Source of the DNA: Prolixibacteraceae bacterium
GTDB lineage: Bacteria; Bacteroidota; Bacteroidia; Bacteroidales; Prolixibacteraceae
NCBI GenBank assembly: GCA_028683385.1
Contig: JAQUIJ010000009.1
Span: forward strand, 186,001-250,000
Direction: 5' to 3'
Length of the DNA stretch: 64,000 bases
Shown here: in pieces, positions 1 through 64,000 of the stretch
Numbering within the stretch: the stretch's first letter is position 1
How the letters are laid out: each line of letters starts with the position of its first letter
Translations under genes and position numbers: made by a program
The notes under the pieces: generated by a model
Seen by the model: the letters and a program-made list of their open reading frames with translations, nothing else
Told to the model about the DNA's origin: nothing
The model's database searches: none

Positions 1-170
1 TTACAAACCTGATCACCCCAACATCAGGAGTGCTGATTGGAGTACTCGAAATAGCCAGAATTCCTTTCAATAAATGGTTTAAATGGGCATGGCCACTTAT
101 TTTATTACTTACTATTGTTGGTTTTTTGTTATTGATACCAACGGTAACAATGAAACTGAACGGTTTTTGA
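1..170 (+). CDS. YfcC-family permease, C-terminal fragment
   Basis: Only the last ~55 codons lie in the window, read in the frame that ends with TGA at 168-170. The fragment has the pattern NLITPTSGVLIGVLEIARIPF, then KWFKWAWP, then one hydrophobic segment (LILLLTIVGFLLLIP). An N-L-x-x-P-T-S-G motif followed by a short amphipathic stretch and a final transmembrane helix is typical of the C-terminus of YfcC/C4-dicarboxylate or basic amino-acid antiporter permeases. Family assignment is by pattern recognition; the substrate cannot be read from this fragment. The start lies left of the window. Confidence 0.6.
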   Translation, partial: TNLITPTSGVLIGVLEIARIPFNKWFKWAWPLILLLTIVGFLLLIPTVTMKLNGF

Positions 171-314
171 TCTTCTGGCATGTGTTTCTCAAAAAACAAT
201 CTCAGTAATGGCTTAATTTATCTCATGGTTTTCATAAATTAAAAAATGCGACGGAATTCTTAAATCGATATTTTTGTTTCATTTTAAGAAATGAAAGTGT
301 TTTGTAACGTGCAG

Positions 315-322
315 TATATTTG
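315..322 (+). promoter_or_regulatory. Candidate -7 box (TATATTTG)
   Basis: Matches the Bacteroidota -7 consensus TAnnTTTG. Transcription would begin near 328-330 and give a leader of about 105 nt before the ATG at 435. No TTTG -33 element at the right spacing was found, so the call is tentative. Confidence 0.4.
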
Positions 323-434
323 TGTGTTAAATTTTTTGTTCAATTTTATTTTATTTTGGCACAAGCTTTGTTTTAACCTAATCAATTACCGGTAAAGTTC
401 AAACAATTATTGATTCACCTTAAAACGAAAAGCC

Positions 435-1031
435 ATGAAAACTTTAAATAATTTTAGAACATATTTTCCAGTTTTAGCACTTGCAACAGTAATGATCGCT
501 TCTACAATTGAAGCAAAAGCAGAGGATCACAGAGAAGGGAAAAAAGGAAACGGACACGAACGGAAGGAATATCGGGAATCACGTCATGACAATGACAGGT
601 CAGCGTATAACGACAGGAGAGATGACCGGAGTGGTTATTACGAACGGAAAAACTGGAATAACCGTGAAAACAATAGGGAATATCGCCCGAAATATGCCAA
701 TAAATATAAACACTACAATTCTGATTATTACGAACATCCTAGATACGGACGTGTTTATGAGCGATTTGACCGCAGTCCGGTAGTGTTTCATCACGATAGA
801 GACGATTATTATTATTACGGCAATCATTTTTACAGTTATCGAAGAGGAGTAGGTTATTGTTTAGTTGATGCTCCACGTAACGTGTATTTCAGAGAGCTTC
901 CTGTTCGTTGCGAAAGAGTTTATGTAAATGGAAATGCCTTTTTCAGAAATGGAGATTTATACTTTCAACTTTCACCCAGAGGATATGCTTTGGTTAATTT
1001 ACCGGCCATCAGTATCTCTGCAAGGTTTTAG
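435..1031 (+). CDS. Secreted Arg/Asp/Tyr-rich protein, DUF6515-like
   Basis: A 198-residue exported protein of unknown function. Residues 1-29 form a signal peptide (hydrophobic PVLALATVMIAS, cleavage near AKA-ED). Residues 30-120 are highly charged and low in complexity, rich in Arg, Asp, Asn, Tyr and Glu. A compact C-terminal part (about 125-198) has paired motifs of the type YYYYGNHFYSYRRG and FFRNGDLYFQLSPRGY, each an aromatic beta-hairpin with an 'x-G-x-x-Y' turn. That pattern resembles the DUF6515 family of small Bacteroidota envelope proteins; this is an inference from appearance. It stands alone with its own terminator downstream (1074-1112). No enzyme motif is visible. Confidence 0.7.
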   Translation: MKTLNNFRTYFPVLALATVMIASTIEAKAEDHREGKKGNGHERKEYRESRHDNDRSAYNDRRDDRSGYYERKNWNNRENNREYRPKYANKYKHYNSDYYEHPRYGRVYERFDRSPVVFHHDRDDYYYYGNHFYSYRRGVGYCLVDAPRNVYFRELPVRCERVYVNGNAFFRNGDLYFQLSPRGYALVNLPAISISARF

Positions 1032-1073
1032 CTCAAACTAAAAATCAATCGTTCGGTATTCTATATTTTAAGA

Positions 1074-1112
1074 ATGGCTGCCTTAGTTTTCTGAGGCAGC
1101 CATCTTTTTTTT
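1074..1112 (+). terminator. Rho-independent terminator
   Basis: A 10-bp perfect stem (1074-1083 with 1094-1103, sequence ATGGCTGCCT) with a 10-nt loop, followed by C and a run of T. It closes the gene at 435-1031 and touches the stop codon of the convergent purC. Confidence 0.9.
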
Positions 1113-2058
1113 ATAAGTTATTCAGGAAATTCCTTACGTTCTTATCTATTCGTCCCTGAATGTCGGATAAATCTGATTTGACGAACTTATCTCCAGTGAT
1201 ATTTTCGAATAATTCGATGTATCGATCAGATACTGAAGCCACAAAAGCTTCGTCCATTTCAGGAATTACCTGTCCTTCTTTGCCCTGAAAGCCATTTTCA
1301 ATCAACCACTGACGTACAAATTCCTTCGATAGCTGTTTTTGACTTTCGCCTTTCGCTAAGCGTTCTTCGTATCCTTCAGCATAAAAATAGCGCGATGAAT
1401 CGGGAGTGTGGATTTCGTCAATCAGGTAGATTTTGCCATCTTTTTTTCCAAATTCATACTTGGTATCAACCAGAATCAATCCCATTTCGGCAGCTATCAC
1501 CGTACCGCGGCGAAATACTTCACGGGTATATTTTTCAAGCAATTCGTAGTCGTGCTCATGCACAATACCTTGTGCAATAATTTCTTCTCTTGAAATGTCT
1601 TCGTCATGTCCTTCCGAAGCCTTAGTAGTAGGAGTGATAATTGGTTCCGGAAATTTCTGGTTTTCAACCATTCCTTCCGGAAGTGCGATTCCACAAAGCA
1701 TGCGTTTGCCACTTTTGTATTCGCGCCAGGCATGACCGGTAAGGTAACCACGGATAACCATTTCTACTTTGAATGGTTCGCAATGGTGACCAACCGTTAC
1801 GTTAGGATCGGGAGTTGCCACTTTCCAGTTCGGAACAATGTCGCTGGTAGCGTCCAGAAATTTAGCTGCGATCTGGTTTAATACTTGTCCTTTGTAAGGA
1901 ATGCCTTTGGGCAGAACCACATCAAAGGCCGAAATACGGTCGCTGACAACCATGACCAAATATTCATCGTCGATGTTGTACACATCTCTCACTTTTCCGT
2001 GGTAAACACTTTTCTGTCCCGGAAAATCAAAATCGGTACGGGTTAATGCTTTGCTCAT
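1111..2058 (-). CDS. purC: SAICAR synthetase PurC
   Basis: Phosphoribosylaminoimidazole-succinocarboxamide synthase, which joins CAIR and aspartate using ATP in purine biosynthesis. The 315-residue length fits the eukaryote/Bacteroidota-type PurC. Recognisable blocks are YHGKVRDVY near the N-terminus (glycine-rich ATP loop), [58 protein letters not shown] and [29 protein letters not shown], all classic SAICAR synthetase signatures. Its ATG overlaps the stop of the upstream phoH-like gene by 4 bp, so the two are probably co-transcribed and translationally coupled. Confidence 0.97.
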
Positions 2059-3068
2059 TTTTCTTCTGTTTTATCTGTTTTTAAATTTTCTTTTCCTTTT
2101 TCTTTCCTCATAAGTTCGTGTGCATGATGTTTTTCGTAAGCCAAAACAATGTCGCGCACCAATCGGTGTCTGACAATGTCTTTTACATCAAACTGAACAA
2201 AGGAAATGTCTTTAATGTTCTTCAAGATTTTTTTTGCCAGAATTAATCCAGACGGACTCTGGAAGGGCAAATCAATTTGAGTTTCGTCGCCGGTGACTAC
2301 AAATTTAGTGTTGAGTCCCATGCGAGTCAAAAACATTTTTAGCTGGAGGACGGTGGCATTTTGAGCTTCGTCTAGGATTACAAAGGCATTGCTCAGTGTT
2401 CGTCCGCGCATAAATGCCAGTGGTGCAATCTGGATCGTACCGTCTTTCATAAATTCGTCGAGCTTTTTAGCCGGAATCATATCCAGAAGGGCATCGTATA
2501 ACGGTTGCAAATACGGATCAATTTTTTCCTTTAAATCTCCCGGAAGAAATCCAAGTCGTTCACCTGCTTCAACAGCCGGACGGCTCAGAATGATTCGTTT
2601 GATTTCCCGGTTTTTTAGCGCCCTGACAGCCAGGGCAATGGCGGTGTAGGTTTTTCCTGTACCTGCCGGACCCATGGCGAAGATGAGGTCAGAAGTTTTA
2701 CTGGCTTCAACCAGAAGCCGCTGATTGGGTGTCCGGGCACGAATGGCTTTACCGTTTATCCCGAAAAGCAAGACATCCTTATCTTCATCCAGCGTTTCTG
2801 AGGAGATTCCTTCCGATTCATTCAGGAAAACTTGATTAATCACGTCATCAGGCAGTACATTGAACTGGTTGTAATGGTCGATGATTAAATGAAACTTGGA
2901 TTCGAACCTCAGGATTTCTTCGTCATCACCCTTGATGATCACGTCGTTGCCCCGGTAAACGATAATTAGTTTCGGAAAAAAAGATTTGATCAGGTTCATT
3001 TTGGCATTGTTAACGCCGAAAAATTCCAGTGGATCAATCCCTTCAAGATGAATTAGCTTTTCAAACAT
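2055..3068 (-). CDS. phoH: PhoH-like ATPase
   Basis: Cytosolic PhoH-family P-loop ATPase (YbeZ-like), linked in other bacteria to RNA metabolism and ribosome maturation. It has Walker A ([17 protein letters not shown]), the [30 protein letters not shown] block and Walker B ([11 protein letters not shown]). The N-terminal part ([16 protein letters not shown]) matches other Bacteroidota PhoH proteins. I chose the ATG at 3068 (337 aa) over an upstream GTG at 3107 because a TAnnTTTG promoter box lies between them (3095-3102), so the longer start would not be on the transcript. The stop overlaps the purC start by 4 bp. Confidence 0.93.
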
Positions 3069-3094
3069 AAATGATTGCAGCTTTGTATGAGGTG

Positions 3095-3102
3095 CAAAAT
3101 TA
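3095..3102 (-). promoter_or_regulatory. Candidate -7 box (TAATTTTG) of phoH-purC
   Basis: On the minus strand TAATTTTG fits TAnnTTTG and lies 26 nt upstream of the ATG at 3068. It decides the phoH start, since the GTG at 3107 would be upstream of the transcript. No clear -33 TTTG. Confidence 0.5.
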
Positions 3103-3299
3103 ATCACTTTTAAGAGATTTTTAGTGTGAATTCAGAGTTTCAGATGAAGAATTGTTAACAATCAATTTTTTGATTCTTATTGGTGTTTATTGTGTTATTA
3201 ATCAGTGATGTGATTAAATATTTGATTTCATGTTATGGCATTTTATGAACTAGAGGAGGAATCTGCTTGACTAAGAAATTATTCTTCCATTCTTTTGTA

Positions 3300-3307
3300 T
3301 AACTTTG
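3300..3307 (+). promoter_or_regulatory. Candidate -7 box (TAACTTTG) of the B12 operon
   Basis: TAACTTTG matches TAnnTTTG. The predicted start (about 3313-3315) falls right at the first bases of the cobalamin aptamer, as expected for a riboswitch leader. Confidence 0.6.
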
Positions 3308-3314
3308 TGGCCAA

Positions 3315-3486
3315 ATAGGTTTCTCATTGAGAATTAAAAGGGAAACAGGTGAGTCCGGTTAACGACGATTCCTGTACAGTTCCCGCTGCTGTAATTCCTG
3401 AATAACTTTTTAACAGTAAACCACTGTTTCCCGACATGGGAAGCGGGAAGGCGTTGAAGAGGGGATAAGTCAGAAGACCTGCCTTT
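3315..3486 (+). ncRNA. Cobalamin riboswitch
   Basis: A full class-I cobalamin aptamer. The markers are AAAAGGGAAAC-AGGTGAGTCCGG near 3337-3359, the CTGTACAGTTCCCGCTGCTGTAA block (about 3372-3394), GGGAAGCGGGAAGGCG, and the 3' B12-box element AAGTCAGAAGACCTGCC ending near 3483. After the aptamer a hairpin GCTTT(3505-3509)/AAAGC(3517-3521) is also present in the second cobalamin leader at 25.5 kb. It precedes a surface protein, a BtuB-type receptor and a BtuG-type lipoprotein by about 110 nt, so it should shut the operon down when cobalamin is plentiful. No U-rich terminator is seen, which suggests translational control. Confidence 0.95.
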
Positions 3487-3599
3487 ACAAATCTGGATTT
3501 TGAAGCTTTCGGCGAAAAAGCAAAAAACCGTGTATCCTTTTCATTTTTTCATTTCTGAAAAGCTGCAAAATCCAAACTAAGAATCAGATTTTACAGCAA

Positions 3600-6026
3600 A
3601 TGTTTCAATTTAAACACATAAATAAGTTATTCATCATCAGTGTGCTGATGTTTTTGTCTGGACGTGTGGATGCCCAGTTTGTTTCCAAAGTGTTGGATTA
3701 TTCGCCTGCTCCGGGCCAATATACCAATGCCGATTTTATTGGGACGCCATCTGCCGCTAATTCATTGGTTGGAATCAATAAAGGAATGGTTAGTCTGGGC
3801 GCTTTTGGCGGATCAATCACCGTTTATTTTGCTCAGGGCATTCAAAATGATCCGGCAAATCCTTATGGTGTTGATTTTACGATCTATGGAAATCCAACAC
3901 CAACATGGTCGGAACCCGGAATTATTCAGGTGATGAAAGATGAAAACCATAATGGCATTCCGGACGAAAACTGGTATGAAATTGCCGGAAGCGAGCATTT
4001 CTGGAATACAACAACATCATCCTATGAGGTCACTTACCAGAATTCTGGCTTAAATCAAGCCAGTGACATTCATTGGTCTGATAATCTGGGAGGTTCGGGT
4101 GTTATTCCTGAAAACAGTTATCACGCGCAAACCTACTATCCCAAAGTTGATTTGTTCCCAAATATTGCCACTGATAAATACACGCTTAAAGGTACCCGGC
4201 TAACGAATCCAATTGATGTGTCGACTCCGGGCTCGGTTATTTCGTACCGAAAAACGTTTGGTTATGCTGATAATACTCCGGTTAAATCATTAACTGAAAA
4301 ATTGCCCGATAATCCTTACACTTCAACAATTGAAGGAAGTGGTGGCGATGCGATTGACATCAGTTGGGCCGTTGATCAGGATAAAAAGCCTGTGAATCTG
4401 GACGAAATTCACTTTATCCGGATTTATACAGGAATGAATGCCTTGGGCGGATGGCTGGGCGAAATTTCGACTGAAATTACCGGAATACGCGATGTGGAAC
4501 CAGCAACAATTACCGGATCAACATCGGTGATTGTTATTCAGGAAATGGCGCAGAAAACAGGAGTTGGCCAAAGCCTCGATTTGAATGCAATTCTTTTTGA
4601 AAGCGGGATCAGGAAGGCCGATGCTGCGATTGTTTGGAGTGTCAGCGATACGCAATTGGCTACAATAACCAGCGGAAAACTGGTGGCAAAAAAAGCCGGA
4701 ACAATTCAATTGCGGGCTGTATTGGCAACCAATCCTAATCTTTATTCTGAAAAGGAAATTGAGATTTTTTCGGTTGGAAAAGCTTCAATAACAATTCAAT
4801 CAAATAGCCTGAAAGTCAATGATAAACTGGAATTGACCGGAAAACTTACGGATCAGAATGGAGCTGTCCTGACTGGAATTAATACTTCATGGCGAATTGA
4901 TGATGCTCAGATCGCTGAAATTGTCAACTTAGACGGAAAGTACTATCTGAAAGGGAAACAGGTTGGGAAATGTTGGCTTCATTTTGAAGTCGCCGATAAT
5001 CCATCGATTAGTGATTCGATACAGATTGAGGTTTTGCCCGAATCGGAGCTGAAGAAAGTTTACATTTCGGTAAAGACAAGTGAAAAAACGGTTATTCCAC
5101 GGCAATCGGTTTGGGTTGAACAAGTTGATCTGACAGCAAAGGTTGACCGGAATCAAAAAAACTATGGGTTGACGGAGATCAGCTTTGTTTCACTTACACA
5201 TGCCATTGCTTCTGTTTTTAAAGCTTCCGGATTTGATGGCGACTGGGCTTTCCGCGATGATGCGGAAGGCGGATCTGCTTTGTATTTGTGGAAAGTTCCG
5301 GCGATTGAAGATGGTTCGACGGTTTACACGTTTGGGTATGGAGGTTCGCGTACTGCGGATTCCTATCGGAAAACCTGGGTGGTGATGCTCAATCAACAGC
5401 CTGTTGTTTCGGGTTTCGACAAAATTAAAGTAAATAACGATGATGAAATTCTAATTTATCACATCACTGATAATAATCTGGCATGGACAGTAACTCAGTT
5501 AACTTCAGGAGATGATACAGTAAAGGTTGGTCAATCTGTTGAAGTTCAGTTGAAAAAGTATCATTGTACCATGGATGCCAATCGAAATGTGGCTATTAAT
5601 TCATCTGAAGCAATTGCCAGTCAGTTGGTTGTTGCCATGCCCAATGCTGCTGAGGCCAATAAGGTGTCGCTTACCACCGACGAATTTGGAAAAGCGTCGT
5701 TCACAGCAAATCAGTCGGGCGAATACCTGATTCGTTCAGGAATTGATTCCTCGCGGTTGATTGTGAAGATGGTTACCGGAGCAAATTCGCTACAGCAAGC
5801 GCCCCAGCGGTGTGCTATCTATCCGAACCCGTTTACCGAAACCGTTAAAATAAATTGCTCATCGCCCATCGATTCTGTGGAACTATTTACAATTGAAGGT
5901 GCTCTGATTCACGTTCAGCAAGGATCGGCAACTGAATTGAATTTAAGGAATTTAGCTTCGGGTTTATACGTTCTTCGGGTAAAATCCGGGAATCAGGTAT
6001 TTCAGCAGAAAATTGTAAAAAGATAG
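3600..6026 (+). CDS. B12-regulated T9SS-sorted surface protein with Ig-like domain
   Basis: An 808-residue exported protein, first gene of the cobalamin-riboswitch operon. It has a signal peptide (residues 1-26, cut after VDAQ) and a roughly 270-residue N-terminal domain of the type found in Bacteroidota 'cell surface proteins' beside btuB (VLDYSPAPGQYTNADFIG, YGVDFTIYGNP, IRIYTGMNALGGWLGE). A BIG2-like Ig domain follows (about 305-395, ending SGKLVAKKAGTIQLRAVL), then another beta-domain. The region about 480-650 contains KTWVVMLNQQPVVSGFDKI and DDEILIYHI, which loosely resembles transcobalamin-like DUF4430 folds (tentative). The C-terminal ~75 residues are a type IX sorting domain (IYPNPFTETVKI, LASGLYVLRV). 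A role in B12 capture is inferred from context. The stop is 4 bp before the next start. Confidence 0.88.
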   Translation: MFQFKHINKLFIISVLMFLSGRVDAQFVSKVLDYSPAPGQYTNADFIGTPSAANSLVGINKGMVSLGAFGGSITVYFAQGIQNDPANPYGVDFTIYGNPTPTWSEPGIIQVMKDENHNGIPDENWYEIAGSEHFWNTTTSSYEVTYQNSGLNQASDIHWSDNLGGSGVIPENSYHAQTYYPKVDLFPNIATDKYTLKGTRLTNPIDVSTPGSVISYRKTFGYADNTPVKSLTEKLPDNPYTSTIEGSGGDAIDISWAVDQDKKPVNLDEIHFIRIYTGMNALGGWLGEISTEITGIRDVEPATITGSTSVIVIQEMAQKTGVGQSLDLNAILFESGIRKADAAIVWSVSDTQLATITSGKLVAKKAGTIQLRAVLATNPNLYSEKEIEIFSVGKASITIQSNSLKVNDKLELTGKLTDQNGAVLTGINTSWRIDDAQIAEIVNLDGKYYLKGKQVGKCWLHFEVADNPSISDSIQIEVLPESELKKVYISVKTSEKTVIPRQSVWVEQVDLTAKVDRNQKNYGLTEISFVSLTHAIASVFKASGFDGDWAFRDDAEGGSALYLWKVPAIEDGSTVYTFGYGGSRTADSYRKTWVVMLNQQPVVSGFDKIKVNNDDEILIYHITDNNLAWTVTQLTSGDDTVKVGQSVEVQLKKYHCTMDANRNVAINSSEAIASQLVVAMPNAAEANKVSLTTDEFGKASFTANQSGEYLIRSGIDSSRLIVKMVTGANSLQQAPQRCAIYPNPFTETVKINCSSPIDSVELFTIEGALIHVQQGSATELNLRNLASGLYVLRVKSGNQVFQQKIVKR

Positions 6027-6030
6027 AAAG

Positions 6031-8022
6031 GTGAGAGCAAAAATAAGAAATCTCATCCGTATCAAATTCAAAGTACTGCTTTGTATCCTGTTCCTGATTT
6101 ATTTTTCTGATGAAATTTCAGCACAGAAATTAACTGATACAATTCGTATTCAGGAAGTTCAGGTGTTTGGTAAACGGAAAATTGAGGAGGCCGGTTCGAT
6201 GGTTACTCACATTGATACACTATCACTTCAATTGATGAAAACACAAACGATTTCGGAATTGTTATCGTCGTATTCTCCGGTTTTTATGAAATCTTACGGA
6301 AGAGGTTCAACTGCAACGGCTTCGTTTCGGGGAACTGCCCCATCGCATACACAAGTGTTTTGGAACGGAATGAAACTTAATTCGCCCATGCGCGGCGATG
6401 TCGACTTTTCGTTGTTCCCGGTTTATTTCATTGATGATATTAGTTTATTTCACGGAGGAAGTTCTTTGCAGTCGGGCTCGGGAGCGCTCGGTGGGAGTGT
6501 TTTGATCAACAATAAGCCCGATTGGACTGACCGGTTTAGCGTCCGCTATGTACAAAAGCTGGAAAGTTTTTCTACCGCCAAAGAATACCTGAACGTCGGT
6601 TTTGGAAATGGCCGGACTCAGTTGAAAACACGTTTGTTTTCTGATCAAAGCAAAAATGATTTTCCGTATTTCAATTATGGCGTTTTGCCCATGCACGAGT
6701 CGGTTCAGAAGAATGCCGGATATGCAAAGCTGGGTGCGCTTCAGGAGCTTTATTGCCGGTTGGCGAAACATACTCTTTCGGCTAAATTGTGGGCTTATCA
6801 GAATGATCGTGATTTGCCTCAATTGATGTCGTTTGAAGGCGATGTTCGAAAGGAAACACAGAATGATTGGAATGTTCGGGCAGTTGGTTCGTGGAAATAC
6901 ATGACAGAAAAAAGTAAGCTGGAATTGCTTGTAGGATTGAATCGGAATCAACTTAACTATTTCAGGTCGAGTACTGAAGCTAGTTTTGTGAATTTTGATA
7001 GTCGCAGTAAGGAGAAGAGTTATACCGCAAACCTTAATTTTGACTGGAAACCACAAGAGAAACTGAGCCTGGATTGGTCGCTTAGTTCAGGTTATCATCA
7101 AGTTTCAGTTTTTGATCGGGCACAGAAGATTGGCTACGATCACGACCGGCTTGAATTTTCGTTGTTGAATGCAGTTCATTTTCAGCCTGACTCCAAATGG
7201 TTGTTTTCTTTTTTATTCCGGACAGATTTATATGATCGCAAGTTAATTGGGTTTATTCCTTCTTTTGGGGCCGAATATTTGGTGGATAAAAAGCAAAATG
7301 TTGCTTTAAAATTGAATGTTTCACGCAATTATCACCAACCTGGCTTAAACGATTTATATTGGTTTCCAGGCGGAAATTCCAGTTTAAAACCGGAAGATGG
7401 TTATTCGGGCGATCTGGCCATTTCGTATTCGAAACGCAGCGACAGGGTTATTCTTTCAGGACAAATTACCGGATTTGCATCGCTAATCGATAATTGGATT
7501 GTATGGCAACCTTCGTCAAGTGGTGCATCCTATTGGGAAGCAAATAATCTTCGTAAGGTTTTCGCCCGGGGCGTCGAAGTTCAGTTTTCAGTACACTCTC
7601 AATTTTCGCATGATCTCACTTTTGACCTGAAAGGAAATTATTCGCATTCAGCTACATCGAACATCGATGCGGTTCCATCGGTTGACGGATCGCGGGGAAA
7701 ACAGTTGATTTACATACCAAAAGATAAAGCGAACTTGTTTGCCGAAGCCGATTACAAAAAATATTACCTGAAATTAAACGCTCCGTTTACCGGGAAGCGA
7801 TACACTTCAAGCAATAATGTGGAATCTGACTATGAAAAAGTATTGAATCCCTATTGGTTGCTTGATATGAGTGTTGGCCGACGGATCGATTTCAAACCTT
7901 TTCTGATGGATGTTGTGGTAGGAGTCGAAAATCTCACAAATTCAGATTATATGGCTATTTTATGGCGGCCAATGCCTGGTCGGTATTATTCATTAACCAT
8001 TCAAATCAGCTATAAGAAGTGA
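6031..8022 (+). CDS. btuB: TonB-dependent cobalamin receptor, BtuB-like
   Basis: A 663-residue outer-membrane TonB-dependent receptor. It begins with GTG, preceded by AGAAAG. Residues 1-32 are a signal peptide. A TonB-box-like segment (TIRIQEVQVFGKRK) is followed by a plug domain with TISELLSSYSPVFMKSYGRGSTATASFRG and the GALGGSVLINNKP end block. The rest is a 22-strand-type barrel ending in an aromatic C-terminal strand (YYSLTIQISYKK). Family homology gives only 'TonB receptor'; cobalamin as substrate comes from the upstream cobalamin riboswitch and the BtuG-like downstream gene. It overlaps or abuts both neighbours, so it is one operon with them. Confidence 0.92.
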   Translation: MRAKIRNLIRIKFKVLLCILFLIYFSDEISAQKLTDTIRIQEVQVFGKRKIEEAGSMVTHIDTLSLQLMKTQTISELLSSYSPVFMKSYGRGSTATASFRGTAPSHTQVFWNGMKLNSPMRGDVDFSLFPVYFIDDISLFHGGSSLQSGSGALGGSVLINNKPDWTDRFSVRYVQKLESFSTAKEYLNVGFGNGRTQLKTRLFSDQSKNDFPYFNYGVLPMHESVQKNAGYAKLGALQELYCRLAKHTLSAKLWAYQNDRDLPQLMSFEGDVRKETQNDWNVRAVGSWKYMTEKSKLELLVGLNRNQLNYFRSSTEASFVNFDSRSKEKSYTANLNFDWKPQEKLSLDWSLSSGYHQVSVFDRAQKIGYDHDRLEFSLLNAVHFQPDSKWLFSFLFRTDLYDRKLIGFIPSFGAEYLVDKKQNVALKLNVSRNYHQPGLNDLYWFPGGNSSLKPEDGYSGDLAISYSKRSDRVILSGQITGFASLIDNWIVWQPSSSGASYWEANNLRKVFARGVEVQFSVHSQFSHDLTFDLKGNYSHSATSNIDAVPSVDGSRGKQLIYIPKDKANLFAEADYKKYYLKLNAPFTGKRYTSSNNVESDYEKVLNPYWLLDMSVGRRIDFKPFLMDVVVGVENLTNSDYMAILWRPMPGRYYSLTIQISYKK

Positions 8023-8036
8023 AAGGAAATACGAAA

Positions 8037-9203
8037 ATGGAAGAAGACCGGAGACCGATGACCGATGACCGAAGGCAAAAGGCTTGGGGCATAGAGCATG
8101 GGGCATTGAGCAAAGGGCATAGTGTCTGGGGTATCTTGCTATGGTTTTTTGTGGTTCAGTTGTTTTTTTCTTGTTCTAAAAATCCGCTGGATACTGTGTT
8201 TTTTGATTTTTCAGGCAATAAAGGTGTTTACATCGTTAATGAGGGTAATTTCATGTATGGCAACTCGTCGTTGTCGTTTTATGATCCTGAAGCAAAAAGG
8301 GTGTACAATGACGTATTTCAGGCCAGAAACAGCGCTCCATTGGGCGATGTGGCCCAATCGATACAGATTTGGAATAATCTGGCTTTTGTTGTGGTAAACA
8401 ATTCGGGCAAAATATATGTGATTGATAGCCGGACGGCTGAATTTAAAGGAAACATCTCTGGTTTAAGTTCGCCCAGATATGTACATGTTGTTGATTCGCA
8501 TAAAGCTTACGTGACTGATCTTTATGCACGGAAAATTACGGTTTTCGATCCGCAAACATTCCAGATAACTGGCCATATCCCGGTTAATAATCCGAAATCA
8601 GAATTCAACCAGCATCCGACTGAGCAGATGCTCCAATTTAAGAATCTGGTTTTTGTTAACTGTTGGTCGTATGACAATAAAATTCTGGTCATTGATTCAA
8701 ATACAGATCAGTTAGTCGATTCCATTGAGGTGTTTAAACAGCCCAACAGTATGGTTCTTGATAAGTATAATAAGATTTGGGTACTGACCGATGGCGGATT
8801 TGAGGGTAGTCCATATGGATACGAACAGCCTGGCTTATTGAAAATTGATGCAGAGACATGGGAGATTGAGCGGTCGTTCCGCTTTGCACTTGGCGATAAT
8901 CCACTAAAGCTTTGCATAAATTCTACCGGCGATACCGTTTATTATTTAAACAGGCATGTTTGGCGAATGTCGGTCACCGATACGCGAATACCCGAACAAC
9001 CGTTTATCAATTCCGATTATTCCAGTTCATATGGAGGATTTTATAGCCTTGGTATTGATCCGTTAAGCTCTGAAATTTATGTTGGTGATGCTATAGATCA
9101 CAGGCAAAATGGCATTGTTCACCGCTATTCTCCGTCTGGAAAACTGATCGATGAATTTAAAGTAGGAATATCGCCCGGAAATTTTGGTTTTAAAACTGAA
9201 TAG
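8037..9203 (+). CDS. btuG: BtuG-like surface beta-propeller lipoprotein
   Basis: A YncE/DUF5074-type beta-propeller, 388 residues from ATG 8037, which has AAGGA 9 nt upstream; an in-frame GTG at 8019 overlaps the btuB stop. The repeating blades show the KIYVIDSRTAEFKG, KAYVTDLYARKITVFDP and ILVIDSNTDQLVDSIEV pattern. A lipoprotein signal (ILLWFFVVQLFFSC) ends at Cys46. In Bacteroides, BtuG is a surface lipoprotein that binds B12 very tightly and hands it to BtuB; this gene is the last of the riboswitch operon. Oddly, residues 1-36, before the signal peptide, are encoded by low-complexity DNA (ACCGATGACCGATGACCG and GGGCATAGAGCATGGGGC words) of the type seen between genes here, so the true start may be later. 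Confidence 0.85.
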   Translation: MEEDRRPMTDDRRQKAWGIEHGALSKGHSVWGILLWFFVVQLFFSCSKNPLDTVFFDFSGNKGVYIVNEGNFMYGNSSLSFYDPEAKRVYNDVFQARNSAPLGDVAQSIQIWNNLAFVVVNNSGKIYVIDSRTAEFKGNISGLSSPRYVHVVDSHKAYVTDLYARKITVFDPQTFQITGHIPVNNPKSEFNQHPTEQMLQFKNLVFVNCWSYDNKILVIDSNTDQLVDSIEVFKQPNSMVLDKYNKIWVLTDGGFEGSPYGYEQPGLLKIDAETWEIERSFRFALGDNPLKLCINSTGDTVYYLNRHVWRMSVTDTRIPEQPFINSDYSSSYGGFYSLGIDPLSSEIYVGDAIDHRQNGIVHRYSPSGKLIDEFKVGISPGNFGFKTE

Positions 9204-9209
9204 CAGTTG

Positions 9210-9674
9210 CTAAAAGATTGGGACTTCGCGTTTAAATGTTTCGTCAAGTGAAATAAATGTTTCGGTACTGGCGACTCCAGCAATTTTTTGAATTTTATCA
9301 CTCAAAATATCGCGAAGATGCTCATTGTCTTTGGCATAAACCTTAGCAAATATGGCATACTGGCCAGTAGTATAGTGACATTCTACAATTTCAGGTATCA
9401 TTTTCAGCTTTTCAGCGACAGTAGAATATAGACTCCCTTTTTCGAGAAAGATGCCAATGTATGTGCAGGTCTTGAAATCAATTTTCTTGGGGTCGATGTG
9501 ATAGCCAGAACCAGTTATCACATCCAGATCGATCATTCGGTTGACTCGTTGATGAACGGCAGCTCTTGATACGCCAACTTCGGCAGCTACATCTTTAAAC
9601 GGAATACGCGCATTTTTTGAAATAATGTCCAGAATATTCAAATCGATATCATCCAGTTGATTTCGTAACGTCAT
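9210..9674 (-). CDS. Lrp/AsnC-family transcriptional regulator
   Basis: A 154-residue feast/famine regulator. The N-terminal helix-turn-helix (LDIISKNARIPFKDVAAEVGVSR, AAVHQRVNRM) is followed by an AsnC/RAM effector domain with IPEIVECHYTTGQYAIFAKVYAKDNEHL and the C-terminal VASTETFISLDETFKREVPI. It is a paralogue of the gene at 9865-10344 (same motifs and same C-terminal end), separated from it by a terminator, so they are independent units. The ligand (normally an amino acid) and targets cannot be read from the sequence. Confidence 0.93.
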   Translation of the reverse strand: MTLRNQLDDIDLNILDIISKNARIPFKDVAAEVGVSRAAVHQRVNRMIDLDVITGSGYHIDPKKIDFKTCTYIGIFLEKGSLYSTVAEKLKMIPEIVECHYTTGQYAIFAKVYAKDNEHLRDILSDKIQKIAGVASTETFISLDETFKREVPIF

Positions 9675-9706
9675 GACGGTATATTGAGTGGATAAATTTA
9701 ATGTTT

Positions 9707-9714
9707 CAAAATTA
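9707..9714 (-). promoter_or_regulatory. Candidate -7 box (TAATTTTG)
   Basis: Minus-strand TAATTTTG, fitting TAnnTTTG, lies 33 nt upstream of the Lrp-family start at 9674. No good -33 TTTG. Confidence 0.45.
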
Positions 9715-9806
9715 GCTAAAATTTGATTATTTTGGTAATAAACACGGCATTTTAATTCAATATGTCAGATATTAGTCGCAATAGTTACGAAAAATAGAAA
9801 ATTGAT

Positions 9807-9844
9807 AAAAAAATAAGGGTGTCGTTGTTGTACGGCACCCTTAT
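9807..9844 (-). terminator. Rho-independent terminator
   Basis: A stem of at least 9 bp (9813-9821 with 9836-9844, extendable through a GU pair to 13), followed on the minus strand by seven T. It lies 20 nt after the stop of the Lrp gene at 9865-10344. Confidence 0.88.
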
Positions 9845-9864
9845 CTTAACGTAAAAGTATGTTG

Positions 9865-10344
9865 TTATTTTATCGGAACCTGACGCTTAAACTCCATTTC
9901 GAGCGAAATGAAAGTTTCAGTACTAGCGATTCCTTCTATTTCCTGTAAATCTTCGTCAATTAATTTCTTCAGGTGCTTATTTGTTTTTGTCTGAACTTTA
10001 ATGAAAATGGCATAAGTTCCGGTTACATAATGACATTCAACAACTTCAGGAATTTTTGTTAGTTCGGCAACTACTTGTTTGTGAAATTTGGCTTTTTCGA
10101 GATGAATACCCATATACGCACAAGTAAAATACCCCATTTTTTGAGGATTGACTATAAATTCACTTCCCGAAACAACACCTAAATTGAGTAAACGTTGTAC
10201 CCGTTGGTGAATTGCTGCTCCGGAAACTCCACATTCGCGAGCAACCTCTAAAAATGGAATCCGGGCATTTTTCGTAATCAATTTCAGAATTTTTTCATCC
10301 AATTCGTCTATGTTCGGAAGTGGTTCAATATGCAGATCATTCAT
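9865..10344 (-). CDS. Lrp/AsnC-family transcriptional regulator
   Basis: A 159-residue paralogue of the neighbouring regulator. The HTH region is LKLITKNARIPFLEVARECGVSG with AAIHQRVQRLLNLGVV, followed by the RAM domain (IPEVVECHYVTGTYAIFIKVQTK, IEGIASTETFISLEMEFKRQVPI). The near-identical C-terminal signature with the gene at 9210 points to an old local duplication. A TACTTTTG box at 10383-10390 and a strong terminator at 9807-9844 make it a single-gene transcript. Confidence 0.93.
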   Translation of the reverse strand: MNDLHIEPLPNIDELDEKILKLITKNARIPFLEVARECGVSGAAIHQRVQRLLNLGVVSGSEFIVNPQKMGYFTCAYMGIHLEKAKFHKQVVAELTKIPEVVECHYVTGTYAIFIKVQTKTNKHLKKLIDEDLQEIEGIASTETFISLEMEFKRQVPIK

Positions 10345-10382
10345 AATTTATAGTTATAACTGTCGTTTTAAAAATTGAAACT

Positions 10383-10390
10383 CAAAAGTA
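10383..10390 (-). promoter_or_regulatory. Candidate -7 box (TACTTTTG)
   Basis: Minus-strand TACTTTTG, 39 nt upstream of the Lrp start at 10344. An ATTG (10409-10412) sits 18 nt further upstream as a weak -33 element. Confidence 0.5.
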
Positions 10391-10549
10391 CAAAAAAATG
10401 ATAATCTTCAATTATTCTTGTTTAAAAACATCATGATTGTAATGAACTGAAAGTTAAATTGTCAAATTCACTAATGAACGAATAAAATAGTTTGGCAAAT
10501 GTAAGTGATTTTTTCAATTTGAGAATATGGTATTTGTTCTCCTTATCGC

Positions 10550-11818
10550 TTAGTTAATCCGATTTACAAGTTTTTCAGAGAGATCATTAATGTCGCTGCC
10601 CGAAGGAGCCTGAAAAACCCGAAGTTTAAACTCTGGGATAATTGCCAAAATGTGATCAAAAATGTCCGCCTGAATGGATTCATAATCAACCCAGTCTTTG
10701 TTTTTACTGAACATGTATATTTCAACTGGCAACCCTGTTTCGGTCGGTTGCAGATGCCTGACGAGCAATGTCATATTGTTGTTGGTGTGTGGGCTATTTT
10801 TTAAATACTCTTCCAGGTATTTTCTGAAGATGCCCAGATTTGTTTGTCGACGCCCATTCGGGTATGATTCGTCTTCGATACCAAGTTTTTTATTGTGCTC
10901 GGTTATTTCCTTTTGTCTGTCAGAAACATAGCTCTGTATTAAATGAAGTTTTTTAAACCGTTCGAGCATTTCTTTATCGCAAAACTGAACACTCTTCATG
11001 TCAATATTTATCGATCGTTTGATTCTTCGACCTTCTGATTCTTCCATGCCCGACCAGTTTAGAAACGAATCGGCAACTAATGAATAAGTTGGAATAGTTG
11101 ATATCGTTTTGTCGAAGTTCTGAACCTTGACCGTGTTTAATGAAATATCGATAACGGTTCCATTGGCGTTGTGTTTGGGCATTTCGATCCAGTCGCCTGG
11201 CTTTAACATCTTGTTGGCTGAAAGCTGAATACTGGCAACCAGACCAAGAATGGTGTCTTTAAATACCAATAAAAGAACAGCAGCAATGGCACTTAAACCT
11301 CCAAGAAGGTAAATGGGTGATTTGTCGAAAATGATGCCAATAATGAAGATCCCGGCGATGAAATAAACCAGAATCATTACCAACTGTATGTATCCTTTGA
11401 TCGAACGCGTTGATGCGTATGGGGTAGTCAGGTATATATCGTTCGATGCCTTTAATACTCCGGAAACCACTTTAATGAAAATAACCACAAAATAGATATT
11501 TGTGAATATGGTTAGTAGCCGTGTGACTTCAGGAATCTCAGAAAAGTTACTTGAATAATAAAAGATCAATGCCGAGGTCAGGTGCGACATCGACTGAAAT
11601 ACATTGCGTTTAAGCAGATAATCGTCCCAATCGGTCTTTGATTTCTCGACTAAACGATGAATGATTTTTACTGTCAGAATTTTGGTTATCCAATGAACGA
11701 TCATCGCGACTACGAAAAGGGCTACTATGGTAACCATTACAGCAGTAAGTTTGGCGTACAATTCCAGAAAATCGAGGTCACGGAATAAGTCGTTCAGTAA
11801 TAAATAAAGTGATTTCAT
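10550..11818 (-). CDS. MscS-family mechanosensitive channel (YbdG-like)
   Basis: A 422-residue inner-membrane channel. Several hydrophobic segments occupy about residues 20-185, ending in the pore-lining helix (GGLSAIAAVLLLVFKDTILGLVASIQL). The cytosolic MscS beta-domain follows (LKPGDWIEMPKHNANGTVIDISLNTVKVQNFD, TIPTYSLVADSFLNWSGM). An extra charged insertion (about 265-340, KRSINIDMKSVQFCDKEML to GRRQTNLGIFRKYL) distinguishes the YbdG branch from small MscS. It is expected to open under membrane tension and release osmolytes during hypo-osmotic shock. It stands alone, with a TATTTTTG box upstream. Confidence 0.93.
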   Translation of the reverse strand: MKSLYLLLNDLFRDLDFLELYAKLTAVMVTIVALFVVAMIVHWITKILTVKIIHRLVEKSKTDWDDYLLKRNVFQSMSHLTSALIFYYSSNFSEIPEVTRLLTIFTNIYFVVIFIKVVSGVLKASNDIYLTTPYASTRSIKGYIQLVMILVYFIAGIFIIGIIFDKSPIYLLGGLSAIAAVLLLVFKDTILGLVASIQLSANKMLKPGDWIEMPKHNANGTVIDISLNTVKVQNFDKTISTIPTYSLVADSFLNWSGMEESEGRRIKRSINIDMKSVQFCDKEMLERFKKLHLIQSYVSDRQKEITEHNKKLGIEDESYPNGRRQTNLGIFRKYLEEYLKNSPHTNNNMTLLVRHLQPTETGLPVEIYMFSKNKDWVDYESIQADIFDHILAIIPEFKLRVFQAPSGSDINDLSEKLVNRIN

Positions 11819-11861
11819 TGAAAATAAGTGAGATATGAATTTTTAAAATTTATTCGATATG

Positions 11862-11869
11862 CAAAAATA
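11862..11869 (-). promoter_or_regulatory. Candidate -7 box (TATTTTTG) of the channel gene
   Basis: Minus-strand TATTTTTG, 43 nt upstream of the MscS-family ATG at 11818. No matching -33 TTTG. Confidence 0.4.
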
Positions 11870-11925
11870 AAAACTTTTAGTCTGTCAGAAAATCCTCAAT
11901 AGTCTCTGAATCCAGAACTTCATTG

Positions 11926-12450
11926 TTATGCCCCGTACACCCAATGGTAGATTTGATCTTTGATTCTTTCGAAATCTTCAGGTTTTATTTTTGTCGGATA
12001 GCTCATTAATAGCATTTTAACACTCATTTTTTCGATCGAGTAGGGTGGCTGAAAGTAACTGAAGTCATTCACTGTAAAGTTTAATCGCTCATAAAATTCC
12101 ATTCGCTTTCGGGCTGTCTCAGTAAGCGGTTCTTCAATTTCAAGTACGATCGGTTTTGAATTTATAGTGAGAACATGCTCTATTGTTTGAGTTCCGTAGC
12201 CTTTTCCTTGCTCGTTATCCCGAATGGCAAAATGTTCAATGAAATTGAATCCTGTCAGATTCCAGATCGAAATGAAGCCCAGATATTTTTGCTGATCGTA
12301 AATTTCATTCAGGCTGAATTGTTTATTGTCCAGTAATTCAAGCAACTGAGTCCATTCCCTTCGCTCATCTTCAGGAAATGACGTCTCATAAATCTGTTTA
12401 AAATCAGAATTTAGGCTGTCGGGATTTTTTACCGGATGTAGTTGGATCAT
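11926..12450 (-). CDS. GNAT-family N-acetyltransferase
   Basis: A 174-residue acetyltransferase-fold protein. The acetyl-CoA-binding motif appears as IRDNEQGKGYGTQTIEHVL (Q/R-x-x-G-x-G/A pattern), preceded by strand beta4 FNFIEHFAI and followed by PIVLEIEEPLTETARKRMEFYERLNF, the usual beta5-alpha4 region with an F-Y-x-x-x-x-F motif. The acceptor substrate is unknown. It is followed at 47 bp by arfB on the same strand, so a short operon with arfB and the Cys-cluster gene is possible. Confidence 0.88.
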   Translation of the reverse strand: MIQLHPVKNPDSLNSDFKQIYETSFPEDERREWTQLLELLDNKQFSLNEIYDQQKYLGFISIWNLTGFNFIEHFAIRDNEQGKGYGTQTIEHVLTINSKPIVLEIEEPLTETARKRMEFYERLNFTVNDFSYFQPPYSIEKMSVKMLLMSYPTKIKPEDFERIKDQIYHWVYGA

Positions 12451-12497
12451 AAAGTTTTATGCTGAAATGTCGATTGAATGGATGAGCCGATGAATGA

Positions 12498-12914
12498 TTA
12501 ATCGTCGAATTTCTGGCGGTTTTGCTTTATCTCAGCCTTAATTCGCTTTGTGGCCAATCTTCTTTCTACCGAGCCTTTTGTTGGTCTGGTATTTTTCCGG
12601 GGTTTAACCGGCGTCAAAGCCTTTGCAATAAGTAAATATAGCTTTTCAATGGCATCTTCCTTGTTCGAGAGTTGCGAGCGGTCGCGCTGGGAAATAACGC
12701 TCAATATTCCTTCTGACGTAATTTTTGATGCCAGTTTTACCAGAAGTATATTCTTTTGATCTTCAGACAGCAAGTCAGAGTTCTGAATGTCGAACCGAAG
12801 CTCAACTTTCGAATTCACCTTGTTTACATTTTGACCGCCAGGACCACTGCTTCGCGATGTAAGGAATTGGAATTCAGCGGATAGATCAGGAATATTTACT
12901 GTTAGTTCCGGCAT
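12498..12914 (-). CDS. arfB: Alternative ribosome-rescue factor ArfB (YaeJ)
   Basis: A 138-residue peptidyl-tRNA hydrolase that frees ribosomes stalled at mRNA 3' ends. The release-factor catalytic loop SSGPGGQNVNKVNSKVEL carries GGQ at residues 26-28. The C-terminal tail is basic (KPRKNTRPTKGSVERRLATKRIKAEIKQNR), as expected for the part that inserts into the mRNA entry channel. Its length fits ArfB, not a full release factor. It begins 3 bp after the stop of the upstream Cys-cluster gene. Confidence 0.95.
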   Translation of the reverse strand: MPELTVNIPDLSAEFQFLTSRSSGPGGQNVNKVNSKVELRFDIQNSDLLSEDQKNILLVKLASKITSEGILSVISQRDRSQLSNKEDAIEKLYLLIAKALTPVKPRKNTRPTKGSVERRLATKRIKAEIKQNRQKFDD

Positions 12915-12917
12915 TTA

Positions 12918-13535
12918 TTATTTGTTTCCAATTTGAGGGTTCAGCTTCTTGTTTGGTTTTCGAATGGGCCGATTCGAATAATAATAGGCAACATGCTCAA
13001 TGGCTTTCCTGATGCTTACATTGATCGGATTGTAATCGTTAGCCATTTGCGTGTCGATAAAGTAGATCTGGTAATAAAAGTCAGTTACCAACGGGATATT
13101 CATTCCTTTGGCGTTGATGAGTTCAGATGCTCGCTTGAATTCTTCAGGATATTCGTGTTTGATATGCGTACAGGTGTAAACCGCTAATTTCGAATTCTTA
13201 TCGCGAACCGCAGAAAACCCAAAAAGTCGGCAAATGAGTCCACGTTGTTCATAAGCGCCACAACCCGCAGTTTGTCCGAGCGCTGGGTTTTTTGCCAGGT
13301 TGATGCAATGTTCGGGTTCGGTGTCCAAAAGATCAAGAGCGGCTTCGTGTAAGTTGTTCTGAACCAAATGATAGGCAAGTGGTAGGAATTCAAGAACATT
13401 GGCTTCCAATCCTTTCTTTAAACAGCACAGGTTGCAATTTGTCAAACACTTCAGGTTCGATTGTTTCCCAAATTTTTGGGTTTCTCTGTCTAATTGTTTA
13501 AAAACCCGTTCAATTTTTCTGATCTTTTCGAGCAT
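12918..13535 (-). CDS. YkgJ-type cysteine-cluster protein
   Basis: A 205-residue protein with a CxxxCxxCC cluster near residue 30 (CLTNCNLCC) and a second group (CGAYEQRGLICRLFGF, then CTH), the pattern of the YkgJ/UPF0153 zinc- or iron-binding family. The Cys spacing suggests a metal site; the biochemical role is unknown. It is probably co-transcribed with arfB and possibly the GNAT gene downstream. The C-terminal basic tail (RPIRKPNKKLNPQIGNK) is not conserved to my knowledge. Confidence 0.82.
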   Translation of the reverse strand: MLEKIRKIERVFKQLDRETQKFGKQSNLKCLTNCNLCCLKKGLEANVLEFLPLAYHLVQNNLHEAALDLLDTEPEHCINLAKNPALGQTAGCGAYEQRGLICRLFGFSAVRDKNSKLAVYTCTHIKHEYPEEFKRASELINAKGMNIPLVTDFYYQIYFIDTQMANDYNPINVSIRKAIEHVAYYYSNRPIRKPNKKLNPQIGNK

Positions 13536-13687
13536 AAAATTACTTTTCGTAAAAGTGCACCAAATTTAGTTGAAATGTTGGTTAATTTCTGTGACAAATG
13601 AAAAGATTCGCAGGTAATACCAATCCTTTGTAAATAAGGAATATCGGTCTGATTTGGATAAACATTACAAATAAAACGAATGGTAAT

Positions 13688-14230
13688 TTAGGGTTCCCAG
13701 GGCGATTTGTGGGAAGATACACTCACTCTTGTTTCGACTTTGAAATTTTTTGAAACCTTGTATTGCATAAACATGGAAGCCCCTTTGGTACTCATGTTTT
13801 GGATCGCCGGATTTAACTCGGGGCGATCAAAAACAGACTGCGCTCCGAAACTATTCCCACCAATCGAAAACTTATCGCTCAGCCGGTAAGTTGACTGGTT
13901 AAAAACCATTCCATTGGTATAAAAGGGCGAGATTATGAATCCGTTGGTCGAAAAGGACTCAGTTGTTGATTTGGAAGAATTGAGGTATTTTTTGAGATCC
14001 AGATTTTTACTGTAATCGGGTAGGAGTGGCTGGTTAAACATGGATTTGTCGGGCAAATTTATTTCTCCCATCGAAAAAGAATTCTCGAAAAGCAAAGGTT
14101 TCTCCAGGTTGAGCTCTTTAAATCGATCTTCCTGATGAATCCGGGGAATGCTGTCTAAATGAATTTCCTTTTGCGCATAACTGAAAAGTACTGCACAAAA
14201 GGAAACCAGGAAAAAAATAAACCGTTTCAT
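13688..14230 (-). CDS. Exported hypothetical protein
   Basis: A 180-residue protein with a clear signal peptide (FIFFLVSFCAVLFSYAQ, cleaved after residue ~19). The mature part has no motif I recognise. It carries a Pro/Leu/Asn-rich stretch, then Ser/Thr-rich strands (STNGFIISPFYTNGMVF, YRLSDKFSIGGNSFGAQSVF) ending in VETRVSVSSHKSPWEP. The alternating pattern suggests membrane-associated beta structure rather than a full barrel. It lies 23 bp downstream of the porin-like gene at 14254 on the same strand and is probably co-transcribed with it. Confidence 0.65.
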   Translation of the reverse strand: MKRFIFFLVSFCAVLFSYAQKEIHLDSIPRIHQEDRFKELNLEKPLLFENSFSMGEINLPDKSMFNQPLLPDYSKNLDLKKYLNSSKSTTESFSTNGFIISPFYTNGMVFNQSTYRLSDKFSIGGNSFGAQSVFDRPELNPAIQNMSTKGASMFMQYKVSKNFKVETRVSVSSHKSPWEP

Positions 14231-14253
14231 ACGGTAAATATACTTTATTCATT

Positions 14254-14817
14254 CTAAAATAACTTCATTCCCAAACTGATTACAAACGTTCCGTTTGTAT
14301 CATATTTAGGATCGAAATTTTTACTGTACGATTCCATTCTGGCATCGAGGGTTAGGAACAGAAAATCGACACCAGCTCCATATTGCCATCCAAATCGGCT
14401 ATTCTTTATATTGTCCTGAGTTAACTGACTTTTCCCACTTTTATCCGTCAAAAATGAAAAGACAGGACCAGCCATGATTCTAATATTCAGAGCTTTCTGG
14501 TTGATTATTTTAAATCCAATTAAAGCAGGAACATCGATTGTTTTTAAGTCAAATTTATCTTTGGTTGATAAATTAATTGCATCAATGTATTCCTTTGAGT
14601 TAAAATAAGCCTCGGGCTGAACGTAAATTGAGCCAAAGTTAATCCGGGCGAATGCACCAAACTGAAATTTATTAATTGTTTCCTGGTTATAATCTGCAAC
14701 ATTGGCAGAAATTTTCGTGGTATTTAGTCCAACTTTTGGACCAAAGTCAAATACATCCTGAGCATTCCCTGTTAAGGCAACTATAGCCAACAGGATAAGA
14801 ATTGTAAGTTTTTTCAT
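14254..14817 (-). CDS. Outer-membrane beta-barrel protein, PorT-like
   Basis: A 187-residue protein of the small 8-stranded outer-membrane barrel type (OMP_b-brl_2, PorT-like). It has a signal peptide (LTILILLAIVALTGNAQ) and the usual opening FDFGPKVGLNTTKI. Alternating strands follow (FGAFARINFGSIYVQPEAYFNSKEY, IDVPALIGFKIINQKALNIRIMAGPVF, FGWQYGAGVDFLFLTLDARM) and the last strand is FVISLGMKLF, ending in Phe as outer-membrane barrels do. Substrate or partner is unknown. It sits directly upstream of the small exported protein at 13688. Confidence 0.85.
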   Translation of the reverse strand: MKKLTILILLAIVALTGNAQDVFDFGPKVGLNTTKISANVADYNQETINKFQFGAFARINFGSIYVQPEAYFNSKEYIDAINLSTKDKFDLKTIDVPALIGFKIINQKALNIRIMAGPVFSFLTDKSGKSQLTQDNIKNSRFGWQYGAGVDFLFLTLDARMESYSKNFDPKYDTNGTFVISLGMKLF

Positions 14818-14901
14818 AGCTGTTTTATTTATTGAATAAACGTTTAATTGTGATTATTAGTATAGACAAATATTATGCCCGATAGTTGCACAACAAAACG
14901 C

Positions 14902-15897
14902 TTACAGCGAACCACGAATGATTAGCCGGGTTGGCATAACTGAGTTAACTCGCTCTTTATTAACAATGAAATTAGCACAATCTTTACCCAATCGAACAAA
15001 ATCGGTAGAAATTACTGTAATTCCGGAGCCAACAATTTCTTTCATCGGAGAATCATTATAAGAAATTATGCCAACTTCTTTCCCAATTTGATAACTGTTT
15101 TTCTTACAATCTTTCACAATCTTTACCAAATCTGAATCTTTGATGACCAGATAGGCCTGTCCCGGCTGAACTTCGCGGTCGTCGATATTCTCCAATACAT
15201 TGTGTTTCAGTTGGTGTTCGGTGCAAAACCGGTTGAATGCATCAATGGTTTCAATGGGATGTGGGGTGTTTCCTGGGAAAACAAGTATAAATTCCTGGTA
15301 TTTTTGAATAAGTTCCAGCCCTGAACTCAAACAATCGTAAACAGCCTGATTGAAATCCTGGGTGAGACTGGAAACCTCATTTTTAGGATCAAATCCCATA
15401 TCAAGGATCAAAAGCTTTTTGGGATCAATTTTGCGAACCACTTCTTCCAGACTTTTGTTGTTGATATTCATCACAATATACATGCTGTAACGACCCAGGC
15501 TATTCAGAATAAGCTGATTAAAAATTTCAGGGTTGTAGTGGTGAAATAAAAGGTCAATCGAATACTTATCAGGAATATTTGCCCTCAGCGATTTGTAGAG
15601 TTGTTCCTTAAAGGCGCTGAAATCGTCTAACAAAATAAATACCCGGTACGACTCGGAGGAAACAAAATATCCCTTGGTTGGTGTTGAGGAAATGATGCTT
15701 CGTTGCTTTAAAATCGAATAGGCTTTAAAGATGGTGTCGCGCGAGATCCCACTTTCCCGGTTTAACTGATTGACAGAAGGCAAAAAATCACCATCCTTTA
15801 AAATTCCAAGATTAATTGCTTCGCTAACAGCATGAATCAATTGCTGTATCTTGGTTTGAGAAGAACTTTCGTCTAATTTAAATGTAAATTGTTCCAT
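14902..15897 (-). CDS. fucR: GntR-family repressor with sugar-binding domain, likely FucR
   Basis: A 331-residue regulator. The N-terminal GntR winged helix (about residues 10-78) has LPSVNQLNRESGISRDTIFKAYSILKQRSIISSTPTKGYFV. The C-terminal ~250 residues have the periplasmic-binding/LacI fold (IYVMNINN, ILDMGFDP, LVFPGNTPHPIETIDAF, VGIISYNDSPMKEIVGSGITVISTDF). This architecture, next to L-fucose isomerase, matches the FucR repressor of Bacteroides fucose genes; the role is inferred from neighbourhood and fold. A hairpin with a T-run lies only 14-47 bp upstream of its ATG (15911-15944), so expression from the fucI side may be attenuated. Confidence 0.82.
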   Translation of the reverse strand: MEQFTFKLDESSSQTKIQQLIHAVSEAINLGILKDGDFLPSVNQLNRESGISRDTIFKAYSILKQRSIISSTPTKGYFVSSESYRVFILLDDFSAFKEQLYKSLRANIPDKYSIDLLFHHYNPEIFNQLILNSLGRYSMYIVMNINNKSLEEVVRKIDPKKLLILDMGFDPKNEVSSLTQDFNQAVYDCLSSGLELIQKYQEFILVFPGNTPHPIETIDAFNRFCTEHQLKHNVLENIDDREVQPGQAYLVIKDSDLVKIVKDCKKNSYQIGKEVGIISYNDSPMKEIVGSGITVISTDFVRLGKDCANFIVNKERVNSVMPTRLIIRGSL

Positions 15898-15910
15898 CCT
15901 GATTGTTTTG

Positions 15911-15944
15911 AAAAAGCCTGAACTGCAAGTACAATTCAGGCTTT
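15911..15944 (-). terminator. Intergenic terminator/attenuator between fucI and fucR
   Basis: A perfect 10-bp stem (15913-15922 with 15935-15944, AAAGCCTGAA), followed on the minus strand by TTTTT. It ends fucI transcription 78 bp after the stop codon and stops just short of the regulator's ATG (15897). Confidence 0.85.
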
Positions 15945-16022
15945 CAACTTATATCAGTTGCGAAGATAGCAATTTTTAAACTTTAGGCACTCCCAACTTT
16001 AGCTCACTTTAAACACTTTATA

Positions 16023-17810
16023 TTATTTATACAGTGGCCCGTATGTAGCACAGGCACGGTAATCGGCTCCTTCTTTGTCGGTTCCGAAAGCCGACCAGGC
16101 ACTTGGTCTGAAAATCTGGTCGTTGCTTACATTGTGCATGTTTACCGGAATGCGAAGAATTGAAGCCAAAGTAATAAGGTCGGCGCCGATGTGTCCGTAG
16201 GAAATTGCTCCATGGTTTGCACCCCAGTTAGCCATTACGCTGTACACATCTTTAAATGCATCGTTGTCAGCCAAACGTGGAACAAACCAGGTAGTTGGCC
16301 AGGTTGGGTTAGTGCGTTTGTCCAATACTTCATGAACATCATCAGGCAGTTCAACAGTCCAGCCTTCGGCAATCTGCAAAACTGGCCCAATTCCTTTAAC
16401 CAGGTTAACGCGCGACATGGTAACCGGCATTTCACCAGCGGTTTTAAACAGCGATGAATAGCCACCTCCGCGGAAGTATCCCAAATCGGCAGGGCACCAA
16501 CTGGTGTTTTTGAGGCAAGAAGCTGCTTCTTCTTCCGTGATTTCCCAGAACGGTTTCATTGCCGGATTTCCGTTGGCATCTTTTTGACGCGCGGTTGCAT
16601 CGAGTGTTGTTGAACCAGAGTTGATCAGGTGAATGATACCTCCGCTTGCTTTTCCGGTCAATTCTTTTCCGGTCACACGTTTCACTGCATCAGCACTCCA
16701 GAACGTACGTACGTCGGAGAAAATTTGTGCGGTATTGGTCAGCAAATGTCCGAACAACATCGAAACTCCGTTCAAACTATCGTTTTCAGTAGCAAATACA
16801 TAAGCTTCGCGTATTCCATTCCAGTCGAACGATGAATTCAGAATGGCTTCAGTAAAATCGGCATTTGGATAATAATCGGTCCATTGACGTTGTCCCTGGA
16901 AACCTCCCAGAATAGCATTACGGCCTTTCGATTCTTCGCCAAACCCCATTGCCTTTAACTTTGGATTTCCAACCATCAGGTCACGGGCAATTAAAGTCAT
17001 TTTAACTACAATTTCCCATTCCCAATCTTTCCGCTCGCGCGACGATTGTTTTTCAGGGCGGTTTGTATCCTCGCCTTCAGCGCAGTTGGTTTTAGTCCAT
17101 GCCATTGCTTTTGCATATTCTTCCTGATCAAAAATGCCTTTTTCGATCCGGCGAATAAATTCAACCGATTCAACAAATTCAGTACGAATGCCCAGATATT
17201 CCTGGAAGAAATCGGGATCGACCATCGAACCGGCAATACCCATGGAAGAGTAGCCAATCGATAAATACGATTTTCCTTTCATTTGAGCAGTGGCCAGAGC
17301 TGCTTTGGTGAAGCGCAATAATTTTTCCTGAACATCGGCAGGAATGCTGGTGTCGCCTGCATCCTGAACATCGCGGCCATAAATTCCGAAAGCCGGAAGT
17401 CCTTTTTGCGAGTATCCGGCTAATGCGGCAGCCAAATAAACTGCGCCCGGACGTTCTGTTCCGTTGAAACCCCATACTGCTTTGGGCATTGAAGGATGTG
17501 TATCCATCACTTCGGTACCGTAACACCAGCATGGTGTTACAGTTAGCGATACGCCAACGCCTTCTTTTTCGAATTTATCGGCACAATAAGCAGCATCGGC
17601 AACACCGCCAATAGTGGTGTCGGCAATTACGCATTCCACTTTTTCGCCACTTGGGAAACGCAGGTTTTCTTCAATAAATTTTGCGGCAGCTTTGGCCATG
17701 TTCATGGTCTGCACTTCGAGTGATTCGCGTACGCCCATTTCTCTTCCGTCAATCACAGGGCGGATGCCAACTTTAGGCAAACGACCTATCAATCTGCTGT
17801 TTTGATTCAT
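16023..17810 (-). CDS. fucI: L-fucose isomerase FucI
   Basis: A 595-residue cytosolic isomerase converting L-fucose to L-fuculose (also D-arabinose to D-ribulose), close to the family length of about 590. It begins [21 protein letters not shown]. It also shows [39 protein letters not shown], the metal-site region with Glu and Asp ([21 protein letters not shown]), and the C-terminal [37 protein letters not shown]. No fucK, fucA or fucP is visible, so the rest of the pathway lies elsewhere. The next gene is a GntR regulator of the FucR type. Confidence 0.97.
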
Positions 17811-18116
17811 CTTAGAGTCAGTTTTTTAGTTTTAATTTATATGAATTTTATATTGTCCTGTACTGTGCTGCTAAGTAAATACTTTTTTTCAAATTCGGGA
17901 ATGTTGAGAAACACATTTCAGACAATTTCAGGAAGGAATAATGGTGTCAACTGTAAAGTTGGTGAAGTTGTATTCAATGTTCTTTAGTTAAGAAACCATA
18001 CAATAAAAACGGTATGGTGTGTTTTACCCATTTTTCTGCACAATGTGGACATGACATGTTGATGGGATTCCTCATTCCGTTTCACTTCATTCGGAATGAC
18101 AGGTTGGTATTCGTGG

Positions 18117-18311
18117 TGCGGCTGTATCAAAAGTGATTATGTTTTTTCGAAAACTTATAATTTGAAAGTACAAACACTGTTAAAACCCCTAAATCCCCTG
18201 AAGGGGACTTCAAAGCCGCCCCTTCAGGGGAGGTTGGGAGGGGTAAAATGAAGGTGAACTTACAATTTGAAAGTTGCATTTGTGAAATTTTGACTTTTGA
18301 TACAACCGCAT
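18117..18311. repeat. MITE-like element, copy 1
   Basis: About 195 bp bounded by imperfect terminal inverted repeats (GCGGCTGTATCAAAAGT on the left; ACTTTTGATACAACCGC on the right). Inside are the direct words AACTTATAATTTGAAAGT and AACTTACAATTTGAAAGT, and a central GC-rich stem (TCCCCTGAAGGGG with CCCCTTCAGGGGA). A second copy at 40490-40704 is nearly identical in sequence and layout. It has no coding capacity, so it is non-autonomous. Confidence 0.85.
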
Positions 18312-18446
18312 AAAAACAAAACGGGCTGTCATTCCGATACGTAGTGAGGAATCTCAAACAGGAATCTATTATCCCAAATTTATTTCAGGATGACTGGATT
18401 CATGACTTTTGATGCATCTGCTTTACCCGATTAGTAATGACAACAC

Positions 18447-18592
18447 TTAGAAACTGTTTAAAATTTGAAAAGATACCCAAAATCAAACAAAATACCCCAA
18501 CCCTAAAGGGTGATTTTTTGATTTTTCGTACTCCCTTCAGGGTTCGGGGTAATCCGAAAAATCAAAATGAACTAAATTTAAACACTTTCTAA
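18447..18592. repeat. MITE-like element of a second family
   Basis: A 146-bp element with 16-bp terminal inverted repeats with one mismatch (TTAGAAACTGTTTAAA at 18447-18462; TTTAAACACTTTCTAA at 18577-18592). An inner inverted repeat (GATTTTTCG with CCGAAAAATC) surrounds a central CCCTAAAGGG / CCCTTCAGGG block. Same layout as the 18117 element but unrelated ends. Only one copy is in this window. Confidence 0.7.
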
Positions 18593-18669
18593 CTTAGTAG
18601 CATTGAAATAGTATGGATAATACTTTCGTGCAAAAATTAATTGCCGGGATTTATGACTAATAATTGCGC

Positions 18670-18677
18670 TAAATTTG
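18670..18677 (+). promoter_or_regulatory. Candidate -7 box (TAAATTTG)
   Basis: Fits TAnnTTTG and lies 30 nt upstream of the ATG at 18707. It argues against the more upstream ATG at 18641. Confidence 0.55.
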
Positions 18678-18706
18678 TGCCTATTGATAATCAGTGTCAC
18701 AATAGA

Positions 18707-19696
18707 ATGAATAAATTCCTACCATACCGCCGAATTGCATTAGTTGTTTGCTTCATGTGTTTATGCGCATCTGCTGCTTTTTCGCAGAATGATCCTTCGG
18801 CATACATCGACAAACAAGGGCAGCTCAATTATTCGTCGCTCGACTTTTGGTATGCACGTAAAGTGAAGGAATCCATTTTGCTGAGTGGTAAAACTATTGA
18901 TTTGTATGGGGTGGGTGTGGTGAGTCCCCAATCCGATTTTTACGACACTAAATTGAAAGATCAGCGATCTCCCTGGGCAACATCAAACGTATATTCGAAA
19001 ATGGTTCTCGATGTGGCGAACACACGGGTTTATCCTGAAAAAAGAGGCGATGGTTCTTGTTGCCGGTTGGAAACAGCGATACGAAAGGACAACATTGCCG
19101 GGCTTAAAGTAGAAGTTCTGGTAGCCGGAACTTTATTCGTTGGGGAACTGAACGAACCGGTTCGGGGTTTAAAAGATCCGCTGAAAAATGTCAATCAGGG
19201 AATTGTATTTAGTAAAAAGCCCAAAGCGGTAAAATTCGACTATAAATACAGTGTTGGAAATAAGCGGGTAAAAGCTGTTTATAGTGTCGATCCGACTGAA
19301 GGGCCTGACAAGGCAGAGTTTTGTTTCATTCTTCAGAAACGATGGGAAGATCAGAATGGGAATGTATTTGCCACCCGTATTGGTGGCGCCCGTCGGTTTT
19401 TTACCGGAACAGTTAGCCAATGGGTCAATGGCGCCACATTCCCGGTAAGCTATGGCGATTGTACCCGTTTGCCTGAATACGACGAAAAAACAATGGGCTT
19501 AATTCCCGGAGCAGGAGAAGTTTATGTCAGGAATTCGAAAAATAAAATGGTGCCACTGGTCGAAACCGGCTGGGGAAAAGCCGATGACGTTCCTACGCAT
19601 CTGATTTTTTATTTTACGTCGAGCTACCAGGGAATCCTTTACCAAGGCTCCCCCGCATCGGTTTTCTGGGTCGATAATATTGAGTTTGTTTATTGA
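18707..19696 (+). CDS. Exported PCMD-domain-like protein
   Basis: A 329-residue exported protein. The ATG at 18707 was chosen because it starts a normal signal peptide (MNKFLPYRRIALVVCFMCLC, cut after AFSQ) and lies downstream of a TAAATTTG box; an upstream in-frame ATG at 18641 adds 22 hydrophilic residues. The mature protein has LDFWYARKVKESILLSGKTIDLYGVG, the GSCCRLETA and VLVAGTLFVGEL blocks, FDYKYSVGNKR, and a final SSYQGILYQGSPASVFWVDNIEFVY. This pattern (AGxLFxG, Y-K-Y, end motif VDNIE) is that of the PCMD 'putative carbohydrate metabolism' domain of Bacteroidota surface proteins. Usually these accompany polysaccharide loci; here it is alone. Substrate unknown. Confidence 0.75.
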   Translation: MNKFLPYRRIALVVCFMCLCASAAFSQNDPSAYIDKQGQLNYSSLDFWYARKVKESILLSGKTIDLYGVGVVSPQSDFYDTKLKDQRSPWATSNVYSKMVLDVANTRVYPEKRGDGSCCRLETAIRKDNIAGLKVEVLVAGTLFVGELNEPVRGLKDPLKNVNQGIVFSKKPKAVKFDYKYSVGNKRVKAVYSVDPTEGPDKAEFCFILQKRWEDQNGNVFATRIGGARRFFTGTVSQWVNGATFPVSYGDCTRLPEYDEKTMGLIPGAGEVYVRNSKNKMVPLVETGWGKADDVPTHLIFYFTSSYQGILYQGSPASVFWVDNIEFVY

Positions 19697-20455
19697 TCGG
19701 GAATAAAAAACTGGCTGTGTCTGGTTTGATGTCAGCAGCATCACTTGTCAATAAATAAGATCGAAAATCGATACTTTTATAATCATGAAAAACCATTTCA
19801 TTTCTCTTTTCGATTCTTCTCATTGCTTGATAACCATGGCCTGTTTTTTCCCAACTTCCTGATCTCTCTTTCCCAAATAATTGGTATCACTGACAACATA
19901 CCCGGTTTATTCGCCCTTTCTTGGTCGATATTTGATCGAATTTAAACAATAAGTAGTGATTGGCCAACATAGGGATAGTTCTTTTCTTCTTGTAGCATGG
20001 AGAATTTCGATTTCTATTTGTCTATTTTATATAGTAAATTTGACTTATAGTAATTAAACCAATATAATGTCGTGTTTTTAAGTTCACTCACCCCGAAGAC
20101 CGAAGGCTCGGTCTTCGCCCCTCTCTAAGCGTAGAGAGGGGCAGAGCATCGCAGATGCGACGGGGTGAGTCAAGATAGTTGGCCAATATTATGTACGACA
20201 TTATTTCATTCTATTAACTTATAGTAAGTTTGGTTATTAATTTATTTGATACTGTATTCGAGAAATGTACATTCTCAAATACACAATGATCTGGTGCAAA
20301 AGTGAAAACTGCCAATTGGGGTGTTGAACATGAAAATGTTGGGATTGATTTTCTATGGAAAAATAAGCGTTAAAGAAAACCCCTGAGACACGAAATAATA
20401 GTGACATTTCTACTTAAAAGCTGAATTTATTGAAATAATTAAACCAACCCAAGCG
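19697..20455. other. Gene-free region containing a three-hairpin element
   Basis: About 760 bp with no believable gene; the largest open frames are short and lack signals. The structured element at 20043-20227 is described separately. The rest is AT-rich and I see nothing else in it. Confidence 0.6.
20043..20227. repeat. Three-arm hairpin element between 11-bp direct repeats
   Basis: An outer stem CTCACCCCG (20087-20095) / CGGGGTGAG (20161-20169) encloses three hairpins. These are CGAAGACCG/CGGTCTTCG (20094-20117), CCCCTCTC/GAGAGGGG (20118-20141) and TCGCA/TGCGA (20149-20160). Further out, TAATGTCGT and ACGACATTA form another inverted pair. The whole is flanked by identical ACTTATAGTAA direct repeats (20043-20053 and 20217-20227), which look like a target-site duplication. 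Confidence 0.8.
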
Positions 20456-21163
20456 ATGAAAAGTAAAATTTTATTTGTTGCAATTTTTGTTCTGTCATTT
20501 TCCACTAGCTCTTTTGCGCTCATTACAGGAAAGAAGTATTTCATTACCGGACAGGTCCTTGATATTAACAATAAACCTGTATCCGGTGCAATGTTGTTAA
20601 TTGACGATAAAGTTTCAGATGTTATAACCAACGAGAAAGGGATGTATAGGGTTAAAGTAAAGCCTGATGCAGTCCAAATATCTATTCTCAATTTATCAGG
20701 CACATTGATGAAAGAAGAAATTAATGGCAGAATGATCATCGATTTCAAGCTTAACAATGTAGTACCACAAGATGAAGTTGTGATACAAGAAAATCCTGAA
20801 AATGAAATCGTAAATATTGGATATGGTTATGCTCAAAAAAAGGACCTGGCAAGTAGTGTTGGTAATATCGATGGACAAAATAAAAAGTTTGCTTCGTATC
20901 ATACTATTTTTGATATGATTAAGGGTGAAGTTCCTGGTGTTCAGGTGGCTGGAAATAGTATAACAATCAGAGGTGTTGGTACAATCAATGGTTCAACCGA
21001 TCCATTGATCCTTGTTGACGGCGTTGAGGTAAAAGTCGAAATGCTTGGGGCTATCGTTCCTAAAACGGTTCGTTCGATCAATGTTCTTAACAGTTCAGAT
21101 GCTTCTATTTATGGTTCGAAAGCCGCAAATGGAGTAATAATGATAACTCTGATGGGAAAATAG
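20456..21163 (+). CDS. Stand-alone carboxypeptidase-regulatory/TonB-plug protein
   Basis: A 235-residue exported protein built like the N-terminus of a SusC-type receptor but without a barrel. It has a signal peptide (LFVAIFVLSFSTSSFA), then a CarboxypepD_reg-like domain (about 28-105, FITGQVLDINNKPVSGAMLLI, TNEKGMYRVKV). A TonB-plug domain follows (about 115-233, YGYAQKKDLASSVGNI, TIFDMIKGEVPGVQVAGNSITIRGVGTINGSTDPLILVDGVEV, NVLNSSDASIYGSKAANGVIMI). The frame stops exactly where the first barrel strand should begin, and no barrel remnant follows. The role is unknown; it may be a periplasmic/outer-membrane accessory that interacts with TonB or a receptor. Confidence 0.85.
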   Translation: MKSKILFVAIFVLSFSTSSFALITGKKYFITGQVLDINNKPVSGAMLLIDDKVSDVITNEKGMYRVKVKPDAVQISILNLSGTLMKEEINGRMIIDFKLNNVVPQDEVVIQENPENEIVNIGYGYAQKKDLASSVGNIDGQNKKFASYHTIFDMIKGEVPGVQVAGNSITIRGVGTINGSTDPLILVDGVEVKVEMLGAIVPKTVRSINVLNSSDASIYGSKAANGVIMITLMGK

Positions 21164-21364
21164 CAAATCTCTACTTTCCCGAACAAAAATGGATTGGAAG
21201 TGATTAGCCATGTCGAGGCATAATACCTTGCTGGGGTAGATTTGTAATCCGTGCTCTTGATTCAATCAATAACCAGCACATGGATATAGAACTGATTCGA
21301 ACTATTTTGTTGCGGATGTGTTTAAATTCGAAAACTTGTTTAAAACACATTAAAATAAAAAGCA

Positions 21365-21754
21365 ATGTTTACACTTGATCAAATTAAGGCTGCTCATTCA
21401 AAAGTAAAGTCAGGCGCCGATTTTCCAAACTATATTCAAGACCTTATTAAATTGGGCGTCACATTTTATGAAACCTACGTTTTGGACGGGCATACTGACT
21501 ATTTAGGAACGGATGATTATATAATAGCATCAGCACCGAAGTATACACAACTCATTATTGCGGAAAAAAGTGATGAAGAACAATTCCGGCTTGACTTAAA
21601 AGCCCATCAACAGGGTAAAACTGATTATGCTACTTTTTGCAACGATTGTGCAAAATCGGGTGTCGAAAAATGGACAGTTCGTATGGATAAGATGACTTGT
21701 ACCTATTACGACAAAGCAGGAAACGAACTTTTGGAGGAAGTAATACCACAATAA
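21365..21754 (+). CDS. DUF1398 family protein
   Basis: A 129-residue cytosolic protein of the DUF1398 (YbcV-like) family. It opens with FTLDQIKAAHSKVKSGADFPNYIQDLIKLGVTFYET, followed by VLDGHTDYLG, then QLIIAEKSDEEQFRLDLKAHQQGKTDYATFCNDCAKSGVEKWTVRMDKMTCTYYD. The family has no firm function. It is a single gene with its own terminator (21781). Confidence 0.88.
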   Translation: MFTLDQIKAAHSKVKSGADFPNYIQDLIKLGVTFYETYVLDGHTDYLGTDDYIIASAPKYTQLIIAEKSDEEQFRLDLKAHQQGKTDYATFCNDCAKSGVEKWTVRMDKMTCTYYDKAGNELLEEVIPQ

Positions 21755-21780
21755 AATGGGGTAGAAATGAAAAGATAAAT

Positions 21781-21811
21781 AAGGCCGGAGAGATCCGGCC
21801 TTTACTTTTTT
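21781..21811. terminator. Bidirectional terminator
   Basis: An 8-bp stem AAGGCCGG/CCGGCCTT (21781-21788 with 21795-21802) with a 6-nt loop, T-rich on both outgoing strands. It lies between the convergent DUF1398 and aroC genes. Confidence 0.88.
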
Positions 21812-22883
21812 AGATATGATTGATCTTATTTAGCAAATAATGATCGGCCAACACAATGGCGGCCATCGACTCAACAATCGGAACTGCGCGGGGCAGGACG
21901 CAAGGATCGTGACGCCCTTTGGGGTTGATGGTCACTTCATTTTCGGCACGATCGACCGTATTTTGTTCTTTCAGCAGGGTGGCAATCGGTTTAAAGGCAA
22001 CATTAAAATAAATGTCTTCTCCGTTCGAAATTCCACCCTGGATACCTCCTGAATGATTCGTTTTGGTGCGCACACCGGTTTCTGTCTTGATAAACACATC
22101 GTTGTGTTCTGATCCTGAAAGTCGGGTTCCGTCGAAACCTGATCCATATTCAAAGCCTTTAACGGCATTGATTCCAAGCATAGCAAAACCTAAATCAGCA
22201 TGCAATTTATTGAAAACAGGTTCGCCCCAGCCAGCAGGAACGCCTTGAATAACGCCGGTTACCATACCGCCAACGGTATCGTGATTGCGGCCTGCTTCTT
22301 CAATCCGGGTAATCATTCGGTTCGCGGTTTCAGCATCCGGACAACGAACAATGTTCGTTTCAGTCTGGCTTAAATCAAGTTCGGTATACGATTTATTCAG
22401 TTGAATTTCGCCAACTCTTGACACATAAGCCTGAATTGAAACACCTACTTTTTTCAGGAGCAATTTGGCCACCGCTCCCGCCACCACACGGGCAATGGTT
22501 TCGCGTGCCGACGAACGACCGCCTCCACGATGGTCGCGGGTTCCGTATTTCTGAATGTAGGTGTAATCGGCGTGTGATGGGCGAAAAACATCTTTCAGGT
22601 CGTTGTAATCCGACGAATGCTGATCTTTGTTCCGTATTTGAAAGGCAATTGGTGTTCCCTGCGTTTTCCCTTCAAATATTCCGGACAAAAATTCAACCTG
22701 ATCACTTTCGTCGCGTTGCGTTGTGATTTTTGACTGACCTGGTTTACGTCGGTTCAACTCATTCTGGATAAAATCCAGATCGATTTCCAAACCGGCAGGG
22801 CAGCCGTCAATAATTCCTCCAATGGCCTTTCCATGCGATTCGCCAAAAGAAGTTAACCTGAAAATTTGTCCAAAACTATTCAT
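21810..22883 (-). CDS. aroC: Chorismate synthase AroC
   Basis: A 357-residue enzyme converting EPSP to chorismate with reduced FMN, the last common step of aromatic biosynthesis. Signature 1 is [19 protein letters not shown]. The [39 protein letters not shown] block and [21 protein letters not shown] are intact. I start at ATG 22883 ([14 protein letters not shown]) because family members begin with this motif; an upstream in-frame ATG at 22910 would add only MAFYFLIGI, encoded by repeat-like DNA. Single gene. Confidence 0.97.
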
Positions 22884-22907
22884 AATACCAATTAAAAAGT
22901 AAAAAGC

Positions 22908-22986
22908 CATTAGTCATTAGAAAAGGAAAGTCATGATAATTGGCCATTTACTAATGACTCTTTCCGAATGACCATTTCTATTGACT
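22908..22986. repeat. GTCATT hairpin repeat, site 1
   Basis: AGTCATTAG (22912-22920) pairs with CTAATGACT (22951-22959), and GGAAAG (22925-22930) with CTTTCC (22960-22965). The word CTTTCCGAATGAC is shared with the hairpin at 43019-43060. It sits just upstream of the aroC start. Confidence 0.65.
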
Positions 22987-23055
22987 AAAACAAAAAATGT
23001 TGTCCCAAAATACGAAATTTTGAAACAACATCTTTAAATTATCTGTGAGAGCTGA

Positions 23056-23664
23056 TTAGCAGCCGCATCCGCAACCACCTTGTTTGCCTTCGGTGCTGCA
23101 TGCGCCTTCAGCACAACCTTCTTCGTCGTCGCAACCACAATCACCACTTCCGCAACCGCCGCTTCCGCAACCACAACCACCACCGCTAACTAAAGCAGCA
23201 AGTTCGTCATCAGTAGCTTCTCTTACTTCAGTGATCTGACCTTTAAAGAAAAGGTTTTCGCCTGCCAATGGATGGTTAAAATCCATTTTTACAATATCGT
23301 CGGTAATTTCCAAAACCAAACCATTCAAACGTTGACCGCTTGTGCTCATCATTGGCACAGTAGCTCCAACCGAGACGATTTCTTCGTCGAATTCGCCATC
23401 GATAAAGAAAAGGTGTTTTGGAAGATCAACAATCGCATTTTCATCCAATTCGCCATAGGCGTCAACATCCTGCAAACTAATTTCGAATGGATTTCCTACT
23501 TCGAAACCTTCCAACGATGATTCAAATTTTGGAAGCATCAATCCTGCGCCAAACACAAAACTCAATGGTTTCTCGCTTGTTGCCTGCTCAATCAATTCCC
23601 CCTCTGCATCATCGTAATGTAAATCGTATGTCAGGGAAACCATTTTGTTTTTTCCTATTTTCAT
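23056..23664 (-). CDS. slyD: SlyD-type FKBP peptidyl-prolyl isomerase
   Basis: A 202-residue cytosolic FKBP/SlyD-like prolyl isomerase and chaperone. Residues 1-70 carry the split FKBP core (VSLTYDLHYDDAEGELIEQA, PLSFVFGAGLMLPKFESSLEGFEVG), with the insert-in-flap domain after it (AYGELDENAIVDLPKHLFF) and then the end of the FKBP fold (DFNHPLAGENLFFKGQITEV). The tail after residue ~160 holds ten Cys among Gly, Asp and Glu (GGGCGCGSGGCG, GDCGCDDEEGC, QGGCGCGC), a likely Ni/Zn-binding tail. The usual SlyD tail is His-rich; this one has no His. Single gene. Confidence 0.92.
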   Translation of the reverse strand: MKIGKNKMVSLTYDLHYDDAEGELIEQATSEKPLSFVFGAGLMLPKFESSLEGFEVGNPFEISLQDVDAYGELDENAIVDLPKHLFFIDGEFDEEIVSVGATVPMMSTSGQRLNGLVLEITDDIVKMDFNHPLAGENLFFKGQITEVREATDDELAALVSGGGCGCGSGGCGSGDCGCDDEEGCAEGACSTEGKQGGCGCGC

Positions 23665-23837
23665 AGCCTTTTGTTTTAATTTTTAATAATTGTACAAAGA
23701 AATAAAATAAGTGGATAATACAAAAAGTATACAGCCATTCATTTCAGTTAGTTAAAGATAACATCAGAAACGGCCTTTGGTTTAGTCGTTCGAAAGAGTT
23801 TTTACCATTTTCTGATCTGATGGTTATCCGTTTCAGG

Positions 23838-25466
23838 CTATTTTTTAATCAGCTTTGTCGTAAATTGGTTCTTGCCTTCTTCAATTTTCAGGATATATAC
23901 TCCTGAAGTTAATTCATCGAGATTGGTAATCGTTTGATTGTTTGATACATTAAGGTATTCAGCAACTTTTCTTCCTGAAATGTCGGAGATTGAAACCTTA
24001 GCCGTTCCGATTATTCCTGAAATAACAATTCGGTCAACAAATGGATTGGGAAAAACGCCTGCCTGAATTTGGTGCAATTCAGAAGTTGATGTTACGATTT
24101 CCTTATTCAGGTTGTCAATGCAAAAATAGCCTGGAGTTTTCATGCCATATTCATTGTTATCAGTCGAGCGTAATGAAAATTCAAGTTTCGAGATGCGACC
24201 GAGTTTTTTGAGGTCAACCCATTTCCATGTATTCAGGATATAATCGTTGGCATTGTCGCTGTAAGCAAAATCGGCCAGATTAACATTGACTTCACCGGTT
24301 GATTTGCCATCCGAATCGAATCCCTGAATGGTCAATAGTAACCAGTCTGGGTCGTTTCCGCTTTCACCGCCAAACTTTTTGGCATAGTCATCGCCGTTTT
24401 TCATCGATAAATAGGCATAAGTGCTGTTGGTTACATATAAGCCAGAAACAATGGTGTCTTTAAAGGTTATTGTAGAAACTGGGAAGGGATAACCAACTGC
24501 ATAATTAGATGTTCCGTTGACACCTTTACCTGTAATGGCACTGTATTGATTGGTGTAGCCCGGAGTTGTAACATCGGTTTTATTCGATGTTGCAAATCCC
24601 GACCAGTAATCACCATAATCTGATTGGGTATAATTCGTGAAGAACCGGAAGTTGCCGCTGGCAAATCCACCCTTACCATCGCTGCCGTTGTAAAAGCCTT
24701 GTGTGCCCAGGTTCATATTTTCGAAACTGGCATAAGTAACTGGTTTATAGTCGTATGGTTTCTCTCCGTTTAAATCATCCATGCAGAAATACCCTGGAGT
24801 ATTCATGTAGCCGTAGCTATTGTCGCTTGAACTCAGACTGAAACGAAGTTTTTTTGCTTCTTTCAGTTGGCTAAGGTCAACCCAGGTCCATTTATTCAGG
24901 ATGTAATCTTTCGAATTGTCGCTCGAACGGAAGTCGGCCAGGTAAAAATATACCGTATCAACTGGTTTACTGTTCGCATCCAAAGCCTCAATCATCAGCT
25001 TGAAATAGTCAGGGTCATTTCCTGTAGGCCCACCAAATTTTTTGGCATATTCATCCCCATTTTTCATCGAAAGGTAAGCATAGGTTGAGTTTGTAACGTA
25101 AAAACCTGTGGTTTGAGTTGACGCACTGAATTCAAGTTCAGCCGAAGGCGACGAATAACAAACAGCATAGTTGGCGCTTCCTTCATAGCCTTTCCCGGTT
25201 ATTGCACTGTACTGATTTCCATAGCCAGCAGTTGTATTGTCGGTCATGTTCGAGTAGACAAAACCATTCCAATAATCGCCGGATGTACTTTTGGTATAAG
25301 CATTATAGAAAGTTATGCCTGAACTTTTAAAACTACCCGATAAATCGGAACCGTTCCAGAATGTTTCCGGAGCCAGTGTCAGGTCATCAAACTTGGCAAC
25401 TGTTTGTGACTTTGCATTAAAAACTAAGAAAGCGGCAAGAATTGCCATCATGTAGATTTGTTTCAT
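23838..25466 (-). CDS. B12-regulated tandem DUF4465 T9SS cargo protein, BtuH-like
   Basis: A 542-residue exported protein controlled by the cobalamin riboswitch at 25.6 kb. The start at 25466 begins a normal signal peptide (MKQIYMMAILAAFLVFNAKS); the longer frame back to 25589 runs into the leader RNA and is not credible. It has two DUF4465 repeats of about 220 residues, each with GDYWxGFxxSNxTD, NQYSAITGKG, FYVTNSTYAYLSMKNGD or LYVTNSTYAYLSMKNGD, AKKFGG, GNDPD, LADF, WVDL and TPGYFCxDxLN. A C-terminal type IX sorting domain follows (VFPNPFVDRIVISG, LTSGVYILKIEEGKNQFTTKLI). Cobalamin-regulated DUF4465 proteins have been linked to B12 binding (BtuH) in Bacteroides; that part is recall, so the function is inferred. 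Confidence 0.87.
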   Translation of the reverse strand: MKQIYMMAILAAFLVFNAKSQTVAKFDDLTLAPETFWNGSDLSGSFKSSGITFYNAYTKSTSGDYWNGFVYSNMTDNTTAGYGNQYSAITGKGYEGSANYAVCYSSPSAELEFSASTQTTGFYVTNSTYAYLSMKNGDEYAKKFGGPTGNDPDYFKLMIEALDANSKPVDTVYFYLADFRSSDNSKDYILNKWTWVDLSQLKEAKKLRFSLSSSDNSYGYMNTPGYFCMDDLNGEKPYDYKPVTYASFENMNLGTQGFYNGSDGKGGFASGNFRFFTNYTQSDYGDYWSGFATSNKTDVTTPGYTNQYSAITGKGVNGTSNYAVGYPFPVSTITFKDTIVSGLYVTNSTYAYLSMKNGDDYAKKFGGESGNDPDWLLLTIQGFDSDGKSTGEVNVNLADFAYSDNANDYILNTWKWVDLKKLGRISKLEFSLRSTDNNEYGMKTPGYFCIDNLNKEIVTSTSELHQIQAGVFPNPFVDRIVISGIIGTAKVSISDISGRKVAEYLNVSNNQTITNLDELTSGVYILKIEEGKNQFTTKLIKK

Positions 25467-25589
25467 TATGTAAAAATTTTGAATGGTTTCAAAAGATTTA
25501 CAATACGCAAAACTGCTGAAATAACCGATTGGATACTGGATTTGGTTACTCCAAGCCTTTTCTCCCGAAAGCTTTGAATATTGTAGCAC

Positions 25590-25755
25590 GAATGGCAGGT
25601 CTTCTGGCTTACTCCATTTTTTGCGGCCTTCCCATCCATCGAACGACGAAAAGTGGCGTGAGTTGCAAAAAATATTCAGAGTTTACAGCTGCGGGTACAG
25701 CTCCGGAATTGAACCGGATTCCCTCTTGATGCTTAAAAATCAGCATCACCATTTC
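25590..25755 (-). ncRNA. Cobalamin riboswitch
   Basis: Minus-strand cobalamin aptamer. It reads (minus strand) GCATCAAGAGGGAATCCGG near 25712-25732, GAGCTGTACCCGCAGCTGTAA (about 25683-25703), GATGGGAAGGCCGCAAAA, and the B12-box TAAGCCAGAAGACCTGCCA (about 25593-25612). The gene start is about 125 nt downstream. The hairpin GCTTT/AAGGC (25555-25572) after the aptamer corresponds to the one in the 3.5-kb leader. A TAATTTTG box (25772-25779) lies just upstream. It should repress the DUF4465 gene when cobalamin is available. Confidence 0.95.
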
Positions 25756-25771
25756 GGCAGCTAAGATAGAT

Positions 25772-25779
25772 CAAAATTA
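25772..25779 (-). promoter_or_regulatory. Candidate -7 box (TAATTTTG) of the riboswitch leader
   Basis: Minus-strand TAATTTTG, fitting TAnnTTTG, about 20-30 nt before the first paired bases of the aptamer. Confidence 0.55.
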
Positions 25780-25843
25780 AATTCAGGAGCAAAATTCAGG
25801 TTAAATAATCCTGAAAATTTAACAAGCGACGAGTGTATGCAAA

Positions 25844-26350
25844 CTACGAGGTGGCCAATCCTGCAGTTTTGAAAGTAAAAAATTTCTGTGCAAAATAGCT
25901 GTATATAACAACAATACCGGTTGTAATTACTTTTGCCATTGTTGGCCACAGACCGGCAAATTCGACCAAAAATTTCAGAAAAACGTAGTTTAGAAAAATG
26001 GAACCTGAGACGGAAATCATGTATCGAATTAGCTGGGTTCGTCCTTGCACCGGAGAATTGGTAAAAGTGATGAACTTGGCAAAAAGAAATCCGGTGAAGA
26101 ATGTAATTGGAAAGACAATCAGAAAGGCGGCAATATGCGGACTAATCGAAACGATACCCAAATCAAGGACTTGTTTATCGACAACAAAATTGTAGCAAAT
26201 AAAATAAAGTGTGATGTCAAGTGCGGTATTGAACCCTCCGGTTGCAGCATATCTGAAGGTTTCCAAAGGGATAAACTTTCGGAAAGGAGTGTAGAAATAA
26301 TCAATTACACTAATGATTACTAAACGAATATGCTTTGCCAAACTTGCCAT
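25844..26350 (-). CDS. GtrA family membrane protein
   Basis: A 168-residue polytopic protein of the GtrA family, small four-helix proteins thought to move lipid-linked sugars or assist membrane glycosyltransferases. The hallmark is FRYAATGGFNTALDITLYFICYNFVV. Three further hydrophobic segments follow (PHIAAFLIVFPITFFTGFLFAKFITF, RYMISVSGSIFLNYVFLKFLV, MAKVITTGIVVIYSYFAQKFFTF). I start at ATG 26350 (MASLAKHIRLVI), since the upstream extension to 26440 is not membrane-like or family-like. No glycosyltransferase partner is adjacent. Confidence 0.88.
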   Translation of the reverse strand: MASLAKHIRLVIISVIDYFYTPFRKFIPLETFRYAATGGFNTALDITLYFICYNFVVDKQVLDLGIVSISPHIAAFLIVFPITFFTGFLFAKFITFTNSPVQGRTQLIRYMISVSGSIFLNYVFLKFLVEFAGLWPTMAKVITTGIVVIYSYFAQKFFTFKTAGLATS

Positions 26351-26480
26351 GGGGGAAACAGATTCTTTTTTACAAATTAAAGAGAAAAGTTTGAAATAAT
26401 GCTGATCACATTGAAAATACAGTAAAATTTGTCTAACCAACCGGTGATTAATTGTGTAAATTGAGCAATTCAGGTCTCAT

Positions 26481-29417
26481 TCATGCTTTCGGGTTTGCCT
26501 GAAACGGCATCTTGGCCATCTTTTCCACTTCGAGGCTCGGAAACCCAAATTCTTCAACCACTTTGCCCAAAACCAGGTAAATTCCATCTCCACGGAACGG
26601 ATAATTTTTTAGCGATGGCGGAAAGTGCACAGTATCGAAGAATTCACCCTGAACATCGGTGAACGTTCCGAAGTGCATAATCTCTTTTCGCACAGTCCTG
26701 ACGTATTTGATGGTTACCAGCCGGCCTAGCATCCGAACCGTTTTTCCCAGGTGATTCATCATTTCTTTGGCCGTAATTTCGCCCCTGAAATTGGTCTGGA
26801 GCAGGTCGAAAGCGGTCATCGAAACCGGAAAACCAATCAGTTCAATTTCGTCCCAGGCATCGCCCAACATCGATTGCTCCAGCTTCGGAAGGTTGAATTC
26901 GCGTGGCTTTGCTTCGAACAAAGCTTTTGTTTTGGCAACCGGAACTGTTTTATTCAGAAGCATGTGTGCTTTCCACAACAGTTCGGCTTTGGATATTCCG
27001 GTGAAGCGCAATGCGCCCAGCCGAATCAGGATCACCAATTGCTCTTTGGTAATGGCCGTTCGCTCAATAAAATCGGATAGCGAACTGAAACTTCCATGTT
27101 GCTGCCGTTCGTTCACAATTCCTGAAATAACCGACTGTTCGAGGTTTTGCACATGCACAAAACCAATGAAAATTACCTTTCCTGAAATCCGGGTTTCGGG
27201 GCGACTTCGGTTCACACAAGGCAATTCAATCTTGGCTCCACATCGTTGCGCTTCGTTGAAATACACCCAGGTGCGGTAAAATCCACCGAAATTATTGATG
27301 ACGGCCACCATAAATTCGAGCGGATAATGCGCTTTCAGGAATAAACTCTGGAAACTTTCGACGGCATACGAAGCTGAATGCGCTTTCGAAAACGAATACC
27401 CGGCAAACGATTCGATTTGCCGCCACACTTCGCGGGCAATTTCGTCGGGATAACCACGCTCACGGCAGTTGCTGAAATACTTGTCGACAATACGCTGAAA
27501 CTCAACTTTCGAGCGAAACTTCCCACTCATGGCGCGGCGCAGCACGTCGGCTTCGGCCAGATCGAGTCCTGCAAAATGATGTGCCACTTTGATCACATCT
27601 TCCTGGTAAACCATCACACCGTAAGTTTCTTCGAGCTGTTCCTTCATTGCCGGATGCAGATATTGGATGGTTTCCGGACGATGAAACCGCTGAATGTATT
27701 GCTTCATCATGCCCGATTTGGCAACCCCGGGCCGGATAATGGAACTGGCCGCCACCAGCGACAGGTAATTGTCGCAATGTAATTTAGTTAGCAACCCGCG
27801 CATGGCCGGGCTCTCAATGTAAAAGCATCCATTGGTTTCTGCCGTTCGCAACTGAAGTTTAACTTGCTCATCCTGAAAAAAACGCTCCACCTGATGCACA
27901 TCGACCACTTCGCCCCGGTTTTCGCGGATGATATCCACCGCCTCTTTGATGTGCCCAATACCGCGCTGACTGAGAATGTCCAGCTTTTCGAAGCCCAAAT
28001 CCTCTGCTACATACATGTCCCATTGCGTTGTTGGCAAGCCTTTGGGCGGCAAATCGAGCGCTGTGTAGTAGGTGAGAGGTTCCTCCGAAATCAGGATGCC
28101 ACCGGCATGAATGCTCCGGAGATTGGGAAAATCAACCATTTGTTCGGATAGGATTTTGATGAGCCGCGTGATCTTGTTTGAATTCCGTTCGTCATTCGGA
28201 TTGTCAACCAGTGCATCAATTTCTTCTTTTGGGAGGCCAAAAACCTTGCCCAGTTCGCGGAAAATGGAGCGGTCTTTAAACGTGGAGGTTGCGCCCAGTA
28301 AAGCCGTGTGGTCGCGCCCATAACGTTTAAAAATGTAATCCTGAACCTGTTCGCGGTCGCGCCACGAATAATCGATGTCGAAATCGGGCGGTGAAGTGCG
28401 TTGGGGGTTGAGGAATCGCTCAAAATAAAGGTTCAGCTTAATCGGGTCAACATCAGTAATTTTCAGGCAATAAGCCACAATGCTGTTGGCGCCGCTTCCT
28501 CGCCCGACGTGGTAGAATCCACACGACATGCTGTAGCGGATAATGTCCCAGGCAATCAGGAAATACGACGAAAACCCAAGTTTGTCAATGATTTCCAGTT
28601 CGTGAGCGATTCGCTGTTTTGCTTCTTGATTGTTCTTTCCGTAGCGATAAACCATGCCGTCGAGCGCCAGTTTCCGGAGCAGAAGTTTGTCGTCGTAAGC
28701 CGATTGTCCAAACAATTTTTTATTCTTGACCGACTTAAAATCGAAACTAATGCTACAGTCATTCATCAGTTTTTCGGTATTCCTTACAATCTCCGGATAA
28801 TTCCGAAATTGATACATTAAATCTTTATAATCAATGGTTTCCGGCTGACTGGCAAACTGATTCTCCTGAAGTTTGCTGATCAGTACATTGTGGTCGATGG
28901 CCCGAAGGGTTTTGTGCAAAAACTGACCTTCCTTATTTTTAAAAGTAACCGGCTGCCAAACAACCAATTTCTCCGGATGTTTGCGGTATTCCGAGGTCAG
29001 TAGTTTATTCAGTTGGCTGGCTTTTATACCGGTAAATTCGTTTTCACGCAGTTCGTTGGGCGACTTTCTTCCGAAAGCATAAATCACATACACGTGCTTA
29101 AATTTCGGAGCATCCGTCGGATAGTTCTTTTCCTGAAGGTTGTGTTCCGTTTGCCAGTCGTTCAGTTCTTTCAGGCCTTCGCGGTTTTTGGCCAGACCAA
29201 TAAAAAGCAAGTCATCCTCATTGCGGAACTCGCATCCGGCAACGGGTTTGATGCCTTTCAACTCCGATTCTTTCACGAATTCAGGAATTCCCATTGTGGT
29301 ATTGATGTCGGTTAAGGCAATCGTTTGGATACCGTTCCGGATAGCCAAATCGAGCAAGTCCGCAATGCTGAGCGTTCCGTAGTGAAGGGAGTAATATGAG
29401 TGACAATTGAGGTACAT
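26481..29417 (-). CDS. dnaE: DNA polymerase III alpha subunit, short DnaE (translesion type)
   Basis: A 978-residue C-family polymerase. It has an N-terminal PHP domain (MYLNCHSYYSLHYGTLSIADLLDLA, ALTDINTTMGIPEF, GIKPVAGCEF). Catalytic aspartates lie in PPDFDIDYSWRDR (about residue 343). YHVGRGSGANSIVAYCL, the polymerase fingers (CFYIESPAMRGLLTKL, YQEDVIKVAHHFAGLDLAEADVLRRAMSGK, FAGYSFSKAHSASYAVESFQSLFLKAHYPLEF) and an OB-fold-like C-terminus are present. It is about 180 residues shorter than replicative DnaE and lacks the tau-binding end. Its linkage to dinB and a LexA-like repressor gene indicates an inducible mutagenic polymerase, like DnaE2 of ImuA-ImuB-DnaE2 cassettes, not the replicative enzyme. 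Confidence 0.92.
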   Translation of the reverse strand: MYLNCHSYYSLHYGTLSIADLLDLAIRNGIQTIALTDINTTMGIPEFVKESELKGIKPVAGCEFRNEDDLLFIGLAKNREGLKELNDWQTEHNLQEKNYPTDAPKFKHVYVIYAFGRKSPNELRENEFTGIKASQLNKLLTSEYRKHPEKLVVWQPVTFKNKEGQFLHKTLRAIDHNVLISKLQENQFASQPETIDYKDLMYQFRNYPEIVRNTEKLMNDCSISFDFKSVKNKKLFGQSAYDDKLLLRKLALDGMVYRYGKNNQEAKQRIAHELEIIDKLGFSSYFLIAWDIIRYSMSCGFYHVGRGSGANSIVAYCLKITDVDPIKLNLYFERFLNPQRTSPPDFDIDYSWRDREQVQDYIFKRYGRDHTALLGATSTFKDRSIFRELGKVFGLPKEEIDALVDNPNDERNSNKITRLIKILSEQMVDFPNLRSIHAGGILISEEPLTYYTALDLPPKGLPTTQWDMYVAEDLGFEKLDILSQRGIGHIKEAVDIIRENRGEVVDVHQVERFFQDEQVKLQLRTAETNGCFYIESPAMRGLLTKLHCDNYLSLVAASSIIRPGVAKSGMMKQYIQRFHRPETIQYLHPAMKEQLEETYGVMVYQEDVIKVAHHFAGLDLAEADVLRRAMSGKFRSKVEFQRIVDKYFSNCRERGYPDEIAREVWRQIESFAGYSFSKAHSASYAVESFQSLFLKAHYPLEFMVAVINNFGGFYRTWVYFNEAQRCGAKIELPCVNRSRPETRISGKVIFIGFVHVQNLEQSVISGIVNERQQHGSFSSLSDFIERTAITKEQLVILIRLGALRFTGISKAELLWKAHMLLNKTVPVAKTKALFEAKPREFNLPKLEQSMLGDAWDEIELIGFPVSMTAFDLLQTNFRGEITAKEMMNHLGKTVRMLGRLVTIKYVRTVRKEIMHFGTFTDVQGEFFDTVHFPPSLKNYPFRGDGIYLVLGKVVEEFGFPSLEVEKMAKMPFQANPKA

Positions 29418-29513
29418 CGAAGAGTTCCAAGTTTCAGGTTCAAAGTTCCAAGTTGTGGTTTGCGAAGTTTTTATTCTTTGAATTTCAGTATGTATCGAAT
29501 TTTGTGTTGTTTA

Positions 29514-29603
29514 ATGTCCGTCACATTAATGTGACGGCAAAGGATACTGCTCTGATGATTTGTTGCACGATATTCTTTGCCGTTGGCTTTAGCCAACGGA
29601 CAT
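29514..29603. repeat. Paired-hairpin inverted repeat between dinB and dnaE
   Basis: Two 29-nt units face each other (29514-29542 and 29575-29603). Both start ATGTCCGT and end ACGGCAAAG when read inward. The first contains a perfect 20-bp palindrome (CCGTCACATTAATGTGACGG); the second contains CCGTTGGCT/AGCCAACGG. Arms differ between units but stay self-complementary. A further GGGCT/AGCCC hairpin follows at 29622. Confidence 0.8.
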
Positions 29604-29613
29604 GAGCTCCTTA

Positions 29614-30810
29614 TTATATTGGGGCTTTAGCCCTTTTAGCCTTATCGCTTTTTTCCACTCCTGAGGCGCGATGAATGGCTCCGGAACCGTATCGAAGCCT
29701 GATCTGATCCATCGACAGGTAGAGTTTTATCATTTTGTCGTTGTTGTCGAACAGGTCGAGTTGTTGAACACCGCCAATCAGTCCGCCCAGTTTCACGCCA
29801 ATCAGCCGGATCAGCATTCGTCGTTCGTAAAGTCGCCGGAACAGTTCGAGTGCGGTATCCATCAGAGTATGATCGAACGAAGTGTAAGCGATCTTTTTTT
29901 GCAGCGTGTGCGTGTCGTAATTGGCATAGCGGATTTTTACGGTAATTACAGAAGCCAGTTTTTGTTTTTTGCGCATCTTAAAGGCTATCTTTTCGACCAT
30001 ATGAATCAGTAAACGTTCCAGCATTTGTATGTCAATGGTATCAGTTTCAAACGTACGTTCAGTACTGATCGATTTTTCTTCGGAATAGCGAACTACCGGC
30101 GAGAAATCGATGCCGTTTGCTTTCTTCCAGATGTCAATTCCAGATTTTCCGAGCACATGTTGAATCATTTCCGGCGGAATATCGCTGAGCGTATGAATGG
30201 TGAATACGCCCATCGAATGCAGCAGATGACAGGTCTTTTCGCCTACTCCGGGGATTTTTTTGATCGGCAACGGGTTCAGAAAACGTCTTACCAAATCGCG
30301 CGGCACTTCCTTTTCTCCGTTGGGTTTGGCCTCGCCGGTAGCAATTTTAGATACAGTTTTATTCACCGATAGCCCGAACGAAATGGGTAGCCCGGTTTCG
30401 CTGATGATGCGGTTTCGTAATTCATGCGTCCATTTATACGAACCGATAAAGCGATCCATTCCCGAAATGTCGATGTAATGCTCGTCGATCGAAGCTTTTT
30501 CGTACACCGGAGCACTATCGGCAATCACATCGGTCACCAACCTTGAATATTTGCTGTACCGATCCATGTCGCCACGAATAACTGTGGCATCACCGCAGAG
30601 GTTCAAGGCCATTCGCATGGGCATGGCCGAATGAACGCCGTATCGCCGGGCTTCGTAGCTGCAACTGGCTACCACTCCACGATCGGACAGACCTCCGATA
30701 ATAATGGGTTTGCCCACTAAAGCTGAATTCTGGAGTCGCTCAACCGACACAAAAAAGGTGTCGAGATCCAAATGTACGATGGTGTTATTTTGAAAGTTCA
30801 TTGTATTCAT
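29614..30810 (-). CDS. dinB: DNA polymerase IV (DinB)
   Basis: A 398-residue Y-family translesion polymerase. Catalytic motifs are intact: VHLDLDTFFVSVERL (first Asp), GVVASCSYEARRYGVHSAMPM and the SIDEHYIDISG motif near residue 105 (second Asp and Glu). The thumb has GVGEKTCHLLHSMGVFTIHTLSDI, and the little-finger domain runs from about 235 to 355 (ISTERTFETDTID, LIRLIGVKLGGLI). The C-terminus (LDLFDNNDKMIKLYLSMDQIRLRYGSGAIHRAS) lacks an obvious extra clamp motif beyond QLDLF, which fits a beta-clamp-binding peptide. It is first gene of the dinB-dnaE unit, divergent from the S24 repressor gene. Confidence 0.95.
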   Translation of the reverse strand: MNTMNFQNNTIVHLDLDTFFVSVERLQNSALVGKPIIIGGLSDRGVVASCSYEARRYGVHSAMPMRMALNLCGDATVIRGDMDRYSKYSRLVTDVIADSAPVYEKASIDEHYIDISGMDRFIGSYKWTHELRNRIISETGLPISFGLSVNKTVSKIATGEAKPNGEKEVPRDLVRRFLNPLPIKKIPGVGEKTCHLLHSMGVFTIHTLSDIPPEMIQHVLGKSGIDIWKKANGIDFSPVVRYSEEKSISTERTFETDTIDIQMLERLLIHMVEKIAFKMRKKQKLASVITVKIRYANYDTHTLQKKIAYTSFDHTLMDTALELFRRLYERRMLIRLIGVKLGGLIGGVQQLDLFDNNDKMIKLYLSMDQIRLRYGSGAIHRASGVEKSDKAKRAKAPI

Positions 30811-30937
30811 CCTCCCTGCATTTCAGTTTATCCTGTCATCCTGAACTTGTTTCAGGATCTCTATACATCAAAGTCAGACCCCGAAATAAATTCGGGGTGA
30901 CTGCTTGAGAGAGAGTTGTAAAAAATCGCACATTGCC

Positions 30938-31008
30938 TTTGTCATTCAAAACCAAATTTATATATTTGATTGTTATTTAGTCAAATTGTGAGATTGTAAT
31001 TTAATCAA
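30938..31008. promoter_or_regulatory. Divergent promoters with repeated candidate operator
   Basis: Plus strand: TTTG (30938-30941), a 19-nt spacer and TATATTTG (30961-30968), a full Bacteroidota promoter for the S24 repressor. Minus strand: TAAATTTG (30953-30960) with TTTG at 30982-30985 (21-nt spacer), pointing toward dinB. Two 17-nt direct copies of GATTGTnATTTAnTCAA lie at 30968-30984 and 30992-31008, overlapping both promoters. They are candidate binding sites for the adjacent repressor. Confidence 0.7.
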
Positions 31009-31028
31009 TAGTATTTAAACTACCAAAT

Positions 31029-31835
31029 ATGTATTTCGATTCGAACATTAAATTTTTGCGAACACGGAAGAAACTGACACAGGATCAGCTTTCCATTGCT
31101 TTGGATATCAAGCGTTCGACACTGAATAATTACGAGAATGGAATTTCAGGCCCGAGCATTCAATCGTTGGTTACGTTGTCTGATTATTTTCATGTGGCGA
31201 TTGATACGTTGCTGCGGGTTGATCTGGCCAAATTGCGCGAAAGTCAGCTTTACGAGTTGGAGCATGGGCAGGATGTTTTTCTCAAAGGCAGCAATTTGCG
31301 TGTGATGGCCACTACTGTTGATCGGCTGAATCGCGATAACATCGAACTGGTTTCGGAAAAAGCCAAAGCTGGCTATACCAACGGGTTTTCCGATCCGGAG
31401 TATATTTCGGAACTGCCTGTTTTCCAGCTTCCGTTTTTATCTTCCGAGCGGAAATACCGGACTTTTCAGATTAGCGGCGATTCGATGCTGCCCATTCCGG
31501 ATGCCGCCTGGATTACCGGCGAATTTGTTCAGGACTGGAACGAAATTAAAACCGGCGGATTGTATATTGTACTCACTTTAAACGAAGGATTGGTTTTCAA
31601 GCAACTGAACAACGAACTGGCCGAACGTGGATGTTTTCAGATGATTTCGCTCAATAAAGCCTATGAACCTTATGAATTGGCCGCAACCGAGATCCGTGAG
31701 ATCTGGAAATTCGTGCATTACATCAGCAGGGAAGTGGCTGAACCGCAACTAACCGAGAGTCAGATCGCTTTGCAGTTGAAGATATTGACGGTTGAAATTC
31801 AGGAACTTAAAAGACGGATGGAAGTGAAGAATTAA
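31029..31835 (+). CDS. XRE/S24 LexA-like self-cleaving repressor
   Basis: A 268-residue regulator. It has an N-terminal XRE helix-turn-helix (residues 5-62, IKFLRTRKKLTQDQLSIALD, STLNNYENGISGPSIQSLV) and a C-terminal S24 peptidase domain. The Ala-Gly cleavage site is KAKA-GYTNG (A114-G115), the nucleophile is Ser152 in ISGDSMLP and the general base is Lys191 in LVFKQL. All three elements of LexA/CI autoproteolysis are present. The tail (about 245-268) looks like a short coiled coil (ALQLKILTVEIQELKRRME). It sits divergent to dinB-dnaE with shared control DNA and likely represses that cassette until DNA damage triggers RecA-assisted cleavage. This is inferred from architecture and context. Confidence 0.9.
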   Translation: MYFDSNIKFLRTRKKLTQDQLSIALDIKRSTLNNYENGISGPSIQSLVTLSDYFHVAIDTLLRVDLAKLRESQLYELEHGQDVFLKGSNLRVMATTVDRLNRDNIELVSEKAKAGYTNGFSDPEYISELPVFQLPFLSSERKYRTFQISGDSMLPIPDAAWITGEFVQDWNEIKTGGLYIVLTLNEGLVFKQLNNELAERGCFQMISLNKAYEPYELAATEIREIWKFVHYISREVAEPQLTESQIALQLKILTVEIQELKRRMEVKN

Positions 31836-32029
31836 TGAGAGCAGTGCTCGGGCGTAAATGATGTAATTTGGAGATTTGAAGATAATAATGCAAAGAGCAA
31901 AGAGCAGAGGGCATGGTGTATGGTAAGATCGCAGCAATTAATCAAATAATCAAAGTTGATAGTTCCCGCAATCCGCAACTTTTTCTATTCCGAACTTTAG
32001 CTCACTCTAGGCACTCCGCACTTTATTTG

Positions 32030-32037
32030 TACCTTTG
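32030..32037 (+). promoter_or_regulatory. Candidate -7 box (TACCTTTG)
   Basis: Fits TAnnTTTG and lies 20 nt upstream of the ferredoxin-nitroreductase ATG. Confidence 0.45.
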
Positions 32038-32057
32038 AGCATCAAAATCTGATTGTT

Positions 32058-32891
32058 ATGCCATTCATTAAACTCGAAAAATGTACCCGATGCCTGAAGT
32101 GTGTCAAGGATTGTCCAGCCAATGCCATCACCATCGAAACTGGCGAAATTGCTGATTCCTGTATTCATTGCGGGCATTGTGTGGCTATTTGTCCTGAAAT
32201 GGCCGTGCGCCCCGATTTTGGTGATGTTTTTCTACTTCAGCCACATGCAGTGACTCCCAAAGATTTCAAAAATTTGACTTCAGAAATACGATCTTGCAGA
32301 AGCTATTTACAGAAAGATGTTCCGGATGCCGTTTTGCTTCAGTTGATTGATAACATGAAACATTACCCATCAGCAAGCAATGCGCGCCCTTTGCAAATAA
32401 CAATTGTCCGTTCAAAAGAAAAGGTAAAACTCCTGAATGACCTGACAGAAGAAGCGTTGATTAAGATGTTCAGTTTTATTTGTTCTCCGGTGGTTAGTTC
32501 TTTCATTCGGGTGTTTGTTCCTTCCATCAACATCAAAAAACTGAAGCGTTACAAGGAATCGTTTGTCAAGAATCGGGAATTGAACGATTCGCAGATTTGC
32601 CACCATGCACCGGCAGTTATCCTTTTTCATGGCGAAGTTTCGAAAACCGGAATGGCTGAAGCTGATGCCAATATTTGGGCCACTTATACTTCGATTTACG
32701 CCAACACTTTGGGATTGAATACGTGTTTCAATGGGTTTATTGTGAAAGCGATGGGCAGGAAAAGTAAGCTGAATCCGCAGTTCAAGGTGCCTGCAAACCA
32801 CAAAGTTTATGCTTCGCTGTTGGTTGGTTATCCGAAAGTGAAATACCGGAACGAAACTTCACGTCAAAGTCCGATTGTAGTTTTGTTGTAA
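32058..32891 (+). CDS. Nitroreductase-family protein with 2[4Fe-4S] ferredoxin domain
   Basis: A 277-residue fusion. Residues 1-60 hold two [4Fe-4S] motifs (CTRCLKCVKDCP and CIHCGHCVAICP). From about 75 a nitroreductase fold follows, with SCRSYLQKDVP, MKHYPSASNARPLQI, APAVILFHGE and the C-terminal GLNTCFNGFIVKAM. The ferredoxin part probably passes electrons to the FMN of the reductase domain. The physiological substrate is unknown; such fusions are common in anaerobes and facultative anaerobes. Confidence 0.92.
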   Translation: MPFIKLEKCTRCLKCVKDCPANAITIETGEIADSCIHCGHCVAICPEMAVRPDFGDVFLLQPHAVTPKDFKNLTSEIRSCRSYLQKDVPDAVLLQLIDNMKHYPSASNARPLQITIVRSKEKVKLLNDLTEEALIKMFSFICSPVVSSFIRVFVPSINIKKLKRYKESFVKNRELNDSQICHHAPAVILFHGEVSKTGMAEADANIWATYTSIYANTLGLNTCFNGFIVKAMGRKSKLNPQFKVPANHKVYASLLVGYPKVKYRNETSRQSPIVVLL

Positions 32892-32915
32892 GTGCAATCA
32901 GTTGGTAGTTACCTG

Positions 32916-34082
32916 TCAGCTTAGTGTCATAGCAATTGAAACTCCGATAAAAGTACCGATTACATATCCAAGTATTCCTACTAAAATTGCAGGAGTGATC
33001 AGTTTCTTCTGCCCGAGTGAAGCTGCCATTGGCGCTGCAACCGATGGCCCCATAATGTTGGCTGCCGATGAAATAATGACTTCGTACACATCAAGTTTAA
33101 AAAGCTTGGATAGCGAAACCAGAAAAATAAAATGGAAAAACATGATGATGAGGTAAAAGCCCAGAACTGCCGGACCAACGTGCAACATATCTGATAAATT
33201 GGTTGAAGCGCCTATTGCAGCCAAAAAAACATACATCATCCAAAGTCCGATTGAAAAAGCAGTATCTTCCAACTTTTTGAGTCTTTTTGGGAAAAGGTTA
33301 GCTATTAAAACGGCAAGAACTGTAATGATTAAAATACTTGTACTCATCCGTGTTGAATACACTTTTTGAATGATATCCGAAATAAGACTTCCCACGCCGG
33401 CAATAACAGCAGCAATCAGCACCGAAATTGCAATTCGCTCCATGGTAATCGGATAGGTTTCGTCGTTTAGATTCTTTTCAATGGCTTGCGTATTTTCAAC
33501 TTTTGGTTTCACAAAAAATCGAGTCAGAAAAGTCATGGAAGGTACTGCAAACAGTAATAAAACGTAGGCATTTGCTGCAAAATTATCGACAGCAATGGTT
33601 GCAGAAAACAACGGGTGTGTGCTGAAGTTTAGGATTTCGCCGGTAGCAATGAAATTCATGCTTCCACCAATCAACGTAGCGGCAATTACGCCTGCCGTAT
33701 TTCCGGAGTCATCTCCCAGATTTATAATATAAAAAGCCAGAAAGCTACCCAGAATTACACCAAGAGCTCCAATCAGAAAAGCTACAAGCAATTTGCCTCC
33801 TTCGCGAATGATTCGGGTAATGTTCGATCCCATTAACATCATCGGAATTGATATGGGGATGAAGTAGTTGAAAATCAAATCGTAAACCTCGACTTTAATT
33901 TTCGGATTCGATGCGACAGGTATTACTCCTGACATGGATAAAATAGACATCAGGATCATTGTAACCAAAATCCCGGAGACTTGACCAAGCCATTTTTTGT
34001 GTTCTGACCATATTCCAAGTGCTGCCGCACCTACAATGACAGCGAACAGTACCAGATTATTTTCGGGTGAGATTAACGACAT
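32916..34082 (-). CDS. DUF819 family membrane protein
   Basis: A 388-residue polytopic membrane protein with about 11 hydrophobic segments. It matches DUF819 (YjcL-like): NLVLFAVIVGAAALGIWSEHKKW, FNYFIPISIPMMLMGSNI, GSMNFIATGEIL, FLAAIGASTNLSDML and SSAANIMGPSVAAPMAASLGQKKLITPAILVGILGYVIGTFIG. The repeated N-x-x-G-x-S/A/P re-entrant motifs suggest a transporter of the bile-acid/AEC-like fold, but the substrate is unknown. It ends 24 bp from the convergent ferredoxin-nitroreductase gene. Confidence 0.85.
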   Translation of the reverse strand: MSLISPENNLVLFAVIVGAAALGIWSEHKKWLGQVSGILVTMILMSILSMSGVIPVASNPKIKVEVYDLIFNYFIPISIPMMLMGSNITRIIREGGKLLVAFLIGALGVILGSFLAFYIINLGDDSGNTAGVIAATLIGGSMNFIATGEILNFSTHPLFSATIAVDNFAANAYVLLLFAVPSMTFLTRFFVKPKVENTQAIEKNLNDETYPITMERIAISVLIAAVIAGVGSLISDIIQKVYSTRMSTSILIITVLAVLIANLFPKRLKKLEDTAFSIGLWMMYVFLAAIGASTNLSDMLHVGPAVLGFYLIIMFFHFIFLVSLSKLFKLDVYEVIISSAANIMGPSVAAPMAASLGQKKLITPAILVGILGYVIGTFIGVSIAMTLS

Positions 34083-34552
34083 ATCAAAAAATTATAAATG
34101 CGAATATATCTTCAATAAGGAAAAGTATAACAATCAGGATATGAAATAGGTTAAATACAGGTGATTTATTAATGTTTAAACTGAAATTCTTCAGAAAATT
34201 GTTAACGCACAAATGTGCGATATTTTGCTTTAAATCTAATGAATTTAATTTCTTTTTGAGTTGGCATTTTCAATATAAGTGTTTTTAGTGATCTGTAAGT
34301 TTAAGTTTATCAGTACTTTATGTGTGTAGCTTTTTGTGGTAAAGATTTCTTGGTATGCCGTTTGAAAAATTAAATCGATCTTGAAGCTTTCAGATCAGTG
34401 AGCGTAATTTCTTGAAATGAAAGGTTGAAACTTCGAGGAGATTATACAACAGGGTGCAACTATATTTAGATCTATAATTTGAAGAATAAATTGTAGGGAA
34501 GATTAGAAATAGAGAGAGAGTATTCAGCAATTATTAATTTAAACACAGAAAA
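34083..34552. other. AT-rich gene-free leader region
   Basis: About 470 bp between two divergent genes with no gene or RNA motif that I recognise. It is probably the long upstream region of the exported protein at 34553. No clear TAnnTTTG box was found. Confidence 0.5.
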
Positions 34553-35563
34553 ATGAAACGATTTTACCAACCCAATAGAAGAAATTATTTTATTGTCTTT
34601 CTTCTATTCTTTATGGTGATAAGTATTTCGGGTGCTATTCGGTTGTCAGCAGCCAACCACTTTACTACAGTTTGGCAGGGTCAGAATGGCCAGAATCATA
34701 TGAATTTCATGATTGTTTCGGCAGTATTGGAGAATCAACCACTTTCGGTTGATGATGAATTGGCTGTATTTAGCGGTACAAAATGTGTTGGTGCCACGAA
34801 ATTATTAAAGGCTATTAATCCAGCGGATAAAACAACTTTTCTAAGCATATCAGCATCGCAGGACGATGGATCTGGTAATGGGTTCACCGAAAATGACACC
34901 GTTATCTTCAAAATATGGGACAACAAAAACTTAAAAGAAATAGTGGCAAAGTCGGTTGTTTACCGGAAAGATATTTCTACATGGCTAGCCAGTGGACGAT
35001 TTAGTGCCAGTGCAACTTCTGTTGTTGAAATTACCCATAATACAGAGTTGACACAAACGATTCAATTTATAAAAGGAAATAACCTTTTTTCGACTTATAT
35101 AATTCCAACGAATCCTGACTTAAGTGTAGTTTTTAAATCGCTTTGCGATAGTAAATTACTACTCAAAATACAGGATGAAGTCGGGAATACATTGGCACCA
35201 ACAAAGTCAGGTGGATGGGTCAACAAAATTGGATCCATACAAAAGACTGAAGGCTATTTAGTCAGTGTAAGCTCTAATTGTACCGTGCAGATAAATGGTC
35301 AAATGATTGATCTTCCCCTTGATATTCCATTGAATGCAGGTTGGAATTTTATTTCATTTCCAAGTTTAACTGAGCAGAATGCAATGACTGTTGTTCAATC
35401 ATTGATCGATCAGAATAAATTGGTAAAGGTTCAGGATGAACTTGGAAATTCAATTGAGAATTTAAAACGATATGGTGGTTGGAAAAATAGTATTGGGAAT
35501 TTTAAGCCAGGCAAGGCCTATAAAGTAAATGTAAGTACTGCTTGTACTTTAACTCTCAGGTAA
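34553..35563 (+). CDS. Exported protein with duplicated C-terminal module
   Basis: A 336-residue exported protein. It has a signal peptide (YFIVFLLFFMVISISGAIRLSAA). A middle domain (about 33-165) has FTTVWQGQNGQNHMNFMIVSA, LAVFSGTKCVGATKLL and VIFKIWDNKNLKEI, the look of a Bacteroidota extracellular Ig-like domain. Two copies of a module of about 80 residues follow: GNNLFSTYIIP ... LLLKIQDEVGNTLAP ... GGWVNKIGSIQKTEGYLVSV and GWNFISFPSL ... KLVKVQDELGNSIEN ... GGWKNSIGNFKPGKAYKVNV. Function unknown; the module recurs in surface proteins of the phylum. It is a single gene with a terminator. Confidence 0.72.
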   Translation: MKRFYQPNRRNYFIVFLLFFMVISISGAIRLSAANHFTTVWQGQNGQNHMNFMIVSAVLENQPLSVDDELAVFSGTKCVGATKLLKAINPADKTTFLSISASQDDGSGNGFTENDTVIFKIWDNKNLKEIVAKSVVYRKDISTWLASGRFSASATSVVEITHNTELTQTIQFIKGNNLFSTYIIPTNPDLSVVFKSLCDSKLLLKIQDEVGNTLAPTKSGGWVNKIGSIQKTEGYLVSVSSNCTVQINGQMIDLPLDIPLNAGWNFISFPSLTEQNAMTVVQSLIDQNKLVKVQDELGNSIENLKRYGGWKNSIGNFKPGKAYKVNVSTACTLTLR

Positions 35564-35633
35564 GTTGAAACTATTAGTATTTCGGCAATATTTAATATGT
35601 TCGTATTTGGATAAATGACGTGGTTTGAATATT

Positions 35634-35672
35634 AAAAGCTCTAAGATCTTTCGATTCTGGAGCTTTTTTTTT
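35634..35672 (+). terminator. Rho-independent terminator
   Basis: AAAAGCTC (35634-35641) pairs with GAGCTTTT (35660-35667), with extra weak pairing inside the loop, followed by a T-run. Confidence 0.8.
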
Positions 35673-35824
35673 TGCATATGTTACTTTTATCTTGACAAAT
35701 TCAGGCTGAATGATATTGCAACTAATCTCTTTCGTTCAGGATGATATTGATCTTTAAAAATTTTTGTAATGTGCTAGCAAGACTTACACTTAAAATTAGA
35801 AATCAGGAATCAAAAATTCCTTTG

Positions 35825-35832
35825 TACTTTTG
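35825..35832 (+). promoter_or_regulatory. Candidate -7 box (TACTTTTG) of mutS2
   Basis: Fits TAnnTTTG, 18 nt upstream of the ATG at 35851, giving a very short leader. Confidence 0.45.
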
Positions 35833-35850
35833 TGCTTCTAATTATTTGGT

Positions 35851-38343
35851 ATGACCTTGGTATATCCTGAAAATTTTGAATCGAAGATCGGGTTCGATAA
35901 AATCCGCGAATTGCTCAATGGCCGATGTTTAAGTACTTTGGGCAAAGAGCTGGTTGAAGAAATTCGTTTTTGCAGCGATTTTGAAAAACTGACAGAAGAT
36001 CTTTCGCTGGTTAGCGAATTTGTTTCCATTATTCAGGAAATGGAGAATTTCCCGACCAGCTATTACTTCGACCTTCGTGAGGCATTGGCAAAAATTCGCA
36101 TTGAAGGCCGTTTCCTTGAAGTTGAAGAATTATTCGACCTGAAACGTTCGCTCGAAACGATTTCAGGAATTGTTCGTTTTCTGAAACAAACCAAAGAAGA
36201 TCAACTCCCTTATTTAAAACGATTACTTGCCGGCGTTCAGGTTTATCCGTATGTGATTGAACGCATTGACAATATCCTGAATAAATATGGTAAAATTAAA
36301 GACAACGCTTCTCCTGAATTATCGCGAATCCGGAAAGAATTGCTTAGCAAGCAATCCGGCGTTTCGAAGCGACTTCAGGTTATCCTGAAGAAAGCTCAGG
36401 ACGATGGTTTGGTTGAAGAAGATGCTTCGGTTGCCATGCGCGACGGGCGTGCGGTTATTCCGGTTACTTCGGCGTTTAAACGCAAGTTGAACGGTATCGT
36501 GCACGATGAATCGTCGACCGGAAAAACCTCGTACATCGAACCTGCCGAGGTGGTTGAACTGAACAATCAGATCCGTGAACTGGAATATGCCGAATTACGC
36601 GAGATTGTTAAGATTCTGACCGTTTTCTCTAACGATATTCGTCCGTATCTGCCTGACTTGTTGTTGGCTTATGAGTTTTTGGGTAAAATTGATTTTATCC
36701 GCGCCAAAGCAATTTATGCGATCGATATTGATGGAATCAAACCATACCTCGAAAACAAATGCCAGCTGGAGTGGGAGGGAGCAGTTCATCCTTTGCTGAT
36801 GCTCGCTTTACGACGCGAAAACCGAAAAGTAGTTCCACTCAACATTACTTTAACCGCCAATAAACACATTTTGCTGATTTCGGGCCCAAATGCCGGTGGA
36901 AAATCGGTTTGCCTGAAAACAGTTGGTTTGTTGCAATACATGCTTCAGTGTGGTTTGTTGATTCCTGTTCGACAAAGCAGCGCAACCGGAATTTTCGATA
37001 AGCTGTTTATTGACATTGGCGATGAACAATCGATTGAAAACGACCTGAGTACCTACAGTTCGCATTTGATGAACATGAAGTTCTTCCTGAAGAATTCGAA
37101 CGAAAAAACGCTGGTCCTGATTGATGAATTTGGAACAGGAACTGAGCCGATGTTGGGTGGTGCGATTGCCGAATCGATTCTGGCACAACTGAATGAAATG
37201 AAAACGTTTGGAGTAATTACCACCCATTATACCAATCTGAAGCATTTTGCATCTTCGTCGGATGGAATCGAAAATGCCGCCATGATGTACGATTCGTCCA
37301 AAATGGAACCGTTGTTTCAGTTGGATATCGGCAAACCTGGTAGTTCGTTTGCTTTCGAAATAGCCCGAAAGATTGGTCTTCCGGAGAATATTCTTCAGGA
37401 TGCGACTGATAAAATTGGGAAAGATCACATCAATTTCGACAAGCATTTGCGCGACATTGTGCGCGATAAACGATATTGGGAAACCAAACGGCAGAAAATC
37501 CGCAAAGTGGAGAAATCACTGGATGATCTGGCCGAAAAATATGAAACTGATCTGGGTTCGCTCGATAAGCAACGGAAAGAGATCATTCAGAAAGCGCGTC
37601 AGGAAGCTGATCAGATTTTGAATGAAGCCAACAAGCGCATCGAGAATACGATTCGTGAAATTCGTGAAAGTCAGGCGGATAAGGAAAAGACCAAACAGAT
37701 TCGGGCTAAACTGGTTGAGTTTAAACAGGAAGTTGAAGATTCGGCCAATAATCAGGACGATCTGATCAATCAGAAAATACAGAAACTAAAAGAAAAAGAA
37801 TCCCACCGAAATCAGAAACGGTCGGAAAAGAAAACTGTTGAGCAAAAAGAAAAAGAGAAGATTGTTGAACCTGACGTTTGGAAAGCAGGCGATAAGGTTG
37901 TTATGGACGGAAATACAAATGTGGGTGAAATTCTGGAACTGAACGAAAAGAATGCGGTTGTGGCATTTGGGCATATTCGAACATCGGTGAGCCGCGAGAA
38001 GTTGCAGAAAATTACGAATAACGAGGCAAAGAAGATACAACGTACCTACAATCAGACCATGCCGAATATAAATAAAGGAATGAGCGAAAAACGCCTTACC
38101 TTTAAGACCGAAGTTGACGTTCGTGGGCAGCGTGCTGAAGAAGCATTGCAACTGATCCGGTCGTGGATTGACGATGCCATTATGCTCGATTTTAGCGAAT
38201 TGCGGATTTTACACGGAAAAGGAAATGGCATTCTGAAAGAAATGATCCGGAATTACCTGAAAACCGAACCTGCCGTTAAGTCTTTCCGCGACGAACATGT
38301 TCAGTTCGGTGGCGCCGGGATTACTATTGTTGAGATCGGATAA
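35851..38343 (+). CDS. mutS2: MutS2/Smr-domain protein
   Basis: An 830-residue MutS2. In other bacteria it acts on recombination intermediates and on collided ribosomes. It shows the N-terminal core and clamp (YPENFESKIGFDKIRELLNGRCLSTLGKELVEEI), Walker A (ISGPNAGGKSVCLKTVG, near residue 345), Walker B (LVLIDEFGTGTEP) and the conserved THYTNLK switch. A long Glu/Lys-rich coiled coil (about 510-660) precedes a KOW-like segment (WKAGDKVVMDGNTNVGEILEL). The C-terminal Smr nuclease domain (about 745-830) has VDVRGQRAEEAL and ILHGKGNGILKEMIR. Length and domain order are normal. Confidence 0.96.
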   Translation: MTLVYPENFESKIGFDKIRELLNGRCLSTLGKELVEEIRFCSDFEKLTEDLSLVSEFVSIIQEMENFPTSYYFDLREALAKIRIEGRFLEVEELFDLKRSLETISGIVRFLKQTKEDQLPYLKRLLAGVQVYPYVIERIDNILNKYGKIKDNASPELSRIRKELLSKQSGVSKRLQVILKKAQDDGLVEEDASVAMRDGRAVIPVTSAFKRKLNGIVHDESSTGKTSYIEPAEVVELNNQIRELEYAELREIVKILTVFSNDIRPYLPDLLLAYEFLGKIDFIRAKAIYAIDIDGIKPYLENKCQLEWEGAVHPLLMLALRRENRKVVPLNITLTANKHILLISGPNAGGKSVCLKTVGLLQYMLQCGLLIPVRQSSATGIFDKLFIDIGDEQSIENDLSTYSSHLMNMKFFLKNSNEKTLVLIDEFGTGTEPMLGGAIAESILAQLNEMKTFGVITTHYTNLKHFASSSDGIENAAMMYDSSKMEPLFQLDIGKPGSSFAFEIARKIGLPENILQDATDKIGKDHINFDKHLRDIVRDKRYWETKRQKIRKVEKSLDDLAEKYETDLGSLDKQRKEIIQKARQEADQILNEANKRIENTIREIRESQADKEKTKQIRAKLVEFKQEVEDSANNQDDLINQKIQKLKEKESHRNQKRSEKKTVEQKEKEKIVEPDVWKAGDKVVMDGNTNVGEILELNEKNAVVAFGHIRTSVSREKLQKITNNEAKKIQRTYNQTMPNINKGMSEKRLTFKTEVDVRGQRAEEALQLIRSWIDDAIMLDFSELRILHGKGNGILKEMIRNYLKTEPAVKSFRDEHVQFGGAGITIVEIG

Positions 38344-38370
38344 CGGTAGGTTAGTAGTTTTCAGAAGATT

Positions 38371-38472
38371 GTAATAGTCATTTGTGGACATTAGCTTCGC
38401 GTCATTTATAGTAAAAATGTAACATGAATTCACAATAAATGACTATTGAATGACTTAATGACAACCAATGAC
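38371..38472. repeat. GTCATT hairpin repeat, site 2
   Basis: AATAGTCATTT (38373-38383) pairs with AAATGACTATT (38437-38447). The word AGCTTCGCGTCATTT and the right-hand GAATGACTTAA are shared with the repeat at 48400. Confidence 0.65.
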
Positions 38473-38535
38473 TTTCGCTCTAAATTTATTGAAATAAATA
38501 CTTTTAATGAAATATAACAAACAACATACAGACAG

Positions 38536-39180
38536 ATGATTAACGAAAAATTAGATATTCAGCTTATTGAAGTCCTGAAAAAAAATGGCTTCACCGAATC
38601 GACCCCATTACAACAGATTTGTATCCCTAAGATAAAGAGCGGCCGCGACCTTTTATGTATTGCTGCCGATGGAAGTGGTAAAACAAGCACCATTGTAATT
38701 AGCGTTCTTCAGCGACTGAAAGCTTCGCTAGACGATAATCCTCGGGCGATCATTGTTGTTCAGAACAAAGACCGTGCGTTGGAAATGAAGGCTGAATTTG
38801 AACGTTTGGGAGAATATACCGATCTGCGTGTTCAGACTGCTTGTGATGATGAAAAGATTAGTGATCAGAAGGACAAGATTTACATGGGATCTGATGTCGT
38901 GATTGGTACCGCCAAACGACTGAATCAGGTTTATTCATTGTATGCTCTTAATTTGGGCGTAGTGAAAATATTCGCCATCGACAATGCTGAACTGGTGATC
39001 CGAAGTATTAATTATGCTCAAATCGACCGTTTGTCGGAAAGTATGCCAAAAGCTCAAAGGGTAGTTTTTGCAACTCACACTAATGAATGGATAGAACGCT
39101 TTGCCGATGCCTTTATGAATGTTCAGGAAGTCGTCGAAATTGAAGAGGAAGAAGAGGATGAAATTGAATCAGAGGAATAA
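38536..39180 (+). CDS. Single-RecA-domain DEAD-box-like protein with altered DEAD motif
   Basis: A 214-residue protein matching only the first RecA domain of a DEAD-box helicase. The Q motif (FTESTPLQQICIPKI) and Walker A (AADGSGKTSTIV) are good. The Walker B DEAD is DNAE (IFAIDNAELVI, near residue 147), motif Ia is QNKDRAL instead of PTRELA, TPGR is TAKR, and SAT is ATHT. The helicase C-terminal domain is absent; instead the protein ends in a Glu-rich acidic tail (EIEEEEEDEIESEE). It therefore probably binds nucleotide or RNA without unwinding. Whether the frame ever continued cannot be seen; downstream sequence shows no helicase domain. Confidence 0.82.
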   Translation: MINEKLDIQLIEVLKKNGFTESTPLQQICIPKIKSGRDLLCIAADGSGKTSTIVISVLQRLKASLDDNPRAIIVVQNKDRALEMKAEFERLGEYTDLRVQTACDDEKISDQKDKIYMGSDVVIGTAKRLNQVYSLYALNLGVVKIFAIDNAELVIRSINYAQIDRLSESMPKAQRVVFATHTNEWIERFADAFMNVQEVVEIEEEEEDEIESEE

Positions 39181-39328
39181 GCAATAAGTTATAAACTCCA
39201 CTTAAAGAATGAGATTTTGCCAAAGTAAAGGTCGAAATGTACTTTTCCCGATTGGCCTAAAATAAGATGTTGACTTATTCGTCTCACTATTCAAAGAACC
39301 ATAAGGTTTCAGTTTTTTACATTCAATT

Positions 39329-40471
39329 ATGCGTAGCATTTCCTTTTTGATATTTTTCAGCATCGTTATGCTGATTTATTCTTCGGCCAACTATTACCTT
39401 TTTGTGCGTGGACTTCAGGCATTTTCACTTACTCAATCCTATCGCCGTTGGTATATTGTTATTTTCTGGACTGTAGCCGCTTCTTTTATAGCCGGCAACT
39501 TTTTAGAGCGACTGGCCTCTTCTGTTCTCAGTGAGTGGATTTACCGGATCGGATCGTTCTGGATTGCCTATATGCTCTATTTAGGGATGGCTGTCATTTT
39601 GATCGACATGGTCAGAATATTGAATTATTTCTTTCATTTTCTACCGCAATTTACTGAAATTATGAGATTTCGGTTAGGTCTGATCGTTTTCACAGTCGTT
39701 TCATTAGTTGTAATTGGTGGTCACATCAATGCTTTGTGGATCAATGTTCGCGAAATACCACTAACTATCCATAAAAAGGTATCTGGCTCTCCGGAAGTAA
39801 AAATCCTGATGGCGTCAGATATCCATTTAGGTGCATTGATTGGCGAACGGCGAGAAAAAAAACTACTCGATATTGTCCGAGAGCAAAAACCTGATTTGGT
39901 TTTATTTTGCGGCGACCTTATTGATGGTGAAATAGCTCCTGTTTTGCGAAAAAATCTAGGTCGTCACCTTCAGGAGATACAAACACCGCTCGGCGTTTAT
40001 GCTATTTTGGGAAATCACGAATACATTGGTGGTATCGATAAAACCTTGCCTTATCTGAAAAGCATAAATATTAAAGTATTAATTGATGAGGTCGTCACTT
40101 TAGCTGATGACATTCAGCTTGTTGGAAGAAATGATCGATCTTCAGGAAGAGGGGGCGAAGCTCCGAAACCGCTTACGGAATTACTCTCTGAAATCGATCC
40201 AGCTAAACCTGTAATTGTGATGAACCATCAACCCTATAACTTACAGGAAGCAACTGATGCTCATGTTGATCTTCATCTTTCCGGACATACCCATCATGGT
40301 CAGATGTGGCCAATGAACTACATAACTCAGGCTATGTTTGAACTCAGTTGGGGCTATCTTAAAAAAGGAAATACAAACTTTTATGTCTCGTCCGGCTATG
40401 GAACCTGGGGGCCATCTGTCCGTATTGGAAACCGACCTGAAGTGTTAGTTTTTAAACTGAAGTTTGATTGA
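39329..40471 (+). CDS. Membrane-anchored metallophosphoesterase
   Basis: A 380-residue protein with four or five N-terminal membrane helices (residues 1-140) and a calcineurin-like phosphoesterase domain. Metal-ligand motifs are all intact: ASDIHLGAL (D-x-H), FCGDLIDGE (GD-x-x-D), ILGNHEY (GNHE), MNHQPYN and SGHTHHGQMWP (GH-x-H). This is the YkoE/YaeI type, proposed to act on membrane lipids or nucleotides at the membrane. The actual substrate is unknown. It ends 19 bp before a MITE-like insertion. Confidence 0.92.
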   Translation: MRSISFLIFFSIVMLIYSSANYYLFVRGLQAFSLTQSYRRWYIVIFWTVAASFIAGNFLERLASSVLSEWIYRIGSFWIAYMLYLGMAVILIDMVRILNYFFHFLPQFTEIMRFRLGLIVFTVVSLVVIGGHINALWINVREIPLTIHKKVSGSPEVKILMASDIHLGALIGERREKKLLDIVREQKPDLVLFCGDLIDGEIAPVLRKNLGRHLQEIQTPLGVYAILGNHEYIGGIDKTLPYLKSINIKVLIDEVVTLADDIQLVGRNDRSSGRGGEAPKPLTELLSEIDPAKPVIVMNHQPYNLQEATDAHVDLHLSGHTHHGQMWPMNYITQAMFELSWGYLKKGNTNFYVSSGYGTWGPSVRIGNRPEVLVFKLKFD

Positions 40472-40489
40472 AATGACCATCAAAGAATA

Positions 40490-40704
40490 ATGAGGCTGTA
40501 TCAAAAGTGATTATGTTTTTTCAAAAACTTACAATTTGAAAGTACCGACACTGTTAAAACCCCTAAATCCCCTGAAGGGGACTTCCAAGCCGCCCCTTCA
40601 GGGGAGGTTTGCCTGCCAGCCGCAGGCAGGGAGGGGTGAAATGAAGTTGAACTTACAATTTGAAAGTTGAATTTGTGAAATTTTGACTTTTGATACAGCC
40701 TCAT
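40490..40704. repeat. MITE-like element, copy 2
   Basis: 215 bp with perfect 19-bp terminal inverted repeats (ATGAGGCTGTATCAAAAGT at 40490-40508; its complement at 40686-40704). Same internal layout as copy 1, plus a GCCTGCC/GGCAGGC hairpin insertion in the central stem that copy 1 lacks. Its right end touches the stop codon of the oxidoreductase gene and its left end is 19 bp from the metallophosphoesterase stop. Confidence 0.9.
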
Positions 40705-41823
40705 CTAAGACAATCTTCCATCCATATCGTCCCTGTCGTATTCGGGCTTTAACGGAAATTTTATTGGTTTGCCATCGCGTTGCGAACGATAAATGGCAGT
40801 GAATAATTCAACCGTTTTTCGGCCTTCTTCAGCAGTAACAATTGGTTGGCGATCGTATAGAATAGCTTCGGTAAAATCGATTAACTGTTGTTTGAAATAC
40901 CAGGTCATAGAGTCAACCGAGTGGAATTCGTCACTGTCTGCTTTATTCCATTCTTCCATCAGGTGTTCTTCTCCCGGAATAGTCCATAAATCGAGTTTTG
41001 GAGGTTCAGCGATGGTTGTTTTTCCGGCGATAAACATAGCGCCGCCTTCTGGCTGTGCACCAACAGTAGCGCCATTGCTGCCGTGGATATGTACTTTCCC
41101 GTAAATACCAGGCTTTTGCGAATTGCTGACCAGAATATTTCCCAAACCTCCATTTTTGAAACGGATCACTGCAACAGCCGTGTCTTCCACCTCAATGTAC
41201 GGATGGTTCAAATTGCTCCAGTAGCCAAATACTTCGTCGATGTCGCCCATGAGCCATTGCAACAGGTCAAGCGGGTGAGGAGCCTGATTGACCATTACTC
41301 CGCCGCCTTCCATCGCCCACGAACCGCGCCATGCGTCGCTTTCGAAATACGAACGGTCGCGCCATCCCAACATCTGAATGGTTCCCAGTGCCGGTGTTCC
41401 GATTTTGCCTTCGTCAATGGCTTTTTTCATGCGCACAATAGGTTGATAATAGCGACGCTGACTGATTACTCCTGTTTTTCTTCCGGTTCGGTGAGACGCT
41501 TCAATAATCCGGTCGCAATCCTGCAAGGTTGAGGCAAGTGGTTTTTCGATCAACACATGCGCTCCGGCTTCCATGGCCTGAATGGCAGGATCGGCATGAT
41601 ATGGATGAGCGGTGCAGATGACAGCCATCTGGATATTTTCTGCTTTGATCATCTCAGGAATTGAAGCGTAGGATTTTACTCCGTATTCGACAACAAATTT
41701 CTGAGCTGATTCAGGAGTGCGGCTCCAAACCGCTTTAAAACTCAGTTCAGGAATTTGTAAAATGGCTTTGGCGTGTAAGTGTGCAATTTTCGCACAACCG
41801 ATAATGGCAACGTTGATGGACAT
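40705..41823 (-). CDS. Gfo/Idh/MocA-family oxidoreductase
   Basis: A 372-residue NAD(P)-dependent sugar dehydrogenase. The Rossmann motif is NVAIIGCAKIAHLHAKAI, the catalytic E-K-P motif is VLIEKPLAST, and the C-terminal domain has GWRDRSYFESDAWRGSWAMEGGGVMVNQAPHPLDLLQWLMGDI with the usual active-site His. Substrate unknown. On the minus strand it is downstream of a zinc alcohol dehydrogenase and an SSS symporter, and divergent from a DUF1080/Gfo/Idh/MocA/DUF6807 set, so it likely oxidises a sugar or glycoside. Its stop codon directly abuts a MITE-like repeat. Confidence 0.9.
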   Translation of the reverse strand: MSINVAIIGCAKIAHLHAKAILQIPELSFKAVWSRTPESAQKFVVEYGVKSYASIPEMIKAENIQMAVICTAHPYHADPAIQAMEAGAHVLIEKPLASTLQDCDRIIEASHRTGRKTGVISQRRYYQPIVRMKKAIDEGKIGTPALGTIQMLGWRDRSYFESDAWRGSWAMEGGGVMVNQAPHPLDLLQWLMGDIDEVFGYWSNLNHPYIEVEDTAVAVIRFKNGGLGNILVSNSQKPGIYGKVHIHGSNGATVGAQPEGGAMFIAGKTTIAEPPKLDLWTIPGEEHLMEEWNKADSDEFHSVDSMTWYFKQQLIDFTEAILYDRQPIVTAEEGRKTVELFTAIYRSQRDGKPIKFPLKPEYDRDDMDGRLS

Positions 41824-41915
41824 GGTTTATATGTTTTAAAGTTCCAAGTTTAAGGTTCCAAGTTTCAAAATGCGTTAATTACTGAACACTGCAACTGGAT
41901 ACTGATTACTTTTGT

Positions 41916-42947
41916 TTACGGCTTTAAAATCACCTTCATCAGTCCGGCTTCTTTGTTGTACAGGCGATGGAACCAATCGTTTCCGTCTTCGAGTGCGGCA
42001 ACTTTGCTTATTAGCGGGTCAACTTTAATCTTTCCTGAAGCAATTAATTCCAAACAAAGCGGGTATTCGCCTGCTGAAGCACACGATCCCTGAACTTTCA
42101 GTTGTCGGGTCACCACTTTCTGTAGTGGAAATTTAATTTCGGGAGATAAATTGCCAACCAGAGTAACTGTTCCGCCTTTCCGGGCACAATCAATGGCCAG
42201 GTTTACAGTCGGTTCAATTCCGACAACTTCCAGAATCAGATCGGCGCCACGATTTTCGGTTTCGTCCAGTACCAGTTTAATTAAATACGGATTGTTTGAT
42301 TTAATCGTCTGATCAGCTCCCAATTCAGCAGCCATTTTCAGCTTTTCGTCGATCAGGTCAATCGCAATAACTTTTTCGCATCCGGCAGCTTTTAAAGCCT
42401 GAATGCAAAGCAAGCCAATCATCCCACAGCCAATAACAACGGCTGTGTCATTAGCCTGAACCGAACTGATTGCAACGGCATGCACAGCAACCGAAACGGC
42501 TTCAATCATGGCGGCTTGCTCAAAACTGATATTTTCAGGAATGGCATACAGGATATGAGCAGGAACAGCAACATATTCGGCAAAAGCTCCATTTTGGCGG
42601 TATTCGTTGCACGAAACACCCAAAACGCGGCGGTTGTCGCATAAATTGATGTCGCCGCGCTTGCAGTAAAAGCATTCGCCGCATGAAATGGTCGAGTCAA
42701 AAGTGATGCGATCGCCAACATTCCAGCCAATCACATCCGGAGCAATCTGGTGAATAATTCCGGAGGCTTCGTGTCCCATAATTACAGGAGGCTGCCGGCG
42801 TCCGGTGCTTCCGTCCATTCCATGAACATCGCTTCCGCAAATGCCACAAGCCTTAACTTGTATCAGAACCCATCCGGGTTTTAGCTTCGGAATGTCGGTT
42901 TCCTGAAGGACAAATTCGTTATATTTTTCAAGAACAAGTGCTTTCAT
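41916..42947 (-). CDS. Zinc-dependent alcohol dehydrogenase (sorbitol/threonine DH type)
   Basis: A 343-residue medium-chain dehydrogenase. The catalytic zinc ligands lie in ACGICGSDVHGMDG and GHEASGIIHQ. The structural zinc loop is CGECFYCKRGDINLC. The NAD site is AVVIGCGMIGLLCIQALKAAG followed by acidic VIAIDL. It belongs to the polyol/L-threonine dehydrogenase group; with the neighbouring symporter and Gfo/Idh/MocA enzymes it probably oxidises a sugar alcohol or keto-sugar intermediate. Confidence 0.92.
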   Translation of the reverse strand: MKALVLEKYNEFVLQETDIPKLKPGWVLIQVKACGICGSDVHGMDGSTGRRQPPVIMGHEASGIIHQIAPDVIGWNVGDRITFDSTISCGECFYCKRGDINLCDNRRVLGVSCNEYRQNGAFAEYVAVPAHILYAIPENISFEQAAMIEAVSVAVHAVAISSVQANDTAVVIGCGMIGLLCIQALKAAGCEKVIAIDLIDEKLKMAAELGADQTIKSNNPYLIKLVLDETENRGADLILEVVGIEPTVNLAIDCARKGGTVTLVGNLSPEIKFPLQKVVTRQLKVQGSCASAGEYPLCLELIASGKIKVDPLISKVAALEDGNDWFHRLYNKEAGLMKVILKP

Positions 42948-43014
42948 TGAATTAGTTTAGCTTGTTATGTATTTTAATTTTCTCTTCGTTATTGGCTCTT
43001 AAGTATCTGGAAAA

Positions 43015-43062
43015 AGTCAATAGTCATTAGAAATTTTTTTAAGCGACTTTCCGAATGACTAA
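43015..43062. repeat. GTCATT hairpin repeat, site 3
   Basis: A perfect 12-bp inverted repeat AATAGTCATTAG (43019-43030) / CTAATGACTATT (43049-43060). It lies 5 nt from the stop of the symporter gene, so it may act as part of a terminator. Confidence 0.7.
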
Positions 43063-43065
43063 TGA

Positions 43066-44403
43066 CTATTTGCGTTTTTTATGGAAAGGTAAAAAAATCA
43101 GCAATGCATTCAATACAAATCCTGAAATCAGAATCACTGAGCCAATTTCAGGATGATTAAATGTAATCAGTAATTTACCTGAAAGCGCAAGAATGCCACC
43201 GGAAACCATTGCAACTATACCCAATTGTTTGTTGAATCGCAGATTAAAAAGTGCCGCAGCCATTGGGATTATAAATGCGCCTGAATAGAATGAAAGTGCC
43301 AGTAAAAGTGACGAAACGATGGAAGTTATTTTTAATGAAATAATCATGCTTAAAATGCCAACTCCAATAATGAAGAATTTGGTTTGCCTGAACGACTTTT
43401 GATTGTCAATATCCTTATTGAAAAGTTCGCTGATAATCATTGATGCAGTCAAAAGGGTAGTTGCAGCAGTTGACAAAACCGCTGAAATAAGCGCTGCAAC
43501 CAGAATGCCGGTTGCCCATTCAGGTAAAACGTTGTTGGCCAGGTTGACTAAGCTGGAACTGTTTTGTGCTCCGGAATGAAATGTAGTGGCATAAATTCCA
43601 ACATACGAAAGAACAAACCCAAACGGAATCAGAATCAGTGCCACAATCCAAACACTACGGGAAGCGGTTCTCTGATCTTTGGCGCAAAAAACACGCGAAT
43701 AAATATCGGGCCCAACAACGAATGTGCTTGAAAATGTCAGGACGAGAATAAATAAATCTAAAGGTGAAAAGTGGCTGTTAAACGGGAAGACACTGGCGAA
43801 TGGAGGCAATTCAGGAAGCTTTGATGTTGGAATCATTATCGCCGTCAGTATTACCCCGCAGAGAATAAAGAACGACTGAAACAAGTCGGTTTTCATGATC
43901 GAGACTTGTCCGCCAATGTAGGTGTACACGATGAAAATGGTTCCGGTAAGCAAAACTCCGGAAGAATAAGTTAAGCCAAAAAAGCTTACCAAAATTTGGG
44001 CTCCGGCAATAATTTGGGCAGCCACAACACCCAACCACGCAACCGGTATGATTACCGAAGTAACTTTTCGTGCCGACTCACCATAGTATTGACCAATCAG
44101 TTCAGGAAGAGTGAATTTCCCTTTCGAATAGACTTTTTTAACGATTGGAAGCAATCCGAACAACCCCAAACTGGCAGCCAGAATGTACCAGGCCGATGCC
44201 CACGACTGAACTCCTGCTAACCCGATGGTTCCCAGAATGGCTGATCCACCCAGAATTGTAGCAAGCAGACTTCCTGAAATTTGCCAAACACCGGGCTTTT
44301 TCCCCGCCAGAAAATAATCTGCCGGCGTTTTGACTTTCAGGAATGAGTATATTCCAATCAGGAATAAAACCAATGCATAAACAATCAGGATGATAGACTT
44401 CAT
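43066..44403 (-). CDS. Sodium:solute symporter (SSS family)
   Basis: A 445-residue symporter with about 12-13 membrane helices. It begins MKSIILIVYALVLFLIGIYSF; the in-frame extension to 44517 has a non-membrane, AT-rich sequence and is not used. Family features are DYFLAGKKPGVWQISGSLLATILGGSAILGTIGLA, the GYxxG-like SKGKFTLPELIGQYYGESARK, and FSSTFVVGPDIYSRVFCAKDQRTASRSVW in the Na+-site region. Probably Na+-driven uptake of a sugar or related compound handled by the neighbouring dehydrogenases; the substrate is inferred from context only. Confidence 0.92.
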   Translation of the reverse strand: MKSIILIVYALVLFLIGIYSFLKVKTPADYFLAGKKPGVWQISGSLLATILGGSAILGTIGLAGVQSWASAWYILAASLGLFGLLPIVKKVYSKGKFTLPELIGQYYGESARKVTSVIIPVAWLGVVAAQIIAGAQILVSFFGLTYSSGVLLTGTIFIVYTYIGGQVSIMKTDLFQSFFILCGVILTAIMIPTSKLPELPPFASVFPFNSHFSPLDLFILVLTFSSTFVVGPDIYSRVFCAKDQRTASRSVWIVALILIPFGFVLSYVGIYATTFHSGAQNSSSLVNLANNVLPEWATGILVAALISAVLSTAATTLLTASMIISELFNKDIDNQKSFRQTKFFIIGVGILSMIISLKITSIVSSLLLALSFYSGAFIIPMAAALFNLRFNKQLGIVAMVSGGILALSGKLLITFNHPEIGSVILISGFVLNALLIFLPFHKKRK

Positions 44404-44597
44404 GTAGACAAAAACAAAGTTTGAATCAAATTGAACAGCCGTAAAGTTGTAAATTTTTAGCCGGATAAAAGAAACTTCGACGAATAGAGATTCTTCTGAA
44501 TGATGTAATTTCTGCAAATCGAAGTAATTGCTTCAAGAGATTCCAGACTATAGTTTATTGTGTTCAAAAACATTGCATCAACAATCGTTAAAATTTC

Positions 44598-44605
44598 TAA
44601 TTTTG
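44598..44605 (+). promoter_or_regulatory. Candidate -7 box (TAATTTTG)
   Basis: Fits TAnnTTTG, with ATTG about 22 nt upstream (44572-44575). It lies 53 nt before the DUF1080 gene start and would drive the 44.7-48.9 kb operon. Confidence 0.5.
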
Positions 44606-44658
44606 ATCCGTTATCGTACACGGCAATTGATTTTCTAACTTAAACCAATACTAATACC

Positions 44659-45999
44659 ATGAGAAAAATTCAAATTATTTTTGCGTTATTCCTGTTTGCT
44701 ACAGTTGTCTCTGCAAAAAATAACGATGGCTGGATTTCTCTTTTTAACGGGAAAGATCTAACCGGTTGGCATCAACTGAACGGTCAGGCCAAATACCATG
44801 TTGAGAAGGGCGAAATTGTTGGAACCACCGTTTCAGATACTCCAAATTCTTTCCTCGCCACTGATAAGGATTACGGCGATTTTATTCTCGAACTCGATTT
44901 ACTGGTGGCTAATGAAATGAATTCAGGTATACAATTCAGGAGTATTAGTAAAGCCGACATTATGAATGGCCGGGTACACGGTTACCAGTGCGAAGTTGAT
45001 CCATCGGCTCGCGCATGGAGTGGTGGTATTTATGACGAAGCACGTCGGGGATGGCTTTATACCGGCGAATTGAACCCTGCAGCCAAGCCAGCTTTTAAAT
45101 TGGAACAGTGGAATCATTACCGCATTGAATGTGTGGGTAACAGCATTCGCACCTGGCTCAATGGCGTTCCGGTTGCCTATGTGCTGGATGATATGACCGC
45201 AAGCGGATTGATTGCTCTTCAGGTTCACGCAATTGGCAAAGACGATCAGCCTGGAAAACAAATTCGCTGGAAAAATATCCGGATCAAAACAACCGATCTG
45301 AAAGCAACCGAAACTCCGGATGTGTTTGTCGTTAATTTATTGCCAAATAACTTGAGCTCAGCAGAAAAAGCACAGGGTTGGAGCTTGCTTTTCGATGGAA
45401 AAACCAGCAATGGTTGGAAAGCAGTTAATCAGGATCAATTCCCTGCTGAAGGTTGGAAAGTAACTGATGGTACATTGATGACCATGCCCAATCGTCCTGA
45501 AACACCAGTTAAAGGTACTGATATTGTTACCGTTGATAAGTACTCGGCTTTCGAACTTCAGTTTGAATTCAATTTTGCTGAAGGAGCCAATAGCGGCGTG
45601 AAATATTTTGTAGGAAATGGCGGCCCGGGCATTGGTCTAGAATACCAGGTTTTAGATGATAAAAGACATCCTGACGCCAAAGCCGGTGTTGTTGGAAACC
45701 GCACAATGGGTTCGCTTTACGATTTAATTCCGGCAGACAAGCAGGAACGTTTTACCAAAGGCGCTAACGAATGGAATATTGGACGCATCGTGGTTTATCC
45801 GGATAATCACATCGAACATTGGTTGAATGGCATGAAAGTCGTTGAATACGTCCGTGGATCGAATATTTACAAGGCGCTGGTAGCCCGCAGCAAATATGCC
45901 GAATTCAAAGATTTTGGAATGGTAAAAGAATCACCCATCCTGTTGCAATACCACAACGATCAGGTTAAATTCAGGAGTTTAAAAATCAGAAAATTATAA
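44659..45999 (+). CDS. Double DUF1080 (3-keto-disaccharide hydrolase) protein
   Basis: A 446-residue exported protein (signal peptide KIQIIFALFLFATVVSA) with two DUF1080 beta-sandwich domains. The first is at about 23-210 (GWISLFNGKDLTGWHQLNG, NSGIQFRSI, GGIYDEARRGWLY). The second is at about 232-446 (GWSLLFDGKTSNGWKAVN, ANSGVKYFVGN, GSLYDLI). DUF1080/concanavalin-like enzymes cleave 3-keto-glycosides produced by Gfo/Idh/MocA dehydrogenases, and such a dehydrogenase follows 19 bp downstream. Periplasmic location is expected. Confidence 0.9.
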   Translation: MRKIQIIFALFLFATVVSAKNNDGWISLFNGKDLTGWHQLNGQAKYHVEKGEIVGTTVSDTPNSFLATDKDYGDFILELDLLVANEMNSGIQFRSISKADIMNGRVHGYQCEVDPSARAWSGGIYDEARRGWLYTGELNPAAKPAFKLEQWNHYRIECVGNSIRTWLNGVPVAYVLDDMTASGLIALQVHAIGKDDQPGKQIRWKNIRIKTTDLKATETPDVFVVNLLPNNLSSAEKAQGWSLLFDGKTSNGWKAVNQDQFPAEGWKVTDGTLMTMPNRPETPVKGTDIVTVDKYSAFELQFEFNFAEGANSGVKYFVGNGGPGIGLEYQVLDDKRHPDAKAGVVGNRTMGSLYDLIPADKQERFTKGANEWNIGRIVVYPDNHIEHWLNGMKVVEYVRGSNIYKALVARSKYAEFKDFGMVKESPILLQYHNDQVKFRSLKIRKL

Positions 46000-46018
46000 C
46001 CACTAAATCAATAGAATC

Positions 46019-47365
46019 ATGAGTACAAATCGTAGGGAATTTATCCGCAATGTTGCGGTTGGTGCAGCCGGAATTGGTATTGGAGGCGTTGCTTCCGGCT
46101 TCAGTGCAAATAGTTATTCGCGGATAGTTGGAGCTAACGATCGCCTGAATGTAGCATTAATGGGCTGTGGCCGCAGAGTTGGTGCATATTATGCCGCACT
46201 TCAGGATAAACAGAATAATGTGGATGTAGCCTACATCTGCGATGTGATGAAAAAGCAACGCGAAAAAGTAGGGAAGGATCTGAATGGAAAAGTTTCAGGA
46301 AAAGCTATTCTTGTTAACGATATACATGAAATTTGGAACGACCAGAGTGTTGATGCCATTTTCAACGCAACTCCCGACCACTGGCACGCTCCGGGAACCT
46401 GGATGGCCATGCAGGCTGGAAAGCATGTTTACATTGAAAAACCTTGCAGCCACAATCCACGCGAAGGCGAGTTGCTTGTCGCTTTTCAGAAAAAATACGG
46501 CAAGGTCGTTCAAATGGGAAACCAGCAACGTTCGGCCAAAGAATCACAGGAAATTATCTCAGAAATTCATAAAGGTGCCATTGGCGACGTGTACAAAGCT
46601 GTTGCTTTTTATTCGAATAACCGTGGCGAAGTGCCTGTTGCCAAAAAGGCTCCGGTTCCGGAAGGTCTGGATTGGGAACTCTGGCAGGGTCCGGCTCCTC
46701 ATGTGGAATATAACGATAATACCTGGGATTACAACTGGCATTGGTACGGCTGGATTTGGGGAACTGCCGAAGCCGGTAACAATGCTACACATGAATTAGA
46801 TGTTGCACGTTGGGCACTTCAGGTTAAGTATCCTGAATATGTGGAAGTTGAAGCTGCTAAACGACATTTCAAGAATGACGGTTGGGTGATGTATGATACC
46901 ATGGATGCAAGGTTTCGCTTTCCGGGAAATAAAATTATTGAATGGGATGGAAAGAGCCGCGAAGGATATAATACCTACGGAGCCGATCGTGGAACCATCA
47001 TTTATGGAAGTGAAGGAACTGTTTTCGTTAACCGCGATGGTTATACGCTCTATGATCGTTTGGGGAAAAAGGTAAAGGACAGCAAGTCGTCGGGAAGCGA
47101 AGCCGGAACTGCTCTTGGCGGTGGTGGCGACATGACTGACACGCATGTAGCTAACTTTTTTAAAGTGATCCGTGGAACTGAAAGCAAATTAAATTCGCCT
47201 ATCGAAGAAGGCGCAATCAGTCAAATGTTGGTTCACTATTCAAACATTGCTTACCGTACGAACAAACCGTTTAAGGTAAATACGGTTGATGGCCATATTT
47301 TAGACAATGATGCGATGAAACTTTGGGATCGTGAATACCAAAAGGGCTGGGAACCGAAGTTGTAA
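46019..47365 (+). CDS. Exported Gfo/Idh/MocA-family oxidoreductase
   Basis: A 448-residue oxidoreductase with a Tat signal (STNRREFIRNVAVGAAGIGIGG), so it reaches the periplasm with NAD(P) bound. The Rossmann region is LNVALMGCGRRVGAYYAALQ, with HVYIEKPCSHNPREGE, and the C-terminal domain has WDYNWHWYGWIWGTAEAGNNATHELDVARWAL, the substrate-binding His/Asp region. Its pairing with the DUF1080 protein upstream suggests oxidation of a glycoside C3-OH before cleavage. A terminator follows at 47394. Confidence 0.92.
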   Translation: MSTNRREFIRNVAVGAAGIGIGGVASGFSANSYSRIVGANDRLNVALMGCGRRVGAYYAALQDKQNNVDVAYICDVMKKQREKVGKDLNGKVSGKAILVNDIHEIWNDQSVDAIFNATPDHWHAPGTWMAMQAGKHVYIEKPCSHNPREGELLVAFQKKYGKVVQMGNQQRSAKESQEIISEIHKGAIGDVYKAVAFYSNNRGEVPVAKKAPVPEGLDWELWQGPAPHVEYNDNTWDYNWHWYGWIWGTAEAGNNATHELDVARWALQVKYPEYVEVEAAKRHFKNDGWVMYDTMDARFRFPGNKIIEWDGKSREGYNTYGADRGTIIYGSEGTVFVNRDGYTLYDRLGKKVKDSKSSGSEAGTALGGGGDMTDTHVANFFKVIRGTESKLNSPIEEGAISQMLVHYSNIAYRTNKPFKVNTVDGHILDNDAMKLWDREYQKGWEPKL

Positions 47366-47393
47366 GAACTAATCAGTTATTTATAAATAGCAT

Positions 47394-47429
47394 AAACTCC
47401 CTGATTCATTCGGGGAGTTTTCTTTTTTT
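47394..47429 (+). terminator. Rho-independent terminator
   Basis: AAACTCCC (47394-47401) pairs with GGGAGTTT (47413-47420), then a T-rich tail. Confidence 0.87.
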
Positions 47430-47466
47430 CGTAATTTAGTGACGCTAAAAAACTAAAACTACCCGA

Positions 47467-48375
47467 ATGCATAAATTGATACTGATTGCCCTGTTGATAT
47501 TCTTTTCGTCTACTGGAAAAGCTCAAATCAATATGGTTGTGAAGCCCGGTGGGTTTCTTTTTATGGAAGGCAAAGACAGCATCTTTTTCTATCAAAAAAG
47601 TCCGAAAGATAAAAATGGAGAATACAGCCGCTGTAATTACATTCATCCGATCTATGGCCCTGATGGTTTAAGGCTTACTGAAGATTTTCCAGCCGACCAC
47701 CTGCATCACCGTGGTGTTTTCTGGGCCTGGCATCAGGTTTTAATCGATAACAGGCAAATTTCTGATGGATGGGATTTGAAGAATTTTCAGCAAAAAGTGA
47801 CCAATTTTGAATTTAGGCTTCAAAAAGGAACTGGTTTAATGAATGCCACGGTAGAATGGAAGTCACCTTTGTGGGATAACGGCGAGAACGCTTACCTGAA
47901 AGAAGATACCAAGATCATCATTCATCCCAAGACCGGAAATTACCGGCGCATCGATTTTGAAATTCGCCTGAAAGCACTGACCGACCGGTTGAGTATTGGT
48001 GGCTCCGACGATGAAAAGGGCTACGGTGGATTTTCTGTTCGCTTGAAATTACCTTCCGATGTCACCTTCTCGGGTGTTAATGGTCCGATTGAACCCATAA
48101 ATGCGGCCATCGAAGCAGGAAATTCGATGAATATTAGTGGATCATTTCTGAAGGATGGGAAACAAGGTGGTGTTGCTATCTGGAGCGATCCATCGAATCC
48201 AGCGCCATCTACGAGTTGGATTATCAGGAAAACTGCCAGCATGCAAAATGCGGCATTCCCGGGGCGAAAACCAGTTGCAATTCCGTTTGATCAGCCTTTG
48301 ATTCTGAAATATTCATTGCTGGTTTATCAGGATAATATGAGTCCAAAACAAATTAAAAAAGCAGTAAAACAGTGA
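47467..48375 (+). CDS. DUF6807 (PmoA-like) exported protein
   Basis: A 302-residue exported protein (signal peptide LILIALLIFFSSTGKAQ). Motifs are YIHPIYGPDGLRLTEDFPADHLHHRGVFWAWHQV (two His pairs), YGGFSVRL and GVAIWSDPSNP, the pattern of DUF6807, also named PmoA-like despite no methane link. These genes recur beside Gfo/Idh/MocA and DUF1080 genes in Bacteroidota and Planctomycetota; a carbohydrate role is likely but untested. The terminator before it suggests partly separate expression. Confidence 0.82.
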   Translation: MHKLILIALLIFFSSTGKAQINMVVKPGGFLFMEGKDSIFFYQKSPKDKNGEYSRCNYIHPIYGPDGLRLTEDFPADHLHHRGVFWAWHQVLIDNRQISDGWDLKNFQQKVTNFEFRLQKGTGLMNATVEWKSPLWDNGENAYLKEDTKIIIHPKTGNYRRIDFEIRLKALTDRLSIGGSDDEKGYGGFSVRLKLPSDVTFSGVNGPIEPINAAIEAGNSMNISGSFLKDGKQGGVAIWSDPSNPAPSTSWIIRKTASMQNAAFPGRKPVAIPFDQPLILKYSLLVYQDNMSPKQIKKAVKQ

Positions 48376-48399
48376 TCAGTCGCAGTGGTCAGAAAAAAC

Positions 48400-48502
48400 A
48401 TGTAGTCATTGGTGGTCATTTGCTTCGCGTCATTTTCAGTAAAGCAGCCGGAGATCGCAACTCAATGACAACAAATGACTATAGAATGACTTAAAGACAA
48501 TA
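48400..48502. repeat. GTCATT hairpin repeat, site 4
   Basis: TAGTCATT (48403-48410) pairs with AATGACTA (48474-48481). It shares GCTTCGCGTCATTT and GAATGACTTAA with the repeat at 38371. Confidence 0.65.
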
Positions 48503-48520
48503 ATCTTAACCAATTTAAAT

Positions 48521-48859
48521 ATGTCAGTTTTAAAATTTTCAGAAAGTACTCCGGAAATCGTTCGTGAAGGTCTGGAGCGACGCATCATATCTACTCCCAA
48601 TTTAATGACTGTTATTGTTGATTTTACTGATGGTCCGTGGGCAGAAGCAGAACCTTTTCATTCGCATCCGCACGAGCAAACCAGTTATGTGGCTTCAGGA
48701 GAGATCATATTCTATTGTGAGGGTGAACCCGAACAGCATCTTCATGCAGGTGATATGTTCTCTGCCTCCTCCGGACAAAAACATACAGTCAAGATTTTAT
48801 CGGCAACAGCCCGATTAATCGATAGTTTTAATCCGATCCGTCAAGAATTTATTCGCTAA
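48521..48859 (+). CDS. Cupin-domain protein
   Basis: A 112-residue single-domain cupin. Motif 1 is PFHSHPHEQTSYVASGEIIFYCEGE (two His and one Glu as metal ligands) and motif 2 is LHAGDMFSASSGQKHTVKIL. Similar small cupins accompany sugar catabolic genes in Bacteroidota, but no substrate can be assigned. It lies 146 bp after the DUF6807 gene with a repeat in between. Confidence 0.88.
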   Translation: MSVLKFSESTPEIVREGLERRIISTPNLMTVIVDFTDGPWAEAEPFHSHPHEQTSYVASGEIIFYCEGEPEQHLHAGDMFSASSGQKHTVKILSATARLIDSFNPIRQEFIR

Positions 48860-49001
48860 AAAATTTCAATATTTTGCTCCCTTTTGATTTGAGCTATTGG
48901 AGAAAGGGTTATCGCAGGTATCAATAATATCTATGGTGGATATTTATTATCTATTCTCAAACTCCGAACATATCTGAAAACGCGGTGTTTCAGTAGAAAA
49001 C

Positions 49002-49235
49002 ATGCATAGAACAATGAAAAGTAAAGTTTTTAGATACAAACTTCTGATTACAATTATTTGTGCAATCGGAGGGTTTCTGTATTGGAAATATATTGGCTGT
49101 GCAAGCGGTACCTGTCCGATCAAATCAGTTTGGTATTTAATGACACTTTGGGGAACTGCAATGGGCTATTTGTTGGGTGATTTATCTGTAAATTTTGTTG
49201 TTAAACGGGAGGCGGAAAATGATAAAACGGTTTAA
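49002..49235 (+). CDS. DUF6132 small membrane protein
   Basis: A 77-residue protein with two membrane segments (LLITIICAIGGFLYWKYIG; WYLMTLWGTAMGYLLGDL) and the conserved GCASGTCPI loop between them, typical of DUF6132. The start may be the second Met (49014, MKSKVF). The last 17 bases overlap the start of the thioredoxin gene, so translation is coupled; the Cys-containing loop suggests a redox link to it. Confidence 0.8.
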   Translation: MHRTMKSKVFRYKLLITIICAIGGFLYWKYIGCASGTCPIKSVWYLMTLWGTAMGYLLGDLSVNFVVKREAENDKTV

Positions 49236-49518
49236 TCGCATTGTAAATTCTTCGCGACCGGTATTGGTCGATTTTTATGCCGACTGGTGTGTGCCCTGTC
49301 GGTTAATGCCACCTATACTGAAAGAGGTGAAAGATGAGTTTCGGAAGCATGTTCGCATCATCAAAGTAAATGTTGATCATTATCCAGACATCGCTACCAA
49401 TTGTAAAGTTCAAAACATTCCGGCCATTGTGCTGTTTCAGGATGGTAAAATACACTGGAGCGGAAAAGGAGTGCAACAAGTTAACGACATCTCCTTTGCT
49501 CTGAGAGACATTCTTTAA
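49219..49518 (+). CDS. Thioredoxin-like protein
   Basis: A 99-residue thioredoxin fold. The active site is FYADWCVPCRLMPP (C24-x-x-C27, with Val-Pro between the cysteines instead of Gly-Pro) and the cis-Pro motif is VQNIPAIVLF. I start at ATG 49219 because it has GGGAGG 5-10 nt upstream, unusually strong for this genome; an earlier in-frame ATG at 49195 would be inside DUF6132. No signal peptide, so it is cytosolic. Operon with DUF6132 and the peroxiredoxin. Confidence 0.92.
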   Translation: MIKRFNRIVNSSRPVLVDFYADWCVPCRLMPPILKEVKDEFRKHVRIIKVNVDHYPDIATNCKVQNIPAIVLFQDGKIHWSGKGVQQVNDISFALRDIL

Positions 49519-49546
49519 TGATTTTTTGAACCGAACCTAACAGCAA

Positions 49547-50011
49547 ATGGCAGAACATAAACTTCAAATTGGAGACCAACTTCCACATTTTATCCTGAAC
49601 GATGAAAATCACCAACCGGTTGATATTTCAGCATTTAAAGGAAAATACCTGGTTATTTATTTTTATCCCAAAGACGACACTCCCGGATGTGTAAAGGAGG
49701 CTTGCAGTTTCCGCGATTCGTTTCAGGATTTGGTTGACGCTGGTGCGGTAGTTTATGGTGTAAGTAGCGACCGGCCTGATACACATGCTCAGTTTAAAGC
49801 CAAATACAGGTTGCCTTTTTCGTTGCTATCTGATACCGCAGGAGAGTTACGTAAATTACTCGGAGTTCCCTCCGATTTATTTGGTTTGCTTCCTGGCCGT
49901 GTTACCTATGTTTTCGATCCTGAAGGTCGGTTAATCCGCGAATTTAAATCGCAGTTGTCGCCAGAGAAGCATGTGAAAGAAGCGTTGAAAGTGATTTTGG
50001 GAAAAGATTAG
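49547..50011 (+). CDS. bcp: Thioredoxin-dependent peroxiredoxin (Bcp/PrxQ)
   Basis: A 154-residue peroxiredoxin that reduces hydroperoxides. The PrxQ signature FYPKDDTPGCVKEACSFRD gives the peroxidatic Cys48 and the resolving Cys53 five residues on. YGVSSDRPDTHAQFKAKYRLPFSLLSD also fits. It is 28 bp after a thioredoxin that can serve as its reductant. Confidence 0.96.
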   Translation: MAEHKLQIGDQLPHFILNDENHQPVDISAFKGKYLVIYFYPKDDTPGCVKEACSFRDSFQDLVDAGAVVYGVSSDRPDTHAQFKAKYRLPFSLLSDTAGELRKLLGVPSDLFGLLPGRVTYVFDPEGRLIREFKSQLSPEKHVKEALKVILGKD

Positions 50012-50017
50012 TCTGTT

Positions 50018-50839
50018 TTAACTATTGAAAAAATGCTTTTTATAAAGAACGACAACCAAGCCAAAACCCAAAGCATAACATCCGGCCAAAATGTAATTCT
50101 CCATCCCGGTTTCCTTCAATGAATTTGTTGTAACCACATTGGTGAAAAATTGATAAGCGATATTACTTCCCCAGTGAATACCCAAAGTCAGCCAAAGACT
50201 GCCTGTTGCTATAAACGCCCACATCAGGAATAGTCCCAGAATGAACAAATACAGCATGACATCTGGCTTATTTATCCTGAAAATGTGATTAAGCACATAA
50301 ACAACTGCAGACAAGAGAATCAATCCATTTCGGTTCCATTTTTCAGGCCAGAAAGCTTTCAAGTAGCCTCTTGTAAGTAAATCCTCTGCTAGTGATGGCA
50401 ATAAAGTTCCAACCGCAAATAGCAATGTTTGCAACAGAATTTGATTCAAATCGAAATGAACAAACATTTCGTTCCAACCAAACCAAACTGGTATCAGGTT
50501 TGCAAAAACAGAGATAAAAATTCCGATGATTAAACCTTTTGCCAGATTACCCAGATGCTGTCGAAATCCCCAAAGACCATACATCCTGAACCCATTTTTA
50601 AACTTCTGTTTGCCGATGATAAATGCCAAAAAGGTAAACAGCAACATGCACGACTCAAATAGTAAAATGAGTGGCTTTTGATAGTGATTTTGCAGGACTT
50701 CTGGGAAATGATAAACTGAAAACAAAATTGCGAAGCCAATAAGTACATTTGCAATTTTTTGAATGCCCGATAACTTAAAATTATTCATTTCAGGTTCATT
50801 TTTAATTGATGAAGAATCCGTAAATGGGTTCTTCATCAA
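50018..50839 (-). CDS. CPBP-family intramembrane protease-like protein
   Basis: A 273-residue protein with about eight membrane helices, of the CPBP (Abi/CAAX) family. Motif 1 is PSLAEDLLTRGYL, where the usual E-E-x-x-x-R has become E-D-x-x-x-R. Motif 2 is VLNHIFRI and motif 3 is GIHWGSNIAYQF (H-x-x-x-N). The metal-binding set is close to complete but the Asp substitution leaves activity uncertain. Convergent with the peroxiredoxin gene and not obviously tied to the sulfate operon upstream. Confidence 0.85.
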   Translation of the reverse strand: MMKNPFTDSSSIKNEPEMNNFKLSGIQKIANVLIGFAILFSVYHFPEVLQNHYQKPLILLFESCMLLFTFLAFIIGKQKFKNGFRMYGLWGFRQHLGNLAKGLIIGIFISVFANLIPVWFGWNEMFVHFDLNQILLQTLLFAVGTLLPSLAEDLLTRGYLKAFWPEKWNRNGLILLSAVVYVLNHIFRINKPDVMLYLFILGLFLMWAFIATGSLWLTLGIHWGSNIAYQFFTNVVTTNSLKETGMENYILAGCYALGFGLVVVLYKKHFFNS

Positions 50840-50855
50840 TATCTTAATGTTCCAC

Positions 50856-52841
50856 TTAAATAATCGGGAAAATCTTGTGATCGGCCAGGTATTCCAGGAT
50901 GGTTTTCGTATTCGTAGCCCGGTTTTCGGGTTTCAAAACCAGTGTTGGATTTTCAGGTACCGAATATTGTAAATCGGCGCCCGGTAAATTGGCAACCAAT
51001 CCTTCTTCAAATTTCTGATACAATTCCGGTTTATTTTTCTTGCAGAATTCCAAATCTGCATCCATGTGAATTAGCTTAAAGCGATCTTCGCCAATAATCT
51101 GAACCACTTGCTTGCGGATATTTTCATCAGGAGAAATGAATGAGCAAATGGTAATGATTCCCTGATCGTTCAGCAACTTGCTTATGTGAGCCACTCGGCG
51201 TAAATGCTCGGCACGGTCGGCAGGCGAATAATCCAGCTCATTCGAAAGACCCAAACGGATTGAACTTCCGTCGAGTAAAACAACAGTTGCTCCTGCGTCG
51301 AACAGCTCTTTTTCGAGCGTGAAAGCCAGCTCGTTTTTGCCCGAACCATGCAATCCGGTTACCCAAAGTGTAGTTCCTTTTTGGTTGTACCGTTTTTCGC
51401 GCTGTGCATCCGGAATCAGGCATTCACCTTTGTGAATCCTGCTTTTGTTGGCCTCCAGTGTTTTTTCATCCACAATTTTCGATGGAAGGTCTTCGGCATT
51501 GAGCTTATCGATAATCATCCCCACGGCTACCGTGTTGTTCGTAATCGGGTCAATCAGGATAAACGAACCTGTGCTGTGGTTTTTCTTATACGGATCGAAG
51601 AAAATAGCTTTATTGGTAGTCATCACTACACGACCGATTTCGTTCAGCTCGAAATGATCGATGGCCGATTTCTGAAGCGTATTGACATCAATCTTGTATT
51701 TAATCTGATCGAATTTCACGCGGGTCGTGTTGTTGGCATGCTTAATAAAAAGCTGCACGTTGGGGTCCATCGGTTTTTCGTCCATCCAAACCAGCATCGA
51801 TTCGAAATGGCGCTCTACACGCGGCAGATTGTCAGGATAAACAATCATATCGCCACGCGAAATATCAATCTCGTCTTCCAAAGTAATGGTAACCGATTGC
51901 GGCGGAAAAGCTTCGTCAAGGTTTCCGTCATAAGTTATAATTTCTTTAATTCTGGAAGTTTTACGCGATGGCAACACCATAATTTCTTCGCCTTTCCGGA
52001 TAATTCCCGAAGCCACACGAGCCGAGAATCCGCGGAAATCGAGGTCGGGACGCAAAACGTACTGAACCGGGAAGCGCATGTCGTCGAAATTGCGGTCGCT
52101 ACTGATGTGCACCGATTCGAGAAACTCCAGCATACTTGGACCATGATACCATGCCATTTGAGTTGTAGGTTCCACAACGTTTTCACCTTTCAAGGCCGAA
52201 AGCGGAATAAAATTCACATCAGGAACATCCAACTGAGTGATAAATGATTTGTATTCGGCCACAATTTCATCGAATACCTTCTGGTCGTAATTCACCAGAT
52301 CCATTTTATTGACGGCCAATACCACGTGTTTAATTCCGAGCAGCGAGACCAGGAATGTGTGACGACGTGTTTGCGTAATTACCCCTTTGGTAGCATCAAT
52401 CAGGATAATGGCCAAATTGGCGGTTGATGCGCCGGTAACCATGTTTCGGGTGTACTGAGTATGTCCGGGCGTATCGGCAATGATGAATTTACGCTTGTTG
52501 GTCGAGAAATAGCGGTAAGCCACATCGATGGTGATTCCCTGTTCGCGTTCGGCTTTTAAACCGTCGAGCAGGAGAGCGTAGTCGATTTCTTCACCGGCAT
52601 GACCCACGCGTTTGCTGTCGCGCTCAAGTGCAGAAAGTTGATCTTCGTAAATTTTCTTGCTGTCGAACAGCAAACGGCCAATCAGGGTTGATTTTCCATC
52701 GTCAACCGATCCTGCTGTAAGTAAACGAAGCAGGTCTTTTTTCTCGTCCTGATCGAGGTATGCGTTGATGTCGAGCGTTCCCCGAGCTTCTCCAAACGGG
52801 GAATTATCGGTAGAATTATTTTGAAGTTTATCGTTGTTCAT
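50856..52841 (-). CDS. cysNC: Bifunctional sulfate adenylyltransferase subunit 1 / APS-kinase-like (CysNC)
   Basis: A 661-residue fusion. Residues 35-460 are the CysN GTPase of ATP sulfurylase (G1 [18 protein letters not shown]3 [10 protein letters not shown]4 AVNKMDLV, then EF-Tu-like beta barrels). From about 490 an APS-kinase fold follows, but key residues are changed. Walker A reads [10 protein letters not shown] (Asn for Ser/Thr), the D-G-D-N-x-R motif is DGSSIR, and the R-D-P-K-G-L-Y region is [20 protein letters not shown] and [10 protein letters not shown] remain. The GTPase part should activate sulfate together with CysD; the kinase part may be inactive or altered. Last gene of the cys operon, after a 400-bp gap filled by a repeat. 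Confidence 0.92.
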
Positions 52842-52920
52842 TGTTTGTATCTGCGTTTAATAAATTCTTAGCTTCTTTTTTTTTCTCGTTTAAATTCCCT
52901 GTTTTCACGATGAATCCCTC

Positions 52921-53187
52921 GGCCTGTAAGGCCAGAATATTTCAGCCCAGGGCAACGCCCTGGGTAAAAGAGTCACATGAAAAACCGTCCGTGGAGAAAA
53001 GATGATGAATGCAATAAATTTCATTCGGACGGAATTGTAATAAATTATTTTCAAAGAAACATGTGACGATCCTTTTCGTCCGAAACAACAATTGTTCTTC
53101 TAAAAATGATATTGCGCGGACGATTTTATTCGTTGCGTTTATTCCCAGGGCGTTGCCCTGGGCTAAATTAAACTGTCCTTTCAGGAC
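52921..53187. repeat. Large inverted repeat between cysD and cysNC
   Basis: 44-nt arms at 52921-52964 and 53144-53187 are inverted copies with 7 mismatches. Each arm holds the hairpin CCCAGGGC/GCCCTGGG and an outer small hairpin (GGCC...GGCC on the left, GTCC...GGAC on the right) whose differences are compensatory. The 180-bp middle has no gene. Confidence 0.82.
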
Positions 53188-53240
53188 ATTATTGTTTTCG
53201 TTGATTACCATTTTTCTTCAGTTGATGTTGTCGGATTCCG

Positions 53241-54149
53241 CTAAAAATACCCTTCTCTCTTCTTCTGTTCCATTGAGCCGTCCTGATCGAAATCGATCAC
53301 GCGGGTGGTACGTTCCGAAACAGTAACAGTCATCATTTCTTCTACAATTTTTTCAATGGTGTCAGCTTCCGATTCGACTGCTCCGGTTAAAGGATAGCAA
53401 CCCAAAGTGCGGAAACGGACCATTTTCATTTCGGCTTTTTCGGCGATTTCTTTTGGCATACGGTCGTCGTCAACCATAATTAAATTGCCATCCACATTCA
53501 CAATTGGACGTTCTTTGGCAAAATAAAGTGGTACAATGGGTATTTTTTCCAGCCGGATGTATTGCCAGATGTCGAGTTCTGTCCAGTTAGAGATTGGGAA
53601 TACGCGGATTGATTCGCCTTTGTGAACACGGGCATTGTAGATGTCCCACAATTCAGGGCGTTGATTCTTGGGATCCCACTGGTGAAATTTATCGCGGAAC
53701 GAAAAGATCCGTTCTTTGGCGCGCGATTTCTCTTCATCGCGGCGGGCACCACCAAATGCAGCATCAAATTTGTAAAGACTCAGTCCTTCGAGCAAAGCCT
53801 GAGTTTTCATCACATCGGTATGTACTTTACTTCCGTGGGTAAATGGGCCAACACCGGCTTCGAAAGCTGCTTTATTGTAATGAACAATCAGGTTCCATCC
53901 GTTTTCTTTGGCATAATTGTCGCGGAATTCAACCATTTCCTTGAACTTCCATTTCGAATCGATGTGCATCAGCGGAAATGGAACTTTTCCGGGGTAAAAG
54001 GCTTTTTCGGCCAAACGAACCATTACCGACGAATCTTTTCCGATGGAATATAGCATCACTGGATTTTCAAATTCAGCGGCCACTTCACGAATAATATGGA
54101 TCGCTTCGGCCTCCAGTTCTTTTAGATGCGAAAGACTGTATTCTGTCAT
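53241..54149 (-). CDS. cysD: Sulfate adenylyltransferase subunit 2 (CysD)
   Basis: A 302-residue ATP pyrophosphatase that makes APS from ATP and sulfate, with CysN supplying GTP energy. The PP-loop is [18 protein letters not shown]. Other blocks are [60 protein letters not shown] and [18 protein letters not shown]. Normal length. It lies between the SLC13 permease gene (124 bp upstream) and cysNC (400 bp downstream). Confidence 0.97.
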
Positions 54150-54273
54150 ATGTTGGATTTACTTTTTAATTTCAAGGGTGCTAAAATAATACTTATAACT
54201 CTTCTATTGATCGGTATTGATACTTAGTGGCAAAATATAACAACGATTTTAACTATCAATTAATTCAAGATGA

Positions 54274-56079
54274 CTAGAATTTCCAGAAAAAGGGGATTAA
54301 AGAAATTGAAATCAGAAAAGCGATGAGGTTGAACGGAAGACCAACCTTTACAAAATCTTTGAATTTGTAGTTTCCGATACCCTGAACAATCAGGTTTGTT
54401 TGATAGCCAATTGGAGTTGAAAAGCTCATAGAAGCAGCAATACAAATAGCCACAAAGAATGGTTTCGGGCTAACTCCCATTTGGGTGGCGGCAGCCATAG
54501 CGATCGGGAAGGAGATGGCCGCTGCAGCATTGTTGGTAATTACTTCAGTGAAAATATTGGTTATAAGGTATATACATGCCAGTACCCCAATTGGCCCCCA
54601 GTTTTTAGCAAAATCGATTGCCGTATGGGCAATTCCACTGGCAAGCCCGGAGTTTTGCATGGCCTTGCTAATCCCAAACGAGCAGGCAATTGTAATGAGC
54701 AAATCCCAACTGATGGCTTTGGTATATTTTTGATGAGGTACAATTTTTAACCAGACCATTAACATAGCGGCTACGGCCGAGAAAAAGAACATATCAGCTT
54801 TTACATTCTCGAATTTTGGCAGGTAATCCGTAGCTGTTGCACCTGCAATCATAAACGCCAGAATGCTTAGAGCCATCCATCTTTTCCCTCTTCCGACCGA
54901 TTTGTCGTGATCACCAATGTAAGTAGTCAGGTAGAATATTTTAGAATCGCCCCAGTTTTTAATAAAGCGGTCGGTGGTTAAAAGAACCAGATTATCACCT
55001 TCCTTAAGTTTTAGGCTTCGCAGGTTAGAGGTAATTCGTTCTCCGTTACGATGAACGGCAACAATGGCAGCCTGGTAGTGATCGAAAAAGTTGAACTCGA
55101 AAATTGTTTTTCCAATGCCCGGGAAACGTGGCGCCAAAACGGCTTCGTATTGTTTCAAATCGCTGGTTTTGATCTCATCTTGCAATAGATCGAGTCCTCT
55201 CAAGCGAACACTCGTTAGGTTTTTAATAATTTCCAGTCCATTTGATTTTCCGGCTACTAAAAGGTGATCGTTTGCTTCGATGGTTAATCCGTGCGTTTTT
55301 CCCTCCAATTTTGCACCGTTGCGTTCAATAAGGATAATATCAAATCCTTTTAGGTCTTTGCTTCGTCCGTTTTTCAGGCTTTGACCAACCAGCAAACTAT
55401 CTTCTGGTACAATCAGTTCATAATAGTAATCCTTTTGGTCGGCGAGTGGCCTGCGAATGAAATTTTTTTCTCCGGGAAGCAGATGAACTCCAATATAACT
55501 CATGTAAATATAACCGGCAAAAGCAAGTGGTACGCCAACCATTCCGAGCTCAAACATCGAAAATCCTTTGTATCCGTTGTTCAGCATCAATCCGTGAACA
55601 ACCAGATTGGTTGAAGTGCCAATCAATGTACAAACCCCTCCTAATATGGTTGCATACGAAAGTGGAATCAGAAATTTTTGAGAAGAAAGATTCAGATTTT
55701 CAGCCCATTTTTTTACAATAGGGGCAAAAATAATCACGATTGGAGTATTGTTTAGAAATGCAGACATGAACGAAATGGGAAACATCACTCTGAAAAACAG
55801 AGATCGGATATTTCCCCTTCGTCGAGGTAAAAAGGCTGTGGCCAATCGATTTAAAGCACCTGATTGGGTTATTCCTTCGCTAACAACAAATAAAATGGCA
55901 ACAGTTATCATTCCTTTGTTCGAAAAGCCGGCCAAAACTTCGTCGGACTTTAATATCCCGAATGTCATCAAAAAGATAAGGGCTGAAAATAAAATCAGGC
56001 CAGGTCGCATTACCTCTTTAGCGAGAGCTGCAATCGTGATAATGAGTATGGCCAGTACGAAAAATCCTTGTGATGTCAT
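54274..56079 (-). CDS. SLC13-family permease with RCK_C domains (sulfate transporter)
   Basis: A 601-residue membrane protein. N- and C-terminal membrane blocks carry the SLC13/DASS motifs IGTSTNLVVHG and VITNNAAAAISFPIAMA. Between them are two TrkA-C/RCK_C domains (about 205-290, YYYELIVPEDSLLVGQSLKN; about 290-385, YEAVLAPRFPGIGKTIFEF). This architecture, inside a cys operon, marks it as the likely sulfate importer, an inference from context. Its ATG overlaps the cysQ stop by 4 bp. Confidence 0.93.
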   Translation of the reverse strand: MTSQGFFVLAILIITIAALAKEVMRPGLILFSALIFLMTFGILKSDEVLAGFSNKGMITVAILFVVSEGITQSGALNRLATAFLPRRRGNIRSLFFRVMFPISFMSAFLNNTPIVIIFAPIVKKWAENLNLSSQKFLIPLSYATILGGVCTLIGTSTNLVVHGLMLNNGYKGFSMFELGMVGVPLAFAGYIYMSYIGVHLLPGEKNFIRRPLADQKDYYYELIVPEDSLLVGQSLKNGRSKDLKGFDIILIERNGAKLEGKTHGLTIEANDHLLVAGKSNGLEIIKNLTSVRLRGLDLLQDEIKTSDLKQYEAVLAPRFPGIGKTIFEFNFFDHYQAAIVAVHRNGERITSNLRSLKLKEGDNLVLLTTDRFIKNWGDSKIFYLTTYIGDHDKSVGRGKRWMALSILAFMIAGATATDYLPKFENVKADMFFFSAVAAMLMVWLKIVPHQKYTKAISWDLLITIACSFGISKAMQNSGLASGIAHTAIDFAKNWGPIGVLACIYLITNIFTEVITNNAAAAISFPIAMAAATQMGVSPKPFFVAICIAASMSFSTPIGYQTNLIVQGIGNYKFKDFVKVGLPFNLIAFLISISLIPFFWKF

Positions 56080-56870
56080 TTTACTATGAAATTTGGATTC
56101 TGTAAATCTTCTTTGTTGTAAACCAATTCTGTTTTTAAATCCTGAAGGAAAATGTTCTTTCCGGCTGCTTTAACAATAGCATGTCCGGCAGCGGTATCCC
56201 ATTCCATGGTTCTGCCAATTTTCGGGTAAACATCTGCGGTTCCTTCGGCAACCATGCAAATTTTAAGCGAACTTCCCTTATTAATTAGGCTAATTGATTC
56301 ATGTTTACTTCTAAGATTTTCAATGTATTCTTTTGTTTCCTGATTCATGTGAGATCGGCTAACCACAACTGTAAATTCGTTCCGTTTTGCTTTCTCAGGA
56401 AGTTTTATTCCTGAAAGCTGCATGATTTGAAAGGTACAATCTTCAGCCGGATTAAAAAGTTTGAAAGCTCCGATTTCCGGAATGCCGACATAAAGTTCGC
56501 CTGTTATAGGTGCATAAATGACGCCTGCAATGGGTTCATTTTTCCGGATAAGGGCAATGTTAACCGTAAATTCATCATTGCGCTTGATGAATTCTTTGGT
56601 TCCGTCTAACGGATCAACGAGCCAAAAGAAATCCCAATTTTTCCGTTCCTGAAAACTTAAATGAATTCCTTCCTCGCTTAAAACCGGAAGGTGAGTGCTC
56701 TCGAGTGCCTTCAGAATCTCATCATGCGCGTATTGATCAGCTAAAGTTACCGGTGTTTGATCATCTTTTACCTGCACTTCAAAATCTGTCGAAGAATAAA
56801 CCTCCCTGATTTTGATTCCCGCAAGCAAAGCTGCATTTATAGCTTTATCAATTAATTTTATTACTTCCAT
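56076..56870 (-). CDS. cysQ: 3'(2'),5'-bisphosphate nucleotidase CysQ
   Basis: A 264-residue inositol-monophosphatase-fold enzyme that hydrolyses PAP (and PAPS), keeping sulfate assimilation free of toxic PAP. Metal motifs are LSEEGI (Glu), FFWLVDPLDGTKEFIKRNDEFTVNIALI (D-P-L-D-G-T) and MEWDTAAGHAIVKAAG. First gene of the cysQ-SLC13-cysD-cysNC operon. Its presence implies that PAP is formed in the cell, which contrasts with the degenerate-looking APS-kinase domain of CysNC. Confidence 0.96.
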   Translation of the reverse strand: MEVIKLIDKAINAALLAGIKIREVYSSTDFEVQVKDDQTPVTLADQYAHDEILKALESTHLPVLSEEGIHLSFQERKNWDFFWLVDPLDGTKEFIKRNDEFTVNIALIRKNEPIAGVIYAPITGELYVGIPEIGAFKLFNPAEDCTFQIMQLSGIKLPEKAKRNEFTVVVSRSHMNQETKEYIENLRSKHESISLINKGSSLKICMVAEGTADVYPKIGRTMEWDTAAGHAIVKAAGKNIFLQDLKTELVYNKEDLQNPNFIVK

Positions 56871-56936
56871 CAGTTAAATTGCCGCAATAATTGTAGGTAA
56901 TTTACCAGTTTTTACCGCCATTTTAAAAATACGATT

Positions 56937-56944
56937 CAAAAGTA
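56937..56944 (-). promoter_or_regulatory. Candidate -7 box (TACTTTTG) of the cys operon
   Basis: Minus-strand TACTTTTG, 67 nt upstream of the cysQ start. No -33 TTTG at the proper distance. Confidence 0.45.
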
Positions 56945-56977
56945 GGTAACAATGCCGGTTTCCCTTTAGGCTTTTAT

Positions 56978-57011
56978 ACTTATAAAATCAGGCTAGTTTT
57001 AGTCTGATTTT
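56978..57011 (-). terminator. Terminator after wbpB
   Basis: AAAATCAG (56984-56991) pairs with CTGATTTT (57004-57011), with partial pairing in the loop; the minus-strand exit is T-rich. It separates the wbp and cys units. Confidence 0.7.
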
Positions 57012-57054
57012 ATTCTTTAGTATATATTAATAAGAAGATGGAAATATGGATTTG

Positions 57055-58089
57055 TTATTTTTTCCAGACTTGGTCCCTAACGGTATAAATACGCTCAATA
57101 ATGTCCACTACTTTTAATCCTTCCAGAGCGTTAGTGCTGATTGGTGCGTGACCATTTAGCGAATTGACCACATTTTGAATAACCAAATGATGATTCTGAG
57201 CGGATCCTTTATACAAGCCATAGTCGTTTGGTGGAGCACTGGCTTCCAGTTCAGGCATTTGGTAATCTTTTATATTGCAGTAAACCACTTCATTCATATA
57301 TTGTCCGGCCACTTTAATGGTGCCTTTTTCGCCAATAATAGTCATGCTGCTTTCCAGGTTTTCATGAAAGATAGCGGTAGAATAATTTAATGTGCCAATG
57401 CCTTCGTTGATGAACTCAAAATTTACAATACCCGTATCTTCAAAATCAGTTAAGGTCTGGTGATTAAAGTCTTTGAATTGGCCACTGATGTTTTTGATGT
57501 CGCCGAACAACCAATACATGATGTCGACAAAGTGAGAAAACTGGGTAAACAAGGTTCCTCCGTCGAGTTTTCCGTCGCCATGCCAGTTCTTTCGTGTGTA
57601 ATAACGATCGTCACGATTCCAGTAGCAGTTAATCTGGACATGGAAAAGTTGACCCAGCAGGTTTTCTTCCATCACACTTTTTAGCCATACCGATGGGGGA
57701 GAGTAGCGGTTCTGCATAACACAGAATACATTACGGTTTTTCTCGAGCGATTTGAAAACAATTCGTTCGGCATCGGTTTTCGATAATGCCATCGGTTTTT
57801 CAACCACGACATGCAAACCTTTCCCGAGTGCTTTTAACGCCATTTCAGCATGTAATCCATTCGGAGTGCAGATATTCAACACATCTAAATTATTCTCTTT
57901 TTCAAGTAATTCGTCAATCGACCGGTAAAAAGGAATTCCATCGTATGTGGTTTTGCATTCATCCGGAGTTAGGATATCGCAAACAGCAACCAATTCCGAC
58001 TGCGGATTCCGAAGAATCATTTCAGCATGGCGTTTGCCAATGTGCCCTTGTCCAACAACAGCAAACCGTATTTTTTTTGATGATGACAT
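57055..58089 (-). CDS. wbpB: WbpB/WlbA-like UDP-sugar 3-dehydrogenase
   Basis: A 344-residue Gfo/Idh/MocA-family oxidoreductase that oxidises UDP-GlcNAc-uronate at C3. The Rossmann motif is RFAVVGQGHIGKRHAEMI, with HVVVEKPMALSK, CVMQNRYSPPSVWLK, and LDGGTLFTQFSHFVDIMYWLFGDI in the active-site region. The adjacent wbpD- and wbpE-like genes fix the assignment; alone it would be a generic oxidoreductase. The 82-bp gap to wbpD contains low-complexity AAGTTT words. Confidence 0.9.
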   Translation of the reverse strand: MSSSKKIRFAVVGQGHIGKRHAEMILRNPQSELVAVCDILTPDECKTTYDGIPFYRSIDELLEKENNLDVLNICTPNGLHAEMALKALGKGLHVVVEKPMALSKTDAERIVFKSLEKNRNVFCVMQNRYSPPSVWLKSVMEENLLGQLFHVQINCYWNRDDRYYTRKNWHGDGKLDGGTLFTQFSHFVDIMYWLFGDIKNISGQFKDFNHQTLTDFEDTGIVNFEFINEGIGTLNYSTAIFHENLESSMTIIGEKGTIKVAGQYMNEVVYCNIKDYQMPELEASAPPNDYGLYKGSAQNHHLVIQNVVNSLNGHAPISTNALEGLKVVDIIERIYTVRDQVWKK

Positions 58090-58171
58090 ATAAGTTTAAA
58101 GTTTTGTGTTCAAAGTTTAATGTTGGAAAATATTTGCCCGGATGGCATGAATTGAAATCAATGAAGCATTG

Positions 58172-58747
58172 TTATTCTTTAGATACTTTCCCGTTTTCCA
58201 GCCTGTATTTATCCTGACTTTCAGGACAAATGGCCAAACCTTCCGGATTGAATTTTAATTTGTGACCGTATTCACTCATCCAACCGGTTTGACGAGCTGG
58301 ATTACCCATAACCAAAGCGTAATCCGGAATATTTTTAGTGACAACAGCTCCAGCCCCGACAAAGGCATATCTTCCGATGGTTATTCCGCAAACGATGGTG
58401 GCATTGGCGCCAATCGTTGCCCCTTTTTGTACCAGAGTTGGCTTGTATTCAGCTTTCCGGACGATTGCGCTTCGTGGATTAAACACATTAGTAAAAACTG
58501 CAGACGGCCCAAGAAAGACATCGTCTTCACAAATCACACCTGTGTAAACTGAAACATTATTTTGAATTTTAACGCGGTTGCCAATTTTTACCTCAGGCGA
58601 AATAACCACATTCTGACCTATCGAACAATCTTGTCCAATGCTACAATTAGACATGATGTGAGAAAAATGCCAGATTTTAGTTCCTTCTCCAATTTGGCAA
58701 TCCGGATCGATGACCGAAGTTTCGTGTGCAAAAAAAGATGTTTTCAT
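58172..58747 (-). CDS. wbpD: WbpD/WlbB-like UDP-amino-sugar N-acetyltransferase
   Basis: A 191-residue left-handed beta-helix acetyltransferase. Hexapeptide repeats run through [44 protein letters not shown] and [33 protein letters not shown], the last two coils forming the acetyl-CoA site. It acetylates the 3-amino group of UDP-2-acetamido-3-amino-glucuronate. Its start overlaps the wbpE stop by one base (TAATG), so translation is coupled. Confidence 0.93.
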
Positions 58748-59868
58748 TAGTTGAAAAATTCACGAATTGCCGAGGTGACGTAGTCAAGTTGATCGACGGT
58801 TAATTCGGTGTGCATGGGCAAAGATAATACTTGTTCCGATAGTTTCTCTGAAACAGGAAAATCGCCTTTTTTATACCCCAGATAGCTATAGGCTTCCTGG
58901 AGATGAAGCGGCACAGGATAATAAATCATGCTCGGAATATCTTTGTCAGCCAGAAATTTTTGAAGCGCATCTCGTTTTTCAGGCACTTGAATGGTGTATT
59001 GATGAAAAGTATGAGAACTGTACGGAACTCCCGACGGAATCGTTAATCCTGAAATCTCAGATAATTTTTGATCGTAAAAGTCAGCAGCAGATTGCCGGGC
59101 TGCAATATACTGATCGAGGTATTTAAGTTTCACATCGAGAATAGCAGCCTGAATGGCGTCTAATCTCGAATTCAAGCCGATTTGCTGATAATAGTAGCGT
59201 TTGCTCATGCCATGATTGGCTATAGAACGCATGTTCTTCGCCAATTCGTCGTTGTTTGTGTACAATGCGCCGCCATCACCAAATGCACCTAAGTTTTTGG
59301 TTGGGAAAAACGAATTACAGGCAATGTCACCGATAGTTCCGGCTTTAGCAGTCATTCCATTCCTGAAAATATATTCTGTACCCAAAGCCTGGCAGGCATC
59401 TTCAATAACGAAAAGGTTATTTTCACTGGCAATTTCATTCAACGATTCCATATCGGCACATTGGCCATAAAGATGAACCGGCACGATAGCTTTTGTGAGG
59501 TGATTGATATGACGGTTAATCAGATCGGGTCTGATATTAAAACTATTCGGGTCAACATCCACCAAAACAGGCTTCAATTTCATTAATGCCAACACTTCAA
59601 GTGTTGAAACAAAGGTAAATGGAGTAGTGAGCACCTCGTCTCCTTCTTTCAGATCCAAAGCCATAAGGGCAATTTGAAGAGCATCGGTACCGTTTCCACA
59701 TGAAATAACGTGTTTTACATCCAGGTATTCTTTCAGGTTATCCTCAAATTCGTTGACTTTTCCTCCTTTGACAAATACAGAAGAGCGAATAACCTCTTGC
59801 ATCGCATTGTCAATTTCATTCTTTATTTTTTGATACTGACCGTATAGATCAACCATTTGAATATTCAT
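58747..59868 (-). CDS. wbpE: WbpE/WlbC-like DegT/DnrJ/EryC1 aminotransferase
   Basis: A 373-residue PLP sugar aminotransferase. Start block [37 protein letters not shown]-type pocket ([19 protein letters not shown]), DACQALG with the PLP Asp, and the PLP lysine in [17 protein letters not shown]. It transfers an amino group to C3 of the UDP-3-keto-sugar made by WbpB. First of the three-gene wbpE-wbpD-wbpB set. wbpA (6-dehydrogenase) and wbpI (epimerase) are not in the window. Confidence 0.94.
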
Positions 59869-59953
59869 AGAATGTATTTTGGTATAAAACGCAATATTTG
59901 TCCATTCTGGTATAAAGCTGTTTATTCTTAATTGCAGCTGAACTTTGAATAAG

Positions 59954-59961
59954 CAAAAATA
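59954..59961 (-). promoter_or_regulatory. Candidate -7 box (TATTTTTG) of the wbp operon
   Basis: Minus-strand TATTTTTG, 86 nt upstream of the wbpE start. Its spacing makes it plausible but not proven. Confidence 0.4.
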
Positions 59962-60140
59962 GGAATTTGTTTGGTCAGATCAGGATTTTTCGCACTTCAG
60001 CTCAAGGATTATTATAAGATAATTGAACATGTCGAAAATTTGATTGTTTAGTATTCCTATATTATTTGTTGATTATCAAAAGTTTGAGAAATATATTTGA
60101 AATTATTCATCTTAGTGTTGTTATTTAAAATTTAAAAGCA

Positions 60141-60148
60141 TATTTTTG
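60141..60148 (+). promoter_or_regulatory. Candidate tRNA promoter -7 box (TATTTTTG)
   Basis: TATTTTTG with GTTG 20 nt upstream (60117-60120), 34 nt before the tRNA-Lys 5' end. Confidence 0.6.
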
Positions 60149-60182
60149 CATCCGCTTTTGAAAAACAAAAGCACATAAGGAT

Positions 60183-60255
60183 GACTCAGTAGCTCAGCAG
60201 GTAGAGCACATCCCTTTTAAGGATGGGGTCCTGGGTTCGAATCCCAGCTGGGTCA
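60183..60255 (+). tRNA. tRNA-Lys (TTT)
   Basis: A complete 73-nt cloverleaf. Acceptor GACTCAG/CTGGGTC with discriminator A60255, D-stem GCTC/GAGC, anticodon stem CATCC/GGATG with loop CTTTTAA (anticodon TTT at 60216-60218), and T-arm CTGGG-TTCGAAT-CCCAG. No encoded CCA. It is followed by a terminator. A serine-recombinase gene overlaps it in antisense, making it the probable integration site of the adjacent element. Confidence 0.97.
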
Positions 60256-61768
60256 CTTGATGGGACAAGTCCAAAAATGATGGATTTGTCCCATTTTTTT
60301 TGCTTTGTATTTTGCTGTTTATCAGCAGCATGAGATTCAATGCTTCATTGATACGAGTGGTTCGATATTGAATTCCGTCGAAAGTCAATTTTTCAGGGAA
60401 CATCGAACCAATGATTTTTCTTTTCTGGGTTACTGTTCCATTTTCATACAAAACATCCAGTTGCGAAATGCTGCTGATAGCTTCATCCCATAAGGGTTCA
60501 ATGTTGGTTGTGTCCGTTACTGACGCTGATAATTTAGCCTCCAATCTGTTTATCCGTACCTCACTTTCGGCTTTTATTGTGCGGTAATCATCAGCTTCAA
60601 TGTCACCACAGAGCAACAGTTCCCTTGCCTTTGACAGTCTTTTGTTGGCTTCTTCCAACTGTATTTTCAGTTGCTGAACTTCATTACGCTGGGCGTGTGT
60701 TTTAGCTTTATAAACGCTAACAATTACCTCTTTGAATAATTGAAGGCGGGGCAATGGTTGAACATACTTCCGGATTTCATCCACCATCTTAGCATTGACT
60801 TCCAGAGCTTTATAACGAATGCCACAGTCGGAACTGCAATGATAATAATGGTAGTATTGATTACGTCCTTTGGACGCACTAGCGGTTAACATCCTTCCGC
60901 AATTGGGACATACCAGAAAACCTCTTAATGGAATGTTATCATCGGCAATTATCTTGGTTCGTTTAACTCTTTTGCGTCCATCCAATATATCCTGCACCGC
61001 GTAAAACAGGGCTTCAGATATTAAAGGTTCGTGCTGCCCCTGAACTATGAATTTTTCTTCATCCTTAAATTTTGGAATACAGATTATACCGCAATAGACA
61101 GGATTTCGTATGGCTACCCAAAAATTGTTTTTACTGCATATAAGGCCTCTTTCCTGCGCCATCTTCCATATTTGTTCTGTATTGAACTTTCCATTGGCAA
61201 GTTCATTGAAAGCCCAGCGCATTATATCTCCCTGTATATCTTTAGGAGCGATGTATTTCTTTCCTGATTCAGTTATTCTATTGATATATCCTATAGGCGC
61301 AGTCCCCATCCAACGCCCTTCCTTTTTGGCACGTCTCATACCGTGAAAAGTATTCAAAGCCCTGCGGTCATTTTCCACTTCGGGTGCAGCCAGGTAAAAA
61401 GCCAACATCATCTTGTTTTCCGGTATGGACAAGTCCAGTGGCTGTTCAACGGCTTGTGGCTCGACTCCCAGCCGCCGCAAAGTACTTATCATCTGGTAGG
61501 CATCTCCGGCATTACGGCTGAACCTGTCCCACTTTGTAAACAGGATAAGGTCTGAATGCCCTCTATGTTTTCGAAGGTCAACTAATAATTTTGACCATGC
61601 CGGACGGTTAAATGTCTTTGCAGAATGATCCTCATAAATCACCTTTCTTACTTGGATGGAATTTATTTCACAGTATTTATGTAGTCTTTCATCCTGGTCA
61701 CGTTGGGAGTAACCCCTATCTGCCTGTTCGTCGGTGCTTACCCGAATATATAAATCTGCAATTTTCAT
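60194..61768 (-). CDS. Large serine recombinase (integrase of the element)
   Basis: A 524-residue site-specific recombinase. It has a resolvase domain (MKIADLYIRVSTDEQADRG, nucleophile Ser10; FTKWDRFSRNAGD), a recombinase domain (MRRAKKEGRWMGTAPIGY, NPVYCGIICIPKF), a zinc ribbon (CPNCGRML, then HCSSDCGIRYKALEVN) and a coiled coil (about 355-425). I start at ATG 61768, which opens the canonical fold; the frame back to 61801 adds 11 residues. The last ~35 residues (from about NGTNPSFLDL onward) are encoded by the tRNA terminator and by the antisense of tRNA-Lys; the stop TGA is in the D-arm. This suggests that the C-terminus depends on the integration site. Confidence 0.92.
   Translation of the reverse strand: MKIADLYIRVSTDEQADRGYSQRDQDERLHKYCEINSIQVRKVIYEDHSAKTFNRPAWSKLLVDLRKHRGHSDLILFTKWDRFSRNAGDAYQMISTLRRLGVEPQAVEQPLDLSIPENKMMLAFYLAAPEVENDRRALNTFHGMRRAKKEGRWMGTAPIGYINRITESGKKYIAPKDIQGDIMRWAFNELANGKFNTEQIWKMAQERGLICSKNNFWVAIRNPVYCGIICIPKFKDEEKFIVQGQHEPLISEALFYAVQDILDGRKRVKRTKIIADDNIPLRGFLVCPNCGRMLTASASKGRNQYYHYYHCSSDCGIRYKALEVNAKMVDEIRKYVQPLPRLQLFKEVIVSVYKAKTHAQRNEVQQLKIQLEEANKRLSKARELLLCGDIEADDYRTIKAESEVRINRLEAKLSASVTDTTNIEPLWDEAISSISQLDVLYENGTVTQKRKIIGSMFPEKLTFDGIQYRTTRINEALNLMLLINSKIQSKKNGTNPSFLDLSHQVTQLGFEPRTPSLKGMCSTC
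60260..60301 (+). terminator. tRNA-Lys terminator
   Basis: A 13-bp stem (60260-60272 with 60282-60294; one G-T pair) followed by eight T. The antisense recombinase gene reads through it. Confidence 0.92.
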
Positions 61769-61827
61769 AGTCGTATGATAAATAGGGTTGAGCTTAAGCA
61801 ATAATTTATCACTGTAAATTTACAAAA

Positions 61828-61989
61828 TTATACCGGCTTAGCCATGTATTGATCAACTACAATGTTGGCCATTTCGTATAAAAAATTCAGGATAATCTTT
61901 GCCTGTTCTTCTGTAACCTCGATACCGTCTTTTTTCAAAAGTTCCACTGCTTTATCAGGTGGTATTCTTTCTGCCTCAAAGTTTCCCAT
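61828..61989 (-). CDS. Small element-borne protein, 53 aa
   Basis: A 53-residue open frame (MGNFEAERIPPDKAVELLKK, then DGIEVTEEQAKIILNFLYEM). It has an ideal Shine-Dalgarno, GGAGG, about 9 nt upstream of the ATG, rare among the chromosomal genes here. Similar short proteins with an ExxxLLKxxGxxVTxEQAxxILxFLYxxA pattern sit next to integrase genes of Bacteroidota mobile elements. Two predicted helices; function unknown. A terminator lies 28-49 bp upstream, so it probably has its own promoter. Confidence 0.82.
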   Translation of the reverse strand: MGNFEAERIPPDKAVELLKKDGIEVTEEQAKIILNFLYEMANIVVDQYMAKPV

Positions 61990-62016
61990 CACACACACCT
62001 CCTGCTTATTGACAGC

Positions 62017-62038
62017 AAAAGCCCGTTGCCGGGCTTTT
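62017..62038. terminator. Terminator hairpin in the mobile element
   Basis: AAAAGCCCG/CGGGCTTTT (62017-62025 with 62030-62038) with a 4-nt loop; T-runs leave on both strands. It follows the winged-helix gene on the minus strand. Confidence 0.85.
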
Positions 62039-62062
62039 TACTACGTTTGTAAAATCACTGTT

Positions 62063-62359
62063 TTAATGATTCTCTGTTTCAGGAAAATATATCCGGCTTC
62101 CCTGGTTCCGTTTAAAAGATGGCACATACCTGATATAGCCATATTCGCTCAATTCTTTTACACACTTGTGATAAGTAGCCGGTGCTGAAATCTTTGCTAT
62201 ACGCATAATGTCATAACTGAATGCCGTCACCGGATTGATAAAACCCTGTTCCTGCCTGTATTGCAGCAATGCAGCATAGATACCAATATGTGTGATGCTA
62301 ATCCGGTAATCCTTTTCAATGGCAGAAAAGAAACCGGACAAAGGGTTCAGGGTTTCCAT
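62063..62359 (-). CDS. Winged-helix protein of the mobile element
   Basis: A 98-residue protein with a helix-turn-helix pattern (ITHIGIYAALLQYRQEQGF, FSYDIMRIAKISAPATYHKCVKELSEYGYIRY). This resembles replication-initiator or MarR-like winged helices often found in Bacteroidota conjugative elements. It probably regulates or assists element replication; this is inferred. It is 11 bp downstream of the DUF3945 gene and probably co-transcribed. Confidence 0.8.
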   Translation of the reverse strand: METLNPLSGFFSAIEKDYRISITHIGIYAALLQYRQEQGFINPVTAFSYDIMRIAKISAPATYHKCVKELSEYGYIRYVPSFKRNQGSRIYFPETENH

Positions 62360-62370
62360 TTTTTATCACT

Positions 62371-63525
62371 TTAGCTGATCGATTGCTTTTTCTGCTTTTT
62401 TTTCGCCGACTGAGGCAATGCCGGGCCATCGTCATCGTTACGTTGATTCTCCTTTTTGTTCTCCTGTTTTACAGAGCTGTTTTCACCTTCAGATTGTTTC
62501 TCCGCTTTGGACTGACTGTTGCCCAACCGCTGCATGTTGCTGTCATAAATAGTAATGGTTTTAAACTGAGGATTGGCTTCGATGTAATTTTTCTGTTCCA
62601 CCCCATCCCGGATGAACGTGACAGACTGCCGGTTGCCTTTTTTCAGGGAATCCAGCAGATTGGATTTGTGATCATCATGTCCCAACTCCTTTATCGGGTG
62701 TTTTGCCAGTACCTGATCAAGGTCAAAGCCGTAATTCTGGTGGTATTGTTTCAGCTTGTAATTTCCGTTATTGTCTGTCTGCTTAAAGTCCATCTGTACC
62801 CAGGCGTTGTACATTTGATTATCCTTATTGGTCAGGTCTTTATTGACAGCCCTGCCGCTCATAAGGTTGTAGGCTTCCTTCAGGGTAATGTTATTACCCT
62901 TGTTGATGTAAAAGGTCTGCTCCATGGTATCTGGAACGTTCTCCTTTTTTAAGCTCACCTTATAAGAGTTAAAGAAATACATATCACTCTGACTCGACTT
63001 GCTGAAATGCAGTTCCGAAGCGGTCCTGTCATTTCCATACTGGGCATTGTGTTTCAGAGTGAAATCCGGTGTTTGCTTGTTTAACTTTTCCTTTAAATCG
63101 TTCTCTAATCCTTCACCGAAGCCGGTGTACTTTACCTGATCACGCAGGTATTCAAAATTTTTCTGATTCATAACTTTTGAATTTTGATTGTTAATTAATT
63201 GTTGTACTTCCAATTGCTCATACCGTCTGGTTATCATCAGGCCTACATCAACGATGCCGTCCTTTTCTATCAATAGCATTTTATCTTTGAGTGCTTCCGC
63301 CATTGCCCTGTAAGCAGATCGAATTGCCAGGTAACTGTAAGTATCTATATCCGTTGACATTTCATGGCAGAACTCCTGCACATCATCTTGATAGAAGAAC
63401 GTGAATAGTTCCTCTCTGTCAACAGGCGCAGCACTATCAAAAAAGGCAACAAATTCCTGTCCTTCTTCACGTTTGCGTATTAGGTATTCAAGCAGGTATT
63501 GATAATCGTCACTCCTGATTTTCAT
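62371..63525 (-). CDS. DUF3945-type element protein, apparent fusion
   Basis: A 384-residue protein. From Met119 onward it is the familiar element protein (NQKNFEYLRDQVKYTGFGEG, then ITLKEAYNLMSGRAVNKDLTNKDNQ, AWVQMDFKQTDNNGNYKLKQYHQNYGFDL), with a Lys/Gln-rich tail. The first ~107 residues are a separate acidic, helical domain (MKIRSDDYQYLLEYLIRKR). The joint (about residues 108-118, QLINNQNSKV) is encoded by AT-rich DNA that looks like an intergenic spacer with a lost stop codon. Functions of both parts are unknown. Confidence 0.82.
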   Translation of the reverse strand: MKIRSDDYQYLLEYLIRKREEGQEFVAFFDSAAPVDREELFTFFYQDDVQEFCHEMSTDIDTYSYLAIRSAYRAMAEALKDKMLLIEKDGIVDVGLMITRRYEQLEVQQLINNQNSKVMNQKNFEYLRDQVKYTGFGEGLENDLKEKLNKQTPDFTLKHNAQYGNDRTASELHFSKSSQSDMYFFNSYKVSLKKENVPDTMEQTFYINKGNNITLKEAYNLMSGRAVNKDLTNKDNQMYNAWVQMDFKQTDNNGNYKLKQYHQNYGFDLDQVLAKHPIKELGHDDHKSNLLDSLKKGNRQSVTFIRDGVEQKNYIEANPQFKTITIYDSNMQRLGNSQSKAEKQSEGENSSVKQENKKENQRNDDDGPALPQSAKKKQKKQSIS

Positions 63526-63591
63526 GTTCAGATTTTTCGCGGAAACAAATACTGGTTAAGATCAATTGGTATAAATATGATGTCGTATTTC

Positions 63592-64000
63592 TTACTCCCT
63601 CTTTTCATTCCACAAGGACATTAAACCTGACTCAATCGGAACTGCCTTTGTGATTTTCCTGTCCTTTACATTCAGTTCCAGATGCCTGCCGCCGTTCTTC
63701 TCCATGAGCTGCACAGCAAGGTATTTCTGATCCGGTATGGTAAATTTGGGCAGTGCGAACACAAAGATGTGTTCCGAAAGCCCTTTTATCGTTGGGGTAT
63801 CATTCTGGACATAAAGGGGTATTATTTCGATTTCCTGAGTAGCGGTACGTTTGGCTTTCTTCCGGTCACGGATAAAGAAGCGTAACTGGTCAATATCATA
63901 GTTGATATTGGATTGGTTCTCCATTTTTACACGGTAATACATCACATTATCACGTATAAAAAGGCCGTCCAGCCGGAATCTCATTCCATATTTTTTATCT
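63592..64000 (-). CDS. traN: Conjugative transposon protein TraN (DUF4138), C-terminal part
   Basis: The frame is open to the right edge; at least 136 C-terminal residues are inside. Motifs are MRFRLDGLFIRDNVMYYRVKMENQSNINYDIDQLRFFIRD, RKKAKRTATQEIEIIPLY and HIFVFALPKFTIPDQKYLAVQLMEKNGGRHLEL, characteristic of TraN of CTnDOT-like elements, an outer-membrane-associated part of the mating channel. The upstream start and signal peptide are beyond the window. Gene order (TraN, DUF3945, winged helix) fits the end of a transfer operon. Confidence 0.88.
   Translation of the reverse strand, partial: DKKYGMRFRLDGLFIRDNVMYYRVKMENQSNINYDIDQLRFFIRDRKKAKRTATQEIEIIPLYVQNDTPTIKGLSEHIFVFALPKFTIPDQKYLAVQLMEKNGGRHLELNVKDRKITKAVPIESGLMSLWNEKRE

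Follow-up and report, generated by a model that had tools for sequence, protein, structure and literature searches.

The Question Raised by the Locus

What does the first gene of a cobalamin riboswitch-preceded operon contribute to vitamin B12 uptake when its product carries a sorting tail of the type IX secretion system (T9SS)? The operon lies in the window, i.e., the whole 64,000-nucleotide stretch analysed (Prolixibacteraceae bacterium, contig JAQUIJ010000009.1, positions 186,001 to 250,000). We propose, with a probability of roughly 80%, that the 808-residue product is a B12-repressed scavenger displayed by the T9SS, from which BtuG-BtuB receives B12.

Operon Layout

The features of the operon, in window coordinates, are as follows.

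3300..3500, plus strand: cobalamin riboswitch aptamer before the operon (RF00174; cmscan 97.3 bits, E 4.8e-23, gathering score 31.5)
3494..3574, plus strand: leader hairpin between aptamer and start codon, a possible expression platform
3600..6026, plus strand: T9SS-tailed BtuH-domain protein, 808 aa (Pfam/NCBIfam, phmmer, AF2, Foldseek)
6031..8022, plus strand: BtuB-like TonB-dependent receptor (PF07715 above cut-off, TIGR01779 below cut-off)
8106..9203, plus strand (listed ORF 8019-9203): BtuG, a propeller lipoprotein that probably starts at TTG 8106 and has the lipobox LFFSC (PF16819, PDB relatives, lipobox)

The order is riboswitch, 808-residue ORF, receptor, BtuG. The preliminary description had placed a riboswitch, a T9SS-sorted protein, a BtuB-like receptor and a BtuG-like propeller in one operon, and the RF00174, TIGR04183, TIGR01779 and PF16819 matches bear this out; the riboswitch match begins at 3300, where that description began it at 3315. 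Four nucleotides separate the 808-residue ORF from the receptor ORF. The BtuG ORF as listed, from 8019, overlaps the receptor ORF by 4 nt, and the likelier start at 8106 leaves a gap of 83 nt. The three genes probably share a single transcript. Scans for promoters and terminators gave no clear result. The leader hairpin is near-identical in six of seven aligned leaders, the exception being locus L043, but its folding z is only -1.45 and 13 of 200 shuffles are equally stable; it is a weak candidate for the expression platform.

The best NCBIfam match of the receptor ORF is the B12 receptor model TIGR01779 (E 5e-24, 84.7 bits versus a cut-off of 599.7). Because this equivalog cut-off is missed, the receptor is called BtuB-like. 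The BtuG ORF matches PF16819, the DUF5074 propeller, above cut-off (6.5e-29). It also matches nine distinct PDB sequences with E no higher than 2e-106, including 8p98, which PMC12578637 names BtuB3G3. The receptor and BtuG lipoprotein of the Bacteroides BtuB-BtuG complex are also found here, although the receptor is only BtuB-like by profile score.

The BtuH-Domain Protein

The 808-residue protein divides into the following segments.

3600..3674, plus strand: signal peptide lacking a lipobox, residues about 1-25 (simple pattern scan)
3675..4496, plus strand: BtuH B12-binding domain, residues 26-299 (phmmer versus PDB, Foldseek)
4497..5039, plus strand: pair of Ig-like domains, residues about 300-480 (modelled as all-beta by AF2; sub-threshold Big_1 in relative L038)
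5043..5549, plus strand: transcobalamin-beta-like domain, residues 482-650 (AF2 pLDDT 84.5, pTM 0.82; Foldseek)
5535..5768, plus strand: further Ig-like domain, residues about 646-723 (AF2 model; sub-threshold SdrD_B)
5817..6023, plus strand: T9SS type A sorting domain, residues 740-808 (TIGR04183, PF18962)

The product had been described as a protein of unknown fold. That is ruled out for residues 26-299, which phmmer matches to BtuH structures in the PDB (8blw_B, 5.7e-43; 7biz_A, 1.6e-32), and BtuH takes Foldseek ranks 1-3 with the AF2 model. PMC8941943 names eight B12 contacts of BtuH2, five of which are kept: Gln333 (Q40), Asn399 (N98), His476 (H175), Trp577 (W285) and Leu578 (L286). The other three are replaced, Phe401 by Thr, Tyr510 by Ser and Trp511 by Val. 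These three sites are variable among lipoprotein-class BtuH domains too, and the contact Gln, Asn and His hardly vary in either the tailed or the lipoprotein class. The 808-residue protein very probably binds B12 as a component of the cell surface. The suggestion of a novel B12-binding or presenting component survives to that extent, but its main binding part is the known BtuH domain.

The C-terminal tail matches TIGR04183 (47.4 bits, cut-off 23, 1.4e-12) and, above cut-off, PF18962 (6e-11), and a simple pattern scan finds no lipobox. For these two reasons the product is filed as a BtuH-domain protein and not as a BtuH lipoprotein. A T9SS tail thus stands where Bacteroides thetaiotaomicron has lipoproteins, BtuH2 among them, as the preliminary description had it, and the B12-catching protein appears to be displayed by an export route unlike that of gut Bacteroides. 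BtuH2 (7biz) and the BtuH domain of BtuG1 (8blw) share the binding domain, most of the contact residues and an operon with BtuB and BtuG. In those proteins, however, the domain is C-terminal in a lipoprotein, whereas here it is N-terminal in a T9SS-tailed protein whose gene precedes BtuB.

A second B12-related unit, absent from the preliminary description, lies further along the window.

25577..25768, minus strand: second cobalamin riboswitch (RF00174, 104.3 bits)
23838..25466, minus strand: T9SS-tailed double-DUF4465 (BtuJ-type) protein, probably starting at ATG 25466 to judge from the translation (PF14717, PF18962)

The riboswitch precedes the gene. PF14717 matches the protein in two stretches (2.8e-111, 370 bits), PF18962 matches its tail (4e-12), and its PDB relatives are 9fct (6e-30) and 9i2l (1.5e-9). 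BtuJ1, BtuJ2 and other DUF4465 proteins (9fct, 9i2l) have the domain and a riboswitch in common with it; it differs from them in its tandem domains and in a T9SS tail where they have a lipid anchor.

A Predicted Transcobalamin-Like Middle Domain

The resemblance to transcobalamin and intrinsic factor that the preliminary description had proposed looking for is found, but in the middle domain (residues 482-650) and not in the main binding domain. The 19 best Foldseek matches of this domain in the PDB are transcobalamin, haptocorrin, intrinsic factor or 3u7z (5np4, E 9.3e-4 and TM 0.62 by target length; 3u7z_A, TM 0.65). A beta-hairpin inserted after a helix is compatible with the strand order of the AF2 model. 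In predicted shape, the extra domain resembles a portion of the protein that carries vitamin B12 in human blood. It has this predicted fold in common with the C-terminal domain of transcobalamin and intrinsic factor, the SLBB transcobalamin-like clade discussed in PMC1796856 and Pfam DUF4430. It differs from such domains in being fused to BtuH and a T9SS tail, and the alpha/alpha toroid partner of transcobalamin is absent, the AF2 model of the whole protein being almost all beta.

By sequence, the link to transcobalamin is weak. Comparison by hhalign with transcobalamin-beta/DUF4430 gave P 5e-4 and a probability of 30% from nine rows, and P 0.0036 and 9% from 39 rows, the score of the latter exceeding those of all 150 column shuffles; these weak matches span 35-38 columns. 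Single-sequence and profile searches of PDB sequences with the middle domain found nothing credible. Scans of 12 proteins or segments, with E limits of 1 or 10, gave no match to PF14478 (DUF4430); Pfam thus does not make the domain a member of DUF4430, and it is for that reason called transcobalamin-beta-like. The short profile matches, the PF14478 result and the title of the bacterial match 3u7z, only a putative metal binding protein, would all suit a middle domain that is a mere structural spacer of beta-grasp fold, with the BtuH domain doing all the B12 binding. Other beta-grasp folds, however, have far lower Foldseek scores than transcobalamin, and the alignment has 19 positions conserved in 36 or more of its 39 rows. 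We regard the spacer as a real possibility that falls short of even odds.

The middle domain was found in 36 of 140 Prolixibacteraceae genomes. All 30 loci examined in the family encode the T9SS tail and 29 the BtuH domain as well, the remaining one being cut at the locus edge. Two phylum-wide matches (L156 and L157; 2e-7 and 6e-7 with the grown model, on that small set) are taken as chance: they are short, and the proteins that contain them lack a BtuH domain, a tail and any Pfam match. The fusion to BtuH, the Foldseek matches and the prediction, in passages of PMC1796856, that toroid-fused bacterial transcobalamin-like domains bind B12 are what one would expect if the BtuH and middle domains enclosed a single B12 molecule from opposite sides, in the manner of transcobalamin's own two domains, in a bacterial carrier built from different parts. 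Against this, two Ig-like domains intervene, the ligand-free AF2 model of the whole protein reaches a pTM of only 0.55, and 32 of 41 tailed BtuH ORFs have no middle domain by the search used here. Such a clamp is improbable. Equally doubtful is the idea that Prolixibacteraceae and a few relatives possess a bacterial equivalent of transcobalamin: one secreted chain, T9SS-exported and under B12 riboswitch control, with both domains jointly holding B12.

T9SS Tail or Lipid Anchor

T9SS-tailed BtuH recurs in many Bacteroidales, usually directly before BtuB: BtuB is directly 3′ of BtuH in 33 of 41 tailed cases versus 1 of 42 others. A tree built from 91 BtuH domains places every one of the 41 tailed rows in a single 48-row branch (support 84), and two changes account for tail versus lipoprotein on it. 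Simple patterns served to call signal peptides and lipoboxes, and two tailed rows that also match the lipobox pattern (L048, L075) are counted as tailed. The only lipoprotein BtuH within the tailed branch, L076, has a DUF4465 neighbour that is also a lipoprotein. Of the 19 DUF4465 ORFs found, 18 have the tail. In T9SS-BtuH loci, 36 BtuG ORFs are complete at the 5′ end, and all of them have a lipobox, 32 as matched by pattern and 4 as judged by eye; no T9SS tail was seen on them, four being cut at the 3′ end. A riboswitch pattern precedes 25 of 34 eligible T9SS-BtuH operons, not all.

The host genome has 43 T9SS tail matches, and a machinery search covering PorU, PorV and SprA found all three above cut-off, PorU twice. 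SprA is present in 31 of 31 genomes from T9SS-BtuH loci, four of which also carry untailed BtuH, and in 14 of 16 from loci with untailed BtuH only (sample, 47 of 79 loci). The latter count rules out a missing T9SS as the cause of lipoprotein BtuH elsewhere; thus the choice of anchor is not forced by lack of the system.

T9SS cargo can be released. The 808-residue protein might therefore be mainly released, free or on vesicles, as a distant B12 carrier of the kind proposed for BtuJ on vesicles, and not anchored to the cell. BtuK2, BtuH1, BtuJ1 and BtuL of B. thetaiotaomicron are vesicle-enriched according to PMC12751083, but the gene here is located in a BtuB-BtuG operon, and we consider predominant release unlikely.

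Proposed Mechanism and Meaning

The scavenger that we favor would work as follows. When cobamide is scarce, the riboswitch would permit expression of the operon. The 808-residue protein would cross the inner membrane by its ordinary signal peptide, and the T9SS, whose part is suggested by the sorting domain and by the genome's PorU, PorV and SprA, would take it by the tail to the surface or to release. By analogy with B. thetaiotaomicron, the BtuH domain would catch B12 and pass it to BtuG, a lipoprotein that forms the lid on the BtuB receptor. The least certain step is that of the transcobalamin-beta-like domain, which perhaps makes a second contact with B12 or a precursor or aids the hand-over. 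The double-DUF4465 protein, under its own riboswitch, would do similar work to the BtuH-domain protein. Both free capture proteins would use the T9SS route, and BtuG, seated on BtuB, would remain a lipoprotein.

No paper linking T9SS with BtuH or B12 capture was found in the mainly open-access literature searched. One report, PMC9723704, describes a Flavobacterium psychrophilum cobalamin riboswitch that precedes a TonB transporter in the neighborhood of cob genes; T9SS comes up elsewhere in that text, and not as the route of a B12 binder. Judged by title, no DUF4430 paper found concerns Bacteroidota B12 uptake.

In the published descriptions found, the B12 capture proteins of B. thetaiotaomicron are lipoproteins. 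In the present case the two families of free capture protein, BtuH and DUF4465, are T9SS-tailed and BtuG is lipid-anchored, and on the BtuH tree only two changes of anchor are needed. This split makes the role of free movement or release in B12 scavenging testable. Moreover, the presence of a transcobalamin-like domain in a B12 operon of the Bacteroidota is relevant to the proposal in PMC1796856 that animal B12 carriers have a bacterial origin.

B12 Operon of the Window

As the preliminary description had it, a cobalamin riboswitch precedes a T9SS-tailed protein, a BtuB-like receptor and a BtuG-like propeller. The three genes lie on the plus strand downstream of the riboswitch, with small gaps between them:

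3300–3500, cobalamin riboswitch, upstream of the three plus-strand genes
3600–6026, + strand, first gene: 808 residues; a pattern scan gives an ordinary signal peptide, and the T9SS type A tail scores above the curated cut-off
Second gene, + strand: TonB receptor, B12 receptors being nearest
Third gene, + strand: BtuG, from Pfam and PDB relatives, with a lipobox if the start is TTG 8106

Because 14-nt tandem repeats (8043–8134; four copies of a GGGCAT-type unit and two of a GATGACC-type unit) occupy the beginning of the BtuG reading frame, TTG 8106 is a likelier start than the listed GTG, which is in doubt. The operon is presumably repressed by B12. The leader from aptamer to start codon (3494–3574) is near-identical in the window and five relatives, and differs in a sixth, L043. 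Alternative pairings are found around GCTTTCGG, which also lies downstream of four of the five cobalamin riboswitches in the window's genome.

Domains of the First Protein

The first protein had been considered to be of unknown fold. This is not the case for residues 25–299: a phmmer search of the PDB matched them to BtuH2 (7biz, E 1.6e-32) and, more strongly, to the BtuH domain of BtuG1 (8blw, E 5.7e-43). The same BtuH structures occupy ranks 1–3 when the whole-protein AlphaFold2 model (25-sequence alignment; mean pLDDT 85.7, pTM 0.55) is compared with the PDB by Foldseek. Of the eight BtuH2 contacts taken from the available text of PMC8941943, five are conserved and three are lost, the latter being variable among 41 lipoprotein rows of the BtuH tree too. 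The first protein resembles BtuH in this region and probably binds B12.

Residues 482–650 form a middle domain for which Pfam, with relatives scanned as well, gave no model above cut-off. Its AlphaFold2 model (nine-sequence alignment) has pLDDT 84.5 and pTM 0.82, with secondary structure almost identical to that in the whole-protein model. The top 19 Foldseek matches are transcobalamin, haptocorrin, intrinsic factor and 3u7z of Ruminococcus gnavus. These are the sole matches with E < 0.1 (E < 0.001 in three only), with target-length TM-scores of 0.62–0.65 for single-domain targets; of the 50 listed, none of the later ones exceeds a probability of 0.38. The suggested comparison with the transcobalamin/intrinsic factor fold gives a match for the middle domain and not for residues 25–299, which are BtuH instead.

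Aligned by hhalign with four DUF4430 proteins, the nine rows gave a weak match (P 5e-4, probability 30%, 35 columns); three other segments of the first protein gave P 0.043–0.10. With 39 rows, P was 0.0036 and probability 9%, the score still exceeding every one of 150 column shuffles. Because sequence support is weak, the domain is named by its predicted fold, as transcobalamin-beta-like; any role that it has is putative. Transcobalamin-like domains, with predicted B12 scavenging, are described in low-GC Gram-positives, planctomycetes and some archaea, and Bacteroidetes are absent from the listing of that clade in the available text (PMC1796856).

Of 140 genomes from the family to which the window belongs, 36 have the middle domain. 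In all 30 loci returned from that family its ORF has a T9SS tail, by our own tail model, and in 29 a BtuH domain, the remaining one being cut at the locus edge. Among 395 genomes phylum-wide, the only full match is in the window's own genome; two further genomes have short matches, in proteins that show neither a BtuH domain nor a tail and match no Pfam family. Nine ORFs carry it among the window and 79 loci from the best 80 of 576 confirmed places of the named-genome BtuH scan.

Exchange of Anchors

Frequencies from these best 80 of 576 places do not represent the whole collection. Our tree of 91 BtuH domains includes 41 T9SS-tailed rows (the window included), 41 lipoproteins (two of them PDB rows assigned by hand, the other 39 called from the pattern), five rows cut at the 3′ end and four that are neither by pattern. 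The tail model was made from the two window tails and then grown on the scanned loci; Pfam places the tail above cut-off in seven of eight relatives scanned, and the eighth, L078, slightly under. A branch of 48 rows (support 84) contains all 41 tailed rows, the other seven being two Clostridial proteins, four cut rows and lipoprotein L076. Two changes between tail and lipid anchor are needed on this tree, which is unrooted and was made by a quick method with SH-aLRT only, 26 of its 88 inner branches being open.

BtuB lies directly 3′ of BtuH in 33 of 41 tailed and 1 of 42 other cases, again among the best 80 of 576 places. The riboswitch pattern precedes 25 of 34 eligible tailed operons versus 21 of 39 others in that sample, and Rfam confirmed the riboswitch in all five T9SS-BtuH loci scanned. 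All 36 BtuG ORFs, four of which are cut at the 3′ end, carry a lipobox, and 18 of 19 DUF4465 proteins have a T9SS tail. In L076 the BtuH and DUF4465 proteins are both lipoproteins, and the gene order is of the T9SS type. These relationships of sequence and predicted fold, gene order and distribution are observed in the loci examined.

The rows come chiefly from uncultured Bacteroidales, and also from Fulvivirga (L068) and Bacteroides nordii (L075). The nearest named BtuH-domain relative among the best 80 of 576 places is a Prolixibacteraceae MAG (L038, 80% identity). In B. nordii (L075, 6240–13555), whose genome has SprA, there is a lipoprotein BtuH, and further along this gene run comes another BtuH-domain protein, 1425 aa long and ending in a T9SS-like tail. 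The Clostridial proteins in the T9SS branch are very large (L074 and L080; 2535 and 3920 aa).

A Second Locus and Genome Context

25577–25768, − strand, second cobalamin riboswitch, upstream of a double-DUF4465 protein

This protein combines its paired DUF4465 domains with a T9SS tail, and is related to BtuJ1 and BtuJ2 (9FCT, 9I2L). Its repeats contain MNTPGY and MKTPGY, close to the MNTPSY motif reported in the available part of PMC12751083. B12 is bound by DUF4465 domains of distant members, according to the portion available of PMC13398666, the main text of which lacks the words T9SS and type IX.

Elsewhere in the genome, a further cobalamin riboswitch is followed by a small secreted DUF4430 protein, whose gene has a TonB receptor on one side and CobU/CobT genes on the other. 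Locus L036 (9280–11844) reads riboswitch, TonB receptor, small secreted DUF4430 protein, then CobU/CobT/CobS genes; its receptor profile is nearest to heme receptors, with B12 receptors next, both under cut-offs. The receptor-DUF4430-CobU-CobT order recurs in L117, L120 has DUF4430-CobU-CobT, and in L119 DUF4430 is flanked by two receptors. Another riboswitch of the genome (L037, 4613–4807) has no obvious same-strand gene directly downstream. In the window, two Acido-Lenti-1 RNA matches lie on opposite strands inside a span of 270 bases (52920–53188; 37.5 and 40.2 bits, gathering score 37).

The window's genome encodes the T9SS proteins PorU, PorV and SprA, and the first protein is likely exported via T9SS. 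Two PorU sortase homologues are above cut-off (C42 and C52), one adjoining PorV. Late cobamide genes are present and the one marker searched, CobJ/CbiH, gave nothing above cut-off, which is consistent with a scavenger. In this organism, B12 may be passed on to BtuG–BtuB.
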